DNA of 64,000 nt. Source: Tenacibaculum sp. 190130A14a. GTDB taxonomy: Bacteria > Bacteroidota > Bacteroidia > Flavobacteriales > Flavobacteriaceae. This document shows positions 1 through 64,000 of the stretch, in pieces (the first letter of the stretch is position 1; each line of letters starts with the position of its first letter). The DNA is taken from the NCBI RefSeq assembly GCF_964048965.1, contig NZ_OZ040189.1, forward strand, positions 1-64,000, read 5' to 3'. A program made the translations under genes and the position numbers. The notes under the pieces were generated by a model. It saw nothing but the letters and a program-made list of their open reading frames with translations, ran no database searches and was not told where the DNA came from.

Positions 1-30
1 TGTTTAGTGTTTAGTGTTTAGTGTTTAGTG
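1..30. repeat. Heptamer tandem repeat, TGTTTAG x4
   Basis: Four perfect head-to-tail copies of TGTTTAG fill bases 1-28 and the array may continue left of the window. Read on the minus strand the unit is CTAAACA, which resembles the CTAAGAA heptamer on the other side of the next gene. The two arrays therefore flank the S23-type gene in inverted orientation. Confidence 0.9.
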
Positions 31-81
31 AAATAACAAAGTTTTAATTTTTAATGATTAGTTTTGAGTTAAAAATTAAAT

Positions 82-438
82 ATTAAAGAAAGTATAGTTC
101 AAAAAAAGAGTTTTCAGTTTTCGTTAAAAGTAATTTCTCTATACAAAAAACTACAAAAAGAAAAAGAGTTTATAATTTCAAAACAAGTGTTAAGAAGTGG
201 AACTTCTATAGGAGCAAATATTGAAGAAGCTCTTGCAGGACAGAGCAAGCGCGATTTTATAGCAAAGATGTCCATTTCTTCAAAAGAAGCACGAGAAACA
301 AAATATTGGTTACGATTACTAAAAGAAAGTGATTTAACAAAAATTAATGTTACGAACTTACTTAATGATATACATGAACTCATAAAGTTATTAACGGCAA
401 TTGTAAAAACGTCGCAACAAAATCTAACTAAGAACTAA
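82..438 (+). CDS. Four-helix-bundle protein, S23/IVP family
   Basis: This small protein belongs to the 23S rRNA intervening-sequence (S23) four-helix-bundle family, whose members are about 120 residues and of unclear function. The family signature is visible in LRSGTSIGANIEEA and SKEARETKYWLRLL. The open frame extends upstream of the first GTG (187) and encodes recognisable family sequence (IVQKKSFQFSLKVISLYKKL), so the 187 start would cut off helix 1. The position where relatives usually begin MKE reads ATT AAA GAA at 82, so I place the start at a non-canonical ATT; it could instead be a start-codon mutation that silences the gene. The last residues (LTKN) and the stop are encoded inside the downstream heptamer array. 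Sure of the family, unsure of the start. Confidence 0.7.
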   Translation: MKESIVQKKSFQFSLKVISLYKKLQKEKEFIISKQVLRSGTSIGANIEEALAGQSKRDFIAKMSISSKEARETKYWLRLLKESDLTKINVTNLLNDIHELIKLLTAIVKTSQQNLTKN

Positions 439-500
439 GAACTAAGAACTAAGAACTAAGAACTAAGAACTAAGAACTAAGAACTAAGAACTAAGAACTT
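426..500. repeat. Heptamer tandem repeat, AACTAAG x10
   Basis: Ten perfect copies of AACTAAG run from 426 to 495, followed by a partial unit. The array starts inside the last codons of the four-helix-bundle gene and stops nine bases before the moaC start. It supplies the stop codon of the upstream gene, and its copy number can be expected to vary by slippage. Confidence 0.95.
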
Positions 501-504
501 AAAA

Positions 505-981
505 ATGAACAATTTTACCCACATAAACGAACAAAACCAACCTAAAATGGTCAATGTTTCTGATAAAAAAATCACGAAACGAGTTGCTATTGCCAAAGCC
601 ACCATGTTTTTAGGCTCTGAAATTATAGGTCATTTTAACAACGATGAACTGATTACCAAAAAAGGTCCAGTTTTTCAAACGGCTATCATTGCTGGAATCC
701 AAGCAGTAAAGAAAACCTCAGATATCATTCCAATGTGTCATCCATTACTAATCAACGGAGTTGACATTGATATAGATATTACCGACAATGAACATATTGA
801 AGTGTTTTGCAAAGTAACTATTGAAGGAAAAACAGGAGTAGAAATGGAAGCCTTAACTGGAGCTTCTGCTACTTGCCTAACTATTTATGATATGTGTAAG
901 GCCATTAGTCAAAAAATGGTAATCAAAGAAGTACAATTAATTGAAAAAACAGGAGGGAAATCCGATATAAAAAATGGATAA
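505..981 (+). CDS. moaC: Cyclic pyranopterin monophosphate synthase MoaC
   Basis: MoaC converts the MoaA product, 3',8-cyclo-GTP, into cyclic pyranopterin monophosphate, an early step of molybdenum cofactor synthesis in the cytoplasm. The protein has 158 residues, normal for the family. It contains the diagnostic MCHPL motif (about residue 78), the EGKTGVEMEALTGAS block and the KTGGKSD C-terminus. The start lies just after the AACTAAG array, so promoter spacing could depend on repeat number. The stop overlaps the next gene by 8 bases, indicating a Moco operon with translational coupling. Other Moco genes are not in the window. Confidence 0.96.
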   Translation: MNNFTHINEQNQPKMVNVSDKKITKRVAIAKATMFLGSEIIGHFNNDELITKKGPVFQTAIIAGIQAVKKTSDIIPMCHPLLINGVDIDIDITDNEHIEVFCKVTIEGKTGVEMEALTGASATCLTIYDMCKAISQKMVIKEVQLIEKTGGKSDIKNG

Positions 982-2080
982 AAAGCATCAAAAACACACC
1001 AACTTAGCAAGAAAACACAACGATACCAATGCTCCCAACGAAGTAGTTCTTTTAGGAGCTAAATGTGGAATTATTGCCGATATTGTTACTCAGGTTTCGA
1101 ACAAATTATCCAACTATAATTTGGCTTATTTTGATGCATCCCATGCAAAAGATGTGGAGCCAAATAGCTTGTCTGAATACACCTTCCATCACGAAGGAAA
1201 CCTACAACTCACCACCTCCTCTTATATTAACAAATACGAGCAACGGTTACAATTTTACAACTATGATTATGTATTTGTAAATGGAAATCACTATCCAGGA
1301 GCCAAGCAAATTTTGATTTTAGATCCAGAAAAAGAAGCTTCTATTAAAAAGAGGATAGATCAAATTACCAGCATTCAATTTACCATTAAGCTAGATACAA
1401 ACACACCGTATTTTGATTGCTTAAAAGAGAAATTTCCAAATATTGAAAATATCACGAGTTACTCGATTAACGAAATTGATAAAATCACCAATCATATTCA
1501 TAATCTAATTAAAGAAACTATTGCTCCAGTAAAAGGTTTGGTATTAACAGGAGGGAAAAGTACTCGAATGGGAACTGATAAGGCCCAATTAAACTATTTT
1601 GGCAAACCTCAAAAAGAATATGTAAAGGAATTATTAGAAGAGAACTCGTTAAAAACCTTTTATTCAGTTGCTCAAAACAACAACAACTCAGAAGAAATTC
1701 ATGATACTTTCTTAAATTTAGGTCCGTTTGGTGGAATTTGTTCTGCATTACAGCAAGACCCAAATTCAGCTTGGTTTGTATTAGCCACAGATGTACCTTT
1801 TGTTAACTCTGAATTAATTCAATTGGTATTACAAAAAAGGAATCCGAGTAAAGTAGCAACCACGGTTAAAGGGAAAGGTAAAGAGTTTCCAGAACCTTTG
1901 ATTACCATTTACGAACCAAAAGCTTACGGAAAACTATTGCAATATTTAGCACAAGGATATTCTTGTCCGCGTAAAATGTTAATTAATTCTGATGTTGAAA
2001 TTGTAGAAATTGATGATGAATTTATTAGAAACATTAATACTCCAGAAGAATTCGAAGCGGCTAAAAAAGAAATTAACTAA
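974..2080 (+). CDS. mobA: MobA-like molybdenum cofactor guanylyltransferase with extra N-terminal domain
   Basis: The C-terminal half (from about residue 185) is a MobA-type nucleotidyltransferase: it carries the nucleotide-binding loop LVLTGGKSTRMGTDKA, the LGPFGGICSAL segment and the metal-binding ATDVPF motif. MobA attaches GMP to molybdopterin. The first ~180 residues form an additional domain I do not recognise with confidence; it starts EVVLLGAKCGII and might be a degenerate MobB-like P-loop domain, but no clear Walker A is present. At 368 residues it is nearly twice the length of a plain MobA. It overlaps moaC by 8 bases, which supports the Moco role. Confidence 0.85.
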   Translation: MDKKHQKHTNLARKHNDTNAPNEVVLLGAKCGIIADIVTQVSNKLSNYNLAYFDASHAKDVEPNSLSEYTFHHEGNLQLTTSSYINKYEQRLQFYNYDYVFVNGNHYPGAKQILILDPEKEASIKKRIDQITSIQFTIKLDTNTPYFDCLKEKFPNIENITSYSINEIDKITNHIHNLIKETIAPVKGLVLTGGKSTRMGTDKAQLNYFGKPQKEYVKELLEENSLKTFYSVAQNNNNSEEIHDTFLNLGPFGGICSALQQDPNSAWFVLATDVPFVNSELIQLVLQKRNPSKVATTVKGKGKEFPEPLITIYEPKAYGKLLQYLAQGYSCPRKMLINSDVEIVEIDDEFIRNINTPEEFEAAKKEIN

Positions 2081-2082
2081 CA

Positions 2083-2769
2083 ATGAAACATATGCTAAAG
2101 GATTTATATAAACACCGGTTTGAGATCTTCTTGTTATCTCAAGTGCTCATTTTATTCGGTTCTCTTATATTTCCCTTTGAGTTTTATGAAGAAGTTGTAC
2201 TTCCTATTTTTTTCTTGTTTAATATTATTACAGGAATGCTAATGATTTCAAAACATAAAAAGCATTTATGGTTTTTTATGGGACTTTTTATTATTTCTGC
2301 CTTTGTTTTTGGAGGGAAAATGATTCAAAAAGGAAATGAATCTGAAGAACTAGGACAACTTCGACTTACCATTTACTTTGTGTTTTACATCATGGTTACT
2401 TGGAGCATTATCAAACAAGTATGGCATGAAAAAACGGTAGATAAAAAAGTAATTTTAGGTTTAATGAGTGGTTATATTTCTTTAGGATTCTTAGCTTTTT
2501 TCCTGTTTATGTCTATAGAAATATGGAACCCTGGGTCATTTCAAGGAGTATTAATTACAGAAGGGAGTGATATCAATGCCCTTACCGACTCCATTATGTA
2601 CTATGCTTATATTACCTTACTCACCATAGGTTATGGAGAAATTATACCAGCAACTCCTATTGCCCAAAAAGCAGCGATTTTAGTAGGACTAGTAGGTCAG
2701 TTTTATATTGCTATAGTAACCGCTATCGTGGTAGAAAAATACATCCGGTATAGTACCCGTAAAAAGTAA
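2083..2769 (+). CDS. Two-pore-type potassium/ion channel protein
   Basis: This 228-residue inner-membrane protein has about six hydrophobic segments and ends with an ion-channel pore module. The selectivity filter reads TLLTIGYGEIIP (near residues 180-190), matching the TxGYG potassium filter, followed by an inner helix (AAILVGLVGQFYIAIVTAIVV). No cytoplasmic regulatory domain is fused. It follows mobA by two bases, so it is probably co-transcribed with the Moco genes, although no functional link is known. Confidence 0.88.
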   Translation: MKHMLKDLYKHRFEIFLLSQVLILFGSLIFPFEFYEEVVLPIFFLFNIITGMLMISKHKKHLWFFMGLFIISAFVFGGKMIQKGNESEELGQLRLTIYFVFYIMVTWSIIKQVWHEKTVDKKVILGLMSGYISLGFLAFFLFMSIEIWNPGSFQGVLITEGSDINALTDSIMYYAYITLLTIGYGEIIPATPIAQKAAILVGLVGQFYIAIVTAIVVEKYIRYSTRKK

Positions 2770-2798
2770 TTTATATATTATAACATCTGTAAAAAACT

Positions 2799-3209
2799 AT
2801 GAAAATAAAATTGCTAATAAATTTAATTGCATTTTGTTTCCTTTCAATATTAGAAATCAATGCTCAAGATTCAGAAAACGAAACCAATCAGATAAATAAA
2901 TCTATCTTTAAATTTTCTTATCAACCTGAATCTCATTTCAATTCAAAGGGAGCAAAAAAAGATATTGCAAATGACAATATCAAGATACTATTTGCAGGAG
3001 GGTTAATGGGAATACCTGATTTTAATAATGAGAAAGATACTTTCTTTCAAAAAAAATACTCAGTTAAATTTTATAGTCAAGGGTGCCTTCGAAATGGCAA
3101 AAATGAAAATGAAGAAGCATATAATCAAACTATATTCCTTTACCTTGACAAAAGGTATGGAAAGGTTTGGAGAAATGAAATTCGTGAAAATGTTATTGGC
3201 TTAAAATAG
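2799..3209 (+). CDS. Small exported protein of unknown function
   Basis: This 136-residue protein has an N-terminal signal peptide (LINLIAFCFLSILEINAQ, cleavage after the Ala-Gln region), so it is probably exported to the periplasm. The end of the protein reads LDKRYGKVWRNEIRENVIGL; I have seen this kind of tail in short Bacteroidota proteins of unknown role. No catalytic motif can be recognised. It lies 29 bases after the ion channel gene on the same strand. Confidence 0.75.
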   Translation: MKIKLLINLIAFCFLSILEINAQDSENETNQINKSIFKFSYQPESHFNSKGAKKDIANDNIKILFAGGLMGIPDFNNEKDTFFQKKYSVKFYSQGCLRNGKNENEEAYNQTIFLYLDKRYGKVWRNEIRENVIGLK

Positions 3210-3246
3210 CTTATATAAGACATAAAAATATTGAAAAATTGAGCTA

Positions 3247-3648
3247 TTGAAAACAACAAAAATCTACACCATCATTCTCCATTCATTTATAATTATTGGA
3301 GTCGGTCATGGAATTGGAATCATGGCTATGTTCGACATCGCCAGCATTCCTAATTTAATAAGTGGGTATGGTTTTGCATTGAATGGGAGTTTTAGTGATA
3401 AAATTATGTCTATTGGACTCATTTCTTTAATAGGAAAACTATTACTCATTACAAGTTTTTTTATAAAATCTGAAAACTACAAAAGAGTATCGGAAATCAT
3501 TGGAGTTATAATGCTATGGATCTCTGTATATTTCTTAACCAATGGAGATTGGATTTACGATTCTGCGCATGAAATTGCTTTTTACACAAGTATTCCTTTT
3601 TTAATCTCTTCAATAGTTTTCAGTGTCCTTCTAGTTATAGAAATATAG
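3247..3648 (+). CDS. Small four-helix membrane protein of unknown function
   Basis: This 133-residue protein has about four predicted membrane helices (for example IYTIILHSFIIIGVGHGIGI and ISSIVFSVLLVIEI). The start chosen is TTG at 3247, which precedes LKTTKIY; no ATG precedes the first helix. I recognise no family. The gene follows an exported protein gene and precedes a hydrolase gene, with no evident pathway link. Confidence 0.65.
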   Translation: MKTTKIYTIILHSFIIIGVGHGIGIMAMFDIASIPNLISGYGFALNGSFSDKIMSIGLISLIGKLLLITSFFIKSENYKRVSEIIGVIMLWISVYFLTNGDWIYDSAHEIAFYTSIPFLISSIVFSVLLVIEI

Positions 3649-3728
3649 TTAAATGAATTGTAAAAAAAATGTAACAATTTAATTACAAGAGCGTTTTACT
3701 CATAGTTATGAACTAAACTACAGTTAAA

Positions 3729-4775
3729 ATGATAAAACTGCTTAAGAAAATGTTTAAAAGGAGCTTTCAGTTCATTGGAGCGCTTTTAGTATTATTAATC
3801 TTAGCTGGCTTGCTCTTTCGTTTGTTTGGTCCTAAGCCCTATGAAGCAAAGGGAAGATTGGTTAGTGTAAACGACACAAAATTTCACATTAATTCTTCTG
3901 GAAAGAAAAATAATAAACCCACATTAATAATCGAAGCAGGAGGTGGTTTACCAACAGAATACTACCACTGGTTAAATGAAGGTTTAAAAGATAGCATACG
4001 AGTTGTACGTTACGATAGAGCTGGCGTTGGATATAGTGAGTTAAATGACACCCCTAGAGATGCAAAAACAATTGCAAGAGAACTACATGACTTGCTAAAG
4101 GAATCTGGTGAATCACCACCTTATATTTTAGCCGGACATTCATTAGGAGGCCCATATATTAGAGTTTTTACACAACTATATCCTGATGAAGTTGTTGGTT
4201 TAGTCTTTATAGACGCTACCCACCCTGAACAGGTAGAAAGATTCAATGCTGCACCAGAATCTTCATTTAGATTTAAAACCGCCGTTTGGGGAATAAACGT
4301 TGCTACATTCTTTGCAGACACTGGTGTTTTAGGGTTGATTGAAAGTTTTACAGGACCTACATTTGCCGCTAAAGGGCTTCCTGATGAAATAAACAGTCGT
4401 ATGCGAGATATGTTATTAGACGGAAAAGGTCTTAGAGCTTATAAAGGTGAATTAGAAAATTACCATACTAATTTAAAACTAGCGCAAAAAGCTAATCAAC
4501 TTGGCCCCATACCAGTTAGAGTGTTTACTGCTGTTGAAATGAATAGAGCTTCTTACATTGAAAGAGGTATCGATCCTGATAAATACCTAAAAGAGTTGAT
4601 TGCTGCTCAAAAAGAGTTTATAAACGTTTCGTCTATTGGAAAGCAAATTTTGATTGATGGTAACCACCAAACTATTTTTACACATAAAAACAATGCTGCT
4701 ATTATTAATAATGAAATTATTGAGTTGCTAAAAGAAATAGAAAAAACTAATTTTAACGCTGGTAACAAACATTAA
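3729..4775 (+). CDS. Membrane-anchored alpha/beta hydrolase
   Basis: This 348-residue enzyme has one N-terminal membrane helix (FIGALLVLLILAGLLF, residues ~15-35) and then an alpha/beta hydrolase domain. Visible elements are the beta-strand/oxyanion segment IIEAGGGLPTEYYHW, the nucleophile elbow GHSLGG (Ser near residue 138) and a late His in DGNHQTIF. The substrate cannot be predicted; esterase or lipase-like activity is likely, with the catalytic domain probably facing the periplasm. The TM-plus-hydrolase layout is a common secondary form of the family. Confidence 0.88.
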   Translation: MIKLLKKMFKRSFQFIGALLVLLILAGLLFRLFGPKPYEAKGRLVSVNDTKFHINSSGKKNNKPTLIIEAGGGLPTEYYHWLNEGLKDSIRVVRYDRAGVGYSELNDTPRDAKTIARELHDLLKESGESPPYILAGHSLGGPYIRVFTQLYPDEVVGLVFIDATHPEQVERFNAAPESSFRFKTAVWGINVATFFADTGVLGLIESFTGPTFAAKGLPDEINSRMRDMLLDGKGLRAYKGELENYHTNLKLAQKANQLGPIPVRVFTAVEMNRASYIERGIDPDKYLKELIAAQKEFINVSSIGKQILIDGNHQTIFTHKNNAAIINNEIIELLKEIEKTNFNAGNKH

Positions 4776-4808
4776 AATTGTTAACTATAAATAAAACTCA
4801 AAATACTC

Positions 4809-5486
4809 ATGACCTCTTTTAAATCGATTTGTGTCTTTCTTTTTTTGGCTACAATTTCGCAAAATATTTTTTGTCAATCATCAGCACTTACCTCAGTGTT
4901 AATTGATAAAAGAGATAGGCAACAATATCCAATTGTTAAAATAGGTGGTACTTGGTGGATGGCTAAAAACTTAAACTTTGCAAAACCAAATTCTTTTTGC
5001 TTAAATAATGAAGAAAAAAGCTGTTCTGTATATGGAAGGTTATATACTTGGAAAGCATCTTTAAATGCTTGTCCGAAAGGTTGGCGTTTGCCTAACCAAG
5101 AAGAATGGACAAAAATGCTAGACGTAGTTCAAAAAGAAAATGACTCTCTAAATACGAACTATTACGAAGTAATAAGAATTAGATATGCCAAATTAATTAA
5201 AGGAGGTGAAAGTAAATTTGACGCTTTAATTGGAGGAAATAGAAATCCCCATGGCTATTTCTACCGAATGAATGGGTTTTACTGGACAAGCTCAGAAAAA
5301 ACCGGTACAAAAGAAGCTGAAAAAAGGTTAAACGAAACTTTTGCTGGGAATTACGGTTCTAAATTTTCTGATTACGGAATGTCTATTTGGTTTAGACCTG
5401 AAGACAAAAGGATATATTCTAACAATGCACCTTTTGTTAAAAAAAATGCTTTTTCGTGTAGGTGTATTAAAAACGAAAGTAATTAA
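4809..5486 (+). CDS. Exported FISUMP-domain protein
   Basis: This 225-residue exported protein has a signal peptide (ICVFLFLATISQNIFCQ). It then shows the features of the Fibrobacter succinogenes major paralogous (FISUMP) domain: WWMAKNLNFA, YGRLYTWKAS, CPKGWRLPNQEEW and FYWTSSE, and a final CRCIK. The domain is common in secreted or surface proteins of Bacteroidota, and its biochemical role is unsettled. It is followed within 11 bases by a small lipoprotein gene. Confidence 0.88.
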   Translation: MTSFKSICVFLFLATISQNIFCQSSALTSVLIDKRDRQQYPIVKIGGTWWMAKNLNFAKPNSFCLNNEEKSCSVYGRLYTWKASLNACPKGWRLPNQEEWTKMLDVVQKENDSLNTNYYEVIRIRYAKLIKGGESKFDALIGGNRNPHGYFYRMNGFYWTSSEKTGTKEAEKRLNETFAGNYGSKFSDYGMSIWFRPEDKRIYSNNAPFVKKNAFSCRCIKNESN

Positions 5487-5496
5487 ACTTCAAAAC

Positions 5497-5946
5497 TTGA
5501 AAATAAAAAAGCTATTACTCCAAACAATTGCAGTTATTCTATTTTATTCTTGTCAACCAAGAATTAAAAATAATACAGAAACATTAGAAAAAGTTTTTAA
5601 CATGACTAGTTTTCAAATTGAAATTAAAAACTGGGGATGCTTCCACAATAGTGAAGAACATTTTATTGTTACCTTAAAAAGTGATGAATATCTTTTGAAA
5701 TCAAAGAAAACTGGAGAAAGTCATATGGTTTCAAAAGTAAACATGGATTCTTTAAAAAATTATTTAAAAGCAAAAATTGGTAAAGAAGATTATGGTGGGT
5801 GTAGTTCAAGTGAATATATAAGAATTGGTTCTTTATTCAACTCTATAGATTATGAACATAGCCATTGTAGTGGAATTGAAGCTACCATTATTAATGATTT
5901 ACTAAACTATTCTGAATTGACTATTCAAAATAGAATAGACGAATAA
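5497..5946 (+). CDS. Small lipoprotein of unknown function
   Basis: I start this at TTG 5497, which gives a classical lipoprotein signal (LKIKKLLLQTIAVILFYSC) with the lipobox Cys near residue 20. The longer open frame starting at 5341 overlaps the previous gene and would hide this signal. The mature part of about 130 residues has several Cys (WGCFHNS, GGCSSSE, HSHCSG) that could form disulphides. No family is recognised. It follows the FISUMP gene closely and may be co-transcribed with it. Confidence 0.68.
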   Translation: MKIKKLLLQTIAVILFYSCQPRIKNNTETLEKVFNMTSFQIEIKNWGCFHNSEEHFIVTLKSDEYLLKSKKTGESHMVSKVNMDSLKNYLKAKIGKEDYGGCSSSEYIRIGSLFNSIDYEHSHCSGIEATIINDLLNYSELTIQNRIDE

Positions 5947-5971
5947 CTCGGAAGTATAATAATGAATTGAC

Positions 5972-6436
5972 ATGAAGAAAAGTGACTTACTCCAATCCGT
6001 AAGAAATAAGAAAAATAAAAGAATAATTGTTATAGTTATAAGCCTGCTTCTTTATATGTTTTCTTTTAGTCAAAATTCAATAGTGGTAAATGGACAGGGT
6101 GGTTACAAATACTTCTCTTCTGTATCAACTTTTCTGAGTGGTGCATTTGGAGTTTTGGGAGGTGCATTTCATGAATGGTTAATCTGGTTAACGAATCCTA
6201 TATATTTTATAACAATTTATTTATTTACTAAAGAAAACAAAAAATCAAAAATACTAAGCCTATTAATCGTAATGATAAGTCTTGTTTTTACACAATGGAA
6301 ACAAATACTAATTAATGAAGGGGGAACTAAAGCCTCTATTGCTTATCTTGATGTTGGATATTGGTTATGGGTTTCAAGCTTCTTTATTCTTTCAACTGGG
6401 ATCTTTATGTATTTTCTAAAACGAAGAGTTAATTAA
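5972..6436 (+). CDS. Small membrane protein of unknown function
   Basis: This 154-residue protein has about four hydrophobic stretches: IIVIVISLLLYMFSF, a Gly-rich segment FLSGAFGVLGGAFHEWLIWL, ILSLLIVMISLVFTQW and VSSFFILSTGIFMYFL. I cannot assign a family. It sits 25 bases after the lipoprotein gene on the same strand. Confidence 0.62.
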   Translation: MKKSDLLQSVRNKKNKRIIVIVISLLLYMFSFSQNSIVVNGQGGYKYFSSVSTFLSGAFGVLGGAFHEWLIWLTNPIYFITIYLFTKENKKSKILSLLIVMISLVFTQWKQILINEGGTKASIAYLDVGYWLWVSSFFILSTGIFMYFLKRRVN

Positions 6437-6487
6437 ACCTTCCAACAAGCTCATAGTCTTATACATAACTATCTTAATACGCAACCG

Positions 6488-7486
6488 ATGAAAAACTCTA
6501 TGTATTTAATTGTCATTTCATTGCTAGTTTTAGTAGCTTGTAACACAGAAGAGAACATTTCTACAAGTCCTGAAACTAACATACCTACAGTTACAACCAA
6601 TGCTACTTTTGGAGTTCATACCCAAGAAAACGTTACTTATGCCAAAGGGTTAAGCCATCAAAGTTTAAATAGTATAGTAAGTACTGAATTAGAACTAAAA
6701 CTAGACGTTTATACCCCTAACAATGCGAATACGAATAGACCTGTTTATATGTTTATTCATGGTGGTGGATTCATAGGTGGCTCAAGAAAATCTGGACATA
6801 TCACACAAATAGCCAACTATTTTGCCTCAAGAGGTTGGGTATTTATTTCTATTGACTACAGAGTAAGAGATGATATTGGAACAATACCTCAAGAATGGAT
6901 AGATTTTTCTACAAATCTTCCTACTCAATCAGTTTCTCAATTCTTAGCAATGTATCCTGCTCATAGAGATGCTAAAGCAGCTTTACGTTGGATAGTTGCT
7001 AATGCTAGCACCTACAATATCAATACAAACTATATTACTGTTGGGGGAGGTTCAGCAGGAGCAATTACTTCTATTACAGTAGGGGTGTCTAATCAAGAAG
7101 ATTATAGAGATGAGCTCAATATAAGTGAAGATTCAACATTATCAACCACAAACCTTAATCAATCTTATACCATACAATCGATTATTGATTTTTGGGGCAC
7201 AAAGGTTGGTGTAGATGCTGTAGAAAATATATATAAACAAGAACGTTTTGATAGCAATGATCCTTCTTTATTAATTATTCATGGTACTGCAGATGCCAAT
7301 GTAAACACTCCATATAGCAGCGCTTTAGAATTAAAAAACAAATATGATGCTTCTGGTGCTTATGCTGAATTAATACCGCTTGAAGGGGCTGGACATTCAG
7401 CATGGAGTGCCACTGTAAATGGTAAAAATTTATCTGAATTGTCCTTTGATTTCATTGTTCAACAACAGCGTTTAAATGTTCAATAA
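6488..7486 (+). CDS. Alpha/beta hydrolase lipoprotein (esterase-like)
   Basis: This 332-residue protein starts with a lipoprotein signal (LIVISLLVLVACNTEE; lipobox Cys ~19) and continues as an alpha/beta hydrolase of the carboxylesterase/BD-FAE type. It has the HGGGF oxyanion-hole motif near residue 91, a nucleophile elbow GGGSAGA (Ser near residue 189) and the late segment IIHGTADANVN plus GAGHSAW carrying the acid and His. It is probably surface- or periplasm-anchored and acts on small esters or polysaccharide acyl groups; the exact substrate is unknown. Confidence 0.87.
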   Translation: MKNSMYLIVISLLVLVACNTEENISTSPETNIPTVTTNATFGVHTQENVTYAKGLSHQSLNSIVSTELELKLDVYTPNNANTNRPVYMFIHGGGFIGGSRKSGHITQIANYFASRGWVFISIDYRVRDDIGTIPQEWIDFSTNLPTQSVSQFLAMYPAHRDAKAALRWIVANASTYNINTNYITVGGGSAGAITSITVGVSNQEDYRDELNISEDSTLSTTNLNQSYTIQSIIDFWGTKVGVDAVENIYKQERFDSNDPSLLIIHGTADANVNTPYSSALELKNKYDASGAYAELIPLEGAGHSAWSATVNGKNLSELSFDFIVQQQRLNVQ

Positions 7487-7533
7487 ATTCATTCTAGGTA
7501 TCAATTTTATAAAAACGTATTATATTAGTTGAT

Positions 7534-7959
7534 GTGAAGGAGCAAAATTCATCAAAACACAGAGAAGTTGAAAAACTCAAACAACATTTTGAGCTTTATC
7601 ACATAGTTATTTCTGCCCATAAAGAATTTGTAAGAAATGATCTCTTTTTTGTGGAAGTAGTAATCAACAGCCACACCTTTAAAATTCTAGTTGAAGATGA
7701 GTATCGTGATTTTTCAACCGATTCCCCTTTAATGAATTGGTACCTTGTTCTTATCTCTCTAGAACTCTTTAATGAAACTGAAGATATTCTTGAATGGAGC
7801 AATGAATTGAATATTCCTCCTACAATGTTTCTAGAATACTATAAATCTTTGGCTACAATCTATCAAAAAATTGAAAAACTCATTGGAAAAGTAGATCCCT
7901 GCATTTCTTCCTTTGATTATTTTAATAAAACCAGTACTGTACGTGCTTTGTTAAAGTAA
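7534..7959 (+). CDS. Hypothetical cytoplasmic protein
   Basis: This 141-residue soluble protein has no signal peptide and no recognisable motif. The start used is GTG 7534; the base context (GATGTGAAG) offers no in-frame ATG nearby. It is acidic and helix-rich in the second half (MFLEYYKSLATIYQKIEKLIG). It precedes another unknown gene by 26 bases and the two may form a pair. Confidence 0.58.
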   Translation: MKEQNSSKHREVEKLKQHFELYHIVISAHKEFVRNDLFFVEVVINSHTFKILVEDEYRDFSTDSPLMNWYLVLISLELFNETEDILEWSNELNIPPTMFLEYYKSLATIYQKIEKLIGKVDPCISSFDYFNKTSTVRALLK

Positions 7960-7985
7960 AGATAACCGACTATATTAGCTTAAAA

Positions 7986-8441
7986 ATGACCCTAAGACCA
8001 GAACTAACACCCAACATACAAAGAGCAGAAAAATTATTTCCTAAAGTTTTAGAGCTTATCTCTCAATATGATAGTGCTTTTGATCAAGAAGATAAACATA
8101 CCAAGCAATTGGTACTTAAAGAACTCAATTCTCTAACCAAGAAAAACTTAGAAAACCATGATTTATTCGAGTATTGGAGCTATATCAGTAAAGAAGATTT
8201 AGCCTTTAAGTTTTCATTACCTGCTCCCAAAAAAGTTGATACTATTACTGAAGAAGAAATTAAAGAAATTCAAAACCGTATTACATCTCTTGAAAATGCA
8301 GACAAGGCCCTACATGAAAAACTCTCTACATTTTTATTTAGTCATGGTGTAATCATTTCATATATATTAGTAGATGCATATTATCATCCTTTGCTAGAAT
8401 TGAACGATCCATCATCCTCTTCCGATGTGATCTGTTTGTAA
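7986..8441 (+). CDS. Hypothetical cytoplasmic protein
   Basis: This 151-residue protein is mostly alpha-helical and charged, with a possible coiled-coil region TITEEEIKEIQNRITSLENA around residues 85-105. It has no signal peptide. I recognise no family. It lies 26 bases after the preceding unknown gene on the same strand. Confidence 0.58.
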   Translation: MTLRPELTPNIQRAEKLFPKVLELISQYDSAFDQEDKHTKQLVLKELNSLTKKNLENHDLFEYWSYISKEDLAFKFSLPAPKKVDTITEEEIKEIQNRITSLENADKALHEKLSTFLFSHGVIISYILVDAYYHPLLELNDPSSSSDVICL

Positions 8442-8530
8442 CTAAAACAATGATAATAGTTCTTACTCATAGTTTAACTATGTTTAAAAATTTATAGGTT
8501 AACTTTACCATCAAAAAAATTGATTCTTTT

Positions 8531-8890
8531 ATGGAAAACATCAAAAAACCATATGTAATCGTACTACTAAACTTGGTTGTTATTTTTGGTTGGAACTGGT
8601 ATATTAAAACCAGAATTGCAAGTGCTAAGGCACTTATAGAATCAGTAAAGCTAAACGCTAATGATTTTACCGAAAAAGAAAAGTTGATTGTTTCAATGAA
8701 TCATATTAATGAAATTGGTTTGGCATCTAATTCCATTTTTATAGTTTCTTTAGTGTTGTTTGTGCTCAACATTCTTTTTCTAAAATTTATGATGAAAGCC
8801 AACCTTTGGTTTTTAAAAGCACTCTTTTTCTTAATTGTAACTGCTTTTTCATCATTTATATTTTTCCTTCATATGATAAAAAATTCATAA
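8531..8890 (+). CDS. Small three-helix membrane protein of unknown function
   Basis: This 119-residue protein has three hydrophobic segments: IVLLNLVVIFGWNWYI, SIFIVSLVLFVLNILFLKF and FLKALFFLIVTAFSSFIFFL. The first two are joined by a charged loop of about 35 residues. The family is not recognised. It is the last plus-strand gene before the convergent tRNA-Leu terminator. Confidence 0.62.
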   Translation: MENIKKPYVIVLLNLVVIFGWNWYIKTRIASAKALIESVKLNANDFTEKEKLIVSMNHINEIGLASNSIFIVSLVLFVLNILFLKFMMKANLWFLKALFFLIVTAFSSFIFFLHMIKNS

Positions 8891-8961
8891 AACTCAACAG
8901 GATCGTATCACACACGAATATTCATCTAAACTATACAATAAGAGTTGCGTCGATTATAAAC

Positions 8962-9006
8962 AAAAAAACACTTAAGAATTAACCAATAATTCATCAAGTG
9001 TTTTTT
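8962..9006 (-). terminator. Terminator of tRNA-Leu, possibly bidirectional
   Basis: The arms AAAAAACACTT and AAGTGTTTTTT pair over 11 bases around an A/T-rich loop. On the minus strand the hairpin follows the tRNA 3' end directly. Flanking T runs on both strands suggest it could also stop plus-strand transcription arriving from the preceding gene. Confidence 0.75.
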
Positions 9007-9007
9007 G

Positions 9008-9091
9008 TACCAAAGGTGGGACTCGAACCCACACGCCCTTGCGAGCATCGGATTTTGAATCCGACGTGTCTACCAATTCCACCACTTTGGC
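9008..9091 (-). tRNA. tRNA-Leu (anticodon CAA)
   Basis: The minus strand folds into an 84-base class II tRNA. The acceptor stem is GCCAAAG with CTTTGGT, the D-arm contains TGGTAGAC, the anticodon loop TTCAAAA places CAA at the anticodon, a long variable arm is present (GCTCGCAAGGGC), and the T-arm contains GGTTCGAGTCCC. The extended variable arm and the CAA anticodon identify a leucine tRNA reading UUG. The discriminator base is A and CCA is not encoded. Confidence 0.95.
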
Positions 9092-9168
9092 TAAAGTAGG
9101 CAGCAAAGCTAAAAAAATATTTTATTTAAATCATTTAAAAAATAACTTTTAAACTCTCAAAATAGTTT

Positions 9169-9176
9169 TATTTTTG
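9169..9176 (+). promoter_or_regulatory. -7 promoter element of prs
   Basis: TATTTTTG matches the Bacteroidota TAnnTTTG -7 element and lies 40 bases before the prs start. No clear -33 TTG is seen at the expected distance. Confidence 0.6.
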
Positions 9177-9215
9177 CCCCAACAACAACACTAACTCATA
9201 ATAACATCTTGGTCA

Positions 9216-10157
9216 ATGGCTACAAATCAATTAAGCCCCAAATTTTTTGCTTGTTCACAAAGTACTGAACTAGCAGAAGAAATTGCTAAAATATACGGTG
9301 CCGAATTAGGTAATGTAAAAACTACTCATTTTAGCGATGGTGAATTTCAACCAGCATTTGAAGAATCTGTAAGAGGTCGCAGAGTATTTTTAATCGGATC
9401 TACCTTTCCTTCAGCAGACAACTTAATGGAAATGCTATTAATGTGCGACGCTGCTAAACGTGCTTCTGCTCGTCATATTACTGCAGTAATGCCTTATTTT
9501 GGTTGGGCTCGTCAAGACAGAAAAGACAAGCCACGTGTAGCAATCGGTGCTAAATTGGTAGCAAAATTATTAGAAGCTGCAGGTGCTACAAGAATTATGA
9601 CCATGGATTTACACGCAGATCAAATCCAAGGTTTCTTTGAAAAGCCAGTAGACCACTTATATGCATCTACTATTTTCTTACCATATGTAAAAAGCCTACA
9701 GTTAACTAACCTAACGGTAGCCTCTCCAGATATGGGAGGTTCTAAAAGAGCTTATGCATACTCTAAATATTTAGAAAGTGAAGTTGTTATTTGTTATAAG
9801 CAACGTTTAAAGGCCAATGTTATTTCTCATATGGAGTTAATTGGTAATGTAGAAGGTAAAAACGTAATCCTTGTTGATGATATGATTGACACTGGAGGAA
9901 CTTTAACCAAAGCAGCCGATTTAATGATGGAACGTGGTGCTAAAAGTGTAAGAGCTATATGTACACATCCAATCTTATCAGGTAATGCATATGAAAGAAT
10001 TCAAAATTCTAAGCTAACAGAGCTAATTGTTTCAGATACAATTCCTTTAAAAAGGCAAGTTTCTAAAATAAAAGTTGTATCTTGCGCCGCTTTATTCGCT
10101 GATGTGATGAAAAAAGTTCAAGACAATACATCTATTAGCGATCAGTTTTTAATGTAA
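9216..10157 (+). CDS. prs: Ribose-phosphate pyrophosphokinase
   Basis: The enzyme makes 5-phosphoribosyl-1-pyrophosphate from ribose-5-phosphate and ATP for nucleotide, His and Trp synthesis. The 313 residues fit the family. Visible motifs are the FSDGEF segment, the catalytic flexible loop region YFGWARQDRKDKPR, the divalent-metal His/Asp stretch MDLHADQIQGFF, and the PRPP-binding loop VDDMIDTGGTL. A TAnnTTTG element lies upstream, and the ribosomal L25 gene follows at 24 bases, a common arrangement in this phylum and in other bacteria. Confidence 0.97.
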   Translation: MATNQLSPKFFACSQSTELAEEIAKIYGAELGNVKTTHFSDGEFQPAFEESVRGRRVFLIGSTFPSADNLMEMLLMCDAAKRASARHITAVMPYFGWARQDRKDKPRVAIGAKLVAKLLEAAGATRIMTMDLHADQIQGFFEKPVDHLYASTIFLPYVKSLQLTNLTVASPDMGGSKRAYAYSKYLESEVVICYKQRLKANVISHMELIGNVEGKNVILVDDMIDTGGTLTKAADLMMERGAKSVRAICTHPILSGNAYERIQNSKLTELIVSDTIPLKRQVSKIKVVSCAALFADVMKKVQDNTSISDQFLM

Positions 10158-10181
10158 ATTTTATAAATAAATAATTAAGTA

Positions 10182-10760
10182 ATGCAATCAATTACAATCA
10201 AAGGATCTCAAAGAGAAAGCGTAGGTAAAAAAGCAACAAAAGCCTTACGTAATGCTGGAAAGGTTCCTTGCGTATTATACGGAGGAGACAAGCCTGTTCA
10301 CTTTTCAGCTGAAGCAAAAGCGTTCAAACCGTTAGTTTTTACTCCAAATGTATATACTGCAACGATTGAGCTTGACGGACAAACTTATGCCGCTGTTTTA
10401 CAAGACATTCAGTTCCACCCAGTAACTGATGCTATTTTACACATTGATTTCTTCCAGTTATTCGAAGACAAGCCAGTAACTATGGAAATTCCTGTAAAAT
10501 TAGTAGGATCTGCTAAAGGTGTTATGGTAGGGGGTGCTTTACGTCACAACTTACGTAAATTAAAAGTTAAAGCTTTACCAGCTAACTTACCAGATTTTAT
10601 CGAAGCTGATATTACTGAGTTAGAAATTGGTAACAAATTATATGTAACTAAATTAGCAAACGAAAAGTATACTTTCTTACACCCAGATAACACTGTGGTT
10701 GCTCAAGTACGTATGTCTCGTAACGCTGCTAAAGCTGCTGCTGAAACAGAAGAAGCTTAA
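10182..10760 (+). CDS. rplY: 50S ribosomal protein L25 / general stress protein Ctc
   Basis: This 192-residue protein is the long (Ctc) form of L25, which binds 5S rRNA. Its L25 core spans residues 1-92 ([40 protein letters not shown]) and is followed by the TL5/Ctc C-terminal domain ([20 protein letters not shown]) and an Ala/Glu-rich tail. It lies 24 bases after prs and is followed by a strong terminator, so prs-rplY forms an operon. Confidence 0.96.
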
Positions 10761-10783
10761 GAATTAGCTACTAAAAATAAATA

Positions 10784-10812
10784 AAAGCGTTACTTTGTGT
10801 AGCGCTTTTTTT
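10784..10812 (+). terminator. Intrinsic terminator after rplY
   Basis: The hairpin arms AAAGCGTTAC and GTAGCGCTTT (one G-U pair) enclose a short loop and are followed by a run of T. It ends the prs-rplY operon just before pth. Confidence 0.85.
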
Positions 10813-10822
10813 AGTTTAAAAC

Positions 10823-11464
10823 ATGAATATTTTCAACTTTTTAAAGAAGTTATTTAAAACTTCTCATAAAACAGTATCAGAAATAGAAACAGATCCAATG
10901 AAAAAGTTTTTAATTGTAGGTTTAGGTAATATTGGTGAAAAATATGACGAAACTCGCCATAATATAGGTTTTAAAATTGTAGATGCCTTTGTAAAAGAAC
11001 ACGAAGGAAGCTTTGAAACTGATAAGTTAGGCGATATATCCAAACTAAAAATTAAAGGGAAGACCGTCTTTGTATTAAAACCTAGCACTTATATGAACCT
11101 TAGTGGAAAGGCTGTAATGTATTGGATGAAAAAAGAAAATATTCAAGTAGAAAACTTATTGGTAATTACAGACGATTTAAATATCGACTTCGGAAAAGTG
11201 CGTATCAAAGGAAAAGGAAGTTCTGGCGGACACAACGGACTTAAAGATATACAAGATAAATTTAACACTGGTGCTTACCCTCGTTTTCGCTTTGGTGTAG
11301 GCTCAGAATACAGAAAAGGACGTCAAGTTGATTTTGTATTAGGAAAATGGAGCGCTGAAGAAGAAAGTGCTATGATAGAACGCATTCCTTTCTCTGTAAA
11401 TGCAGTAACTTCTTTTATTACCGCAGGTTTATCAAATACCATGAATGAATTTAACGGGAAATAA
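10823..11464 (+). CDS. pth: Peptidyl-tRNA hydrolase
   Basis: Pth recycles peptidyl-tRNAs released during abortive translation. The catalytic core starts at residue 26 with MKKFLIVGLGNIGEKY and includes the catalytic His in TRHNIGF, the Asp in ITDDLNIDFG, and the KGKGSSGGHNGLKD loop. The frame opens 25 residues earlier with a basic segment (NIFNFLKKLFKTSHK). Flavobacterial Pth proteins often carry such an extension, so I keep the upstream ATG; ATG 10898 is the alternative. It is transcribed between two terminators, apparently as a single gene. Confidence 0.94.
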   Translation: MNIFNFLKKLFKTSHKTVSEIETDPMKKFLIVGLGNIGEKYDETRHNIGFKIVDAFVKEHEGSFETDKLGDISKLKIKGKTVFVLKPSTYMNLSGKAVMYWMKKENIQVENLLVITDDLNIDFGKVRIKGKGSSGGHNGLKDIQDKFNTGAYPRFRFGVGSEYRKGRQVDFVLGKWSAEEESAMIERIPFSVNAVTSFITAGLSNTMNEFNGK

Positions 11465-11489
11465 ATAACGCTTGTTTCCTATTTTAATA

Positions 11490-11520
11490 AAAAAAATCCT
11501 GCTTTTGCAGGATTTTTTTA
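11490..11520. terminator. Bidirectional terminator between pth and queD
   Basis: ATCCTGC and GCAGGAT pair around a TTTT loop, with A/T runs on both sides. It serves convergent pth (plus) and queD (minus); the last bases overlap the queD stop codon. Confidence 0.88.
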
Positions 11521-11970
11521 TTTATTGTCACTAGCATACCATTCGGCAAAACTAGTATCTGTTTCTTGTAGTTTAATAGAATGTAACAACAAACTTTCTG
11601 GTAAACGACTTTTTATCTTATCAGCAAAATCGATCACCATCATCTCACTTGTTGGCTGATAGTCTACTAATATTACATGATGTCCTCTATCTTTTAACTC
11701 TTTTGCCAATTCAACATGTGGCGTGTTTTGATTAAATACTGTGGCATGATCAAAAACATCTACAATTTCTTCTTTTACGATCTTTTTAAGATCTCCAAAA
11801 TCAATCACCATTCCATACTTTACATTCGAAGTATCTGAAATAGGTGTTCCAATAACCGTTACCGAGAGCTTATAGCTATGCCCGTGTACATTTTTACACT
11901 TACCATCGTATCCATATAAAGCATGCCCTGTTTCAAAGCTAAATTGCTTGGTAATTCTAATCTTACTCAT
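11518..11970 (-). CDS. queD: 6-carboxytetrahydropterin synthase (QueD/PTPS family)
   Basis: QueD converts dihydroneopterin triphosphate to 6-carboxy-tetrahydropterin in queuosine precursor synthesis. The 150-residue protein has the zinc-binding histidines (FETGHALYG and NVHGHSYKL), the catalytic Cys in GKCKNVHGHS, and the PTSEMMVIDFADKI segment with the conserved Glu. Other queuosine genes are not adjacent. A 6-pyruvoyl-tetrahydropterin synthase assignment cannot be fully excluded, but the CxxxHGH context favours QueD. Confidence 0.92.
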   Translation of the reverse strand: MSKIRITKQFSFETGHALYGYDGKCKNVHGHSYKLSVTVIGTPISDTSNVKYGMVIDFGDLKKIVKEEIVDVFDHATVFNQNTPHVELAKELKDRGHHVILVDYQPTSEMMVIDFADKIKSRLPESLLLHSIKLQETDTSFAEWYASDNK

Positions 11971-12006
11971 AATACATCATCTCTTTTTGAAAGAAAAAAG
12001 CAACGT

Positions 12007-12105
12007 TTATTTTCTTCTAAACTTTTTGTTTGCTCTGTACTTATTAAAAAAATATACTACTGCTACTAAAGCAGCTAAAACGGCAAATAAATAATCTCCA
12101 CCCAT
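12007..12105 (-). CDS. 32-residue single-span membrane protein
   Basis: A short frame starting MGGDYLFAVLAALVAVVYFF and ending in a basic tail (NKYRANKKFRRK) lies between the enoyl-CoA hydratase and queD genes. It encodes one membrane helix with a positively charged C-terminus, consistent with a small inner-membrane protein. The coding sense rests on this composition and the clean start and stop; no function is known. Confidence 0.6.
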   Translation of the reverse strand: MGGDYLFAVLAALVAVVYFFNKYRANKKFRRK

Positions 12106-12140
12106 AATCTTTGTTTTTTATAATCGTCGAAAGTACGAAT

Positions 12141-12908
12141 TTACTTTTTAAATTTTGCCAATGCGTTTTTAGTAAAGTCAGATAAGACTAACTTTCCCGA
12201 GGTTTCCGCTCTTTCTATTAACAATTCTTGCCAATGTTCAGTTCCTATCCAAAGTGCCTTTTTCATTTCGTCTAAAGCCTCTGGATTGTAAGAACCCAAT
12301 TTTTCAGTAAAAATTTCGACTTCTTTATCTAACTCATCAATATTTTCAAACACTCTAGCATACAACCCTTTATCTTTTGCCCAATAGGCATTTTTCCAAC
12401 TAGTAGCATCTAACGTAAGTTCTGCCAATCCACTTACACCTACTTTGCGTTCTACTGCCGGTGCAATTACAAAAGGACCTATTCCAATAGTAAACTCCGA
12501 TAATTTAATAGAAGCCGCTTCTGTTGCTAATACATAATCACAAGCCGCTGCTAAACCAACACCTCCTCCAACAGTCTTTCCTTGCACTCTTCCTACAATT
12601 AATTTAGAACAACGACGCATGGCATTGATTACATTGGCAAAACCAGAAAAGAAATATTTACCATCCTTCAAATTATCAATAGCTACCAACTCATCAAAAG
12701 AAGCTCCTGCACAAAACGCTCTTTCTCCTTCCGATTTTAACACAATAATAGCTACCTCATCATTGGTAGATAATGTATCGAACTCATTGGCCAAACGCTC
12801 TAATAATTCGCTAGGAAATGAATTACTCGCTGGATGCCCGAATTCAACCGTAGCAATTTTATTTTCTATACGTGTATATAAACTTCCGTTGGATCTTGTT
12901 GTTGTCAT
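12141..12908 (-). CDS. Enoyl-CoA hydratase/isomerase family protein
   Basis: This 255-residue crotonase-fold enzyme has the CoA/oxyanion segments AFCAGASFDEL and GKTVGGGVGLAAACDYVLAT. The acidic residue positions (EFTIGIGPF) are consistent with hydratase or isomerase activity on acyl-CoA. In Bacteroidota such genes take part in fatty acid, phenylacetate or branched-chain amino acid breakdown; the substrate cannot be decided here. The start (MTTTRSNG) is 49 bases from the divergent GNAT gene. Confidence 0.88.
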   Translation of the reverse strand: MTTTRSNGSLYTRIENKIATVEFGHPASNSFPSELLERLANEFDTLSTNDEVAIIVLKSEGERAFCAGASFDELVAIDNLKDGKYFFSGFANVINAMRRCSKLIVGRVQGKTVGGGVGLAAACDYVLATEAASIKLSEFTIGIGPFVIAPAVERKVGVSGLAELTLDATSWKNAYWAKDKGLYARVFENIDELDKEVEIFTEKLGSYNPEALDEMKKALWIGTEHWQELLIERAETSGKLVLSDFTKNALAKFKK

Positions 12909-12957
12909 TTTTTATAGTTTGTTCAAAAATAATCTTAATTTTAGTTTTTAAGAAATT

Positions 12958-13410
12958 ATGAAAGATCAAATGCAATATTCGGTTATAGAAGGTATTCCTA
13001 AGCAAGCACAGTTAGAAGAGCTATTGCATTTATATGCTACTATTTTTGAAGATGCACAACTCAAATTCTTTATAGAACGTATTAAAACTAAAGCTCAAAT
13101 ACTTTGCTTAATTGCATATAATCAAAAAACACCTGTTGGATTTAAAATTGGTTATCGATACGACGAAACTACCTTTTACAGCTGGGTGGGTGGTGTTTTA
13201 GAAGACTATAGAAAAAAAGGAATTGCTAAAACCTTGGCATCATTACAAGAAAAATGGGTTCGAGAACATGGATTTTCTAAATTAAAAACCAAATCTATGA
13301 ATCAATACAAACCTATGTTGATTTTAAATCTTAAGAATGGTTTTGATATTGTACAGATATACACCAATGATAGTGGTCAAACAAAGATTGTTTTTGAAAA
13401 AGAATTTTAG
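12958..13410 (+). CDS. GNAT family N-acetyltransferase
   Basis: This 150-residue protein has the GNAT fold. The acetyl-CoA binding motif A is visible as GGVLEDYRKKGIAKTLASL (about residues 79-97), preceded by the strand TPVGFKIGYRYDE. The substrate is unknown. Its stop codon (13408-13410) overlaps the stop codon of the convergent MATE gene in the shared bases TTAG. Confidence 0.87.
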   Translation: MKDQMQYSVIEGIPKQAQLEELLHLYATIFEDAQLKFFIERIKTKAQILCLIAYNQKTPVGFKIGYRYDETTFYSWVGGVLEDYRKKGIAKTLASLQEKWVREHGFSKLKTKSMNQYKPMLILNLKNGFDIVQIYTNDSGQTKIVFEKEF

Positions 13411-14741
13411 TTTTGTTTGCTCAATGGTAAAAACTTAGCTCTAAACTTGAAAATCAACGGAATTCCTCTGGCAATTATCCATCCGTAAAAAGCAATCCAG
13501 ATGGCATATAATTTATAGTCTAAATGATCAAAAATTAAAAGTACTGGAATAAATACCAATCCCGTAGAAAGTAATAATACATTTCTTAAAAATTTCATTT
13601 CTCCAAGACCTTTAAACATTCCATCATAAATAAATGCTATAGAACATACAGGTTGCATGAGTAAGATAATCCAAAACGTATTGTAAAATTGCTCCAGCAC
13701 CAATGCTTCTTTGGTAAAAATGCTTCCTATAAAATTGTAAAACACAAACCCAACTGCTGCCAATACTCCTCCAAAAACAAACCCATACACAATCAATTTG
13801 TTTCCTAAGCTTATCAAGGTGTCATAAGCCTTTGCTCCGAGTAGTTTTCCTGATAATATATTTCCTGCACTAGAATACCCATCAATCATAAACGCCCCCA
13901 TTAACCACAAGTTAAGTCCGATGGTATATGCTGCAATGTATTCTTTTCCGTAGTCTGTAGCATAAGCAGTCGCAAAATACAAGGCTGTATTTAAAGCAAT
14001 AGTACGTACAAACAAGTTTAAAATCATGACTACAAATCGCGGAATTTCCTCGTTAAATGGAAATTCTACTTTTAAAGAAATAGGCGTTTTAGTAAGTAGT
14101 AAATAGGCTGACAGTATTGCCATTACTATTTGCGCAATAACGCTAGCATAAGCCGCTCCTTGAATATTCATTGGTTCGATGTATCCTTCAATACCATATA
14201 CTAATGCTAGATCTAAAACAATATTCACCACGGTTCCTACAATAGCAATTAACATAGGGTAATAGGTGTTTTGCAAACCTCTAAACGTACCAAAAACGGC
14301 AATTACAAAAAGTGTAAACGGGAACCCGAATACTCGAATTTTATAATATTCAACACAGAATTCTAAAATAGTTCCTGAAGCATTATAAAACTGAAATATT
14401 TCTTTAGCAAACGGGTAGCTTAACCCTAAGACAATTAAACTAGTACTCACTACAATTATAATGGCCTGAGCGGGTAAATTTTTTACTTCTTCTAGTTTGT
14501 TGGCTCCTACATATTGTGATATAATAGAGGAAATTCCACTTCGGGTTTGTCCAAACACCCAAATAAGCATTGAAAGAAAGGCTCCTACAATACCAATAGC
14601 AGCAATACTCTCTGTTGCGTTATACTTAATATTTCCTACAATGGCCAAATCGGTTGTAGAAAGTAAAGGTTCTGCTACGCCAGCAATTAATGCTGGAATG
14701 GCCAATTTGTTAATATGTTTAAAGCTTATATCGTAGGTCAT
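13407..14741 (-). CDS. MATE family efflux transporter (DinF-like)
   Basis: This inner-membrane protein has 12 predicted helices and belongs to the multidrug and toxin extrusion family, closest in style to DinF. The N-terminus ISFKHINKLAIPALIAG and the segment EPLLSTTDLAIVGNI are typical. I prefer ATG 14741 (MTYDISFKH), which matches the usual family start; an upstream ATG at 14777 adds 12 residues. It probably exports cationic compounds with Na+ or H+ exchange. It is divergent from the Usp gene and converges on the GNAT gene. Confidence 0.9.
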   Translation of the reverse strand: MTYDISFKHINKLAIPALIAGVAEPLLSTTDLAIVGNIKYNATESIAAIGIVGAFLSMLIWVFGQTRSGISSIISQYVGANKLEEVKNLPAQAIIIVVSTSLIVLGLSYPFAKEIFQFYNASGTILEFCVEYYKIRVFGFPFTLFVIAVFGTFRGLQNTYYPMLIAIVGTVVNIVLDLALVYGIEGYIEPMNIQGAAYASVIAQIVMAILSAYLLLTKTPISLKVEFPFNEEIPRFVVMILNLFVRTIALNTALYFATAYATDYGKEYIAAYTIGLNLWLMGAFMIDGYSSAGNILSGKLLGAKAYDTLISLGNKLIVYGFVFGGVLAAVGFVFYNFIGSIFTKEALVLEQFYNTFWIILLMQPVCSIAFIYDGMFKGLGEMKFLRNVLLLSTGLVFIPVLLIFDHLDYKLYAIWIAFYGWIIARGIPLIFKFRAKFLPLSKQN

Positions 14742-14814
14742 AACGTACAACAAAGGAACAGATATTCTTTTACTCATAGAAATAAATTGAGTAAAAAAAG
14801 GAGTAAAAAATAAC

Positions 14815-14822
14815 TACCTTTG
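14815..14822 (+). promoter_or_regulatory. -7 promoter element of the Usp gene
   Basis: TACCTTTG matches TAnnTTTG and lies 18 bases before the start codon, implying a short leader of roughly ten bases. Confidence 0.6.
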
Positions 14823-14840
14823 TAGCTCAAAAAATTTGAA

Positions 14841-15635
14841 ATGAAACATATACTAGTTCCAATAGGTTCAACAGAAAACTCAATTAACACATTACAATAC
14901 GCTGTAAATTTTGCAGATGCCGTAGGTGCAAAAGTATTTGTAATGCGTGCTTATAAAATTTTATCGAAAGCTGGAGCGTTTGTAAATGCAGATGATACCA
15001 TGCAACGTGAAACAAATTTGTATTTACGTACTATGGTGAATGCTATTGATAGAAAAAATGTAGAAATTAAGTTGATTACTGCTAAAGGTGATGTATTAGA
15101 AAGTATTACTTCTATTGATAGAGAGTTAGGAGTAGATTTAATTATCATGGGACCTAAAAGTAACTCCATTAAAGAAGAGGTGTTTTTAGGAAATACATCA
15201 GGAAGTGTTTTAAAACAAACCAACATTCCTATGTTAGTGATTCCAGAAGGATATCAGTTTACTCCTGTAAAAAAGGTATTAACTGCGTTTAAATCGGGAA
15301 TTATCAACCAAGAAAATGTATTAAGTCCATTACAATTAATCTTAGATAAATTTGATGCTAGTACTAATTTATTATTGGTAAAAACACCGAATTATACCGA
15401 TGCTGATTTAGTATTAAATAAAGAATTAGAAGCTGTAAAATCTGAGTTAACTGTTACTGAAAATGCTACTACTTTTCAAGGTGTATTAGAGCATTTCCAA
15501 TCGAATAATCCAGATATGTTATGCGTTTTTAGACGTAAACGAGGATTCTTTCAAAAACTTTGGGAAAAGAATACTATTTTAAAACAAGAGTTTCATTGTA
15601 GCGTTCCTTTATTAGTTTTAAGAGGAAAGTTGTAA
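14841..15635 (+). CDS. Tandem-domain universal stress protein
   Basis: This 264-residue cytoplasmic protein carries two Usp domains. The first is complete (KHILVPIGSTENSINTLQYA, then the ATP-binding-like GPKSNSIKEEVFLGNTSGSV near residue 110). The second, from about residue 150, is more divergent and ends HCSVPLLVLRG. Tandem Usp proteins are common in Bacteroidota and act in stress or starvation survival. A TAnnTTTG promoter lies just upstream, and the gene appears to be monocistronic. Confidence 0.9.
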   Translation: MKHILVPIGSTENSINTLQYAVNFADAVGAKVFVMRAYKILSKAGAFVNADDTMQRETNLYLRTMVNAIDRKNVEIKLITAKGDVLESITSIDRELGVDLIIMGPKSNSIKEEVFLGNTSGSVLKQTNIPMLVIPEGYQFTPVKKVLTAFKSGIINQENVLSPLQLILDKFDASTNLLLVKTPNYTDADLVLNKELEAVKSELTVTENATTFQGVLEHFQSNNPDMLCVFRRKRGFFQKLWEKNTILKQEFHCSVPLLVLRGKL

Positions 15636-15759
15636 GCATTATTACTGCAACGTTAAATCTTTTTAGATTTCTACGAAACAATAGAAAATATTGTATATTG
15701 ATTATCAATTAATTTGATTTTATCAAATTTTTGAATACCTCAAAAAATCAATATTGTCT

Positions 15760-17331
15760 ATGAAATTTGCACTTAAAATTATTATTGCTTTTGTAGTTCA
15801 TTGTTCGTTTGCTCAAAACACAATAACTGTAGAAGTTATAGATACAGAAACCAACGACCCCGTTGCATTTCCTACCGTTAAATTTGTAGGAACTTCAAGA
15901 GGGGTCGTTGCTGATTATAACGGACAGTTTAGACTTCCAATGGATAAGCTAAAAAGCATTACATCCATAGAGATTTCTTCAATGGGTTTTCAACCTTTAG
16001 TCATTGCGATTAGCTCTTTGAGCACAAAAAAAATGAACACCTTACGAATGTTACCAAGTGAAGAAACTCTTGACCAGGTGATTGTAAACGCTTCAAAAAA
16101 GAAATTATCTGCATTTAAAATAGTCCAAAAAGCTGTTTATTCCATTCAGTCAAACTTAGCTTTAACACCCCATTCTTATATTGGTTATTATAGAGATTAT
16201 CAAATATGTAATGATGGAGAGTATTATAACTTAAACGAAGCCATTGTTGAAGAGTTTGATAACGGAATTTTATCTAATAAGTTAGTAGACAATAAAAACA
16301 AAAGTGCCTTATATAAATTCAATACTAATCTCAACTATAAAACAGATAGCTTATTGGCTGTATCATATGATGATACCAGTAAAAACATTAAAAACGCAAA
16401 AATTATAAGTTATGGAGGAAATGAATTAAGTATACTCAATGCACATAATCCAATTCGTCTTTTTAACCAAAAGTCCTTTTCTTATGTATATAAATTAAAA
16501 GATGAATTTTTATCTAATCACGATTTCAAAAAATCAAAAAAAATCAAAAGTAATGGTGAAACTTTAGTTAGCATTACATTTACCAACAAACAAGATAAAA
16601 CATCTATCAGTCATCTAGTTAAAGGAGAAGTTAACATATCTTTATCTGACTTTGCTATTCACAGTTTCAAATACACTGTTTATGATGTTGATACATCTCA
16701 TATTCTCTTAAATGTAGATATTGAATACAGAAGAAGTAAACATAAAATGCACCTCAACTACATTAGTGTTAATAATTTATTTCATGGTGTTTTGGACAAT
16801 GAAGTTTTTAGAGAACAAGAAATAACTTATACCCCAGAAACAAAGCGTTTTTCTATTCAATTCAATAAAAAAATTAATTTGAGAACCTTAAAACTGAAAA
16901 ACTTTTCAGTTTTGTATGATAACAAAGAAATTCCACTTACCAATCTTTCCATTATAGATGATCAAAACATCGTTTTAGAGGTTGCAAAAAACGCTGATAT
17001 CATAAACCCAGAGGTAAAGCAATTATTTAAAAAAGAAGCAGCAAATAACACGTTTAATATCAAAAAAATAAAATCAGAAAAAATAAAAGTTTTTATTAAG
17101 AAAGTAAAAGATATTGATAATCGACGCATTTATGAAAGAAATGAAAAACCTGTATATCAATTCAGAGAGTTTTTCGTTCAAGAAGTTTTTGAAAACAAGC
17201 ATCTTAGTCCAAATATAAACTACGTAGACAAATTAAAACACCTTTCAAAATCTAAACTTAATACTTTTGAAAATGTAGATGATTACATTATTAATTCACC
17301 ATTAATGAATAGAAAACTACCAAGTAAATAA
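15760..17331 (+). CDS. Exported protein with carboxypeptidase-like regulatory domain
   Basis: This 523-residue protein has a signal peptide (KIIIAFVVHCSFAQ) followed by a CarboxypepD_reg-like beta-sandwich (TVEVIDTETNDPVAFPTVKF ... SSMGFQPLVI, residues ~20-95), the domain also found at the N-terminus of TonB-dependent receptors. The remaining ~400 residues lack a receptor barrel and resemble the exported CarboxypepD_reg-only proteins of Flavobacteriia (a YIGYYRDYQ segment is seen). Function is unknown; an envelope role is inferred. ATG 15760 gives the best signal peptide; TTG 15754 adds two residues. Confidence 0.83.
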   Translation: MKFALKIIIAFVVHCSFAQNTITVEVIDTETNDPVAFPTVKFVGTSRGVVADYNGQFRLPMDKLKSITSIEISSMGFQPLVIAISSLSTKKMNTLRMLPSEETLDQVIVNASKKKLSAFKIVQKAVYSIQSNLALTPHSYIGYYRDYQICNDGEYYNLNEAIVEEFDNGILSNKLVDNKNKSALYKFNTNLNYKTDSLLAVSYDDTSKNIKNAKIISYGGNELSILNAHNPIRLFNQKSFSYVYKLKDEFLSNHDFKKSKKIKSNGETLVSITFTNKQDKTSISHLVKGEVNISLSDFAIHSFKYTVYDVDTSHILLNVDIEYRRSKHKMHLNYISVNNLFHGVLDNEVFREQEITYTPETKRFSIQFNKKINLRTLKLKNFSVLYDNKEIPLTNLSIIDDQNIVLEVAKNADIINPEVKQLFKKEAANNTFNIKKIKSEKIKVFIKKVKDIDNRRIYERNEKPVYQFREFFVQEVFENKHLSPNINYVDKLKHLSKSKLNTFENVDDYIINSPLMNRKLPSK

Positions 17332-17353
17332 AAGTAATTCCTTTTACTTTTTT
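17330..17353. terminator. Short hairpin between convergent genes
   Basis: AAAAGTAA and TTACTTTT pair around a six-base loop and are followed by T on the plus strand. The hairpin overlaps both stop codons of the convergent pair, including that of mutS. The stem is A/T-rich and so weaker than the other terminators here. Confidence 0.45.
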
Positions 17354-19953
17354 GTAAGCATACGTTTAATTTCATTGAGCTTCATTAAAGCTTCTATAGG
17401 CGTAAGTGTATCTATATTGGTTGTAAGAATTTCTTCTCTTAAATCTTCTAACAAAGGGTCATCTAACTGGAAAAAGCTCAATTGTAATTCTTCCTCTTGC
17501 GCTTCTTTTAACGAGTCCTTTACTTCACTATGAGAATGATTTTCTTCTAATTTTTGTAGAATTTTGTTAGCACGTTTAATAACCAAATTAGGCATTCCAG
17601 CTAATTTTGCCACATGAATACCAAAACTGTGGTTGCTTCCTCCTGCTACCAGTTTTCTTAAGAAAATAATGCTGTCTTCTAACTCTTTTACTGATACATT
17701 AAAGTTTTTAATACGTTCAAATGAGGTAGTCATTTCATTTAACTCATGGTAGTGCGTAGCAAATAGGGTTTTTGCTTTGGATGGGTGCTCGTGTAAGTAC
17801 TCTGTAATTGCCCAAGCAATAGAAATACCATCATAGGTAGAAGTACCACGACCAATTTCATCTAACAATACCAAACTACGGTCGGAAACATTGTTCAAAA
17901 TAGAAGCGGTTTCATTCATTTCTACCATAAAGGTACTTTCTCCCATAGAAATATTATCACTTGCTCCTACTCTGGTAAAAATCTTATCTACAATACCAAT
18001 TCGAGCCGCTTCAGCAGGTACATAACTTCCTATTTGAGCCAATAATACAACTAATGCTGTTTGACGTAAAATAGCCGATTTACCAGACATATTAGGACCA
18101 GTAATCATAATAATTTGTTGATTCTCTCTATTCAACAATACGCTATTGGCTACATACTCTTCACCTATAGGCAATTGCTTTTCTATTACAGGATGTCGAC
18201 CGTTTTTAATGTCTAAATCGGTGGTTGTATCCATGGTTGGACGAACATATTCATTCTCTTTTGCTAAAGTTGCAAACGACAACAAACAGTCTATTTGTGC
18301 CACCAATTGTGCATTGCTTTGTACTTGCGGTACAAATTGAATTATGTATTGAATTAACTCAGCAAACAACTCAACTTCTAATTGCTGAATTTTTTCTTCA
18401 GCTCCTAAAATTTTAGTTTCGTATTCTTTTAATTCTTCGGTAATATAACGCTCTGCATTAACCAAAGTTTGCTTACGAATCCATTCTTCAGGCACTTTAT
18501 CTTTATGTGTGTTTCTTACTTCAATATAGTAACCAAATACATTATTAAAGGCTATTTTTAAACTCGGAATTCCTGTTCTCTCGGTTTCGCGAGCCAACAT
18601 ATTGTCTAAATACTCTTTCCCTGAGTTGGCAATAGCTCTTAACTCATCTAATTCACTAGAAACCCCTGTTGCAATCGCATTTCCTTTGTTAATATTTACT
18701 GGAGCTTCGTCAAATAAAGAAGTGGTTATTTTAGCAACTAGTTCTTCACAGTTGTGCAACAACTTCCCTATCATTTTTACGGCAGCATTCTTACTTGCTT
18801 CCGCAGCATTTTTAATAGGATGAATGGCCTTTAAAGAGTTCTTCAACAACACCACTTCTCTTGGCGATACTTTTCCAGTAGCTACTTTAGAAATTAAACG
18901 CTCTATATCTGAAACTTGCTGTAATTGATAGGTAACCGTATCAAAAAACGATTCGTCTTCTAATAGAAAAGAAACTAGTTCATGGCGACTTTTAATTTGG
19001 TCAATGTCTTTTAATGGTAACGCCAACCAACGTTTTAACAAACGTCCTCCCATTGGAGAAATGGTTTTGTCAATTACGTCTAACAACGTAACCGAGTTTA
19101 CCGAGTTTCCTCCATATAACTCTAAGTTCTTTACCGTAAAACGATCCATCCAAACATAATTATCTTCTAAAATTCTTCCAATAGATTGGATGTGCGATAA
19201 TTTGTTATGTTGTGTTTCTGATAAATAATATAAAATAGCACCTGCCGAAACAATTCCATGATCTAACTCTTCTACCCCAAACCCTTTTAAGTTTTGTACC
19301 TTAAAATGACTGGTAAGATTTTCATATCCATAATCTTTTTGAAAAACCCAGTCTTCTAAATAAAAGCTATGGAATCGATCTGTAAATAATTCTAGAAAAC
19401 GTTGTTTATGTTGCTTTTGAACTAAAACTTCACTTGGCGAAAAGTTCTGCAATAACTTATCTATATATTCTTCGTTTCCTTGGGCAATTAGAAATTCTCC
19501 TGTAGATACATCTAAAAACGAAACTCCTAATAATTTCTTTCCAAAATGTACAGAAGCTAAAAAGTTGTTGGTTTTGGTTTGTAAAACTTCGTCGTTTAAA
19601 GCAACTCCTGGAGTTACCAATTCGGTAACACCGCGTTTTACAATTTTCTTGGTCATTTTAGGGTCTTCTAACTGATCGCAAATAGCTACACGTAACCCTG
19701 CTTTTACTAATTTAGGCAAATAAGTATTTAAGGAATGATGCGGAAAACCAGCCAATGCTGTTTCACTTTCACTACCTGCTCCTCTCTTTGTTAGAATAAT
19801 TCCAAGAACCTCAGCAGCTTTCTTAGCATCTTCTCCAAATGTTTCATAAAAATCTCCAACTCTAAAAAGTAACATTGCATCAGGGTATTTAGCTTTAATA
19901 CCATTGTATTGTTGCATTAACGGAGTTACCTTTTTTGCCTTTGTTTTTGCCAA
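17344..19953 (-). CDS. mutS: DNA mismatch repair protein MutS
   Basis: MutS recognises base mismatches and small loops and starts mismatch repair. The 869 residues are full length. The mismatch-binding Phe-x-Glu motif is in [13 protein letters not shown] near residue 34. The ATPase domain has Walker [10 protein letters not shown], signature GESTFMVEM and Walker [17 protein letters not shown], followed by the ATHYHEL switch. It is divergent from a SpoU methylase gene with an 89-base gap; a near-consensus -7 element (TATCTTCG, minus strand) lies in that gap. Confidence 0.97.
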
Positions 19954-20042
19954 GTGTTTCGGAATTTTGAATTAGTTTTGCGAAGATAGAAAAACTTTCA
20001 AGTTTCTTGTATTTCAAGTTATTCACAATCAAAAAATAAAAC

Positions 20043-20573
20043 ATGCGAAAACTTAAAAACAATGAGTTAGGTAGAATTAGTGTAGATGAGTTTAAACAAG
20101 CATCTAAAACACCAATAATTGTAGTGTTAGATAATATTAGAAGTTTAAACAATATCGGTTCTGTTTTTAGAACTTCGGATGCTTTTTTAATTGAAAAAAT
20201 TTATTTGTGTGGAATTACCGCTACTCCACCAAATAAAGAAATTCATAAAACTGCTTTAGGAGCAACAGAATCGGTTGCTTGGGAGTATGTTGAAGACACC
20301 TTAACTTTGATAGAAAAACTAAAAGCTGAAAATGTACAAGTATTTTCTATTGAACAAGCAGAAAATGCAACTATGTTAGACACATTTGAAATCACCCATA
20401 ATCAAACCTATGCAGTTGTTTTTGGAAATGAGGTTAAAGGGGTACAGCAAGAAGTGGTTTCTTCGTCACATGGTTGTATTGAAATTCCGCAATTAGGAAC
20501 CAAACATTCATTAAACATTTCAGTAAGTTGTGGTGTGGTACTATGGGATTTGTTTACAAAAATGAGAAGCTAA
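20043..20573 (+). CDS. SpoU/TrmH family RNA 2'-O-methyltransferase
   Basis: This 176-residue SPOUT-fold enzyme methylates a ribose 2'-OH in rRNA or tRNA using S-adenosylmethionine. Motif 1 is NIRSLNNIGSVFRTSDAF (with the catalytic Asn/Arg), motif 2 includes VVFGNEVKGV and motif 3 is IPQLGTKHSLNISVSCGV. It is the short form without a long N-terminal domain. The exact RNA target cannot be told from sequence. Confidence 0.92.
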   Translation: MRKLKNNELGRISVDEFKQASKTPIIVVLDNIRSLNNIGSVFRTSDAFLIEKIYLCGITATPPNKEIHKTALGATESVAWEYVEDTLTLIEKLKAENVQVFSIEQAENATMLDTFEITHNQTYAVVFGNEVKGVQQEVVSSSHGCIEIPQLGTKHSLNISVSCGVVLWDLFTKMRS

Positions 20574-20993
20574 TTCACCATTACGAACATACTTCAAGAC
20601 GTGTGAAGTAATCTACCAAAATCTAAAACTCTCAATAATAAGATTGCTTCGTACCTCGCAATTACCAAACAAAAATCAAATCGTCCTTCAAAAGAAGCAC
20701 GGTGAAATAACCCATTAATTTCTAACATTTGTTCTTAATTACTATTTTGGATGAAACTAACTAAATTGAAAAGAAATTTCACCTATTTTCAATGACTGTG
20801 AATACAAAAAAAATCTCTCCTATTTTTTTAAACTAACCTGAACTACAATCTAGTACCCAGTTAGCATTGGTTGGTAATATATTAGCTGTCTTATTAAAAA
20901 ACCTATAAACCTTGCATCTTTGTAGAGAATACCATATTTTAGTGGGATAATCCCCCATGTAAATGGTCGAATTTTTAACTTAAAACTTTAATT
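20574..20993. other. Intergenic region before the peptide-kinase locus
   Basis: No gene is seen in these 420 bases. A small hairpin (ACTTCA with TGAAGT, 20590-20608) follows the methylase gene and may be a weak terminator. Near the right end is a candidate -7 element CATCTTTG (about 20918-20925). The odd palindrome GGGATAATCCC (around 20944-20954) lies in the likely leader of the Gly-rich peptide gene. Confidence 0.45.
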
Positions 20994-21134
20994 ATGAAAA
21001 ATGTATTACTTACTGAAATGAAATTAGCTAAGAACATTATCCTTGGAGGTGGAAATACCGACAAAACTGGAGGAGGAAGCACAGATACTGGTGGTGGTGG
21101 TGGTAATGATGGTGGTGATGACGGTAAATTTTAG
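20994..21134 (+). CDS. 46-residue Gly/Asp-rich peptide with leader-like N-terminus
   Basis: The short frame begins MKNVLLTEMKLAKNIILGGG and continues with a low-complexity tail of Gly, Asp, Asn and Thr ending DDGKF. The N-terminal 16 residues look like an amphipathic helix ending at a Gly-Gly-Gly, reminiscent of double-glycine leader peptides of exported or modified peptides; this is inference only. A palindromic terminator follows and the sensor kinase gene starts directly after it. No maturation or export gene is adjacent. It could be a signal for the kinase or simply a co-regulated small protein. Confidence 0.6.
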   Translation: MKNVLLTEMKLAKNIILGGGNTDKTGGGSTDTGGGGGNDGGDDGKF

Positions 21135-21156
21135 TATTGAATAAAATAAAAACAAG

Positions 21157-21186
21157 CACCTTTAAATATTTAAAGGTGTTTCTTTT
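21157..21186 (+). terminator. Terminator or attenuator before the sensor kinase
   Basis: A perfect 22-base palindrome starting CACCTTTAAAT is followed by TTTCTTTT, and the kinase ATG comes at once. It should end most peptide transcripts, so the kinase is probably made by read-through at a lower level. Confidence 0.75.
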
Positions 21187-23139
21187 ATGAAAAAAATAGT
21201 ACTATACATATCCCTTTTTTTCTCTTTAAACTTTTACTCTCAAAAAAAGGTACTTGACTCAGTTAATTTTTATTCCTCATTGGCTATAAAAAAAACAGGG
21301 AAAGAGGAACTCTTATTGCTTAAAAAAGCTGTTTTTTTTGCAAATCAAACTAAAAATGATTCTATAATTTATAAAACGAATGTAAAATTAGGAGTAAGAA
21401 GTTTTTATAATGGTTCAATAGAACATCTCTTATATTCTAACGAAAACATCCATAATCTATATTTATCAAATAAGGATTCTCTCTTCTTAGCTAGAAAACT
21501 ACACTTTAATGCTTTAGAACACAGAATTAAATTAAACATTGACAGCGCCTTTTATTTTTACCATAAATCAAAAAATATTTCCATTAAAATTAAAGATTCA
21601 TTAGCTGTAGGAAGAAGACTCTTAAGTATTGCTAATATACAACGAGAAGTTAAAGACTTCTTGGGTAGCGAGATTAGTTCAATTGAAGCTTTAAAATATC
21701 TAGAACCCATTAAGTCATATAAATATTTGGTCAATGTTTATAACAATTTAGGTTTTGTTTCATCCGAACTTAACAATGTTAAAGACGCAGAAAAATATTA
21801 CAACAAAGCCTTAGATATCAACAAACTAAACAGTGATCAAACAAGAAAAGAAAGAGCGAATTTATTTGTTTTAAATAATATTGGTTATTTATACCAAAAT
21901 CAAGGTGAACATAAAAAGGCGATAAATTATTTCAAACAAGGTCTTGCTTTTAAAGATATAAAGAACAAATATCCTGTACACTATACCTTGTTATTAGAAA
22001 ATTTGGCCGCCAGTAATTTTTTATTAGGTAATAAGGAAAATGTTTTAGAGCAGTATATTGAAGTTTTAAATATTAGAAAAAGCCAAAAGTATCTTAGTGA
22101 TATCGGAATGACTCATATCAATATTTCTGATTATTATAGAGATAATAAGAATGTTTCTAAAGCCATATTTCATTTAAACCAATCATTGAAATATTCTAAA
22201 CAAACTCAAAATAATAAAAAATGGTTAGAAGCTCTAAAAAAATTGTCTGAATTAACAACAGGAAAAAAATCCAAAAAATATTTAGAAGAGTATGTAGAAC
22301 TTAATGATAGCCTATTTCAAAAAGAAAGGACTCAAAAAAATCAATTTGCAAAGATTACGTACGAAACTGAAAAAAAGGAAAAAGAAAATGTTCAGTTAAA
22401 AATTGATAACGAAAGACAGTTCACAGAAATCAAATATCATAAACAACAAAAAACAATAGGTTGGTTAGTCGCTGCGAGTGTTTTATTATTATTTGGCTTT
22501 AGTATTTCGTTCTTTACCTTTAGAAGAAAACGAATGCTATTTGAATCACAACTGCAAAAAGCCGCTGCTCGTGAGCAAGAGCGTAAACAAATTGCTAAAT
22601 CTTTACACGATGAAGTTGCAGGTGATTTACGTATGCTTCATCAAAAATTAGAAAAGTCACAACTTTTTGATGAGGCTTCTAAACTAAATGATGTCAAGGA
22701 AAATGTACGCAACTTATCGCATCAATTAAGTAGTGTAAGTTTTAAAAAGGTTCCTTTTAGAGATCAAATTATCAATTTGGTCAGTGACTATTTTTCTCTA
22801 GACTTTAGAATTAAGGTAAATGGGCTACAAGAACACGATTGGACACAGGTAAATAGTGCTATTAAAAGGTTACTGTATTTAAGTGTTCGCGAAAGCATAC
22901 AAAACTGTCAAAAATATGCGCAAGCAAACTTAATAACAATCGATTTTTCGGTACACAAAAAATATGTATTTTTGAATATTACTGATAATGGTATAGGCTT
23001 TGATACCAATATGAGTAAAAAAGGAATAGGTTTACGTAACATACAAGAACGTGTAGAAGAGTTAAGCGGAACGCTAACTATTGACAGCGAAGTAGGTAAC
23101 GGAACCAAAATTCATATTCAAATACCATTAAATGCCTGA
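21187..23139 (+). CDS. TPR-domain sensor histidine kinase (NarX/LytS-like)
   Basis: This 650-residue kinase has a signal peptide (residues 1-18, IVLYISLFFSLNFYSQ), an extracytoplasmic array of tetratricopeptide repeats (~100-370), one membrane helix near 423-445 (GWLVAASVLLLFGFSISFF) and a cytoplasmic kinase. The phosphoacceptor is in AKSLHDEVAGDLRML (His near 474), of the HisKA_3 type. The ATPase has RESIQNCQKYAQ, DNGIGF and KGIGLRNIQERVEEL. It overlaps the response regulator start by 8 bases. TPR sensors of this form are common in Bacteroidota and ligands are mostly unknown. Confidence 0.93.
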   Translation: MKKIVLYISLFFSLNFYSQKKVLDSVNFYSSLAIKKTGKEELLLLKKAVFFANQTKNDSIIYKTNVKLGVRSFYNGSIEHLLYSNENIHNLYLSNKDSLFLARKLHFNALEHRIKLNIDSAFYFYHKSKNISIKIKDSLAVGRRLLSIANIQREVKDFLGSEISSIEALKYLEPIKSYKYLVNVYNNLGFVSSELNNVKDAEKYYNKALDINKLNSDQTRKERANLFVLNNIGYLYQNQGEHKKAINYFKQGLAFKDIKNKYPVHYTLLLENLAASNFLLGNKENVLEQYIEVLNIRKSQKYLSDIGMTHINISDYYRDNKNVSKAIFHLNQSLKYSKQTQNNKKWLEALKKLSELTTGKKSKKYLEEYVELNDSLFQKERTQKNQFAKITYETEKKEKENVQLKIDNERQFTEIKYHKQQKTIGWLVAASVLLLFGFSISFFTFRRKRMLFESQLQKAAAREQERKQIAKSLHDEVAGDLRMLHQKLEKSQLFDEASKLNDVKENVRNLSHQLSSVSFKKVPFRDQIINLVSDYFSLDFRIKVNGLQEHDWTQVNSAIKRLLYLSVRESIQNCQKYAQANLITIDFSVHKKYVFLNITDNGIGFDTNMSKKGIGLRNIQERVEELSGTLTIDSEVGNGTKIHIQIPLNA

Positions 23140-23809
23140 AAAAACTAGAATACTAATTGTAGACGATCATCAATTAATAATTGAAGGAATTTTATCTTAT
23201 TTGAAAGAAATTGACGGTTTAGACATTGAAACCGCTTCTTCTTGTGACGAGGCTTTCTCTAAAATAAAAGCCAATCAAGCTATCAATCCCTTTCATATTT
23301 TATTTACCGATTTAAGTTTTGACAACACCACAGAAAACTCTGTTTTAGATGGAGGTGAAGCATTGATTAATGCAATTCAGCAAGCTGAAATTCCAGTTAA
23401 AACTGGTGTAATTACCGGACATTTTGAAACCAACAGAGTGTATAATGTAATTCACAACTTAAACCCTTCTGCTTATATATTAAAAGGAAACTGTAATACC
23501 AATGAATTGCGATTTGCCATTCAAAAAATGTTGGCAAATGAGGTGTATTACACCCACGAAATTCACCAAAAACTTTTAAAAAGAGCCCTCATAGAAATTC
23601 AAATGGATGAAGTGGCTATTCAAATTTTAAAAGAACTTCCTAAACATGCTAAAATTAGCAATATGGAAGGAGTAATTACCAAAGCAGATGGTACACCTAT
23701 TAAAGGAAGATCTATAGAAAGTAAATTAGCTAAATTAAGAACCGATTTAAATGCTGTAAACAATACCGACCTGGTATTAAAAGCAAAAGAACTGGGTATT
23801 TTAGACTAA
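23132..23809 (+). CDS. NarL-like response regulator
   Basis: This 225-residue regulator has a receiver domain with the acidic pair DDH (11-13), phosphoacceptor Asp60 in ILFTDLSF, and a late Lys in YILKG. After a linker the C-terminus ends SIESKLAKLRTDLNAVNNTD then LVLKAKELGIL, which parallels the recognition part of LuxR/NarL helix-turn-helix domains (normally TVxxHLxxIxxKLxVxNRT). The domain has an unusual insert (KADGTPIKG) before that helix. The stop codon is followed one base later by the first of the boxes described below, so those boxes are its probable binding sites. Confidence 0.88.
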   Translation: MPEKTRILIVDDHQLIIEGILSYLKEIDGLDIETASSCDEAFSKIKANQAINPFHILFTDLSFDNTTENSVLDGGEALINAIQQAEIPVKTGVITGHFETNRVYNVIHNLNPSAYILKGNCNTNELRFAIQKMLANEVYYTHEIHQKLLKRALIEIQMDEVAIQILKELPKHAKISNMEGVITKADGTPIKGRSIESKLAKLRTDLNAVNNTDLVLKAKELGILD

Positions 23810-23810
23810 A

Positions 23811-23877
23811 TTGCGGAAAACCACATTTTAAGATTCGGACATCCCTTTTCTTAACCATATAAAAGCCCATACATTTG
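23811..23877 (+). promoter_or_regulatory. Unit A operator/promoter (two boxes plus -7)
   Basis: Box 1 is TTGCGGA (23811-23817) and box 2 is ATTCGGA (23833-23839), exactly 22 bases apart and followed by CATCCC. The -7 element TACATTTG (23870-23877) begins 37 bases after the start of box 2. Two turns of helix between boxes and this distance to -7 suit an activator dimer binding upstream of RNA polymerase. Confidence 0.75.
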
Positions 23878-23883
23878 TATCAG

Positions 23884-23970
23884 AATTATTTGTCACTTGG
23901 GAAAAGTTCTGAAAAAAAAAGGGAAAAAAAAGACTAAAAGCCTTTTGAGTTAAACTCAAAAGGCTTTTTT
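23884..23970 (+). ncRNA. Unit A putative small RNA
   Basis: A predicted transcript of about 85 bases runs from just after the -7 element to a strong terminator. It has no credible open frame. It contains the short stem AGAA/TTCT presenting TTGGGAAAA in the loop, then a second GGGAAAA. The same stem-and-GGGAAA layout recurs in unit A' with changed bases. The start is inferred from the -7 position. Confidence 0.55.
23936..23970 (+). terminator. Unit A terminator
   Basis: AAGCCTTTTGAGT and ACTCAAAAGGCTT pair perfectly around TAA and are followed by a T run. Confidence 0.92.
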
Positions 23971-23988
23971 AATACCTAAAATTACTCC

Positions 23989-24055
23989 TTGCGGAAAACT
24001 GCAATTCATTCTTCGGACATCCCTTTTCTTAAAAAACAGATCCCTTATATATTTG
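23989..24055 (+). promoter_or_regulatory. Unit B operator/promoter
   Basis: TTGCGGA (23989) and CTTCGGA (24011) are 22 bases apart, with CATCCC after the second box and a TATATTTG -7 element at 24048-24055, again 37 bases after the start of box 2. Confidence 0.75.
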
Positions 24056-24061
24056 TAACCA

Positions 24062-24141
24062 TCCAGCCAATAGTAATGTTGGTTTAGGGTAATTTAAGGG
24101 GAAAAAACAAACTTCTAGGAGACTAGAAGTTTTGTTGTTTT
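24062..24141 (+). ncRNA. Unit B putative small RNA
   Basis: A predicted transcript of about 80 bases has no open frame. It shows a small stem (CCAA/TTGG), then TTTAGGGTAATTTAAGGGGAAAA in short steps, carrying two GGG-A motifs in single-stranded sequence, and a terminator stem AACTTCTAG/CTAGAAGTT. Unit B' keeps the same order with a differently paired stem, which supports an RNA role. Confidence 0.55.
24109..24141 (+). terminator. Unit B terminator
   Basis: AACTTCTAG and CTAGAAGTT pair around a GAGA loop and are followed by TTTGTTGTTTT. Confidence 0.85.
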
Positions 24142-24170
24142 ATACACCTCCCTTTTTATAAATTTATTTC

Positions 24171-24237
24171 TTGCGGATTTTTACTTTTTAAGTTGCGGAA
24201 ATCCCCTTTATAAAACTCAAAAACGCTCATACATTTG
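24171..24237 (+). promoter_or_regulatory. Unit C operator/promoter
   Basis: Both boxes read TTGCGGA (24171 and 24193), 22 bases apart; the second is followed by AATCCCC. The -7 element TACATTTG is at 24230-24237, 37 bases after the start of box 2. Confidence 0.77.
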
Positions 24238-24289
24238 CAGTGTTCAATTGAACAAAAGGGGAAAACATACATTATAAAAATTAGTAAAA

Positions 24290-24391
24290 ATGGGGAAAAC
24301 TTTACTTACAAAAACAACAGGAGCTTTTAATACTTTATTATCAACTTTAGCAGAATTTGGTAAAGGTGCTAGTTACGCTTTAAGACACTAA
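24290..24391 (+). CDS. 33-residue peptide, copy 1
   Basis: The frame starts MGKTLLTKTTGAF and ends LLSTLAEFGKGASYALRH. Its last 18 residues are identical in the second copy 594 bases downstream, while the first 15 differ at several positions, which indicates selection on the protein. The peptide is cationic with an amphipathic helical middle and no signal peptide. The leader holds a GTTCAATTGAAC hairpin followed by AAAAGGGGAAAA, and the start codon lies in AATGGGGAAAA, so the same motif recurs at the start site. The function is unknown. Confidence 0.78.
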   Translation: MGKTLLTKTTGAFNTLLSTLAEFGKGASYALRH

Positions 24392-24410
24392 AAAAACACC
24401 GAAGTTAGAT

Positions 24411-24477
24411 TTACGGAAAACCACATTTTAATCTTCGGTTATCCCGTTTTTTAAACTTTAATACCCAACTATATTTG
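24411..24477 (+). promoter_or_regulatory. Unit A' operator/promoter
   Basis: TTACGGA (24411) and CTTCGGT (24433) are 22 bases apart. The -7 element TATATTTG is at 24470-24477, 37 bases after the start of box 2. The boxes are the most diverged of the six. Confidence 0.72.
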
Positions 24478-24483
24478 TAACGG

Positions 24484-24567
24484 AATTATTTGTTATTCGG
24501 GAAAGATTCTAACAAGAAGAAAAAAAGACTTTGAAGCCTTTTGAGTTAAACTCAAAAGGTTTTTTTT
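24484..24567 (+). ncRNA. Unit A' putative small RNA
   Basis: This is the duplicate of unit A, with GGAATTATTTGT, CGGGAAAGATTCT and the same terminator stem (CCTTTTGAGT/ACTCAAAAGG). Only one GGGAAA motif is kept. No open frame is present. Confidence 0.53.
24535..24567 (+). terminator. Unit A' terminator
   Basis: CCTTTTGAGT and ACTCAAAAGG pair around TAA, followed by eight or more T. Confidence 0.9.
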
Positions 24568-24583
24568 ATGACTAAAATGTATT

Positions 24584-24650
24584 TTACGGAAAACCACATT
24601 TTAACCTTCGGACATCCCTTTTTCAAAAGAAAATAACTCTTATATATTTG
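24584..24650 (+). promoter_or_regulatory. Unit B' operator/promoter
   Basis: TTACGGA (24584) and CTTCGGA (24606) are 22 bases apart; CATCCC follows. The -7 element TATATTTG is at 24643-24650, 37 bases after the start of box 2. Confidence 0.75.
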
Positions 24651-24656
24651 CCACTC

Positions 24657-24737
24657 ACAAACCAACCATAATTTTGGTTTAGGGGAATTTTTTAAGGGGA
24701 AAACAAACTTCTAGGAAACTAGAAGTTTTGTTGTTTT
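24657..24737 (+). ncRNA. Unit B' putative small RNA
   Basis: This is the duplicate of unit B. A stem AAACCA/TGGTTT replaces the CCAA/TTGG stem, followed by two GGGGAA motifs and the terminator stem AACTTCTAG/CTAGAAGTT with a GAAA loop. No open frame is present. Confidence 0.55.
24704..24737 (+). terminator. Unit B' terminator
   Basis: AACTTCTAG and CTAGAAGTT pair around a GAAA tetraloop and are followed by TTTGTTGTTTT. Confidence 0.85.
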
Positions 24738-24763
24738 ATACACCTAGTAATCAATTATTTAAT

Positions 24764-24831
24764 TTGCGGATTTTTCCTATTTAATTTGCGGAAATCCCCT
24801 TGTACAAACCTTAAAAGCTGCCGTATCTTTG
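24764..24831 (+). promoter_or_regulatory. Unit C' operator/promoter
   Basis: Both boxes read TTGCGGA (24764 and 24786), 22 bases apart, with AATCCCC after the second. The -7 element TATCTTTG is at 24824-24831, 38 bases after the start of box 2. Confidence 0.76.
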
Positions 24832-24883
24832 TAATGTTCAATCGAACGAAAGGGGAATTATTAATTTTAAATTTTATGTAAAA

Positions 24884-24985
24884 ATGGGGAAAATTTTACT
24901 TAAAAAAACTGCAAGTGTATTAAACGATTTATTATCAACTTTAGCAGAATTTGGTAAAGGCGCTAGTTACGCTTTAAGACACTAG
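24884..24985 (+). CDS. 33-residue peptide, copy 2
   Basis: This frame begins MGKILLKKTASVLND and ends in the same LLSTLAEFGKGASYALRH as copy 1. The leader repeats the hairpin GTTCAATCGAAC plus GAAAGGGGAA, and the start codon lies in AATGGGGAAAA. Third-position changes in the shared part (for example GGT/GGC for Gly) with unchanged residues support a real coding gene. It ends the two-fold cassette and is followed by a strong terminator. Confidence 0.78.
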   Translation: MGKILLKKTASVLNDLLSTLAEFGKGASYALRH

Positions 24986-25004
24986 TAAGAACTATTAAAG
25001 GGGT

Positions 25005-25042
25005 AAAAACCGTCTTGATAAATTTATCAAGACGGTTTTTTT
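25005..25042 (+). terminator. Terminator after unit C'
   Basis: A palindrome beginning AACCGTCTTGAT, with the complementary arm ATCAAGACGGTT, is followed by a T run. It closes the small-transcript region before glpK. Confidence 0.92.
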
Positions 25043-25103
25043 ATTTCCAACAGTTTAAATCGTAAATTGCTGTTTTTATAATATAAATTAACTAGTATAA
25101 TCA

Positions 25104-26585
25104 ATGGCAAAATACATCGTTGCGTTAGATCAAGGTACTACCAGTTCTCGTTCTGTAATTATTAACGAATCGGGAGCAATTGTAGCAATGCATCAACAAG
25201 AATTTCAACAAATATTTCCGCAATCTGGCTGGGTAGAGCACAATGCTGAAGAAATTTTAGAAACGCAACTGAATACTTTAAAAAAAGCCATACAAAAAGC
25301 CAATATTCATCCTTCAGAAATTAAAGGAATTGGTATTACCAATCAACGAGAAACCACGGTGGTGTGGAACAAACATACAGGAAAGCCTGTATACAATGCC
25401 ATTGTTTGGCAAGACAAACGTACTGCACCAATTTGCGAAAACCTTAAAGAAAAGGGGTTAGAAGCACATGTTCGAAAAACTACAGGATTGGTAATTGATA
25501 GTTATTTCTCTGCTACAAAAATTAATTGGATTCTTCAAAATGTAGCTGGAGCTAAAAAGGAAGCTAATGCTGGTAATTTATTATTTGGAACCATTGACAC
25601 TTGGTTATTGTGGAATTTAACCAAAGGTACTATACATGCTACCGATTATAGCAATGCCTCTAGAACTATGCTATATGACATTAAAGAATTACAGTGGGAT
25701 ACCACACTTCTTTCAGAACTAGACATTCCTAAAAGTATGCTCCCTCAAGTACAACCTTCTTCTTTCCATTTTGGAGATTATGAGCTAGACGGGATACAAA
25801 TTCCAATTGCTGGGATTGCTGGCGATCAGCAATCTGCGTTGTTTGGACAAGCTTGTTTTCAAAAAGGAGAAGCAAAAAACACTTATGGAACAGGATGTTT
25901 TATGCTAATGAATACAGGAGAACAATTAGAGTATTCTAAAAATGGTTTGTTAACTACTATTGCTTGGGGAATTGACAACAAAGTATATTATGCATTAGAA
26001 GGAAGTGTTTTTGTTGCTGGTTCGGCAATTCAATGGTTACGTGATGGACTACAAATAATAAAAGATGCAAAAGAAAGCGAAGCTTTTGCAAAAGAAGTAA
26101 CAGGAGAAAACCCTGTATATGTAGTTCCTGCTTTTGCAGGTTTAGGTGCTCCCTATTGGGACATGTATGCTCGAGGAGCTGTTTTTGGATTAACAAGAGA
26201 TACCGGGAAAAACCACCTTATAAAAGCTACATTAGATGCATTAGCATATCAAACCAAAGATATTTTAGATGTAATGCAAAAAGACAGTGAAGTAAAATTG
26301 ACTTCTTTAAAAGTAGATGGTGGAGCTTGTGCTAACAACTATTTAATGCAATTTCAGGCAGATATTTTAAACACAGCAGTCGAACGTCCAGAAATTATTG
26401 AAACTACGGTTATGGGGGCTGCTTACCTTGCAGGAATTTGTGTAGGCTTATGGAAACAAGAAGATATCGTTACACGTAGAAAAATACATCAACGTTTTGC
26501 TCCTACATTCTCTTCAGAAAAAAGAGAACAGCTTTATAAAAAATGGCAAAAAGCAGTAGAACGTACCAAAGATTGGATTGATTAA
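25104..26585 (+). CDS. glpK: Glycerol kinase
   Basis: GlpK phosphorylates glycerol to sn-glycerol-3-phosphate. The 493 residues are full length for this FGGY-family kinase. Visible motifs are [13 protein letters not shown] (phosphate 1), [14 protein letters not shown] (with the Arg/Glu of the glycerol site), [13 protein letters not shown] (phosphate 2), [10 protein letters not shown] and the ADP-binding [15 protein letters not shown]. No glycerol facilitator or dehydrogenase gene is next to it. A PPOX-fold gene follows at 18 bases. Confidence 0.97.
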
Positions 26586-26603
26586 CTTAATAAATAAAAC
26601 ACT

Positions 26604-27149
26604 ATGGCTAAATTCTATGAAAAGATTCCAGCTAGAATGCAATCATTTATCAAAAAACAAAAAGTGTTTTTTGTAGCAACAGCTCCTAAAGATGGACGTA
26701 TTAATCTATCTCCTAAAGGAATGGATTCTTTTAGAATACTCAATGAAAATAGAATCGCTTGGTTAAGTGTTACCGGTAGTGGTAACGAAACCTCAGCGCA
26801 TTTACTTGAAGATAATAGAATAACCATCATGTTTTGTGCTTTTGAAGGAGCTCCTAATATTTTACGCTTATACGGAAAAGCGCAAGAAATTCTTCCAACC
26901 GATTCTGAATGGAATGATTTGATTGATTTGTTTCCTCAATTAGAAGGAACTCGTCAAATATTTGATGTAACCATTGAAAGTGTACAAACTTCTTGCGGCA
27001 TGTCTATTCCTTTTTATGAATATAAAGAAGAACGAAATCAATTGTTAGACTGGGCAAAAGACAAAGGTGAAGATGGGATTGAGCAATATTGGGAAGATCG
27101 AAACAAAGTAAGTATTGACGGATTAAAAACAAAGTTTAACGAGGAATAA
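26604..27149 (+). CDS. Pyridoxamine 5'-phosphate oxidase family protein
   Basis: This 181-residue protein has the split-barrel flavin-binding fold of the PPOX family: FFVATAPKDGRINLSPKG near residues 23-40, then LSVTGSGNETSAHLLEDNRI and the strand ILRLYGKAQEI. Such proteins bind FMN or F420-like cofactors; this group is usually left as an uncharacterised PPOX-family protein, and true PdxH activity is unlikely. It is probably co-transcribed with glpK. Confidence 0.88.
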   Translation: MAKFYEKIPARMQSFIKKQKVFFVATAPKDGRINLSPKGMDSFRILNENRIAWLSVTGSGNETSAHLLEDNRITIMFCAFEGAPNILRLYGKAQEILPTDSEWNDLIDLFPQLEGTRQIFDVTIESVQTSCGMSIPFYEYKEERNQLLDWAKDKGEDGIEQYWEDRNKVSIDGLKTKFNEE

Positions 27150-27196
27150 CCCCAAACAAACTCCACATAGAAAAAACCAACTGTAACAAGAATATG

Positions 27197-27228
27197 TCCT
27201 AATCGTTTTTCAAGTAATTACATTAGGA
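27197..27228. promoter_or_regulatory. Inverted repeat before the AraC-type gene
   Basis: TCCTAAT (27197-27203) and ATTAGGA (27222-27228) form a perfect seven-base inverted repeat with an 18-base gap, ending seven bases before the AraC-type start. It may be an autoregulatory operator. This is suggestive only. Confidence 0.3.
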
Positions 27229-27234
27229 TATTCT

Positions 27235-28035
27235 ATGAGTTTAGATACAGCATTAAAATTAAAACCAAACACTTTTCTAGGTACAACTAATAAAAAATTT
27301 CATTTAGATTTTTGTGATGTTTCTATTGTGAATTATACGAAACCTGTATCAGAAGAATGGCATTCTCATGAAGACATTCATTTATCTTTAATCTTACAAG
27401 GAGGAAATTTAGAGTCTAGAAAAAAGGAAGATCGACAAGTAACTCCTGGAAAAATTATGGCCTATAATCGAGGTGAAATTCACAGAAACAGATTTACCGC
27501 TTTTCCTTCTAAAAATCTGAATTTAGAATTAAAAGAGGATTTTTTCACCAAAAATGAGCTAAGTTTTCATCATTTAAATACTTCAAGCACTTATCAAACA
27601 GAAGCATATCTTGAATTGATAAAAATTTATAATGAACTACTCATTACTGATATATATACCACAGATACCATTCAAGCTTCTTTAACATCACTATTTACAC
27701 CAACTCCCATTTCATCTCACAAACCTGTTTGGGTTGACCAACTCAAAGAAATAATAGAAGATAGATATAGTGAATTTGTGTCGTTAGAAGAGTTATCTCA
27801 AATTTTAAATGTACACCCTGTTACCATTTCTAAATACTTCAAAAAATACTTCCAGGAGTCTTTAGGAGGGTACATGAGAAAGGTTAAAGTGCAAAGGGCG
27901 TTGCATTATTTATTCCATACACAAATGCCAATTACAGAAATTGCCTATGCTAGTGGGTTCTCAGATCATAGTCATATGACCCGAGTTTTTAGATTATATC
28001 TAGGGTCTAACCCTAAAAACATTAGAAAATTTTAA
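27235..28035 (+). CDS. AraC family transcriptional regulator
   Basis: This 266-residue regulator has a cupin-like N-terminal sensing part (EEWHSHEDIHLSLILQGG) and a C-terminal double helix-turn-helix of the AraC type (LEELSQILNVHPVTISKYFK, then ITEIAYASGFSDHSHMTRVF). The ligand and target genes are unknown. An inverted repeat lies just upstream, and a CPBP protease gene follows about 90 bases downstream. Confidence 0.92.
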   Translation: MSLDTALKLKPNTFLGTTNKKFHLDFCDVSIVNYTKPVSEEWHSHEDIHLSLILQGGNLESRKKEDRQVTPGKIMAYNRGEIHRNRFTAFPSKNLNLELKEDFFTKNELSFHHLNTSSTYQTEAYLELIKIYNELLITDIYTTDTIQASLTSLFTPTPISSHKPVWVDQLKEIIEDRYSEFVSLEELSQILNVHPVTISKYFKKYFQESLGGYMRKVKVQRALHYLFHTQMPITEIAYASGFSDHSHMTRVFRLYLGSNPKNIRKF

Positions 28036-28123
28036 GTTTTTTTCGCTTGGCTAATTTCATTCTATTTTAAAACATTTATCCTCAATAACTTTCGCTCAAA
28101 TTATTCGTTAAAAAAAATCTTAT

Positions 28124-29056
28124 ATGCGTAAAGTTATTTTCAATTCTATTAACAAGGTGCGTCCTATATGGCGTTTATTCCTTTTTATAGCCATCACTTT
28201 TTCAATTAACATTCCTCTACAAGTACTCTTGCAAAAAATAATGCCACAGGGGCTTTTAAGAGGGTATATCTCTGCATCTATTTACTTGTTATCTGTTCTT
28301 ACCAGTTTATACATACAAGTTAAATATCTCGATAAATCATCTTTTAAAAAGTATGGGTTAAGAATAAATAAGATTTGGATGAAAGAGTTCTCTTTTGGTT
28401 TTTTAATTCCTATCATACAACTCTCACTTTTCTTTATGTTCTTATATCTTACAGGTAATCTTACCATTGTAAATTTCTTTACCACAAGTTCTCCTGATTA
28501 TTCTTTTATTGGGGCTTTTATATCTGAGTTTTTCGGATTAATTATTGGAAGTAGTGTAGAGGAAATTTTCTTTAGAGCTTTTCTATTTTACATTGTTTAT
28601 GAAGCGTTAAGAACATTTAAAAAAGATCCTGTAAAACGTGCGCTGATCATTCTTTTCTTAATTGCTCCATTATTTGGTATTGCTCATATAGACAATACTG
28701 GAGCCTCTGTTATGTCTACCATTAATTTAGGTTTAGATGCTATTATAATGTGCCTACCTTTTCTAATTACAAGTCGTTTAGGAATGTCGATTGGTATGCA
28801 TTTATCATGGAACTTATTTCAAGGAGCTGTATTTGGCTTTCCAGTTAGTGGTAATATTACTAAAGCAAGTATTATGACCGTACACACAACTGACAACATA
28901 ATTTCGGGAGGTGCTTTTGGCGTGGAAGGAAGTATTTTATTTGTGCTACTAGATGTAATTGCTATTGCTCTTATTTTATATTGGAAAAAACACTACAATT
29001 TTAAAAATATTGTAAATCCAGCTATTGATAAAAACTATAAAGCGTATATTGTTTGA
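28124..29056 (+). CDS. CPBP family intramembrane metalloprotease
   Basis: This 310-residue protein has about eight membrane helices. It contains the CPBP (Abi/CAAX) motifs: EEIFFRAFLFY with the Glu-Glu and Arg (near residues 146-156), FGIAHIDN carrying the second conserved His, and HLSWNLFQGAVFG. Relatives include Rce1-type CAAX proteases and bacteriocin self-immunity proteins. The substrate is unknown. The gene sits alone between a regulator and a lipoprotein gene. Confidence 0.9.
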   Translation: MRKVIFNSINKVRPIWRLFLFIAITFSINIPLQVLLQKIMPQGLLRGYISASIYLLSVLTSLYIQVKYLDKSSFKKYGLRINKIWMKEFSFGFLIPIIQLSLFFMFLYLTGNLTIVNFFTTSSPDYSFIGAFISEFFGLIIGSSVEEIFFRAFLFYIVYEALRTFKKDPVKRALIILFLIAPLFGIAHIDNTGASVMSTINLGLDAIIMCLPFLITSRLGMSIGMHLSWNLFQGAVFGFPVSGNITKASIMTVHTTDNIISGGAFGVEGSILFVLLDVIAIALILYWKKHYNFKNIVNPAIDKNYKAYIV

Positions 29057-29110
29057 GGTTTCTCTATATTTTTATGGTGCAACTGTGTGGTTTAATCTAC
29101 TCTTAAAAAA

Positions 29111-29665
29111 ATGAAAAAGATATTATTAATTCTGATGACTCTTATGTTTTTAAGCTGTTATCAAAAGAAACATAAAGTAAAGCAAGAGTTTACAGAAAAA
29201 GATGCTTATGAAGTTATCAATAAACATCTATCTACGATATCGTATAACTATGACTCTATAGTTTATGTTAACCCTCGTCAACTAAAACCAATAAAGTTAA
29301 AATTTACCAAACTTGAACCTGATACTTACTTTAGCTATATGGATTCTGTTCCTCTACGTCCAATTTTCACAAAAAACTATTGGAAGAAAGAAAACTTGAA
29401 AGGAATTGATTTTATAGACTGGGACGAATACTGCACTTTCTTTTGCGAAGGCAATTCCAAGAATAGAAAAAGAGTATGGAAGGCAAAATTTAATAATAAA
29501 TATATTCATAATTTGGCTTATCCTATATACAGTTCAAAGAAAAAAACAGCTGTTATACGAGATTATCGTTATCAACCCTATCTATTGTGTGGTACAGGAC
29601 TAGACAATATGTTTTATTATAAGAAAACCAAAACTGGTTGGGAACAAATAGATCCTTCATATTAA
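29111..29665 (+). CDS. Lipoprotein of unknown function
   Basis: This 184-residue protein has a lipoprotein signal (ILLILMTLMFLSCYQKK; lipobox Cys ~16). The rest is Tyr- and Lys-rich, with paired Cys in DEYCTFFCEG. No family is recognised. Confidence 0.68.
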   Translation: MKKILLILMTLMFLSCYQKKHKVKQEFTEKDAYEVINKHLSTISYNYDSIVYVNPRQLKPIKLKFTKLEPDTYFSYMDSVPLRPIFTKNYWKKENLKGIDFIDWDEYCTFFCEGNSKNRKRVWKAKFNNKYIHNLAYPIYSSKKKTAVIRDYRYQPYLLCGTGLDNMFYYKKTKTGWEQIDPSY

Positions 29666-29735
29666 GTATTTTCTTCTTTTTCATGTTTAATTTTTTAACC
29701 TGACAAAAGTCATGTTTTTAGAAGAGAACCTACTG

Positions 29736-29743
29736 TACTTTTG
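29736..29743 (+). promoter_or_regulatory. -7 promoter element of a small membrane protein gene
   Basis: TACTTTTG matches TAnnTTTG, 19 bases before the ATG of the 44-residue gene, which supports it as a transcribed gene. Confidence 0.55.
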
Positions 29744-29761
29744 AGGTAAATATATTTGATA

Positions 29762-29896
29762 ATGGTACAGTTGATTAATATTCCATTAGTTTCATGGACA
29801 AATGGAACTATTATGATAGCAATTTTCGGTTTAGTATGTGTTGGTTTGGTTACCGCATTATTACTTTTAATTAATAGCGGTAAGAAAAAGCAATAG
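29762..29896 (+). CDS. 44-residue single-span membrane protein
   Basis: The frame begins MVQLINIPLVSWTNGTIMIA and has one membrane helix (IAIFGLVCVGLVTALLLLI) with a Lys-rich C-terminus (NSGKKKQ), so the tail should stay cytoplasmic. It has its own -7 element and its own terminator, both good signs of a real gene. No function is known. Confidence 0.72.
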   Translation: MVQLINIPLVSWTNGTIMIAIFGLVCVGLVTALLLLINSGKKKQ

Positions 29897-29906
29897 TTTT
29901 TTGGTT

Positions 29907-29939
29907 AAAAAAAGGATGTGTTAAAACACATCCTTTTTT
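29907..29939. terminator. Bidirectional terminator
   Basis: AAAGGATGTG and CACATCCTTT pair around TTAAAA with A and T runs on either side. It serves the small membrane protein gene and the convergent minus-strand gene. Confidence 0.88.
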
Positions 29940-29961
29940 ATTTATAGTATAATTCTATTCT

Positions 29962-30630
29962 TTATTGACTTACCAGCTCTTTACCATGAAATGGACAATA
30001 AGCCCATTTACCATTGTATAGTTTATCATCTTCTTCGCATTTCTTTTCTAAAAGTAAGCTGCCTAGAGGTAATTCTAATTCAGGTTTAAAATCGAACAAT
30101 TCAAAAGATAAAGAACCTTCTTTATAAGCATCTATTGCATTTTTTTTGTCATTTTTAAAAATAACAAACTCCATATTTTCTCCTAAAGGCCCGATCATAT
30201 TTTTCATAACAGGTTTCATTAAACCAATCATGTTTTGTAAATCGGCTGGAACCTCATCTTGGTCAAGTTTTTTAAGCATATTTCCATTGTAAAAAACGCG
30301 AACCTTTTCTCTAAGCACTTCCTTGTCTTCAAAAGTTACCCCTCCAAAAACTCCTATTTTTCCTTTAATAAATACCACAAGAACATAATCGTTCATCATA
30401 TCTACAATCATGTTTCTTTCTGAATCACTTACGGATGTATCTTGCGAAAATGCAACTTGCCAATATTCTGTTGGAATCCACCATATAAGTTCCATGTAAT
30501 CATCAGAATCACTTGAAAACTGTGTTTCTTCAATAAGCTTTTCCATACTTATTTCAGAAAAAGTCTTCTTTTGAGCAAAAACACTTAAAGAAAGCATTAA
30601 AAGGGCTATTAAACTATATCTTCTTTTCAT
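29962..30630 (-). CDS. Exported protein of unknown function
   Basis: This 222-residue protein has a signal peptide (YSLIALLMLSLSVFAQ). The mature part starts KKTFSEISMEKLIEETQFSS and is acidic. I see no catalytic motif; the sequence near the end (CPFHGKELVSQ) has a Cys-His pair. It is just downstream of the acyl-CoA dehydrogenase gene on the same strand, with a gap of 20 bases. Confidence 0.7.
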   Translation of the reverse strand: MKRRYSLIALLMLSLSVFAQKKTFSEISMEKLIEETQFSSDSDDYMELIWWIPTEYWQVAFSQDTSVSDSERNMIVDMMNDYVLVVFIKGKIGVFGGVTFEDKEVLREKVRVFYNGNMLKKLDQDEVPADLQNMIGLMKPVMKNMIGPLGENMEFVIFKNDKKNAIDAYKEGSLSFELFDFKPELELPLGSLLLEKKCEEDDKLYNGKWAYCPFHGKELVSQ

Positions 30631-30650
30631 AACAATTAATTAATTTATTT

Positions 30651-31823
30651 TTATTTAAAAGCATTTAATCCTGTAACATCTAAACCTGTAATTAACAAGT
30701 GTATATCATGAGTTCCTTCATAGGTAATTACACTTTCTAAATTCATAGAATGACGCATAATAGAATATTCTCCTGAAATACCCATTCCTCCTAGCATTTG
30801 ACGTGCCTCACGTGCTATATTAATTGCCATTTCTACATTATTACGTTTTGCCATAGAAATTTGTGCAGAAGTAGCTCTTCCTTCATTACGCAATACTCCT
30901 AACCTCCATGCTAATAATTGTGCTTTGGTAATTTCTGTAATCATTTCAGCCAATTTCTTTTGCTGTAATTGAAATTGCCCAATTGGTTTACCAAACTGCG
31001 TACGTTCTTTAGAATAACGTAATGCGGTATCATAACAGTCCATTGCTGCACCAATAGCTCCCCAAGCAATTCCGTAACGCGCAGAATCTAAACATCCTAA
31101 AGGTGCTCCTAAACCACTTTTATTTGGTAATAAGTTTTCTTTAGGTACCTTAACGTTATCAAAAATTAACTCTCCAGTTGAAGAAGCACGTAACGACCAT
31201 TTGTTATGTGTTTCTGGAGTAGAAAAACCTTCCATTCCACGCTCTACTATTAAACCATGAATACGACCTTCTTCATTCTTAGCCCAAACCACAGCTACTT
31301 GAGCAAAAGGAGCGTTTGAAATCCACATTTTAGCTCCATTTAATAAGTAATGGTCACCCATATCTTTAAACTTGGTTTCCATTCCTCCTGGGTTTGATCC
31401 GTGATTTGGCTCAGTTAAACCAAAGCATCCCATCCATTCTCCAGAAGCTAATTTTGGTAAATATTTCTTACGTTGTTCTTCTGTTCCATATTTATAAATT
31501 GGATACATCACCAAAGATGATTGAACCGATGCAGTAGAACGCACCCCTGAATCTCCTCTTTCAATTTCTTGCATGATTAAACCATATGAAATTTGGTCTA
31601 AGCCTGCTCCTCCATACTCTTCAGGAATATACGGACCAAAAGCTCCAATTTCTGCCAATCCTCCAATAATTTGTGTTGGAAATTCGGCGCGTTGTGCATA
31701 ATCTTCAATAATCGGTGATACTTCTCTCTTTACCCATTCTCTAGAAGCATCTCTAACAAGCTTATGCTCTTCAGTTAATAAATCATCTATATTATAATAA
31801 TCTGGAGCTTGAAATAAATCCAT
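30651..31823 (-). CDS. gcdH: Acyl-CoA dehydrogenase, glutaryl-CoA dehydrogenase-like
   Basis: This FAD enzyme of 390 residues oxidises acyl-CoA. The segments GCFGLTEPNHGSNPGGMET and KWSLRASSTGELIFDNVKVP, and the end YEGTHDIHLLITGLDVTG, closely follow glutaryl-CoA dehydrogenase, which converts glutaryl-CoA to crotonyl-CoA; the catalytic Glu lies in TYEGTHD. The frame is open for another 60 residues upstream, but that stretch overlaps the promoter and start of divergent rnpA, so ATG 31823 (MDLFQAPDYY) is chosen. Assignment to the GCDH branch is likely but not proven. Confidence 0.9.
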   Translation of the reverse strand: MDLFQAPDYYNIDDLLTEEHKLVRDASREWVKREVSPIIEDYAQRAEFPTQIIGGLAEIGAFGPYIPEEYGGAGLDQISYGLIMQEIERGDSGVRSTASVQSSLVMYPIYKYGTEEQRKKYLPKLASGEWMGCFGLTEPNHGSNPGGMETKFKDMGDHYLLNGAKMWISNAPFAQVAVVWAKNEEGRIHGLIVERGMEGFSTPETHNKWSLRASSTGELIFDNVKVPKENLLPNKSGLGAPLGCLDSARYGIAWGAIGAAMDCYDTALRYSKERTQFGKPIGQFQLQQKKLAEMITEITKAQLLAWRLGVLRNEGRATSAQISMAKRNNVEMAINIAREARQMLGGMGISGEYSIMRHSMNLESVITYEGTHDIHLLITGLDVTGLNAFK

Positions 31824-31888
31824 AGTTGTTTGAGTTTTAGAATTCTTCCAAATGTAATTAAAAAAATGATTTTTAGCTATGGTTTCCG

Positions 31889-31896
31889 TATGTTTG
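31889..31896 (+). promoter_or_regulatory. -7 promoter element of rnpA
   Basis: TATGTTTG matches TAnnTTTG and ends six bases before ATG 31903, suggesting a leaderless or nearly leaderless transcript and arguing against the upstream ATG at 31879. Confidence 0.55.
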
Positions 31897-31902
31897 TACT
31901 TT

Positions 31903-32289
31903 ATGAGATTTACGTTAGGGAAAGACGAACGATTAAAGAGCAGAAAGCTAATTGGTAAATTATACGAAGAAGGAATATCTATAAAAGTTTTTCCACTTCG
32001 CATGGTCTATATACAAGCAGAGCATACTTCAAAATATCCAGCTCAAGTAGGAGTTTCTGTTCCTAAAAGAAATTTTAAAAAGGCGGTTGATAGAAACCGA
32101 ATAAAAAGACTGCTTAGAGAAGCTTACAGAAAAGAAAAATTAACAGTTTATAACAATATTGATAAACCATATGTGTTTATGATTTCCTATCTTGCAAAGG
32201 AAGAGTGGGAATATGCCAATATTGAGCATAAAATGAAGAAGTTACTCACCCTTTTCGTACAAGATATTTCTAAAGAAGAAAAAAGCTAA
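31903..32289 (+). CDS. rnpA: Ribonuclease P protein component
   Basis: RnpA is the protein subunit of RNase P, which trims the 5' ends of pre-tRNAs. The 128-residue form from ATG 31903 begins MRFTLGKDERLKSRKLIGKL, typical for the phylum, and has the RNR-type signature KKAVDRNRIKRLLREAYR. The longer frame from 31879 would place its start upstream of the apparent -7 element. The neighbouring rpmH is not present. An S41 protease gene follows at 40 bases. Confidence 0.94.
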   Translation: MRFTLGKDERLKSRKLIGKLYEEGISIKVFPLRMVYIQAEHTSKYPAQVGVSVPKRNFKKAVDRNRIKRLLREAYRKEKLTVYNNIDKPYVFMISYLAKEEWEYANIEHKMKKLLTLFVQDISKEEKS

Positions 32290-32328
32290 ACTCTTTTTCT
32301 TCCTAAATTAATTTCAACTCCAATAGAT

Positions 32329-33957
32329 ATGAAAAAAAAGAATTTATTTTTTCTCGGGGCTTTAGTTGTCATTTCATTTTTGTTTTCATTCCAAAATCGA
32401 TTTTTTGAAATTGCCAAACAAATAGAGATTTACAACAATTTGTTTAAAGAATTAAACATCAATTACATTGATGAGATTAACCCTGGTGATTTAACCGATA
32501 AATCCATTAAAAACACCTTAAAAAACATTGATCCTTATACTAATTTCTTCAATGAACAAGATGTTGAAGATGCACGTATTCGAAGAGAAGGAGAATACGG
32601 AGGTATTGGAATTGCGAGTTACTATACTAAAAAGGGAATTATTGTTGCCAATGTTTATAAAGGGTTTTCAGCTGATAAAGCAGGGATTAAACCAGGTGAT
32701 TTAATTACCAATGTAAACGGACAAGACTTAAAAAACTTAGAACGTAATCAACTTTCGCAAGTGTTAAAGGGAGTTCCAAATAAGGATATTATAATCAAAG
32801 CAACAAGAAATGGAGTGCCTAAAAATTTTAATTTAAAACTTGATAAGGTTGTTGTAAATCCAGTTCCTTTTTATGAAATGATTAATGAAGATACAGGTTA
32901 TATAGTATTAACTCGATTTATTGCTTCGAAAGCTTCCGAAGAGGTAACCAGAGCTTTTACGGAGTTAAAGGGGAAAGGGATGAAAAAGCTTGTTTTTGAT
33001 TTAAGAAGTAATCCTGGAGGTTCCTTATTTGATGCTATTAATATTGTTAATCTATTTATTGAAAAAGGAAAAAAAATAGTGGATACACGTGGTAAAATAG
33101 CCGCTAATTCTAGAACTTACAAAGGAAATAGAGAACCTCTAGATACTGAAATACCTGTGGTTGTTTTAATTAACGGACGTTCTGCTTCTGCTTCTGAAAT
33201 AGTTTCTGGTGCTCTTCAAGATTATGATCGAGGGGTTATTATGGGAGAACGTTCTTTTGGAAAAGGGTTAGTGCAACGCTATTTTAATTTGAGTTATGGA
33301 ACACAAATGAAAATTACCGTTTCTAAATACTATACTCCTAGTGGTCGATGTATTCAAGAGTTAGATTATGCCAATCGTGATCCGAAAACAGGTAAGGTTC
33401 CAAAATTCTCAGAAGGTACTGTGAATGCCTTTAAAACAGAAAATGGAAGAACAGTATACGATGGTGGAGGTGTAATGCCTGATGTTGAAATTGAATATTC
33501 TGAAAAAACAGAAGACACTAAAAACTTATTAAAATCGAGAGCAATTTTTAATTATGCCATCGATTTTATTAGAAAACAACCTAATTTAAACGCGGATTCT
33601 TTTACATACTCAGATGCTAACTTTAATCAGTTTAAAAATTACCTAATTGCTTCTGATACATCTTTCGTTTCAAAACAAGAAAATTTGTTTAAAAAAGCAT
33701 ACAAGGCTACAAAAAACAGTAATTCTATAAAAAACAATTACAATGCTATTGCGAAAACTTTAAAAGAAGAAAAAGTTGCCAGTATTGCCAAGAATAAGGA
33801 TCTTCTTATGGATAAAATTCAGAATGAAATTGTAGAACAAGCCTTTTATAAAGAAGGATTGTATTTGTATCAATTTAAAAATGACAATACTATTAAAAAA
33901 GCAGTAGCACTTTTAAATAATCCTAAGAAATACAATCAAATTTTAAACAAAAACTAG
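32329..33957 (+). CDS. S41 family C-terminal processing peptidase (CtpA-like)
   Basis: This 542-residue periplasmic protease has an N-terminal membrane/signal segment (FFLGALVVISFLFSF), a PDZ domain (residues ~85-170, GGIGIASYYTKKGIIVANV ... AGIKPGDLI) and the S41 catalytic domain. The serine is in NGRSASASEIVSGAL (near 285) and the lysine in SFGKGLVQ (near 310). Tail-specific proteases of this family trim C-termini of envelope proteins. It follows rnpA, a pairing often seen in flavobacteria. Confidence 0.93.
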   Translation: MKKKNLFFLGALVVISFLFSFQNRFFEIAKQIEIYNNLFKELNINYIDEINPGDLTDKSIKNTLKNIDPYTNFFNEQDVEDARIRREGEYGGIGIASYYTKKGIIVANVYKGFSADKAGIKPGDLITNVNGQDLKNLERNQLSQVLKGVPNKDIIIKATRNGVPKNFNLKLDKVVVNPVPFYEMINEDTGYIVLTRFIASKASEEVTRAFTELKGKGMKKLVFDLRSNPGGSLFDAINIVNLFIEKGKKIVDTRGKIAANSRTYKGNREPLDTEIPVVVLINGRSASASEIVSGALQDYDRGVIMGERSFGKGLVQRYFNLSYGTQMKITVSKYYTPSGRCIQELDYANRDPKTGKVPKFSEGTVNAFKTENGRTVYDGGGVMPDVEIEYSEKTEDTKNLLKSRAIFNYAIDFIRKQPNLNADSFTYSDANFNQFKNYLIASDTSFVSKQENLFKKAYKATKNSNSIKNNYNAIAKTLKEEKVASIAKNKDLLMDKIQNEIVEQAFYKEGLYLYQFKNDNTIKKAVALLNNPKKYNQILNKN

Positions 33958-33973
33958 CAAATTAACTTTTTTG

Positions 33974-33981
33974 TATATTTG
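33974..33981 (+). promoter_or_regulatory. -7 promoter element
   Basis: TATATTTG matches TAnnTTTG and lies 16 bases before ATG 33997. It also covers the alternative TTG start, so that start is rejected. Confidence 0.6.
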
Positions 33982-33996
33982 CCCATCAAAAAACAT

Positions 33997-35676
33997 ATGT
34001 CAAAATCTATAAATAAAGAGCGTACAAGAGCCCAAGAATCAACCAATGCCATAGAACGTTTATATATTTCAATGCGACATTTATTTAGTCGTGGTTTTTA
34101 TAAGCCTATGGGGGTTTCGGGTGAAACTTTACGCAAATCTCTTCTTTCTCTTCGTCCAGAAATTTATGGTTCAATTGCTGAAAACAAAACTGAGTTAAAC
34201 GGTTTAGTGTATGTTATAGAACGTTTACCAGAAGGAATTGAAGAATGCCAGTTTATCAATTTAACTGCAGATGAGGGTTATAGAAACTCTAAGTTTAAAG
34301 CTATTATTCCTCCAAAGAGAAGAAGAAACTGTTACCGAATTGATAAAGACCAAATGAATATTGAGATTACCCGAGGACGTTCGGAAATTTATGATATTCT
34401 AACACACTTGACTTTTTTATTTATTGAATCTCACAAAATAAAGGATAGAGTAATTATTGGTAATGGAGAGAAATTTATTAGAGAATGGCAACATTTAGAA
34501 GATATTGTATTACACAATAAATCAGTTACAGATGAAGAAAAGGATGTGCTAGTTGTACATTTAGGAGGTATTTTAGGTAGAACTTATGATGAAGTGTATG
34601 ATGCTTATAATACTTTTTCTTCTGAAGAAAATCCTAACAGATTTTTCCATTTAATTTATTGGTTAGGTAAATTAGCAATTAACGAAGTTTTATTTGATCA
34701 AAAACGTTCTATAAAGTTTAGTTCTGTATTAAATGAAGAAATAGGACATCATATATACGGAGAAATTTGGGCTAATAATATTAAAAAAACCATGGCAGAG
34801 CATGGTTTATTAGAAAGACCAATTCATATTATTAGTGCCAATATGCATAGTGTTTTAAATACTATTTATGCACCAAATGCTCTTGAAAAAGAGGCTAAAA
34901 AACATCAAAACTTTGAATTATTTGAGTTGTTAAGTAATTCTAATAGTCAACCTTTACAAAAAGCGGTTAAGAACTATGCTTCTGAAAATGGGTTGATTTA
35001 TTTAAAAGATACTTCAGGAACCAATATCAATGTTCAAATTATTGATACTGAAAAAATCAATTTTGATACTACTGCTTTTAACAAAGTACATTCTGTAGGA
35101 GAAAACCCAGTAATTATTGTAATGGATTATGCTTTTGGTGAGCAAGCCTATGAAACTATGGACGAGTTGTTGAAACCTTATAAAACAGGAGGAAATACAA
35201 TTCATTTAGATGTACGATCGGTTTCAATTATGGGTAAAGCAGGTATTTTAGAAGGTGGTAAAGGAGATATCATGATTCCTTCTTCACATATTTTTGAAGG
35301 AACAGCAGATAACTATCCTTTTAAAAATGAACTAGCAAAAGAAGATTTAGAAGGATTTGGTGTGCAAGTTTTTGACGGGGCTATGGTAACCGTATTAGGA
35401 ACTTCATTACAAAACAAAGACTTATTAAAGTTCTTCCACGATTCTACTTGGAATGTAATTGGTTTAGAAATGGAAGGAGCCCACTATCAAAAAGCTATTC
35501 AGTCTGCTTCAAGAATTAGAGGGAATGTTTCTGAAAATGTAAAAGTGCGTTATGCATATTACGCATCAGATAATCCATTAGAAACAGGTGCAACACTTGC
35601 TTCTGGAGGATTAGGAATGAGTGGAGTAACTCCGACCTATGCCATTACACAAAAAATATTAGAACAGATATTTTAA
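33997..35676 (+). CDS. Large conserved protein with nucleoside-phosphorylase-like C-terminus
   Basis: This 559-residue cytoplasmic protein is of a kind found across Bacteroidota with no proven function (possibly the family labelled DUF6909; I cannot verify). The C-terminal ~200 residues carry features of the purine/uridine phosphorylase (PNP_UDP) superfamily: the glycine-rich MGKAGILEGGKGDIMIPSS resembles the phosphate/sugar loop, and VIGLEMEGAHYQKAI resembles the nucleoside-binding Met-Glu motif. A nucleosidase or phosphorylase activity is therefore inferred. The start is fixed by the promoter just upstream. It lies before purD but is separated from it by a terminator. Confidence 0.78.
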   Translation: MSKSINKERTRAQESTNAIERLYISMRHLFSRGFYKPMGVSGETLRKSLLSLRPEIYGSIAENKTELNGLVYVIERLPEGIEECQFINLTADEGYRNSKFKAIIPPKRRRNCYRIDKDQMNIEITRGRSEIYDILTHLTFLFIESHKIKDRVIIGNGEKFIREWQHLEDIVLHNKSVTDEEKDVLVVHLGGILGRTYDEVYDAYNTFSSEENPNRFFHLIYWLGKLAINEVLFDQKRSIKFSSVLNEEIGHHIYGEIWANNIKKTMAEHGLLERPIHIISANMHSVLNTIYAPNALEKEAKKHQNFELFELLSNSNSQPLQKAVKNYASENGLIYLKDTSGTNINVQIIDTEKINFDTTAFNKVHSVGENPVIIVMDYAFGEQAYETMDELLKPYKTGGNTIHLDVRSVSIMGKAGILEGGKGDIMIPSSHIFEGTADNYPFKNELAKEDLEGFGVQVFDGAMVTVLGTSLQNKDLLKFFHDSTWNVIGLEMEGAHYQKAIQSASRIRGNVSENVKVRYAYYASDNPLETGATLASGGLGMSGVTPTYAITQKILEQIF

Positions 35677-35699
35677 TCGCCCAGCGAGTATAAGAATAT

Positions 35700-35736
35700 A
35701 AAAAAGACCTCTTTTATGTAAAAGAGGTCTTTTTGT
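35700..35736 (+). terminator. Terminator before purD
   Basis: AAAAAGACCTCTTTT and AAAAGAGGTCTTTTT pair around ATGT and are followed by a T-rich stretch. Confidence 0.92.
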
Positions 35737-35759
35737 TTAAGTAAGAATTGGTATTATTC

Positions 35760-35767
35760 TATATTTG
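35760..35767 (+). promoter_or_regulatory. -7 promoter element of purD
   Basis: TATATTTG matches TAnnTTTG, 26 bases before the purD start. Confidence 0.6.
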
Positions 35768-35793
35768 CAAGCACAACACAACAACACAACATA

Positions 35794-37068
35794 ATGAATA
35801 TTCTCATTTTAGGATCAGGCGGTAGAGAACACGCTTTTACTAAAAAACTTTCTGAAAGTAACAAAATCAATTCTTTATTTGTAGCACCTGGAAATGCAGG
35901 TACCTCAAAAATTGCTACGAATATCAACATTAACCCAACCAATTTTAATCAGGTAAAAGAAACCGTTTTACAACACGCTATTGATATGGTTGTTGTGGGA
36001 CCTGAAGCTCCCTTAGTAGCTGGAGTTCATGATTTCTTTTTAGCTGATGAGGAATTAAAAAATATTCCAGTAATTGGACCTAAAAAAGATGGTGCAGAAT
36101 TAGAAGGAAGTAAAGACTTTTCTAAGCAGTTTATGGAAAAACACAACATCCCAACTGCCCGATACCAATCTTTTACTAAAGATACTTTAGAAGCAGGTAA
36201 GTCTTTTTTAGAAACCTTAGAAGCTCCTTACGTTTTAAAAGCAGATGGATTGGCTGCCGGAAAAGGGGTATTGATCTTAAATTCTTTAGATGAAGCAAAA
36301 GCTGAACTTACAGAAATGCTAAGCAATCAAAAGTTTGGAGAAGCTTCTTCTACAGTAGTTATTGAAGAGTTTTTAGACGGAATTGAACTTTCTGTTTTTG
36401 TTTTAACAGATGGTAAAAATTATAAAGTATTACCATCTGCTAAAGACTATAAAAGAATTGGAGAGGGAGATACTGGTTTAAATACTGGTGGTATGGGTGC
36501 TATTTCTCCAGTACCATTTGCAGATGACGCTTTTTTAAACAAAGTTGAAGAACGCATTATAAAGCCAACAGTTGACGGTTTACAAAAAGATGGAATCGAT
36601 TATCGTGGATTCATTTTTATTGGTTTAATGAACGTTCAAGGAGATCCTTTTGTAATTGAATACAATGTTCGAATGGGAGATCCAGAAACAGAAGTAGTAT
36701 TGCCTCGTATACAATCTGACTTAGTAGATTTATTTGAAGGTGTTGCATCTCAAACATTAGATAGTAAATCTTACGAAGTAACTTCACAAACAGCAACAAC
36801 TGTTATGTTAGTTTCAGGTGGTTACCCTGAAGCATATGAAAAAGGTAAAGAAATTACTGGTTTTGATACTGTAGAAAATTCAATTGTATTCCATGCAGGT
36901 ACTACTGAAAAAGATGGTAACGTAATAACTAGTGGTGGTAGAGTAATGGCAATTACTTCTTTTGGAGACACCATTAAAGATGCTTTAGAAAAATCTTATA
37001 CGAATATTGATAAAATCTCTTTTGAAAAGATGAATTATCGAAAAGACATCGGTTTTGATTTAATATAA
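35794..37068 (+). CDS. purD: Phosphoribosylamine-glycine ligase
   Basis: PurD joins glycine to phosphoribosylamine with ATP in de novo purine synthesis. The 424 residues are full length. The N-domain starts MNILILGSGGREHAF; the ATP-grasp domain shows KADGLAAGKGVLIL, EEFLDGIELSVFVL and the metal-binding FVIEYNVRMGDPETEVVL. It appears as a single gene with its own promoter and terminator, away from the other pur genes. Confidence 0.97.
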   Translation: MNILILGSGGREHAFTKKLSESNKINSLFVAPGNAGTSKIATNININPTNFNQVKETVLQHAIDMVVVGPEAPLVAGVHDFFLADEELKNIPVIGPKKDGAELEGSKDFSKQFMEKHNIPTARYQSFTKDTLEAGKSFLETLEAPYVLKADGLAAGKGVLILNSLDEAKAELTEMLSNQKFGEASSTVVIEEFLDGIELSVFVLTDGKNYKVLPSAKDYKRIGEGDTGLNTGGMGAISPVPFADDAFLNKVEERIIKPTVDGLQKDGIDYRGFIFIGLMNVQGDPFVIEYNVRMGDPETEVVLPRIQSDLVDLFEGVASQTLDSKSYEVTSQTATTVMLVSGGYPEAYEKGKEITGFDTVENSIVFHAGTTEKDGNVITSGGRVMAITSFGDTIKDALEKSYTNIDKISFEKMNYRKDIGFDLI

Positions 37069-37082
37069 CAATACATAAACAA

Positions 37083-37112
37083 AAAAAAAGGAAGCTCTTG
37101 CTTCCTTTTTTT
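37083..37112 (+). terminator. Terminator after purD
   Basis: GGAAGC and GCTTCC pair around TCTT, flanked by long A and T runs. Confidence 0.9.
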
Positions 37113-37319
37113 GTCTTTTAGTAATACTTGTTAAGTTTACATAGCATAATTAATTCATATCATAGCAATTTATACCCTTTTCTTTTTCAATTTTTATTTA
37201 TTTCTTTTTCACGTTGTAAAATTATACATTATCAATAAGACTCAGGTAGTTGTTTCATGTAAAAAAAGTAATCGAATCACCTACTTCTTGATTTAAATGA
37301 ATATTTAAATCAAGTTATT

Positions 37320-38363
37320 TTACAATGCTTTTTCTATAGTAAAAGAAAATTCAGAGCCTTTACCATAATCACTTTTAAGCAATATGGTTTCATTATGTGC
37401 TTCAATAATATGTTTTACAATTGAAAGTCCAAGACCAGAGCCTCCTTGCTCTCTCGATCTACTTTGATCAACTCTATAAAAACGCTCAAATAAACGTGAA
37501 TGATGTTCTGGTCTAATTCCTTCACCATCATCATTTACTTTAATAACATATTTATTAGCATTGTAGTTCTCAATACTCACTGTAGTAGCTCCACCAACTT
37601 TTCCGTATTTAATTGAGTTTACAATTAGGTTTATTAACACTTGTTCTATACGTTCTACGTCTCCTTTTACATGATGTGGAAACTCATATACTTTATCAAA
37701 TTTTAAAGCGATATTGCGTTTCTTAGCCTTCATTTCAAACAGGTCAAAAACGTTTTGTATCAGTTCTAAAATATTAAAGCTCTCTACATTCATTTTCATT
37801 CCTTCCATTTCCAGTTTGGCAATCATATCCAAATCTTTTACAATAGAAGTTAATCTTTCCACTCCTTTATTAGCTCTTTCTAAATACTTCGTTCGAATTA
37901 CCTCATCTTCTGCCGCGCCTTCAATCAGCGTTAAAATATAACCCTGAACGGTAAATAATGGTGTTTTTAACTCATGGGCTACATTTCCTAAAAAGTCTCT
38001 TCTAAAAGAGTCTCTTTGCGTTAAATTAGCAATCTCCTCACTCTTTTCTTCTACGTACTCTTGTACACTTTTAGTTAATGCCTCTACATCAGTAGTTACT
38101 TTTTTTCTTTCTAAATCATTTACATCTAAAATAGAAATATCTTCATATAGCTTTTTAACACGTAAATAAATAAAGTTTTCTGCTCTGTATTGGATGACAA
38201 AAAAAGAGACAATAAACATAGCTATTGCAAATACAATCAAAGAACCGATTCCTAGTGAGTTAATTAAAAGTAAATACGATAAAATTGCTATGATTACAGA
38301 TAATATTGTAGAATATAACGCCGACCATAGGGCATAACTGTATGTTTTTTTTATTTTTTTCAT
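37320..38363 (-). CDS. phoR: Sensor histidine kinase, PhoR-like
   Basis: This 347-residue kinase has two membrane helices near the N-terminus (LWSALYSTILSVIIAILSYL and SLIVFAIAMFIVSFFVI) with almost no periplasmic domain. A coiled linker leads to the H-box NVAHELKTPLFTVQGYI (His ~130). The ATPase has NLIVNSIKYGK, DDGEGI, FERFYRVDQSRS and GGSGLGLSIVKHI. It is downstream of the OmpR-type regulator in the same operon. The pair matches the PhoR/PhoB arrangement of Bacteroidota; phosphate control is inferred, not shown. Confidence 0.88.
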   Translation of the reverse strand: MKKIKKTYSYALWSALYSTILSVIIAILSYLLLINSLGIGSLIVFAIAMFIVSFFVIQYRAENFIYLRVKKLYEDISILDVNDLERKKVTTDVEALTKSVQEYVEEKSEEIANLTQRDSFRRDFLGNVAHELKTPLFTVQGYILTLIEGAAEDEVIRTKYLERANKGVERLTSIVKDLDMIAKLEMEGMKMNVESFNILELIQNVFDLFEMKAKKRNIALKFDKVYEFPHHVKGDVERIEQVLINLIVNSIKYGKVGGATTVSIENYNANKYVIKVNDDGEGIRPEHHSRLFERFYRVDQSRSREQGGSGLGLSIVKHIIEAHNETILLKSDYGKGSEFSFTIEKAL

Positions 38364-38425
38364 CTTATATAAAACAAAAGTAGATTGCTTTTAGGCAATC
38401 TACATATTTTTATTGAGTTTGTTCT

Positions 38426-39124
38426 TTATTTGTCTGAACCTTCAAGTACAAATTTATACCCTACTCCTTTTACGGTTTTAAAAAACTCGTCACCTATTTT
38501 TTCACGAAGTTTTCTAATATGTACATCAATAGTTCTTCCTCCTACTACTACTTCATTTCCCCAAACAGTATCTAAAATAACTTCTCTTTTAAATACCTTT
38601 CCTGGTTTAGAAGTTAATAACGAAAACAGTTCAAATTCTTTTCTTGGTAAAGAGATTCTTTTATCTCCTTTAAATACTACATACTCGTCTCTATTAATAA
38701 TAATATCCCCAATTTTAGTAGTACTATCAGCTTTTTCTTCTGTTTTTAATCTACGTAATAACGATTTTATTTTACTCACCAATACTTTTGGTTTAATTGG
38801 TTTGGTAATATAATCATCTGCACCAGCGTCAAAACCAGCTACCTGAGAATAGTCTTCTCCTCTTGCCGTTAAAAAAGATATGATAACATCTTCTAACGGT
38901 TTTATATTTCTAATTTTTTCACAAGCTTCAATTCCATCCATTTCTGGCATCATAATGTCTAACAAGATTAAATGCGGAGTAACCTTCTTAGCCATTTTAA
39001 CACCTTCGGCACCATTATTTGCTGTAAAAACTTGATATCCTTCTGTTTTTAAATTGTATTCAACAATTTCTAAAATATCTGGTTCATCATCTACTAGTAA
39101 AATCTTAATATCGCTAGTATCCAT
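38426..39124 (-). CDS. phoB: Response regulator, OmpR/PhoB family
   Basis: This 232-residue regulator has a receiver domain (ILLVDDEPDILEIVEYN; phosphoacceptor Asp in LILLDIMMPEMDG near 56; Lys in DDYITKPIKPKVL) and a winged-helix DNA-binding domain (ISLPRKEFELFSLLTSKPGK ... VVGGRTIDVHIRKLREKIG). It is encoded 62 bases upstream of its kinase. Its PhoB-like form fits phosphate or envelope stress control. Confidence 0.9.
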   Translation of the reverse strand: MDTSDIKILLVDDEPDILEIVEYNLKTEGYQVFTANNGAEGVKMAKKVTPHLILLDIMMPEMDGIEACEKIRNIKPLEDVIISFLTARGEDYSQVAGFDAGADDYITKPIKPKVLVSKIKSLLRRLKTEEKADSTTKIGDIIINRDEYVVFKGDKRISLPRKEFELFSLLTSKPGKVFKREVILDTVWGNEVVVGGRTIDVHIRKLREKIGDEFFKTVKGVGYKFVLEGSDK

Positions 39125-39325
39125 AGTATTTTTTAATATTATATGTTGTTCAAAAATAACGATAAAATAATAAACCTAAACCGTCATATTCTAACTTAAC
39201 GTTGATTTAATGTTATAGAAACATTGCTATTCTTTTGTTATCTCTTTTTATGCCAATAGTTACTTTATTTCAAAATTCTTCCGTTTTTTGTATCTTTCAT
39301 CGTACTTAAAATTGCTATACAAATC

Positions 39326-40042
39326 ATGACACAAACTATTGACATTCAAAATGTGTTGTTCTTGGACATTGAAACAGTGCCTTTATATGAGCATTGGGAA
39401 CAAGTTCCTTCACTTGCTCAAGAGTTATTTGAACACAAAACCAGCTATCAAAGAAAAAATGAGTTTACTCCAGAAGAGTTTTACCACAGAGCAGGTATTT
39501 GGGCCGAGTTTGGTAAAATTATTTGTATTTCTGTAGGATATTTTATTGAAAGAAACAAGGCATTAGAGTTCCGTGTTACTTCTTTTTCTTCTGATTCAGA
39601 AAAGCAACTTTTACAAGATTTTAAATCTTTATTAGATGCACATTTCAATCAAAAGAAACATCTTTTATGTGCTCACAACGGGAAAGAATTTGACTTTCCT
39701 TTTATTGCTAGAAGAATGATTGTTCATCAAATTGAACTTCCTGAAAAACTTAATCTATTTGGAAAAAAACCTTGGGAAGTTGCACATTTAGACACCATGG
39801 AATTGTGGAAATTTGGAGATTATAAACATTATACTTCATTAAAACTACTCACCTATATTTTAAATATTCCTTCACCTAAAGAAGATATTGATGGTAGTGA
39901 AGTTGCGAATGTTTATTATAAAGAAAAAAATCTTCCTCGAATTGTAGCATATTGTGAACGCGATACGATTGCCGTTGCTCAGCTTTTACTTCGTTTTTTA
40001 AACAAACCTTTAATTAAAGAAGCACAAATAGTGAGTGTTTAA
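39326..40042 (+). CDS. DEDD-type 3'-5' exonuclease (polymerase-B-like)
   Basis: This 238-residue nuclease has the RNase H-like exonuclease fold. The metal-binding acidic residues are visible in NVLFLDIETVPL (DxE), LCAHNGKEFDFPFIARRM (Asp) and RIVAYCERDTIAVAQLLL (Asp). Family members are annotated as predicted 3'-5' exonucleases related to polymerase B proofreading domains. It is the last core gene before the accessory array that begins at about 40.06 kb. Confidence 0.9.
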   Translation: MTQTIDIQNVLFLDIETVPLYEHWEQVPSLAQELFEHKTSYQRKNEFTPEEFYHRAGIWAEFGKIICISVGYFIERNKALEFRVTSFSSDSEKQLLQDFKSLLDAHFNQKKHLLCAHNGKEFDFPFIARRMIVHQIELPEKLNLFGKKPWEVAHLDTMELWKFGDYKHYTSLKLLTYILNIPSPKEDIDGSEVANVYYKEKNLPRIVAYCERDTIAVAQLLLRFLNKPLIKEAQIVSV

Positions 40043-40060
40043 GTCTACTATTTTTGTTTT

Positions 40061-40302
40061 GTTGGGCATAATTGTTACATTTAACTCAGAAATTTGCGAA
40101 AGAAATAATTCATTTATTCCTTTTATTTTTTAACTAGTTGATGACATTTTCTTTACGCAGGTATCCGCAAAGAAATATCAGGTACTAAAATTAATTTAGT
40201 GCTCAATTAAGCATTAAGTAAACAACATAAAATGTGCGTTTATACTACCCAAAACAGAGGTATAGCAACACTTTTTATGCACATATAAATAAGTTGTACG
40301 CA
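40061..40302. repeat. Left junction of the cassette-like array
   Basis: GTTGGGC at 40061 resembles an integron R' core (GTTRRRY). Farther right an imperfect palindrome (ATGTGC ... GCACAT, 40230-40284) ends with GTTGTACGCA at 40293-40302. That ten-base end reappears perfectly inverted after the GNAT gene (41556-41565). No gene is present in these bases. Confidence 0.45.
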
Positions 40303-40326
40303 ATTTAAAACAACCGAAATCTATCA

Positions 40327-41040
40327 ATGAAAATTCACGATTTTGACATAAAAAAAGGGATTTATAGCTTCGAATTTGATGAACTGAATACAGAACTTCA
40401 TTCACATCCTGTTGTCGAAATCATAAGTGCAACAAATGGAACTTTTTCATTACTATCGAATGGACAGATTATTGAGAATTTGGAGTTTGCCATTATCGAC
40501 TCGAACACTGAACATAAAGTGTCTTCAAAAAACTGTTCCATCAGAGTTTTAATGGTAGAAAGTCATAATTTAAGATTAACCGATTTTTTTGTAAATAATG
40601 GAATAAATTTTCAAAATGGAGTTTTTGTAAAGACCAAATTTGAGAAGAAAAACGAACTGTTTTCAGAAGTTAAAAATCTCGCAAGGACAATCGACTTAAA
40701 AACACCAACGGACAAGCGAATTGACGAAAGCATTAAATTCATTGAGGAAAATGAACTTGAGTACAAAAACCTTATTTCGGAATTGACCTCAAAAGTATTT
40801 TTATCAAACAGCAGACTTTCCCACCTTTTCAAAGAACATATCGGAATTTCAATCAAAAAATATCTTGTTTGGAATAGATTACGTCAGGCTATAAATCTGT
40901 ATTTAAGCGAGAACACTAACTTGACAGACGTTTCAATACAGAGTGGATTTTTTGACCAAGCTCATTTGACCAATTCCTTTAAAACTGTTTTAGGCGTAAG
41001 TCCTTCAAAAGCATATAATAGCAGAATCTTACAATTATAG
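40327..41040 (+). CDS. AraC family transcriptional regulator (array cassette)
   Basis: This 237-residue regulator has a cupin-like N-terminal domain (LNTELHSHPVVEIISATNG) and a C-terminal AraC helix-turn-helix pair (SSRLSHLF-like SNSRLSHLFKEHIGISIKKY, then VSIQSGFFDQAHLTNSFKTV). Cupin-fused AraC proteins usually sense small molecules. It lies in the accessory array with a GNAT gene 40 bases downstream; both are enclosed by inverted GTTGTACGCA ends, so they may move as one cassette. Confidence 0.9.
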   Translation: MKIHDFDIKKGIYSFEFDELNTELHSHPVVEIISATNGTFSLLSNGQIIENLEFAIIDSNTEHKVSSKNCSIRVLMVESHNLRLTDFFVNNGINFQNGVFVKTKFEKKNELFSEVKNLARTIDLKTPTDKRIDESIKFIEENELEYKNLISELTSKVFLSNSRLSHLFKEHIGISIKKYLVWNRLRQAINLYLSENTNLTDVSIQSGFFDQAHLTNSFKTVLGVSPSKAYNSRILQL

Positions 41041-41080
41041 CTGTTTGTTGAACTTTAAATTTGCTCTCAAAACATAGAAA

Positions 41081-41551
41081 ATGAACGAACAAATTAGAAA
41101 AGTAGAAAAAGCAGATATTCCTGAATTAAAGAAAGTACTTGATTCTAGTGAGTTGTTTCCTTCATACTTACTTGATGACATGATAAGTGATTATTTGAAT
41201 AACGAAAAATCAACAGACATTTGGTTTACCACAATAGATAACGGGAAACCCATTTCAATTGGCTACTGTGCACCAGAAAGGCTAACCGAAGGAACTTACA
41301 ACCTTTATGCAATAGCTGTGAATAAGGAAGAACAAGGAAATGGTATTGGTAAAAAAATGATGGAATACATTGAAAACGAGTTGAAAGCAAAAGGCAACCG
41401 TATTTTGATTGTAGAAACATCTGGAAAACCTGAATTTGAATTAACACGGGAATTTTACATTAAATGTAATTACACTAAACAAGCTGTAATCCCTGAGTTT
41501 TATGAAAAGGGAGATGACAAAATCGTCTTTTGGAAGAAATTGGCAGAATAA
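41081..41551 (+). CDS. GNAT family N-acetyltransferase (array cassette)
   Basis: This 156-residue acetyltransferase shows motif A of the fold as [20 protein letters not shown] (about residues 81-100) and a C-terminal REFYIKCNY segment. Substrates of this kind are small molecules or protein amines; the target is unknown. It pairs with the AraC regulator in a cassette flanked by matching inverted ends. Confidence 0.88.
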
Positions 41552-41554
41552 AAA

Positions 41555-41692
41555 CTGCGTACAACAACGTATAAAAATAATAGCGGTTTCGGTACTTAAT
41601 CGAAATCGCTTTTTTTATATTTATGGTCATGTCTAATCCGAAAAGTTAGTGTTTATAAATCCGCTACTATTCTTATACTAGACCGTTGGCAA
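41555..41692. repeat. Palindromic intergenic element E1 (attC-like)
   Basis: The left arm (41569-41586) starts GTATAAAAATAATAGCGG and the right arm (41661-41678) is CCGCTACTATTCTTATAC; 16 of 18 positions pair. The outer ends are TGCGTACAAC (left) and CGTTGGCA (right). An inner hairpin (AGCGGTTTCG with CGAAATCGCT) is followed by a T run and could also terminate transcription. This is the architecture of an integron attC site, but the core boxes are not canonical. Confidence 0.6.
41581..41617 (+). terminator. Terminator-like hairpin inside element E1
   Basis: AGCGGTTTCG and CGAAATCGCT pair with one mismatch, followed by seven T. It would stop transcription from the GNAT cassette. Confidence 0.65.
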
Positions 41693-41728
41693 CAATAGCC
41701 CTAAGAAAGGTTAGTGGTAATTTCCCCC

Positions 41729-41826
41729 ACCGCACAAGAGATTTTTATTTGATTTTGCCAACGCACGGACAAGCACATTGCGCCTGCCCTTCGGGACAGC
41801 CACAAAGAGCTTGCTTCCCCACCCGC
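41729..41826. repeat. GC-rich flanking element, left copy
   Basis: This stretch is much richer in G+C than its surroundings. It shares AAGAGATTTTTATTTG (inverted, 16/16) plus GCCAACGCA, GCACATTGC and CAAAGAGC (direct) with a similar stretch at 44137-44260. The two copies bracket the XRE-nuclease gene pair. Confidence 0.55.
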
Positions 41827-41830
41827 AGAT

Positions 41831-42031
41831 TTAAGAATTTGAATTTCGTTTTCTAGTTGGATACAACTTCTGCTTAAAATCTGTGATTTCATCTTTCAAT
41901 TTCTTGTTAGCACTATTCAATAATTCATTTTGATGCTTCATGATACTCAAAAGGTCATGCATAGCATTTAGGTTTTCCAGTTGAACGGAAACGATTTGTT
42001 CTAAATCGGCTTTGGTATATCTTCTGCTCAT
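41831..42031 (-). CDS. Small coiled-coil protein of unknown function
   Basis: This 66-residue protein begins MSRRYTKADLEQIVSVQLEN and consists of one long charged helix with heptad-like spacing (LENLNAMHDLLSIMKHQNEL), ending in a basic tail. It lies divergent to the XRE regulator inside the same bracketed segment. The composition looks like real coding sequence, but no family is recognised. Confidence 0.55.
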   Translation of the reverse strand: MSRRYTKADLEQIVSVQLENLNAMHDLLSIMKHQNELLNSANKKLKDEITDFKQKLYPTRKRNSNS

Positions 42032-42202
42032 AATAATTGCTTTATGACAAAAATTAATTTTTACGAAAATACAATAAATTATTGTATTGTGAAATTTTTA
42101 TTCGATTAAAAGGAAAGAAATTTGCATGAGACTACAATTTTGATGAAAAATGAAAAATTATAGACTTACTATATTTACACCAAACAGCAATTAAATTGCA
42201 CA

Positions 42203-42412
42203 ATGGACAAAATAAATTACAATCGGATAAAAGCAGTTTTGGCTGAAAAGAATATATCGTCTAAGGAGCTTGCAAAGCATCTTGATAAAACAGAATCTAC
42301 CGTTTCAAGATGGTGTACTAATGATGTACAACCTTCAGTGGAAGTGTTTTATCAGATTTCTCAATTTTTAGGTGTTGACATTCGAGACTTGTTTGTCTCA
42401 ACGAAAGATTAG
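42203..42412 (+). CDS. XRE family transcriptional regulator
   Basis: This 69-residue protein is a bare Cro/CI-type helix-turn-helix: VLAEKNISSKELAKHLDKTE, then STVSRWCTNDVQPSVEVFYQ. It probably represses its own operon. The nuclease-like gene starts three bases after its stop, an arrangement often seen for controller proteins of restriction or other defence genes. Confidence 0.9.
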   Translation: MDKINYNRIKAVLAEKNISSKELAKHLDKTESTVSRWCTNDVQPSVEVFYQISQFLGVDIRDLFVSTKD

Positions 42413-42414
42413 TT

Positions 42415-44127
42415 ATGAGCTTAGAAGCCAAATCACAAGAATTAAAAGATTTAGTGTCAACTTATGATACTCAATGGTTTCTTGGTGATCTTTCAGGGTT
42501 GATGAAGAGCATAGCTTCGGGAAGAGCACAAGATCAACTTGGCCAACTCTCTTCACCTATGCGTCAGCTATATTTCCTTGGTGGTCTTGTCGTTTCATCT
42601 GATAATAGCAATGGGATAGATATTCAATACACGCCTGAGAAATGGAATAAGATTGTTGAACTCTTGAATCAAATAGAACGAGAGTATGATAAGCTTTTCT
42701 TCCCAAAACCAGACGAAGAAATTGATGAAGAATGGAAAAAAATTAGACAAGTGGCTATGCCATCATTCCTATCTTACTTCAATCAGGGTCCATTAAACTA
42801 TGAAGAGCAAACCATAAATTGGGTAAGCGACTTGTATTCTCAATTAGATGATACGATTGAAGTTGAATCCGGTGTAAAAACTGAAGACTTCATTCAATTC
42901 TACAATAATTTAGATGATTTAGTCCAACGAAAGTTTCAAGGGTTTGGGACAAGAAAAGATCTTTTTCAAGAAGAATGGTTAACCTACACCAAAATCCAAA
43001 TGGGTGTTGTTGATGAAGCTCCTGATTTTATCAAAGAGATGGGAGAGCAAAATCGCCCCATATATACGTTCGTTGCTGATCATGGTATTATTAACCGCTT
43101 CAAATCAGAAGACTTGGTTTCTAATGAATTATCAATTGAAAAGATAAATATCATTTTATCGCTTCTTACCTGCAAAAGAAAACAAAGTGATTTTCTATAC
43201 TACACTTCAACAAGACCAAGCAATCCGTTATATGAGTTTCCTATCGTAGATATTGGAGAAGAAATATTTCAGGTGTTCGAAGTTAAACAGGTAATTCATG
43301 CAATTGATGATTTACTTGAAAGGATATGTTCGAAAAATAGTAGAGCAAAAGACAAGCTCATTGACAAAAAAGGAAAACTGCTTGAAAATAGAATTGTAAA
43401 CCTGTTCAAGAAATTCTTCAAAAAAGATTATAAATGCTTTGAAGGTTATTATGTTGATGGTTGTGAACAAGACATACTGTTTCTATGGAAAAATTATGCT
43501 TTTATCATTGAGGCAAAAGGATACAATTTGCGTGAACCAATGCGTGATCCTAACAAAGCATTTGTGAAAATAAAGGATGACTTCAAAGCTTGTATTGGTT
43601 ATGGACATACTCAAACTAAAAGAGTTGAACAGAAATTTATTGATCAAGTTCCATTAAAAATTGAGGATAAGAATGGAAATCTGATTGAAGAAATTGATAC
43701 AACTCAATATGAAGAAAATGATTTTTCAATTATTGTTAATATCAATTCATTTGGGCAAATACAAAACGATCTGTCGACTCTTTTAGAAATTGAAGAAGAC
43801 GGAATATATCCTTGGGTTATTAAACTTGATGACTTAGAGACATTTTTTCTGACAATGATTGCAAAGAAGAAAAGACCGCAAGATTTCATAAACTACCTTT
43901 ATCTAAGAGAAGAATTACATGGTAAGCTGATTTGTTCAGATGAACTTGAAGTTTGTGGCGGGTATTTGAACGGAGTTTTAACAGAAAAGAAAATTGAGAA
44001 AGCAGACAGGATTGTAACTACTCCAGATTTACCTGAAATTTTTGATAAACAATATAATAAGGGAATGGGGTTTGACAACGAGAAACTATTAGCAGAAAAG
44101 AAAAGTGGAAAGTATATGTTTTGGTAA
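42415..44127 (+). CDS. PD-(D/E)XK nuclease-like protein (candidate defence protein)
   Basis: The 570-residue protein has no recognised N-terminal domain (residues 1-310, helix-rich). Around residues 325-370 it carries a motif pattern of the PD-(D/E)XK nuclease fold: a conserved Glu in ENRIVNLFKKFF, Asp in VDGCEQDILFLWKN, and Glu-Ala-Lys in YAFIIEAKGYN. The order E...D...ExK is that of restriction-type nucleases. No methyltransferase gene is adjacent, so it is not an ordinary type II system; a solitary or unusual defence nuclease controlled by the XRE protein is inferred. Two GC-rich elements flank the pair. Confidence 0.72.
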   Translation: MSLEAKSQELKDLVSTYDTQWFLGDLSGLMKSIASGRAQDQLGQLSSPMRQLYFLGGLVVSSDNSNGIDIQYTPEKWNKIVELLNQIEREYDKLFFPKPDEEIDEEWKKIRQVAMPSFLSYFNQGPLNYEEQTINWVSDLYSQLDDTIEVESGVKTEDFIQFYNNLDDLVQRKFQGFGTRKDLFQEEWLTYTKIQMGVVDEAPDFIKEMGEQNRPIYTFVADHGIINRFKSEDLVSNELSIEKINIILSLLTCKRKQSDFLYYTSTRPSNPLYEFPIVDIGEEIFQVFEVKQVIHAIDDLLERICSKNSRAKDKLIDKKGKLLENRIVNLFKKFFKKDYKCFEGYYVDGCEQDILFLWKNYAFIIEAKGYNLREPMRDPNKAFVKIKDDFKACIGYGHTQTKRVEQKFIDQVPLKIEDKNGNLIEEIDTTQYEENDFSIIVNINSFGQIQNDLSTLLEIEEDGIYPWVIKLDDLETFFLTMIAKKKRPQDFINYLYLREELHGKLICSDELEVCGGYLNGVLTEKKIEKADRIVTTPDLPEIFDKQYNKGMGFDNEKLLAEKKSGKYMFW

Positions 44128-44373
44128 TGCCAACGCTGTTTGCACATTGCCATCCTCGTTCCTGCGGTGGCAAAGAGCAAAGCCAACGCATAGATTAAAA
44201 AGAATATAAAACAAATAAAAATCTCTTCTCCTCTCGCACGGGAAAAGGATACAGAGAAAAGAAAATAGATAGTAAAAAGAAACGGCAGTGCTAATCGGGC
44301 TACAGTAGCTAACAAGGTGTATAGGTCATAGCCTCCCTTCGGTCAGCCACGCCCCATACACAGAACGTTACCT
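44128..44373. repeat. Array elements after the nuclease gene (right GC-rich copy and E2)
   Basis: TGCCAACG directly follows the nuclease stop codon and is the perfect inverse of CGTTGGCA at 41684, giving the cassette matched ends. Next comes the right copy of the GC-rich element (44137-44260). Element E2 follows: GCTAACAAGGTGTATAGG on the left and CCCCATACACAGAACGTTACC on the right, an imperfect palindrome. No gene is seen in these 246 bases. Confidence 0.55.
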
Positions 44374-44378
44374 ATAAT

Positions 44379-45179
44379 TTGAAAAAACTGCTATTCATAA
44401 AATTCTTAAGTTTACTTTTAAGTTCTTGTGGAAATTTAGAAGAAGAAAAACTGATTGCTGAATTTAAAGCAAAAGAAAAGTATCGAGTTTGGACAACCGA
44501 AAAAAAAATAAATAAACACGATTCTATAACCTTCATTAGAAAATCATTTAAAAGTTATGATTCAAAAAACCGTTTAATTAATATAAGTAATGTTGAATTT
44601 TACTTTTACGATGAAAATAACCGAATAGAAAAAACCAAATCAATTTATAAAAGAGAAGGAAAAGGATTAGCGAAAATTGACACGCAAAATTATGTGTATG
44701 ATGAAAGTGGATTATTGAAACTCATCACAGAAAACGATGAAAAGATTGATACTATTAAGTCTTTTAAATATGATTCAGAGAAAAATCTAATTGAAACAAA
44801 AACTAACCTCAGAACCATAACACAAGAATTCGAAAATGGAGTTATAAAAAAGAAAATTATTAAAGAGCATAACACAGAACCTAAAATTTATGAATTTCAT
44901 TATGATTCTATAAACCGACCAATAATCGAAGATTGTACTTTTAGTGGAGGCCTTAGAATGAAAACAAAATTTGAGTTTAATCAAAAAGGTAAACTAATAA
45001 GAGAAATTGACAGTTCATTTAACCAAGGAACAAACCCAAACGAATTTGTGGAATTTATGACAGAGTATAAATACGACAAAAACGACTCGATTGTTGAAAT
45101 AATAAAATTAGGAAGAGTAGTAAGTGAAACTGATTTTAAAATTCGAGGAAAAACGATATTTGAAAGAAAAAAAGAATAA
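44379..45179 (+). CDS. Lipoprotein with YD-like repeats (array cassette)
   Basis: The frame starts at TTG 44379 and reads LKKLLFIKFLSLLLSSCGNL, a lipoprotein signal with the lipobox Cys near residue 17. The mature part has several short Tyr-Asp repeats (YVYDESGLLK, FKYDSEKNLI, FHYDSINRPI, YKYDKNDSIV) like those of YD/RHS-type beta-structures. It is a single cassette gene, ending next to the half-element GGGCAACACCGTGTATAAA. Confidence 0.72.
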   Translation: MKKLLFIKFLSLLLSSCGNLEEEKLIAEFKAKEKYRVWTTEKKINKHDSITFIRKSFKSYDSKNRLINISNVEFYFYDENNRIEKTKSIYKREGKGLAKIDTQNYVYDESGLLKLITENDEKIDTIKSFKYDSEKNLIETKTNLRTITQEFENGVIKKKIIKEHNTEPKIYEFHYDSINRPIIEDCTFSGGLRMKTKFEFNQKGKLIREIDSSFNQGTNPNEFVEFMTEYKYDKNDSIVEIIKLGRVVSETDFKIRGKTIFERKKE

Positions 45180-45185
45180 AACTGT

Positions 45186-45215
45186 GGGCAACACCGTGTA
45201 TAAATCATAGTTAAT
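45186..45215. repeat. Half palindromic element E3
   Basis: GGGCAACACCGTGTATAAATC matches the left half of the array elements (compare ACAACGTATAAA of E1 and AACAAGGTGTATA of E2), but no matching right half is seen before the next gene remnant. The element seems truncated or fused to the following cassette. Confidence 0.4.
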
Positions 45216-45263
45216 AAATGCTAAACCGAAAGGTTGTTGTGCTTCATTAAAAAAACAATCGAA

Positions 45264-46031
45264 CTGAAAAAAAACATTCTCATATTATTTTTATTTCTAC
45301 TTTTAATTAGCTGCAATGACGGAGTGAAATACATTTCTCAAAATGATGGAAAAAGTCACTTAATAGACTTTGAGTTATTCAGTATTATTCTACCAACCGA
45401 CTTTAAATATTAAAGGATTGACGGAATTGACTCTTTTGTCGGAGAAATTAAAAACAAAAAATCGACTTTCTTTTTTGATTATGGATGGTATTCTCCAAAA
45501 CCACCTTTAGATGAAAGAAGTTACGTTGAGGAAAGTCGAAAAGGAATGGACTTTGAATCGATTCAAAAATTCTTCAACAAAATTGACTTGAAACCTTATG
45601 AAGACGAAAATGGGGCTATAAATCCAAATGAAGTCATTAAAAAAGTAAAGAATTTGACTTTACATATAATGACTGATAGTATTGCTACTCAAAATGGTTT
45701 TGAAAATAATTGTAATTATTACTACACTCTTAAATATAAAGAAGTTGAATTTAAAATTCCTTTCTGTATACCAGATGAGGAACGAAAAAAATTCGAGAAT
45801 TATGAATTGACTATTGATACAATTGGAAATTATAAAAGGACAATCGCACTGTGGAAAAACAAAGAAACACCTAATATTTCAAGTGTCCATTTTGAACCCA
45901 TACTTGATAGTTCAAAAAATAAATTATCAATCGGAATTAAATCAAATATGGAATTCGACAAAAACGATTTGCTGAAAATATTTAAAACAGTAGAATTAAA
46001 ACAACGAAAGCGCAACATGATGTATAATTAA
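45264..46031 (+). pseudogene. Broken lipoprotein gene with internal stop
   Basis: One reading frame runs from a lipoprotein signal (NILILFLFLLLISCNDGVKY) to the stop at 46031 but is interrupted by TAA at 45411. The sequence around it reads LPTDFKY-stop-RIDGIDSFVG; the conserved look of both sides suggests a GAA to TAA change. The start codon is also degraded: only CTG (45264) stands where a TTG or ATG would be expected. The later part (45546 on) stays open for 161 residues from an internal ATG. I treat it as a recent pseudogene; the downstream fragment alone would lack an export signal. Confidence 0.8.
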
Positions 46032-46108
46032 TTGCGGCTGAATTTCCTCAACATCGAAAAACGACTCGCATCCTTTTCCCGCAAAAAATCATAACCGAAA
46101 CCGTTACT
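46007..46108. repeat. Palindromic element E4 at the right junction
   Basis: The left half TGTATAATTAATTGCGGC and the right half CCCGCAAAAAATCATAAC pair over most positions, with GCGG/CCCG at the centre as in E1. The right end GTTACTCC carries the stop codon of the ABC-F gene, so the array ends exactly at the core gene. Confidence 0.5.
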
Positions 46109-47966
46109 CCCCTTCTAATTTCATAGACAACTCGAACCAACGTTCTTCCTTTTCTTCTAAGCTCTCAATGATTTGTTGTAATTCAATAGATTTATCATTG
46201 ATTTCTTCCATTGGAATTTCTCCATTGGTAAATTTACCTTCTAATTGTACTTTCTTTTTCTGTAGTTTTTCAATATCAATTTCTAAAACACCAAACTCAC
46301 GCTTTTCATTATAACTTAACTTTCCTTTTTGAGGTGCTTTTTCCTTCTTTTCCTCTACTTTCTTTTCTGTTTTGGGTTCTGATACTCTAGAATCTTCATA
46401 CGCTCTAAAATCAGTGTAATTTCCAGGGAAATTCTCAACAACTCCTTCTCCTCTAAACACAAATAAAGAATCTACTATCTTATCCATAAAATAACGATCG
46501 TGAGAAACCACTATTAAATTTCCTGGATAGTCTAATAAAAAGCTTTCTAATACATTTAAAGTAACCACGTCTAAGTCGTTTGTAGGCTCATCTAAAATTA
46601 AAAAATTCGGATTTTGAATTAATACCGCACATAAGTACAAACGTTTTTGTTCTCCTCCACTTAGTTTTTCAACAAAGTCATATTGTTTTTTTCTATCAAA
46701 CAAAAAGCGTTCTAATAACTGCGCTGCAGATATTTTTCTTCCTTTGGTTAACGGAATATACTCTCCAAATTCTTTAATTACTTCAATTACTTTTTGTCCT
46801 TCTTTAACACGTATTCCTTTCTGGGTATAATATCCGAACTTTACGGTATCTCCTACTACCACTTTTCCTCCATCTACAGGTGTATTACCAGTAAGGATAT
46901 TTAAAAATGATGATTTTCCTGTTCCATTTTTTCCAATGATCCCAATACGTTCTCCTTTTTTAAAAACATAGTCAAAACCATCAAGAATCTTTTTATCATC
47001 AAAATCTTTTTTCAATTTATGAAGCTCAACAATTTTACTTCCCAAACGTTCCATATTAATTTCTAATTGAACTTGGTGTTCGTGTCTTCGTTGTTTTGCT
47101 TTCTTTTTAATTTCAAAAAAGTCATCAATACGCGACTTTGATTTGGTGGTACGTGCTTTTGGTTGGCGACGCATCCAATCCAATTCTTTTTTAAACAAAC
47201 TTTTGGCTTTACTTAAGTTGGTAGCCTCTAGCGCTAATCTCTCTTCTTTATTTTGTAGATAGTATGAGTAGTTTCCTTTGTATTTATAAAGCTTACCGTT
47301 ATCTAATTCTATAATTTCATTACACACACGTTCTAAGAAGTATCGATCGTGCGTTACCATGAACAAGGTTATTTTTTCTTTTGTAAAAAACGCTTCTAGC
47401 CACTCAATCATTTCTAAATCTAAATGATTCGTTGGCTCATCTAAAATTAACAAATCTGGTTTGTTGATTAAGATAACCGCTAAAGCTAAGCGTTTCTTTT
47501 GCCCTCCAGACAAACTTGCTACTTTCTGCGTTAGATCGTGTAGTTTAAGTTTGGATAGTATTTGTTTGTATTGTGTTTCAAAATCCCATGCATTGTGCTG
47601 TTCCATTAACTCAAATGCTTTTTGATACTCATCTGTATCATCAGGATTTTTTAATGCCTTTTCATACTGTTGTATAATAGGTAGAATCTTATTTTCTGTA
47701 GAGAAAATTGTTTCTTCAATGGTTAGCTCGGCATTTAATTTATTGTCTTGAGCTAAATAGGCAATATTGATTCCTTTTCTGCTTACTACTTGTCCAGAAT
47801 CTGGAGTATCATTTCCAGCAATAATGTTTAAAATAGATGTTTTTCCACTACCATTTTTTGCTACAAAAGCAATCTTTTGATCTTTATTTATTCCGAAAGA
47901 AATATCCTCAAATAGCACTCTTTCTCCGTAGGCTTTTGCAATGTTTTCAACTGATAGGTAATTCAT
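46104..47966 (-). CDS. ABC-F family ATPase (Uup/EttA type)
   Basis: This 620-residue protein has two ABC ATPase domains and no membrane part, as in ABC-F proteins that act on the ribosome. Domain 1 has AKNGSGKTSI, LSGGQKKRLALAVIL and LLILDEPTNHLD; domain 2 has GKNGTGKSSF, LSGGEQKRLYLCAVL and LILDEPTNDLD. A linker between them (ARTTKSKSRIDDF) and a C-terminal coiled-coil tail (IEKLQKKKVQLEGKF) resemble Uup. It helps translation or relieves antibiotic stalling. Confidence 0.93.
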   Translation of the reverse strand: MNYLSVENIAKAYGERVLFEDISFGINKDQKIAFVAKNGSGKTSILNIIAGNDTPDSGQVVSRKGINIAYLAQDNKLNAELTIEETIFSTENKILPIIQQYEKALKNPDDTDEYQKAFELMEQHNAWDFETQYKQILSKLKLHDLTQKVASLSGGQKKRLALAVILINKPDLLILDEPTNHLDLEMIEWLEAFFTKEKITLFMVTHDRYFLERVCNEIIELDNGKLYKYKGNYSYYLQNKEERLALEATNLSKAKSLFKKELDWMRRQPKARTTKSKSRIDDFFEIKKKAKQRRHEHQVQLEINMERLGSKIVELHKLKKDFDDKKILDGFDYVFKKGERIGIIGKNGTGKSSFLNILTGNTPVDGGKVVVGDTVKFGYYTQKGIRVKEGQKVIEVIKEFGEYIPLTKGRKISAAQLLERFLFDRKKQYDFVEKLSGGEQKRLYLCAVLIQNPNFLILDEPTNDLDVVTLNVLESFLLDYPGNLIVVSHDRYFMDKIVDSLFVFRGEGVVENFPGNYTDFRAYEDSRVSEPKTEKKVEEKKEKAPQKGKLSYNEKREFGVLEIDIEKLQKKKVQLEGKFTNGEIPMEEINDKSIELQQIIESLEEKEERWFELSMKLEGE

Positions 47967-47995
47967 CTATTAATCTTTTTTGCAAAGAAACAAAA

Positions 47996-48019
47996 AACCC
48001 GAGCAATTGCTCGGGTTAT
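47996..48019 (-). terminator. Terminator of the S8 protease gene
   Basis: AACCCGAGCAATTGCTCGGGTT is a perfect palindrome; on the minus strand a T run follows. Confidence 0.88.
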
Positions 48020-48054
48020 AACTGATTAATATTAATATAATGAAGGGTTTTGTA

Positions 48055-51000
48055 TTATTTCTTAATCAGCTTAGTAGTTAATAATTTCTGTCCATCATTA
48101 ACTTCTAAAATGTACGCTCCTGTATTTAAATCAGAAACGCTGATGTTATTTCCATTGATACGTCCAGTTTTCACTACAGCACCAACAATGTTTACAATTC
48201 TATAGCTCATTTCTCCTTTTGCAGCTAATTTAACTTGTACAAAGTCACTTGCTGGATTAGGGAATGCTACTAAATCTAAAGAAGCTTCATTTCCTAATGG
48301 ATCACCAGTAGCTCTTGGTCCACCAAATGTAGTAAAGCTAGCAGTTGAAGCTGTAATATTTACTGTATAATCTTCTACCTCTCCATCTGCAAATGTTTCA
48401 CAAGCAGTTTGAGCTGAGTTATACTTCATAGATACACGCATTCTTGTATTACCTAAGGTTGCGTTTGCTGGTACAGCAACAGTAGCCGTTAAGTTATTTG
48501 CGCTTGAAGAAGAACCAGAAACAACTTTTTCAGAAGCATCAAATGTTCCGTTTTGGTTGAAGTCAATCCATACCGCCCAATGTTCTGTATAAGCAGTACT
48601 TCTAAATCCAGCGCTTACAATCATTTGGTTTGAACTTCCTTGTGCTAAGGTTGCTACTTTAGATGTGAAATCTCCATATCCACCGTTAGCACCAGTTGCA
48701 TTTGTCATTCCTCCTAATTCTACATTATCAATCCACTCATAAGTTACTCTGTTTCCTTTAGAATCACAATAGTTTAATGCAGTAGATAATGTAGTAACAT
48801 TAACTGTATTACTTGAAGCTGACACATTTCCAGCAGCATCTTTAGCTCTTACAGAGAATGTATATGCTGTTGCAGCGGTTAAACCAGTAACATTTGTAGA
48901 TGTTCCTGTAACTGTTCCTAGGTTTGTAGACCCTTGATATACATCATATCCTGTTACTGCAACATTATCTGAAGAAGCAGTCCAGTTTAATGTTAATGAT
49001 GTTTGAGCTACATTAGAAGCAGCTAAACTAGTTGGAGCTGTTGGAGCTTCTGTATCTGGACCATCATTAACTGCTGTTACTGATAAATCATCTACAGCAA
49101 TATCACTTGACCATCCATTTCCAGTTGTTCCTACTAATCTCAATTTGATTGTACTTCCAACATAAGAACTAAGGTTTACAGAAACAGTATTCCATTGGTT
49201 TCCTTTGTTTCCAGAATCAGACCATACATCTGTCCAGTTTGTTCCATCAGATGAAGCCTGAACTTTTAATGATCCAACGTTGTTACCATACATATGGTTT
49301 TTAAATGCAAATGTTGCCGATGATTTTCCTGATAGATTGAAACAAGCACTTTCTAAAATCGCTGTTGCGTTATTTCCAATTTGTCCTGTACTTCCGTTAG
49401 TAGAAGCTTCTAAGAACATATAGTATGATCCTTGTGTTGCAGAACTTGGTCCTGTTCCTGAAGATGGAGTGCTTCCAGTTCTTCTTACCCAATTTCCGTC
49501 ATCTCCTGTAACTTGTGTCCAACCGTCACCAGATTCAAATCCTTCACTATAAGGATACGAAGTAACTGTTGAAGAACAGCTAATTGATGGTGGAGCTGAA
49601 GTTGTAAAGTTTACAGATGAACTATAACTAGAGTTTCCAGAAGAACACTTACTACGAACTTGTACTTCGTATTGAGTAGAAGCTGATAATCCACTTAAAG
49701 AAGTTGATGTTGTAGAGACAGCATTTGTAGTCCAAGATGAAGTTCCTGTTTGACGATATCTTACATCATAAGTAGCATTTGGAACGGCTGTCCAAGCAAC
49801 ATCTGCACCAGAAGAAGTTACGTTACTAGTCCCTACTCCTGTTGGAACAGTTGCGTTACATACTGGAGGTGTTCCTGTAATACCTGTTACTATTAATGAA
49901 TAGTTTTGGCTACCTCCTGTTAAAGATCCTTTATGAGTAACTGTAATTGTATAAGTACCTGAAGCATTTGCAATGTCTACTCTTTCAAAAGGGTCAACAT
50001 TATTGTCTTGCTTAGCACTTGTAGTTGGTCCTGTTAATTTATAAGGAAGGTATGTTGTTCCTCCTTTAGAAACACGGATATCTAAGTCATTTACTAAAAC
50101 TGGTGTAGTAGAGTTTACTGTAGTATTAGCTGTACCTGGTCTATCTGTCCAAGAAATAGAAGCTAATAATGGGCTACTTCCATCAGAATCAACTGTAATA
50201 GTATATGTTTGACCAGAAGTTAAAGTTAACTCTTCCATTTTTGCTTGATTACCTTTTTTAGTAATCGTTTCAGCTGCTCTTTTCGCATTTAAAAGTCCCC
50301 AACCAAATACTGCGTCTGGTCCAGAAGCTCCAGCATCATCAGCTGTATGTAAAGCTAATCCTTTTAAAGTAGCAGCTCTCATGAAACTACCACTATTTAA
50401 ATTTTTGTGATGCTCTTGTAATAATAGTAAAGATCCTGTTACATTTGGAGAAGCCATAGAGGTACCAGAGATTGTATTATATGCTGTATCACTATTTTGA
50501 TATGTTGAATATACTCCCGTTCCATTACCAGTGATATCTGGCTTAATACGGAAATCATCTGTTGGTCCTTCACTACTAGAACTATTGATAGATACAGAAA
50601 CTAAATTTCCACTTGCATCAACATTTGCATCTTGAGCATTTGCAACTACTAAATTATTTTTAGAAGTTGAATGACCCGTTAATTTATCCCATCCAGATCC
50701 ACCAGTTGGGTTATTGTTAGCTGTATTATCATTACCATCGTTACCAGCAGCCACTACCATTAAGTAGTTTGGTGCATTAAACATGATTTGATCCCAATCA
50801 CGAGAAGTCGTAATATATCCTCCAAAATAATGTTGTGGTAATTGTACTTGTCCAAACTGGTTTCTTGTAGCAAATCCATATGAGTGATTTGACACTAACA
50901 TTCCGTTTGAAGCTGCATTTGTTGCTTCTGAAGTATCACTATTCCAGTCACTACCTCTTACTTTAGAATGTGGTGCCATTCCCTTTGCATTGGCTTGAAC

Positions 51001-51525
51001 CCCAGATGCCATAATAGTACCTGTTACGTGTGCCGCATGGAAGTTTAATGATGAACTACCATCGAATACAGAGAAACGGTTGTTTCCTCCTGCTCCATCA
51101 TATTCTTGGTGAGAAGCTCTTGCAATACCACCATCCCATACATAAGCGGTCATTCCTTGTCCCATTAAGTTTAACCCTAATGATCCTCCAGAATTTAAGT
51201 GGTTTGTTCTTGTAGATCTTGCTGCATCTACATTGTACGTAGTATAGTAAATAGGTTTACCATCTACTACTCTTTGAAGTTCCATCATGCGGCCATCTGC
51301 GGTGGTAATTTTTGTTTTCCATCCACGTTGTTGTGCAATCTGAATAGCTTGTTGTTTTTCTTCTGAAGCTTTTTTTTGGAAGTTTTGCTTCATTGATTCT
51401 AACTTGGTCAAATTGTATTTACTACGAATTTGATCTACCTCTCGCTTGTTTTGTGCTTGAGCTTGGAAACTAAATCCAACGACAGCTCCTGCCAAAACAA
51501 GACTTTTGAAGTACTTGTTTTTCAT
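48055..51525 (-). CDS. T9SS-exported S8 (subtilisin-like) serine protease
   Basis: This 1156-residue secreted protease has a signal peptide (1-24), a short prodomain and the subtilase triad: Asp in AYVWDGGIAR (~128), His in FHAAHVTGTI (~162) and Ser in SGTSMASPNVTG (~355). A P-domain-like region follows, then FN3 (~545-640), MAM (~645-815), FN3 (~820-910), a GEVED domain ending AVWIDFNQNGTFD ... GEVEDYTVNI, and a type A T9SS sorting domain (SLDLVAFPNPASDFVQVKL to the C-terminus). It is exported to the cell surface or medium to digest protein. It shares modules with the next two genes. Confidence 0.93.
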   Translation of the reverse strand: MKNKYFKSLVLAGAVVGFSFQAQAQNKREVDQIRSKYNLTKLESMKQNFQKKASEEKQQAIQIAQQRGWKTKITTADGRMMELQRVVDGKPIYYTTYNVDAARSTRTNHLNSGGSLGLNLMGQGMTAYVWDGGIARASHQEYDGAGGNNRFSVFDGSSSLNFHAAHVTGTIMASGVQANAKGMAPHSKVRGSDWNSDTSEATNAASNGMLVSNHSYGFATRNQFGQVQLPQHYFGGYITTSRDWDQIMFNAPNYLMVVAAGNDGNDNTANNNPTGGSGWDKLTGHSTSKNNLVVANAQDANVDASGNLVSVSINSSSSEGPTDDFRIKPDITGNGTGVYSTYQNSDTAYNTISGTSMASPNVTGSLLLLQEHHKNLNSGSFMRAATLKGLALHTADDAGASGPDAVFGWGLLNAKRAAETITKKGNQAKMEELTLTSGQTYTITVDSDGSSPLLASISWTDRPGTANTTVNSTTPVLVNDLDIRVSKGGTTYLPYKLTGPTTSAKQDNNVDPFERVDIANASGTYTITVTHKGSLTGGSQNYSLIVTGITGTPPVCNATVPTGVGTSNVTSSGADVAWTAVPNATYDVRYRQTGTSSWTTNAVSTTSTSLSGLSASTQYEVQVRSKCSSGNSSYSSSVNFTTSAPPSISCSSTVTSYPYSEGFESGDGWTQVTGDDGNWVRRTGSTPSSGTGPSSATQGSYYMFLEASTNGSTGQIGNNATAILESACFNLSGKSSATFAFKNHMYGNNVGSLKVQASSDGTNWTDVWSDSGNKGNQWNTVSVNLSSYVGSTIKLRLVGTTGNGWSSDIAVDDLSVTAVNDGPDTEAPTAPTSLAASNVAQTSLTLNWTASSDNVAVTGYDVYQGSTNLGTVTGTSTNVTGLTAATAYTFSVRAKDAAGNVSASSNTVNVTTLSTALNYCDSKGNRVTYEWIDNVELGGMTNATGANGGYGDFTSKVATLAQGSSNQMIVSAGFRSTAYTEHWAVWIDFNQNGTFDASEKVVSGSSSSANNLTATVAVPANATLGNTRMRVSMKYNSAQTACETFADGEVEDYTVNITASTASFTTFGGPRATGDPLGNEASLDLVAFPNPASDFVQVKLAAKGEMSYRIVNIVGAVVKTGRINGNNISVSDLNTGAYILEVNDGQKLLTTKLIKK

Positions 51526-51530
51526 TTTTT

Positions 51531-51539
51531 GAAGGGTTT
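51531..51539 (-). promoter_or_regulatory. Shared leader motif AAACCCTTC before S8 protease
   Basis: The minus strand reads AAACCCTTC six bases before the ATG. The same motif stands in the leaders of the two neighbouring T9SS genes (56092-56100 and 58712-58720). Co-regulation after transcription is possible. Confidence 0.45.
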
Positions 51540-51696
51540 ATTTGGTTAATTGATTATTAACTTGAAACAAGTTTTTTTAAAATAATTCTTAAAAAAATCT
51601 TATTTTTTTGTTAAAAACGAACCAAATATATAAATTTTTTACAAAGTTAGAAACAAACAATCAAAGTTAATCGATGGAAATTCAGTTAAATACATA

Positions 51697-51724
51697 AAAA
51701 ACCCCAGTAAAACACTGGGGTTCT
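51697..51724 (-). terminator. Terminator of the BNR-propeller gene
   Basis: CCCCAGT and ACTGGGG pair around AAAAC, followed by T on the minus strand. Confidence 0.88.
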
Positions 51725-51746
51725 CTAAATGTTAATTTTTTGTAAT

Positions 51747-54700
51747 TTATTTTTTAAGAAGTTTTGTAGTCATTGTTTTTTGACCGTCATTCACCTGTAA
51801 AATATAAATTCCTGTATTTAAATCGGAAACATCAATAGCTGATGAGTTTAACTCTCCTCTCTTAATAACAGCTCCAAGACTATTAATCATATTGTATGAT
51901 AAGTTGTCTACTTTAGAACCTAATTTAACCGTTACAAAATCTTTTGCTGGATTTGGGAAAGCTAGTAATTCAATACTTCTTTCATTTCCTAATTGTTCTG
52001 TTGTTCCAGAAGTAATACTAGAAACGTTAAAAATAGAACTTGCAGAAGCCACGATATTAACCGTATAATCTTCAACTTCTCCATCAGCAAATGTTTCACA
52101 AGCAGTTTGAGCTGAGTTATACTTCATAGATACACGCATTCTTGTATTTCCTAATACTGCATCTGCTGGTACTGCAACTGTAGATGTTAAATTGTTTGCA
52201 CTTGAAGAAGAACCAGAAACAACTTTTTCTGATGCATCAAAAGTTCCGTTTTTATTAAAATCAATCCAAACAGCCCAATGCTCTGTATAAGATGAACTTC
52301 TAAATCCTGCACTAACTACCATTTGGTTTGAACTTCCTTGTACAAGTGTTGCTACCTTAGAAGTAAAGTCAGCATAACCTCCATTATCTCCTGTAGCATT
52401 TGTCATTCCTCCTAGCTCTACATTGTCAATCCATTCATAAGTTGAACGATTTCCTTTTGAATCACAATATGTAACCGTTGTATTTGCTTGAGTAGTAACG
52501 TTTATTGTACTTGAAGCAGATTCATTTCCAGCAGCATCTTTTGCTTTTACTGAGAATGTATATGCTGTTGCAGCTGTTAAACCAGTAACATTATACGTTG
52601 TGGTTGTTACAGTAGCCAATTTAGTTGATCCTTGGAAAACATCGTATCCAGTTACTCCAACATTGTCAGTTGAAGCAGACCAGTTTAATGTTAACGAAGT
52701 TTGAGCCACATTGGTAGCAGCAAAACTTGTAGGTGCTGTTGGTGCTTGCGTATCTGCTCCTTCATTAACAGCTGTAACCGCTAAATCGTCAACAGCAATG
52801 TCACTAGACCATCCATTTCCTGTAGTACCTACAATTCTTAACTTAACATTAGCTCCTAAATAAGCACTTAAGTTTACTGAAACTGAATTCCATTGGTTTC
52901 CTTTGTTTCCTGAATCGGACCATACATCAGTCCATGCAGCTCCATCTGAAGATGCTTGTACTTTTAAAGATCCAACATTGTTTCCATACATATGGTTTTT
53001 AAAAGTAAACGCCGCAGATGATTTTCCTGTTAAATCAAAACATGCACTTTCTAAAATTGCTGTAGCATTAGATCCAATTTGTCCAGGACTACTGTTAGAA
53101 GAAGCTTCTAAGAACATATAATTTGATCCTTCTGTTGCTGAACTTGGTCCGGTTCCAGAAGAAGGAGTACTTCCACTCTTTCTTACCCAGTTTCCAGCAT
53201 CACCGGTAACTTGCGTCCATCCATCTCCAGATTCAAACCCTTCTGCATATGGGAAAGAAGTGATTGTTGATGAACATGAAATAGTAATTGCAGTTGTCGT
53301 AACATTTACCGCATTACTTGCTGTAGATTCGTTTCCTGCTGCATCTTTAGCTCTTACTGTAAATGTATAAGCAGTGCTTGCTGATAAACCAGTAACATTG
53401 TATGAAGTAGTTGTCGATGTTCCTAGTTTTGTTGTTCCACTATAAATATCATATCCACTTACCCCTACATTATCTGTTGAAGCATTCCAGTTTAAAGTTA
53501 ATGAAGTTGCCGCAATATTAGACGCTGCTAAACTGCTTGGTGCAGTTGGTGCTTGCGTATCAGCAACAGTATTTGCTGTAAATGTTCCTGTAAACACTCC
53601 TCTACCATAGGTAGAAGCAATAATTTTATTTTGAGTATTTGTTCCGTTTACATTCCAATAATCAAGTGATGTAACACTTACATCGCTCATTCCGTTGTAA
53701 GATTGTGACCAATTAGGACTCGCTGCATTAAAGTTAGACGTTGCCCAAACTCCTAATTGAGTAGCTACAATTGCTTCATTTCTATCTAATGGGTTTTGTA
53801 AGAAATCTCTTACTGGAATATTTGGTAAGTTTCCTTCTTTATTTACCCAGTTAGCACCTCCATCTGAAGTTGCCCATACACTCGTAACTCCGTAGTTATG
53901 AATCGTTACAAAAATATCATTCTCAGTAGCTCCAAACCTAACCGAAGAAACTGACCCAACAAAAGGAGTTGTAACACTCGCAAATGTTGCACTAGAATTA
54001 CCAACACTAGAAAGTTTTAAAAGTTTACCGTTTGCTAATCCTACAAACCAACGGTTTGCTGTAAAAGGAGAAGCTCTAAATGCTGTAGGCTTTGCATCTA
54101 ATAAACTATTTGATAATGTTCCTTTACTATTTGAAGCAACATTTACACTTAAAATAGCATTTGCAGAAGAAGTTGAGTTATTAGATAACAACCTGTTTGC
54201 ATCACTATCATATCCCATTTGATTTACGAAATCTCCAGTACTTTGATCACTAGATAAGGTAGTCGCTCCACCTTGTCTTCTTCCTAAACCATTCCATGGT
54301 AAATTAAAACGATAAATAACGTTGTGTACATAAGTAGCAATCATGTATTGCCCGTCTTTATCTACAAATGTGTAAAAACCATCTCCATCACTTAATTCAG
54401 TAGAACTATTGATTCCAGCAGAAGCATTTCTAAAAGCTTGCGTTCCGTTATCTTGAGCACCTGCACTAAAAATACCGTTAGTATCTCCTGAGCCATCTGG
54501 TCCAATACCAGCTTTTACAAATTGTGTAACGTTGTATCCGTTGTTTCTTACACCTATAGAACTTCCTGCATTTCCTGAATAGTAAATACCTCCATCATTA
54601 CCAAATAACATTTTTGTAGATGAATTGTTTCCAAAGGCAATAGAGTGTTGATCTGCATGTACATTGTTTGAAATACCAAATCCACCATACCAGTGAGATA

Positions 54701-56087
54701 ACTGACTCCATGAGTTACCTCCATTGGTAGATTTAAATAAATCGATCCCTCCTACATACAATGTATTATCGTTACTTGGATCTGCTTCAATAACTAAATC
54801 GTAGAACGCCTGTCCACGACAAAAGTCGTTTGCCGCAATGTTTGTATCTGCATCGTTTGGTAAGCTTACTGTTGATACTGAAGAAAATCCGTTAGTTGTT
54901 TTGAAAATACGCACCGGAGCTGCTGAAGTGGTTCCTTGTGCTAAAACATACAATTTGTTTGCATTTGAAGCCGATGGTTCTATTTCTACTCTGTTAGATT
55001 CTGTTAACGGAGAAGCAGCTGCTTCTGTCCATGCCGAACCATTTGCAGAACTAAATACTCTACCTCCGCCTTGACCTAATGCAGAGTTTATTGTACCCAT
55101 CCATATTTTGTTATCTGCTCCTACTTCTAAATCATTTGGTATGTAGTAGTAATTGTTTCCATTGAAATCATAGCGCATTCCTGCTGTTTCAATTCTATTC
55201 CAATTTGCACCACCATCTGTAGAGCGATATAAACCAGCAGATTGTAATCCTAACCAGTTTCTAGGAGAAGAAGAAGCTCCATATACATGTGCTCCTACCG
55301 CTACAAATAATTCTGTAGAAGTACCATTATCCCAAGCTAAAACATCATTTACATAGTGAATTCCTGATAAGAAAACATTGGTTGCATTGTGGTTAATTGT
55401 ACCACCTCCAGCTGCTGGAATATTTACAGCAGTCCATGTAGTACCACCATCAGTAGTTTTATAAACTCCATTACCTACTACATCTCCTGCAGTATACTGT
55501 TCTCCTGTTCCTACATACCAAGTATTAGAGTTTCTTGGGTCTACTGTGATAGATGTAACAGATAAGTTTCCAGGTACATTTTGAACTCTTTGCCATTGTG
55601 AACTAGCACTTGAAATATTATTGTTTACCCATAAACCTCCACTAACACCTCCGGCATATACCTTGTTGTTAGTAGCATCGTTTGGATCAAACATAATAAC
55701 TCTTGTTCTACCCCCTACGTTATTAGGCCCTCTTTCTACCCAAGCATTGGTGTTATCTCCTGGGTTTTTAAGAGATTGTCTCATGTTAACTAATTCTTGA
55801 CGAAGTTTTGTAACATTTCCCTGTTCCAATTCTCCTGTTGCAGGGTTCATTGTTAACTCTGCCATTTGTTCGAAATACCTATTAGGCGGAAGCCCATTCA
55901 GCTTTCTTGTTTTTTTGTCCCACTTTAAAGTTTCTTTGTAAGGACTGTTTTCTAAAAATGCTTCGTGTATTTGTCTTTTATTTTCAATCTCTTTTTGTGC
56001 CTCATAAGATTGAAATTCTTTGTAGCCTATTGTAGAAGCTACTGCTAAAGACAAACCACCAACCAATAACTTGAAATTATTTTTCAT
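51747..56087 (-). CDS. T9SS-exported BNR/sortilin-like propeller protein
   Basis: This 1446-residue exported protein has an N-terminal signal or anchor segment and a large beta-propeller (~100-830) with BNR/Asp-box-like repeats (YRSTDGGANWNR, YKTTDGGTTWTA, FKSTNGGNSWSQ, WATSDGGANWVN), as in VPS10/sortilin and exo-sialidase-like proteins. An FN3 domain, a MAM domain (~935-1105), another FN3, a GEVED domain and the T9SS sorting domain follow. No sialidase RIP motif is obvious, so binding rather than catalysis is also possible. The modules after the propeller are nearly the same as in the two adjacent genes. Confidence 0.88.
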   Translation of the reverse strand: MKNNFKLLVGGLSLAVASTIGYKEFQSYEAQKEIENKRQIHEAFLENSPYKETLKWDKKTRKLNGLPPNRYFEQMAELTMNPATGELEQGNVTKLRQELVNMRQSLKNPGDNTNAWVERGPNNVGGRTRVIMFDPNDATNNKVYAGGVSGGLWVNNNISSASSQWQRVQNVPGNLSVTSITVDPRNSNTWYVGTGEQYTAGDVVGNGVYKTTDGGTTWTAVNIPAAGGGTINHNATNVFLSGIHYVNDVLAWDNGTSTELFVAVGAHVYGASSSPRNWLGLQSAGLYRSTDGGANWNRIETAGMRYDFNGNNYYYIPNDLEVGADNKIWMGTINSALGQGGGRVFSSANGSAWTEAAASPLTESNRVEIEPSASNANKLYVLAQGTTSAAPVRIFKTTNGFSSVSTVSLPNDADTNIAANDFCRGQAFYDLVIEADPSNDNTLYVGGIDLFKSTNGGNSWSQLSHWYGGFGISNNVHADQHSIAFGNNSSTKMLFGNDGGIYYSGNAGSSIGVRNNGYNVTQFVKAGIGPDGSGDTNGIFSAGAQDNGTQAFRNASAGINSSTELSDGDGFYTFVDKDGQYMIATYVHNVIYRFNLPWNGLGRRQGGATTLSSDQSTGDFVNQMGYDSDANRLLSNNSTSSANAILSVNVASNSKGTLSNSLLDAKPTAFRASPFTANRWFVGLANGKLLKLSSVGNSSATFASVTTPFVGSVSSVRFGATENDIFVTIHNYGVTSVWATSDGGANWVNKEGNLPNIPVRDFLQNPLDRNEAIVATQLGVWATSNFNAASPNWSQSYNGMSDVSVTSLDYWNVNGTNTQNKIIASTYGRGVFTGTFTANTVADTQAPTAPSSLAASNIAATSLTLNWNASTDNVGVSGYDIYSGTTKLGTSTTTSYNVTGLSASTAYTFTVRAKDAAGNESTASNAVNVTTTAITISCSSTITSFPYAEGFESGDGWTQVTGDAGNWVRKSGSTPSSGTGPSSATEGSNYMFLEASSNSSPGQIGSNATAILESACFDLTGKSSAAFTFKNHMYGNNVGSLKVQASSDGAAWTDVWSDSGNKGNQWNSVSVNLSAYLGANVKLRIVGTTGNGWSSDIAVDDLAVTAVNEGADTQAPTAPTSFAATNVAQTSLTLNWSASTDNVGVTGYDVFQGSTKLATVTTTTYNVTGLTAATAYTFSVKAKDAAGNESASSTINVTTQANTTVTYCDSKGNRSTYEWIDNVELGGMTNATGDNGGYADFTSKVATLVQGSSNQMVVSAGFRSSSYTEHWAVWIDFNKNGTFDASEKVVSGSSSSANNLTSTVAVPADAVLGNTRMRVSMKYNSAQTACETFADGEVEDYTVNIVASASSIFNVSSITSGTTEQLGNERSIELLAFPNPAKDFVTVKLGSKVDNLSYNMINSLGAVIKRGELNSSAIDVSDLNTGIYILQVNDGQKTMTTKLLKK

Positions 56088-56091
56088 TTTT

Positions 56092-56100
56092 GAAGGGTTT
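56092..56100 (-). promoter_or_regulatory. Shared leader motif before the propeller gene
   Basis: AAACCCTTC on the minus strand, four bases before the ATG; see the copies at 51531 and 58712. Confidence 0.45.
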
Positions 56101-56120
56101 TGGTTAATAATTCGAGTAAA

Positions 56121-56153
56121 AAAATCCGAGCTATAAATTATAACTCGGATTTA
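56121..56153 (-). terminator. Terminator of the first M43 gene
   Basis: AAATCCGAG and CTCGGATTT pair around a 13-base loop; T-rich flanks follow on the minus strand. Confidence 0.82.
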
Positions 56154-56175
56154 AAATTATTCTAATCAGTGTTGA

Positions 56176-58707
56176 TTATCTTTTCATTAGCTTAGTTGAT
56201 AATGATTTTTGACCATCATTAACTTCTAAGATATACATTCCTGTATTTAAGTCAGAAACGTTGATACTATTTCCATTTAAACGTCCAGCTTTTACTACAC
56301 GTCCAATAGTGTTTACAATTCTATAGCTAGTTGCAGTTGACTTCGCTCCAATTTTAACTTGAACAAAATCACTTGCTGGGTTAGGGAATGCTACTAAATC
56401 TAAAGAAGCTTCATTTCCTAATCTTTCAGCGCTAACCGGATTTGGTTGTCTTGCACTAGAAACGATATTTACCGTATAATCTTCTACTTCTCCATCGTCA
56501 AAAGTTTCACAAGCAGTTTGAGCAGCATTATACTTCATAGATACACGCATTCTTGTGCTTCCTAAAGTAGCTCCTGCTGGTACAGCAACTGTAGCCGTTA
56601 AATTGTTTGCACTTGAAGAAGAACCAGATACAACCTTTTCTGACGCATCAAATGTTCCATTTTGGTTGAAGTCAATCCATACAGCCCAGTGTTCTGTATA
56701 AGCAGTACTTCTAAATCCAGCACTTACAACCATTTGGTTTGAACTTCCTTGTGCTAAAGTAGCAACCTTAGCTGTAAAGTCTTCGTAACCTCCGTTGTCA
56801 CCAGTAGCATTTGTCATTCCTCCTAATTCTACGTTATCAATCCACTCGTAAGTTGAACGATTACCTTGAGAACCACAATAAGTTAATGTATTTGATAATG
56901 TAGTAGCATTTACTGAGCTTGCAGAAGATTGGTTACCTGCAGCATCTTTAGCTCTTACAGAGAACGTATATGCTGTAGCAGCAGTTAATCCTGTTACATT
57001 TACACTTGTATTTGTAGTAGATCCAATATTAGTAGATCCTTGATATACATCATATCCAGTTACTCCTACGTTATCTGAAGAAGCATTCCAGTTTAATGTT
57101 AATGAAGTTTGCGCAATATTTGAAGCAGCTAAACTTCCTGGAGCAGTAGGTGCTTGTGTATCTGCAGTAGACCCTCCACCAGTAGTAACTGATAAATCAT
57201 CAACAGCAATATCACTAGACCATCCGTTACCAGTAGTACCAACTAGTCTTAATTTAACTTTTCCACCTAAGTATGCACTTAAGTTAACAGAAACCGAGTT
57301 CCATTGGTTTCCTTTATTTCCTGAATCAGACCAAATATCTGACCAAGAAGACTCTCCGTCCTTTAATGCTTGAACCTTTAATGATCCAACATTGTTTCCA
57401 TACATATGATTTTTGAATGCGAAAGTAGCTGAAGACTTACCTGCTAAATCGAAACAAGCACTTTCTAAAATAGCTGTTGCATTAGATCCGATTTGTCCTG
57501 TACTATTATTAGAAGAAGCTTCTAAGAACATATAGTAAGATCCTTGAGTTGCAGAACTAGGTCCTGTTCCAGAAGATGGAGTACTTCCTGTTCTTCTTAC
57601 CCAGTTTCCAGCATCTCCAGTAACTTGAGTCCAAGCATCTCCAGATTCAAATCCTTCAGCATATGGGAAAGATGAAATTGTTGATGAACAAGTTGCAGGA
57701 GGGTTAGTTCCTCCACCACCACTACCAGCTTTATCAGATAAAGCTAAAGCGCGTCTTGCTCCACCAGCAGCTAAGTAAGTTTGCATTCTATCTCTTTGAC
57801 CTGCTGTAAATAAATTCATACAAGAATCATCAGAGTAATCCATATAGTTTTGTACCATATCTTCAGATCCACAAGAGTTATGACCTGTTGCACAACCATA
57901 GTTTGCAGCGTCAGATGCTGGAGTATCAGATACAAAATCATCAACACTACATCCTCCATCACCCCAAATGTGACGTAATCCGAAGAAGTGACCTACCTCA
58001 TGCGTAGTAGTTCTACCACCATCAAAAGGAGCCTGAGCTGTTCCAGTAGTACCAAAATATTGATCTGCCATTACAACTCCATCAGTAGACTTATCAGTAT
58101 CCCAAGGGAACTGTGCATATCCTAAGATTGTTCTTCCTCCACTACTTAAAGCATCAACAATCCACATATTTAAATACTCAGCAGTATCCCATGGATCAAC
58201 TCCTCCTTGAGAAGATTTCTTCATAGAATCATCTGTTGCCCAAGTAGCTTTCGATACTTGTTTTCTGGTAATACCAGTAGTAGCGTTACCATTAGGATCA
58301 ACTTGTGCTAAATAAAATTCAATTTTAGTATCTGCAGCCTGAGACCACTTATTATTTGCATCAGAGTTTGTTCTACGGAAATCTGCATTCAATACGTCTA
58401 ACTGAGATTGAATTTGCGCATTACTAATGTTGTTTGTAGAATTTGTATATAAGATATGTACAACAACTGGAATTTTATAAACTCCATTTTCTATCTTACC
58501 TTGTAAGTTTTTCATTTCCTGTACTCTCTTTTGAGTATAGGATTCCATTTCCAGCATGTACTTTTTAGCTTCTGGATTGTTCTTTTGACGTTTTTTCATT
58601 ACAACGTCTGCATCACATGAACGTTTTACTAGGGTCGTTTTTTGCTGAGCGAATGCAGCGGTACCCACAAATAAGCACGAAAGTGCAAGAGTAATTGTTC
58701 TTTTCAT
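56176..58707 (-). CDS. T9SS-exported M43 metalloprotease with MAM/FN3/GEVED modules
   Basis: This 843-residue secreted zinc protease has a signal peptide (TLALSCLFVGTAAFAQ). The M43 (pappalysin/cytophagalysin) catalytic domain holds HEVGHFFGLRHIWGDGG near residue 236, with the three zinc His residues and a following Met-turn-like VQNYMDYSDDSCMNLF. After a Gly linker come MAM (~345-515), FN3 (~515-605), GEVED (~610-750) and the type A sorting domain (SLDLVAFPNPASDFVQVKI). It is homologous in its catalytic half to the next gene. Confidence 0.93.
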   Translation of the reverse strand: MKRTITLALSCLFVGTAAFAQQKTTLVKRSCDADVVMKKRQKNNPEAKKYMLEMESYTQKRVQEMKNLQGKIENGVYKIPVVVHILYTNSTNNISNAQIQSQLDVLNADFRRTNSDANNKWSQAADTKIEFYLAQVDPNGNATTGITRKQVSKATWATDDSMKKSSQGGVDPWDTAEYLNMWIVDALSSGGRTILGYAQFPWDTDKSTDGVVMADQYFGTTGTAQAPFDGGRTTTHEVGHFFGLRHIWGDGGCSVDDFVSDTPASDAANYGCATGHNSCGSEDMVQNYMDYSDDSCMNLFTAGQRDRMQTYLAAGGARRALALSDKAGSGGGGTNPPATCSSTISSFPYAEGFESGDAWTQVTGDAGNWVRRTGSTPSSGTGPSSATQGSYYMFLEASSNNSTGQIGSNATAILESACFDLAGKSSATFAFKNHMYGNNVGSLKVQALKDGESSWSDIWSDSGNKGNQWNSVSVNLSAYLGGKVKLRLVGTTGNGWSSDIAVDDLSVTTGGGSTADTQAPTAPGSLAASNIAQTSLTLNWNASSDNVGVTGYDVYQGSTNIGSTTNTSVNVTGLTAATAYTFSVRAKDAAGNQSSASSVNATTLSNTLTYCGSQGNRSTYEWIDNVELGGMTNATGDNGGYEDFTAKVATLAQGSSNQMVVSAGFRSTAYTEHWAVWIDFNQNGTFDASEKVVSGSSSSANNLTATVAVPAGATLGSTRMRVSMKYNAAQTACETFDDGEVEDYTVNIVSSARQPNPVSAERLGNEASLDLVAFPNPASDFVQVKIGAKSTATSYRIVNTIGRVVKAGRLNGNSINVSDLNTGMYILEVNDGQKSLSTKLMKR

Positions 58708-58711
58708 GAAC

Positions 58712-58720
58712 GAAGGGTTT
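58712..58720 (-). promoter_or_regulatory. Shared leader motif before the first M43 gene
   Basis: AAACCCTTC on the minus strand, four bases before the ATG, as in the two upstream T9SS genes. Confidence 0.45.
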
Positions 58721-58892
58721 TTAGTTAAATTATTTGACTTAGTTAATACTTAAACAAAAGAGAGTTTTTATTGATTTTTATTCGATAAAAACCCATTTTT
58801 TTTGTTGAAAACGCGTCAAATATATAAAAAAGATGTAATAACCAAAATCACCACTTCCTCAAAACCACGAATATAAGGGGGTAAAAAATCAA

Positions 58893-58919
58893 ATAAGCCC
58901 AGTGAGTCACTGGGCTTAT
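58893..58919 (-). terminator. Terminator of the second M43 gene
   Basis: AAGCCCAGTGA and TCACTGGGCTT form a perfect palindrome; the flanks are T-rich on the minus strand. Confidence 0.88.
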
Positions 58920-58946
58920 AAATAATCTTAAAAAAAGTTAAAATTT

Positions 58947-61184
58947 TTATTTTTTAACAAATTTTCGTGTAATTTTTTCATCTATTTCATTTATTTCAAA
59001 CAAATAAACACCAGATTGTAAATTTCCTACATCTATTTGTTTTGATAACCTTCCTTTTTTAACAACTTGACCAAGCATATTGATAATTCTATAGTCTGCA
59101 TTCGATCTTTCTAAAGTCTTTACAAATAATGTATTTCCTTTAACTGGATTAGGATAAATAGCAAATTCTTCGTCTAAAGTACCTCCTTCTCTCGTGGTGT
59201 CTAAACTTCTTATTGCAACTAGCGTATCTCCTCCTGTATTTCTTGCTCCTGATCCGATTCCTGTAATTTTTACCTTATCTATATATACATGATCCGCATT
59301 TCCACTCGCATCACATTGGAATCTGAATTGTGCATTATTCGCAAAATTAACATCTGAAGCATTTATCGTTACCGTAGCCGAATAGAATGTATTATTGTTA
59401 AAGTCAGTACCTCTACTCCATGCTTTTAATGTTGACCAACTTGATCCGTTATAATAACGCAACCAGAAATCTTCATTGTTTTCCATACTATAAGCATAGA
59501 ACTCGAATGATACTTCTACTTGATTAAATGATGATAAGTTAAACGTTTCTGATGTCATCGCTGATGCTGTACCAGAATTATCTCTAATTCTTATTGAGTA
59601 GCTTCCTTCACTTGATCTTGAGCCTGAGTAACGGTAACAATCGCTACCTCCATCAGACCATCCATCCCATCCTGACTCGAAGTTTCCTTCATGTAATACG
59701 GTATTTCCACCACCGTTGTCACATGGAGCACATGAAGAACCTCCACAGTCAACTCCCGTTTCGTCTCCATTTTGAATTCCATCAGAACATGTAGGTGGAG
59801 CAGAACCTCCTACACAAAACTGTTTAGACTCTGAGCTTCCAAAAGAACCACCTGAAGCTAAACTACCGCTGGCGTCTGTTATTGAATATGAACCATTTCC
59901 GTAAGAACAGCAAATTCCATCTCCGTATGAATCGTTAATTGTAAATGTGTAACAACCATCAGGTAAACATAAATTTTCTGTAATAGTTGTTCCATTATTT
60001 CCACTTCCATAACCACTTCCAGAAGCAACTGTTGAACCAGAAGCATTGGTAATAGTCCAAGAAGTTTCTGAAGCGTAATTATCAAATGTTAAACTAAAAG
60101 TTACTTCATTATCTGTACATGAAGTTTGACATGGAGCACAAGATGAACCTCCACAATCAATCCCTGTTTCATCTCCATTCTGAATTCCATCTGAACACGT
60201 TGGTGTAGATCCTCCTCCAAATTTATCTGACAAAGCTAAACTTCTACGAGAACCTCCTGATTCCAATACTGCACGCATTCTATTCTTTTGTCCAGTTGTA
60301 AACAAATTCATACAAGAATCATCTGAATAATCCATATAGTTCTCTACCATATCTTCGCTACCACATGAATTATGTCCTGTTGCACAACCATAATTAGCTG
60401 CGTCTGATGTTGGGGTATCAGAAACAAAATCATCAACACTACATCCTCCATCACCCCAAATGTGACGTAAGTTTAAAAAGTGACCAACCTCATGCGTTGT
60501 AGTACGTCCTTTATCAAATGGTGCCGATAAATAGAATCCTGATCCTTTATCTGAACTACCAAAATATTGAGGACTCATTACTACCCCATCTGTCGAAGCA
60601 CTTCCTCCAGGAAATTGCGCATATCCTAAAATTCCACCTCCAATATTACATACCCACATGTTTAAATACTCTCCAGCATTCCATGGGTCTACTCCTCCTT
60701 GAGAAGATTTTTTCATTGCATCATTGGTTCCCCAAGAAGTTCTAGTAGATGATTTTCTGGTAACACCTGTAGTTGCATTTCCGTTTGGATCAACCGTTGC
60801 TAACTGGAACTCTATTTGAGTATCTGCTGCCTGTGACCACTTATTGGTAGCATCTGAATTTGTTCTTCGGAAGTCTTCGTTTAACACATCAATCTGAGAT
60901 TGAATTTGTGCCATACTAATATTTTCTTGTGAATTACTGTAAATTACATGGATAACTACTGGAATAGTAATAATTTGCCCATTGATTTTACCTTGAAGGT
61001 TTTCTAATTGTTTTACCTTTTTTCTAGTAAAAGATTCAATTTCATCCATCCTTTCTTTCAAAGTTGGATCTAAAGATTGTCGGTACTCTAAATTGTTCAT
61101 CGAATGACAATTCCTTTTTTCTTGAGAGAGTAATGTACTACTAACAAAAATGAGTGAAAGGAAAAATAAAGTAATTTTTCTCAT
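58947..61184 (-). CDS. T9SS-exported M43 metalloprotease with Cys-rich repeats
   Basis: This 745-residue secreted protease has a signal peptide (ITLFFLSLIFVSSTLLSQ) and the M43 active site HEVGHFLNLRHIWGDGG near residue 231. The catalytic half is close to that of the previous gene. The rest differs: two copies of a Cys-rich repeat (CSDGIQNGDETGIDCGGSSC) flank a CUB-like, aromatic/Gly-rich region, then a jelly-roll-like part (YIDKVKITGIG) and a diverged type A sorting domain (FAIYPNPVKGNTLFVKTL). It lacks MAM, FN3 and GEVED modules. Confidence 0.92.
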   Translation of the reverse strand: MRKITLFFLSLIFVSSTLLSQEKRNCHSMNNLEYRQSLDPTLKERMDEIESFTRKKVKQLENLQGKINGQIITIPVVIHVIYSNSQENISMAQIQSQIDVLNEDFRRTNSDATNKWSQAADTQIEFQLATVDPNGNATTGVTRKSSTRTSWGTNDAMKKSSQGGVDPWNAGEYLNMWVCNIGGGILGYAQFPGGSASTDGVVMSPQYFGSSDKGSGFYLSAPFDKGRTTTHEVGHFLNLRHIWGDGGCSVDDFVSDTPTSDAANYGCATGHNSCGSEDMVENYMDYSDDSCMNLFTTGQKNRMRAVLESGGSRRSLALSDKFGGGSTPTCSDGIQNGDETGIDCGGSSCAPCQTSCTDNEVTFSLTFDNYASETSWTITNASGSTVASGSGYGSGNNGTTITENLCLPDGCYTFTINDSYGDGICCSYGNGSYSITDASGSLASGGSFGSSESKQFCVGGSAPPTCSDGIQNGDETGVDCGGSSCAPCDNGGGNTVLHEGNFESGWDGWSDGGSDCYRYSGSRSSEGSYSIRIRDNSGTASAMTSETFNLSSFNQVEVSFEFYAYSMENNEDFWLRYYNGSSWSTLKAWSRGTDFNNNTFYSATVTINASDVNFANNAQFRFQCDASGNADHVYIDKVKITGIGSGARNTGGDTLVAIRSLDTTREGGTLDEEFAIYPNPVKGNTLFVKTLERSNADYRIINMLGQVVKKGRLSKQIDVGNLQSGVYLFEINEIDEKITRKFVKK

Positions 61185-61341
61185 TGTTAAAAGTTTTGGT
61201 TATAGTTAATACTTATGTTAATATTCTAACATTTAATCATAAATTATATTAAAATATTATCAAATCGGTAACGAAAATAATTCTTAATCTCTAGAAATCA
61301 AAAAATTAAGTGAAAAATATTTTTAATTACTTTTACATTAT

Positions 61342-63000
61342 ATGCTAATTATTAAAAATTTAAACATCTCTTTTTTTGATAAACAGGTTACCTACGACCT
61401 TAATTTCTCTGTTCAGAAAAACGAGATTTTAGGAATTGTAGGCGAAAGTGGAAGTGGAAAATCAATAAGCACACTTGCTATTTTAGGGTTACTTCCTAAA
61501 AGTGCACATATAAAGGGAGATATTCTGTTTAATCAAATTCCAATTCTTAATTATACCGAAAAAGAGTTTCAAAAAATTAGAGGCAACAAAATAGCAATGA
61601 TTTTCCAAGAGCCTATGAGCTCTCTTAATCCAACATTAAGTTGTGGGTATCAAGTTGCTGAGATTTTAAAAATTCATACAGACTTATCTCAAAAAGAAAT
61701 AAAAAAAGAAGTCCTTTCACTTTTTACCAAAGTAAAATTACCTAGACCAGAACAAATTTTCAACGCATATCCGCATGAAATTAGCGGTGGACAAAAGCAG
61801 CGTGTTATGATTGCCATGGCAATTGCTTGTAAACCTCAACTATTAATTGCTGATGAGCCAACTACTGCTTTAGATGTAACTGTACAAAAGGAAATTATTT
61901 ACTTGTTAAAAGAACTACAACAAGAGACAAAAATGAGTATTATTTTCATTTCTCATGATTTGTCTTTGGTATCTGAAATAGCCGATAGAGTAGTGGTTAT
62001 GTATCAGGGAAATATTATTGAACAAGGAACAAGTAAAGAGATCTTTTTAACTCCTCAAAAAGAATACACACAAGCACTTATTAAATCGAAACCTAACATT
62101 TCAGAACGTTTAAAAAACTTACCAACAGTTACAAATTTTATTGAAAACACCGTTGATCATACTGTGTATACATCAGAAGAACGAAAAGCTTTTCATGAAA
62201 AACTCTACAATCAACCTCCTTTATTAGAAGTGGTTGATCTTAAAAAGGAATTTGTTGCTGGTGGATTTTGGTTTCAAAAGCAAAAAGTAGTTAAAGCGGT
62301 AGATACGGTTTCTTTTAAAATTTATGAAGGAGAAACTTTAGGTCTAGTAGGAGAGAGCGGATGTGGAAAAACAACTTTAAGTAGAACTATATTACAGCTT
62401 GAAAAAGCAACTTCTGGTAGCATTTTTTATAAAAACAAAGACATTACTAAAGTGTCTAAAAAAGAACTAAAGCTATTAAGAAAAGAGATTCAAATTATAT
62501 TTCAAGATCCTTTTTCTTCTTTAAACCCAAGAATTACTGTTGGTAACGCTATTTTAGAGCCGATGAAAGTTCACAATATCTTTAATTCAAATTCTGAAAG
62601 AATTGAGTATGTGATGAATTTACTAGAAAAGGTAGGGCTTTCTAAAGAACATTTTTATCGTTATCCACACGAGTTTTCTGGAGGACAACGTCAAAGAATT
62701 GGTATTGCACGTACTATTGCATTACAACCAAAACTAATTATTTGTGATGAATCTGTTTCTGCTCTTGATGTTTCTATACAAGCACAAGTTTTAAACTTAT
62801 TAAACAGTTTAAAATCAGAATACAACTTTACTTATATTTTTATATCTCATGATTTATCCGTTGTAAAATACATGGCAGATCAACTTATTGTAATGAACCA
62901 AGGAAAAATAGAAGAAATGGCAGACGCAGATGAAGTATATAACAATCCTAAAACCAGCTACACACAAACTTTAATCAATGCTATTCCGAAAGGAATTTAA
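61342..63000 (+). CDS. Oligopeptide-type ABC transporter, fused double ATPase
   Basis: This 552-residue protein has two ABC ATPase domains like DppD-DppF fused in one chain (YejF/GsiA type). Domain 1 has GESGSGKSIS, ISGGQKQRVMIAMAIA and LLIADEPTTALD; domain 2 has GESGCGKTTLS, FSGGQRQRIGIARTIA and LIICDESVSALD. It energises uptake of peptides or other solutes. The permeases and binding protein are not in the window. In the second Walker B the usual Glu-Pro is Glu-Ser, and catalysis there should be retained. Confidence 0.93.
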   Translation: MLIIKNLNISFFDKQVTYDLNFSVQKNEILGIVGESGSGKSISTLAILGLLPKSAHIKGDILFNQIPILNYTEKEFQKIRGNKIAMIFQEPMSSLNPTLSCGYQVAEILKIHTDLSQKEIKKEVLSLFTKVKLPRPEQIFNAYPHEISGGQKQRVMIAMAIACKPQLLIADEPTTALDVTVQKEIIYLLKELQQETKMSIIFISHDLSLVSEIADRVVVMYQGNIIEQGTSKEIFLTPQKEYTQALIKSKPNISERLKNLPTVTNFIENTVDHTVYTSEERKAFHEKLYNQPPLLEVVDLKKEFVAGGFWFQKQKVVKAVDTVSFKIYEGETLGLVGESGCGKTTLSRTILQLEKATSGSIFYKNKDITKVSKKELKLLRKEIQIIFQDPFSSLNPRITVGNAILEPMKVHNIFNSNSERIEYVMNLLEKVGLSKEHFYRYPHEFSGGQRQRIGIARTIALQPKLIICDESVSALDVSIQAQVLNLLNSLKSEYNFTYIFISHDLSVVKYMADQLIVMNQGKIEEMADADEVYNNPKTSYTQTLINAIPKGI

Positions 63001-63060
63001 CTTTTTTCTATACTACAATAAGTAGTATATTGCACTGTTAAAAAAACTGAAGAAAAGATT

Positions 63061-64000
63061 ATGAAGATTATTGTACCAATGGCAGGAATTGGGTCGCGTT
63101 TAAGACCACATACATTAACAACTCCGAAGCCATTAACGGTTATTGCAGGTAAATCAATCGTGCAGCGTTTAGTAGAAGATATAGCTTCTGTAGTAAAGCA
63201 ACCTATTGAAGAGATTGCATTCATTATTGGGCCTATTGCCAAGGGGTTTCCTACAAATACTAAGGATAAATTAATCAAGATAGCTGAAAGCTTAGGAGCG
63301 AAAGGATCTGTATATGTGCAAGAACAAGCTTTAGGAACAGCTCATGCTATTTACTGTGCTAAAGATTCTCTTTCTGGACCATGCGTTGTAGCTTATGCCG
63401 ATACATTATTCAAAGCTGATTTTACTTTAGACACCAATGCAGATGGCGCTATTTGGGTAAAACAAGTTGAGGATCCGAGTGCTTTTGGTGTTGTTAAATT
63501 AGATAATGGAATTATTACTGATTTCGTTGAAAAACCAAAAGATTTTGTTTCAGATTTAGCAATTATTGGTATTTATTATTTTAAAGATGGTGATAAAGTT
63601 AAAGATGAAATTCAATATTTAATTGACAACGATTTAAAAGAAAACGGAGAATATCAATTAACCAATGTTTTAGAGTCATTAAAACAACAAGGAGCTCAAT
63701 TTATTCCTGGTAAAGTAGATGCTTGGATGGATTGTGGTAAAAAAGATCCTACAGTTGACACAAATAAACAAGTACTAGGTTTTGAACAAACGGAAGGTAA
63801 CAACTTAGTCTCAGAAGATGTTGTTTTAGAAAACGCTGAAATTATTCAACCTTGTTATATTGGCAAGAATGTTGTTCTAAAAAACACTAAAATAGGACCT
63901 TATGTATCTATTGGAGAAAATAGTATTGTAGAAAACTCTACTATTGTTAATTCTTTAATTCAAACAAACGTACAGGTTTCTAATGCTAATTTAGACAATG
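63061..64000 (+). CDS. Sugar nucleotidyltransferase (partial at window end)
   Basis: The protein starts MKIIVPMAGIGSRLRPHTLT, with the nucleotide-binding loop GxGxRLxPxT typical of glucose-1-phosphate thymidylyl/uridylyl-transferases. It continues with GTAHAIYCAKD, the FVEKPKD segment and WMDCGKKD. A left-handed beta-helix with hexapeptide-type repeats begins near residue 270 (VVLENAEIIQPCYIGKNVVL) and runs off the window. It makes an NDP-sugar for glycan or envelope synthesis; the exact sugar is unknown. Confidence 0.9.
   Translation, partial: MKIIVPMAGIGSRLRPHTLTTPKPLTVIAGKSIVQRLVEDIASVVKQPIEEIAFIIGPIAKGFPTNTKDKLIKIAESLGAKGSVYVQEQALGTAHAIYCAKDSLSGPCVVAYADTLFKADFTLDTNADGAIWVKQVEDPSAFGVVKLDNGIITDFVEKPKDFVSDLAIIGIYYFKDGDKVKDEIQYLIDNDLKENGEYQLTNVLESLKQQGAQFIPGKVDAWMDCGKKDPTVDTNKQVLGFEQTEGNNLVSEDVVLENAEIIQPCYIGKNVVLKNTKIGPYVSIGENSIVENSTIVNSLIQTNVQVSNANLDN

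Follow-up and report, generated by a model that had tools for sequence, protein, structure and literature searches.

The window analysed here (the whole 64,000-nucleotide stretch from the marine Tenacibaculum sp. 190130A14a) holds, immediately behind a kinase-regulator gene pair, six tandem promoters that precede two copies of a set of small units, A, B and C (Table 1). We think it somewhat more probable than not that a dedicated two-component system (TCS) has its output module here, with small RNAs that would pair with mRNAs at start codons and repress them. Start-codon pairing is the best-supported role for these RNAs, which seem designed to block chosen genes at that site.

Table 1. Features of the kinase-regulator locus and of the promoter array behind it (positions in the window; z as computed for the RNA).
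Feature	Position	Strand	Description
Sensor histidine kinase, 650 aa	21187..23139	+	TPR repeats, HATPase_c (Pfam)
Response regulator (RR), 225 aa	23132..23809	+	REC (Pfam) and NarL-like C-terminal domain; presumed activator
Promoter A	23811..23877	+	Box 1, box 2, TACATTTG; sequence reading, pattern match
RNA A (ends not mapped)	23878..23970	+	5' hairpin CAGAAUU..GUUCUG enclosing GGGAAAA, purine-rich stretch, terminator hairpin; z -4.6
Promoter B	23989..24055	+	Sequence reading, pattern match
RNA B (ends not mapped)	24056..24142	+	5' hairpin, AAUUUAAGGGG mostly unpaired in fold, terminator 24109-24132; z -4.3
Promoter C	24171..24237	+	Sequence reading, pattern match
RNA C	24238..24391	+	5' hairpin, AAAAGGGGAAAA, peptide ORF 24290-24391 (MGKTLLTKTTGAFNTLLSTLAEFGKGASYALRH); no own terminator found
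Promoter A'	24411..24477	+	Sequence reading, pattern match
RNA A' (ends not mapped)	24478..24567	+	Terminator 24533-24563; z -2.3
Promoter B'	24584..24650	+	Sequence reading, pattern match
RNA B' (ends not mapped)	24651..24738	+	UUUUUUAAGGGGAAAA, terminator 24705-24728; z -3.2
Promoter C'	24764..24831	+	TAnnTTTG shifted one base further; sequence reading, pattern match
RNA C'	24832..25040	+	5' hairpin, AAAGGGGAA, ORF 24884-24985 (MGKILLKKTASVLNDLLSTLAEFGKGASYALRH), AAAGGGGUAAAAACC, terminator 25005-25040

The layout of the array was largely as the initial annotation had described it. Reading of the sequence and pattern matching both recovered the six promoters (span 23811-24831; first base of TNCGG at 23812, 23990, 24172, 24412, 24585 and 24765), with two CGGA-type boxes spaced by 22 bp in all six and TAnnTTTG lying 37 bp on from the start of the second box in five units and 38 bp in C', so that the block from TNCGG to TTTG measures 66 bp in five units and 67 bp in C'. 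TAnnTTTG is the sigma-A box according to the excerpt of PMC9723704. The A-B-C set, said to be doubled at about 595 bp, recurs at 600 (A-A'), 595 (B-B') and 593 bp (C-C'), and since the RR stop (23807-23809) ends at 23809 and box 1 runs from 23811, a single base does separate them. The spacing of the boxes stood, but their description needed recasting: box 1 is better given as an inverted repeat, TGCGGAAATCCACA, which is a perfect TGCGGTAATCCGCA in the outgroup loci L085 and L086, and box 2 as TGCGGA-N2-TCCC. The best-scoring dyad centre within the promoter block also falls on box 1. Within the promoter dyads, the observed complementarity did not rise above the column expectation at nearly all positions, and the dyad is therefore based on the consensus only.

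The promoter signature, for which a genome-wide search had been proposed, is rare outside the array. The strict pattern matched 7 times in the 3.94-Mb genome of the strain, 6 of these being the array, and its reversed form 0 times; a looser pattern gave 8 matches versus 1 for the reversed control. A weight matrix, built from sites lying partly inside the loci then scanned, picked out 162-168 sites across 760 kb of related loci, both strands being read; single-base shuffles, read on one strand, gave 0. Among the units scoring 25 or more (n = 168), the TAnnTTTG offset was 0 in 159 and +1 in 9. The promoter model gave 9 matches in the strain's own genome; 8 strong sites are among the matches listed, namely the 6 of the array and 2 distant ones, beyond the coordinates initially considered. 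One of the distant sites precedes an orphan small RNA of B type, and the other the gene for a winged-helix-like protein (P). In 9 genomes the P gene stands behind this promoter, which scores weakly in one of them (G035). The P protein falls in no family of NCBIfam, has no Pfam match that passes the cut-off, and reaches only E 2.2e-3 in its best fold match.

The association with the TCS is conserved. In 47 of 59 orthologous loci, a scored unit begins at most 60 nt from the RR stop (3-27 bases after it); in 9 of the remaining 12, a first box was seen by eye behind the RR. The kinase was detected by tblastn at 54 of the 59 RR loci. By eye, it has a signal-peptide-like start, one membrane helix and a HisKA_3-like H-box, the HisKA_3 match being below the Pfam cut-off. 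The naming of the regulator as NarL-like agrees with a full-length fold search (best PDB matches spr1814, LiaR and RcsB, over about 220-230 columns), but less so for the DNA-binding half, which was modelled at a low-confidence pLDDT of about 48-71 and has only a sub-threshold DUF5932 match in Pfam. No GerE-type Pfam match was found in the RR. The size of the array ranges from 1 to 14-15 units across related species, and frequent alternation of units B and C was seen (L150, L151).

The sequence contains several similar, terminator-ended small RNAs under this one common promoter signature. The A and B units had been described as carrying no reading frame and ending in strong terminators, and this holds in most respects: by eye, no ATG was found in RNAs A, A' and B' (the look covered ATG starts only, GTG and TTG being outside it), and RNA B has a single ATG followed by a stop after three codons. 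On the plus strand, the terminator scan matched behind B, A', B' and C'. It gave 8 matches on both strands where 0.9 would be expected, and two of these matches are promoter boxes; the A hairpin (23936-23968) was listed on the minus strand only, and a plus-strand T run also ends it. No terminator was found by the scan for unit C (24172). Compensatory changes were seen at 8 of 11 pairs of the B terminator (22 sequences) and 9 of 14 pairs of the A terminator (17 sequences), and the A-type helix is 85% paired over 17 sequences, giving the A hairpin moderate support. A GGG(G)A motif is common to the array RNAs. In RNA A, GGGA is inside the hairpin; in RNA B, AAGGGGA lies mostly outside or between the hairpins, and the folds of B and B' leave most of the AAGGGG stretch unpaired. 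The core motif and the terminators of the non-coding units are kept across loci. Rfam gave no family at its curated cut-off in the array, and only a tRNA in the whole window; of the sub-threshold matches in the array, the highest, BTnc005 (34.9 bits, cut-off 174.8), was set aside by judgement as a likeness of composition and terminator. No convincing sense copy of TTTAAGGGGA was found in other mRNA leaders of the strain's own genome among 6 non-array sites.

Both C copies have the ORF for the 33-residue peptide announced by the initial annotation. Purifying selection acts on this peptide: pN/pS is 0.18 for the 15 pairs with an identity of 90% or more and 0.28 for the 29 pairs at 80-90%, while in the two other frames of C pN exceeds pS for pairs at 70-90%. 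The C peptides are cationic and mostly amphipathic, occur in several copies per genome (L150, L151), and have no match in Pfam or NCBIfam. By eye, AAGGGGA recurs in the C leader, in the same sense as in B.

The clearest candidate target of the RNAs is a gene of the arginase family (PF00491), which has CCCC at most 35 nt before its ATG in 13/13 array genomes and 0/7 controls, figures that are not independent evidence, since we chose both sets of genomes and they split along the tree; the 7 controls also have the RR and one unit with another RNA. After removal of the three genomes where the gene was first noticed, the count is 10/10. As a background, CCCC was near 0/61 starts in the strain's own genome and 6/273 in a sample of G003. 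The genome's own RNA matches the arginase-family start over a contiguous 8-12 bp including GGGG in 10/13, and each such match was equalled by at most 8/200 shuffles. In G035, seed (UUUAGGGGAUUA) and target both depart from those of the other genomes, yet match over 12 bp; in G008, G017 and G018, the leader has CCCC and no good match to the RNAs compared, and in the strain's own genome (G000), the score of the arginase-family start is reached by 2/61 unrelated starts. A swap test for coevolution, of own versus exchanged RNA-target pairs, was not significant, 586/5000 and 1482/5000 permutations being at least as good. A second candidate, the MARAM- gene, shows pairing of 9 bp or more in only 4/13, and its CCCC is also found in G025, G031 and G033, genomes without a clear array. 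Whole-duplex energies were unremarkable in many genomes; being too noisy at full length, they were replaced by contiguous runs. The pattern TCCCCTTA-N0..12-ATG occurred 60 times in four genomes versus 46 for the reversed control, only a mild excess.

These observations suggest the following mechanism. The TPR sensor kinase would phosphorylate the NarL-like regulator, dimers of which would fill the two dyads of each promoter (some two helical turns from each other); all six sigma-A-type promoters would fire together. The products would be the small RNAs A and B and the related mRNA C for the 33-residue cationic, amphipathic peptide, all with the GGG(G)A core. By pairing with CCCC blocks just upstream of chosen start codons, for which the arginase-family gene offers the clearest comparative support, this core may turn off translation of the target mRNAs, and tandem duplication would raise the dose of RNA and peptide. 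As the same promoter precedes the orphan B-type RNA and the winged-helix-like gene, a single signal would govern three outputs together: RNAs, a peptide and a transcription-factor-like protein. One might speculate further, with very little expectation of being right, that a copy-number-tunable RNA/peptide module with a dedicated GGGG-to-CCCC start-codon code, in a phylum that initiates without Shine-Dalgarno sites, its peptide feeding back as a signal on the presumably periplasmic TPR region of the kinase, forms a peptide-sensing circuit of Bacteroidota.

The RNAs might instead be decoys in the style of Gac/Rsm, their GGG(G)A motifs titrating an RNA-binding protein that represses mRNAs such as that of the C peptide, whose leader has the same motif. 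We find this unlikely. The proximity of a NarL-like regulator to several small RNAs would suit it, as would GGGA in the A hairpin and AAGGGGA, in one sense, between the B hairpins and in the C leader; however, CsrA (PF02599) was found in 0/58 genomes of the genus, by a search positive in 3/14 control genomes, and the start-codon CCCC pattern would be left unexplained. A CsrA sponge was set aside because CsrA is missing from 58/58 genomes; Hfq-type regulation was likewise rejected (Hfq in 0/1, own genome only). It is quite unlikely that the array is an expanding gene family for a membrane-active or signalling peptide, the peptide being the real product and the non-coding units representing degenerate or leader-like copies. 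The peptide's selection, copy number and cationic, mostly amphipathic character speak for such a view, but the units of Polaribacter loci and of several Tenacibaculum loci are without peptide within the stretches examined, A or B outnumber C by 158 to 48 among 216 automatic labels, some of them wrong (at least the P in L042 beside an N run, the C in L069, the first unit of L055 and the cut-off last unit of L061), and the conserved core motif and terminators belong to the non-coding units.

We are also quite doubtful that the boxes serve another regulator, the two-component genes being linked to them by position alone. Adjacency is indeed the main link to the RR, and several units of L055, L058, L060 and L061 lie about 2.8-5.9 kb from it; against this stand the units 3-27 bases past the RR stop in most loci, the first boxes noted by eye in 9 of the 12 loci left, and the promoter dyads, which presumably suit a NarL-type dimer. 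A type I toxin-antitoxin-like arrangement, with toxic C peptides under the control of the A and B RNAs, could account for a small peptide beside small RNAs and for the frequent alternation of B and C, yet the units of an array share both strand and promoter type, and by eye B has the same-sense motif as the C leader, not its complement; we hold this arrangement to be very unlikely.

Our preferred reading remains that of start-codon pairing under TCS control. The initial annotation had proposed a TCS-controlled small RNA/peptide system, for which comparison gives partial support (the RR-adjacent units, the two further sites and the selection on the peptide), the role of the regulator being a prediction from sequence. 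It did not mention the GGGGA motif that the RNAs share, the candidate targets at start codons, the two remote members of the putative regulon or the conservation. Flavobacteria are abundant in the sea. In the open-licence PMC literature, we found neither a report of a flavobacterial TCS acting via small RNAs nor a published account of this array, which had been presented as not recognised from the literature, although its kind, sibling small RNAs driven by an RR, is known from the CiaR-csRNA system (excerpt of PMC4507080). If our reading is right, the array would be a testable case of a TCS working through a tandem small RNA/peptide array, in hosts where both CsrA (genus genomes) and Hfq (own genome) are missing. 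As arrays range so widely in size among related species, natural variants allow the study of small RNA dose. It would also point to an uncomplicated way of choosing targets, with GGGG in the RNA facing CCCC ahead of the start codon, fitting mRNAs without Shine-Dalgarno sites, which this phylum does not use according to the excerpt of PMC6847099.

Among known systems, Gac/Rsm (GacA, RsmX/Y/Z) joins a NarL-family regulator, multiple small RNAs and repeated GGA-type motifs, and CsrA-sponge RNAs have ANGGA motifs in hairpin loops. The array is like Gac/Rsm in its NarL-like regulator, multiple predicted RNAs and GGA-type motifs, but no CsrA/RsmA was found in any of the 58 genomes and its RNAs appear to match start regions. 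In Bacteroides thetaiotaomicron, FopS/GibS is a multicopy small RNA family binding around start codons; its 14 FopS paralogues comprise intergenic, antisense and 3'-UTR RNAs, their promoters are canonical, and an unknown regulator may act on them (PMC11697453, excerpt). Marks of that family are a conserved R1 seed and the binding of RbpB. Both are multicopy Bacteroidota RNAs acting, or here predicted to act, at starts, and the FopS excerpt reports no tandem array or cognate TCS. Rfp18 of Flavobacterium psychrophilum, a small RNA conserved in flavobacteria for which mRNA targets have been predicted, is set apart by its description, the excerpt reporting no tandem array, TCS link or peptide (PMC9723704). 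In Streptococcus pneumoniae CiaRH, one RR drives five similar csRNAs of 87-151 nt. They pair through a region complementary to ribosome-binding sites and start codons, include the tandem ccnAB and act additively (PMC4507080, excerpt). Sibling small RNAs under one promoter signature are common to both systems, here by sequence only; control by an RR, predicted here from position and site specificity, and pairing at translation starts would be further parallels. The csRNAs, as the excerpt describes them, are Firmicute and hit ribosome-binding sites, whereas the array would set a GGGGA core against CCCC, lies beside its own kinase-regulator pair, reaches 14-15 units and has one unit type of three coding for a peptide. 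By analogy, the array resembles CiaR-csRNA but would be a tandem, peptide-coding version of it.

As the initial annotation had proposed, six small transcription units with one promoter layout lie 3' of a two-component gene pair; reading and pattern matching alike gave six promoter blocks of identical geometry, in which TNCGG to TTTG spans 66 bp in five cases and 67 bp in C', arranged as A-B-C-A'-B'-C' and repeating at distances of 600, 595 and 593 bp. That description is amended in two respects, as the terminator scan found none for unit C and the boxes have a dyad form. The sensor kinase (650 aa, TPR repeats and HATPase_c by Pfam) is encoded by a gene overlapping that of the response regulator (225 aa, Pfam REC domain), whose nearest named relatives are Tenacibaculum proteins, and the first promoter box starts one base 3' of the regulator stop. 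The array, its geometry, conservation, specificity and terminators can be read directly from the DNA; the regulator would bind at the boxes and activate the units, following a signal presumably sensed by the kinase.

The promoter pattern is specific. The pattern TNCGG-N17-TNCGGNNATCCC-N18..30-TANNTTTG has 7 matches genome-wide, 6 of them in the array, and none in reversed form; a looser pattern gives 8, as against 1 for its reversed control, and a 66-position sequence model built from 62 sites lists 9 matches in the own genome (E no higher than 0.05). Single B-type units like the DUF1456-linked orphan (see table) also occur at loci L012, L015, L025, L029, L035 and L147, and in several of those examined the downstream sequence resembles that of the orphan.

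Features in the window (bases 1-64000 of a single contig of 3,936,153 bases) and related sites elsewhere (C, contig; L, locus; G, genome)
Feature	Position	Strand	Context
Glycerol-kinase-like gene (FGGY domains)	at 25104		3' of the array
Weak match to Bacteroides small RNA BTnc005	23847-23969		34.9 bits vs cut-off 174.8; probably a composition effect
Outside promoter site	C1:3363947-3364012	minus	precedes unannotated orphan B-type RNA adjoining DUF1456 gene (L004, 6013 downwards)
Outside promoter site	C1:1526546-1526611 (L149)	minus	19 nt 5' of ATG of 92-aa protein
Unannotated 88-93 aa protein	L149 (own), L137, L138, L140, L141, L143-L146		own genome, G002, G003, G022, G027, G035, G045, G049, G055

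The second outside site is not isolated: in nine genomes an array-type promoter lies about 19-23 nt 5' of a protein of 88-93 aa, which has two copies in G027 and a weakly scoring promoter (14.8) in G035. Its structure model (HHH-EE-HH, mean pLDDT 87) has winged-helix proteins as best PDB matches (F93 of STIV, PadR-like; E 2.2e-3 and above, TM about 0.6), so that the model points to a likely small nucleic-acid-binding regulator.

Scanning with 20 aligned orthologous regulators yielded 65 loci, all in named genomes and for the most part in Tenacibaculum and Polaribacter. Six of them, L096-L101 at the end of the list, match distantly, and counts were taken on the 59 loci L037-L095. A scored unit begins 3-27 bases 3' of the regulator stop in 47 of these; among the other 12 the first box is visible by eye in nine and absent in L050 and L094, and the sequence of L093 ends there. 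Of the 59 loci, some of which are truncated, 54 yielded the kinase gene and 25 glycerol kinase. A matrix was built from 55 non-redundant sites; since part of them lie in these very loci, the test is partly circular. It scored 162-168 sites over the two strands of the 760 kb of loci, as against zero for a single strand of shuffled DNA. The list of units, at first 175, reached 216 once further genomes were joined, and the TAnnTTTG position is fixed in 159 of 168 units scoring 25 or more, with a one-base shift in nine. Of 97 genomes, 10 have the strict pattern, the own one among them; all 10 carry the label of the same genus, and none of the 39 labelled as other families of the order has it. With E limited to 0.05, the sequence model has a match, weak in a number of cases, in 49 of the 58 genus genomes. 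Array size runs from one unit (a single A-type unit in the Polaribacter loci and also in L063 and L068) via A-B-C to 14-15 units in G002 and G003, often with B and C in alternation. In the stretches examined of the T. dicentrarchi, T. finnmarkense and T. piscium loci (L063, L064, L065, L068, L118), only A-type units were seen, and no B unit or peptide. Just 3' of the regulator stop in outgroup loci L085 and L086, which lack a scored array, lies a perfect palindrome, TGCGGTAATCCGCA, perhaps the ancestral regulator site.

RNA A comprises a 5' hairpin (CAGAAUU..AAUUCUG in several species) enclosing UUGGG(G)AAAA, followed by purine-rich sequence and a terminator; RNA B a 5' hairpin of variable sequence, the conserved AUUUAAGGGGAAA and a terminator. 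Within RNA B, AAUUUAAGGGG is mostly unpaired in the predicted fold, and in a second group (G035; e.g. L055, L058, L060, L061, L066, L067, L069) the core is UUUUAGGGGAUUA. Fold z-scores in the window are -4.6 (A), -4.3 (B), -2.3 (A') and -3.2 (B'), and compensatory change affects 8 of 11 terminator pairs in B (22 sequences) and 9 of 14 in A (17 sequences). The 5' hairpins are missing from the RNAalifold predictions; by hand, that of A is 85% paired, with both sides changed in three of six pairs, a number matched by 6 of 500 shuffles, and it is only moderately supported since 152 of 500 reach its percentage paired.

In RNA C a short hairpin is followed by AAGGGGAA and the peptide frame, and in C' AAAGGGGU recurs ahead of the terminator. 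The 42 distinct 99-nt frames encode 39 distinct peptides (consensus MGk.Ll.k........l..LaE.GKGAsYAl.H), with pN/pS of 0.18 (at least 90% identity, 15 pairs), 0.28 (80-90%, 29 pairs) and 0.39 (70-80%, 110 pairs); in the remaining two frames pN exceeds pS (pairs at 70-90%). Translation of the peptide, and selection on it, are therefore very likely. The peptide matches no Pfam or NCBIfam family, has a charge of +2 to +6 and is amphipathic, often but not always beyond shuffles. If it has a role in the system, one at the membrane or in signalling would be a guess.

What the RNAs might do is suggested by CCCC near start codons. The arginase-family gene, traced in 20 genomes, has CCCC no more than 35 nt from its ATG in 13/13 array genomes (10/10 without the discovery genomes G002, G003 and G045) vs 0/7 controls, whose regulator is accompanied by a single unit with a different RNA; these sets were chosen by us. 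Background is low: CCCC is absent from all 61 own-genome start regions; in a G003 sample it occurs in 6 of 273, vs 3 and 3 at two control positions, and TCCCC in 6 vs 1 and 1. The arginase-family leader matches the RNAs of its own genome over 12 contiguous bp (G003, G035), 11 (G002, G045, G027), 10 (G028), 9 (the own genome G000, and G049 and G055) or 8 (G022); in each case no more than 8 of 200 shuffles do as well. A good match is lacking in G017, G018 and G008, and the controls give 5-7 bp. A second case emerged from TTTAAGGGGA, which has 9 copies in the own genome, 3 inside array-type RNAs; of the six remaining copies, one is in antisense orientation and sits five bases 5' of the ATG of a gene whose 65-aa product starts with MARAM. 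Near the ATG of this MARAM gene, CCCC is present in 11 of 13 array genomes (CCC in G035 and G049) and in 0 of the 5 controls seen (of seven), but also in G025, G031 and G033, where there is no clear array; the contiguous match of the gene to own RNAs reaches at least 9 bp only in G000, G002, G003 and G028, and 0 of 61 unrelated G000 starts score as high.

Matches to TCCCCTTA-N0..12-ATG in four array genomes number 60 vs 46 reversed, so that most are chance. Orthologues recurring among them are the arginase-family gene (G002, G003, G045), a DUF1800 gene and an MKRR-start gene (both picked up through G002 and G003), and a lipocalin-like gene (G000, G003). Across G002, G003, G035 and G045, the candidate targets DUF1800 and MKRR have CCCC near the ATG in 4/4 and 3/4. 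TCCCC also lies near the starts of two G003 genes, possible further targets, which we take to be universal-stress-protein-like (L293 +8054) and heme-NO-binding-like (L307 -14443).

In F. johnsoniae, initiation is helped by adenines 5' of the start codon and does without Shine-Dalgarno sites (PMC6847099); a C block beside the ATG is thus unusual and would be expected to repress when paired. We infer that such pairing takes place in the cell. Swapping RNAs and targets among genomes did not significantly lower the scores, so coevolution is not established; G035, where seed and target both differ from the others, is a single example. The GGG(G)A RNAs might instead be decoys titrating an RNA-binding protein, as in Gac/Rsm. 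A Csr sponge is unlikely, since CsrA is absent from 58/58 genus genomes and Hfq from the own genome. Given that 2 of 61 unrelated G000 starts score as high as the arginase-family start and that the genome sets are non-independent, our leaning towards a regulator-driven array of start-codon-pairing RNAs with a peptide was lowered slightly and is only modest; the decoy reading gained weight but is still improbable.

In searches of open-licence PMC papers, no title or opening of an abstract dealt with this system. A flavobacterium transcriptome study discusses 45 non-antisense independent RNAs, Rfp18 included, and mentions no such array in the part available (PMC9723704). The nearest multicopy RNA family found in the phylum is FopS (PMC11697453), and the system most alike in its presumed working is CiaR with its csRNAs (PMC4507080).
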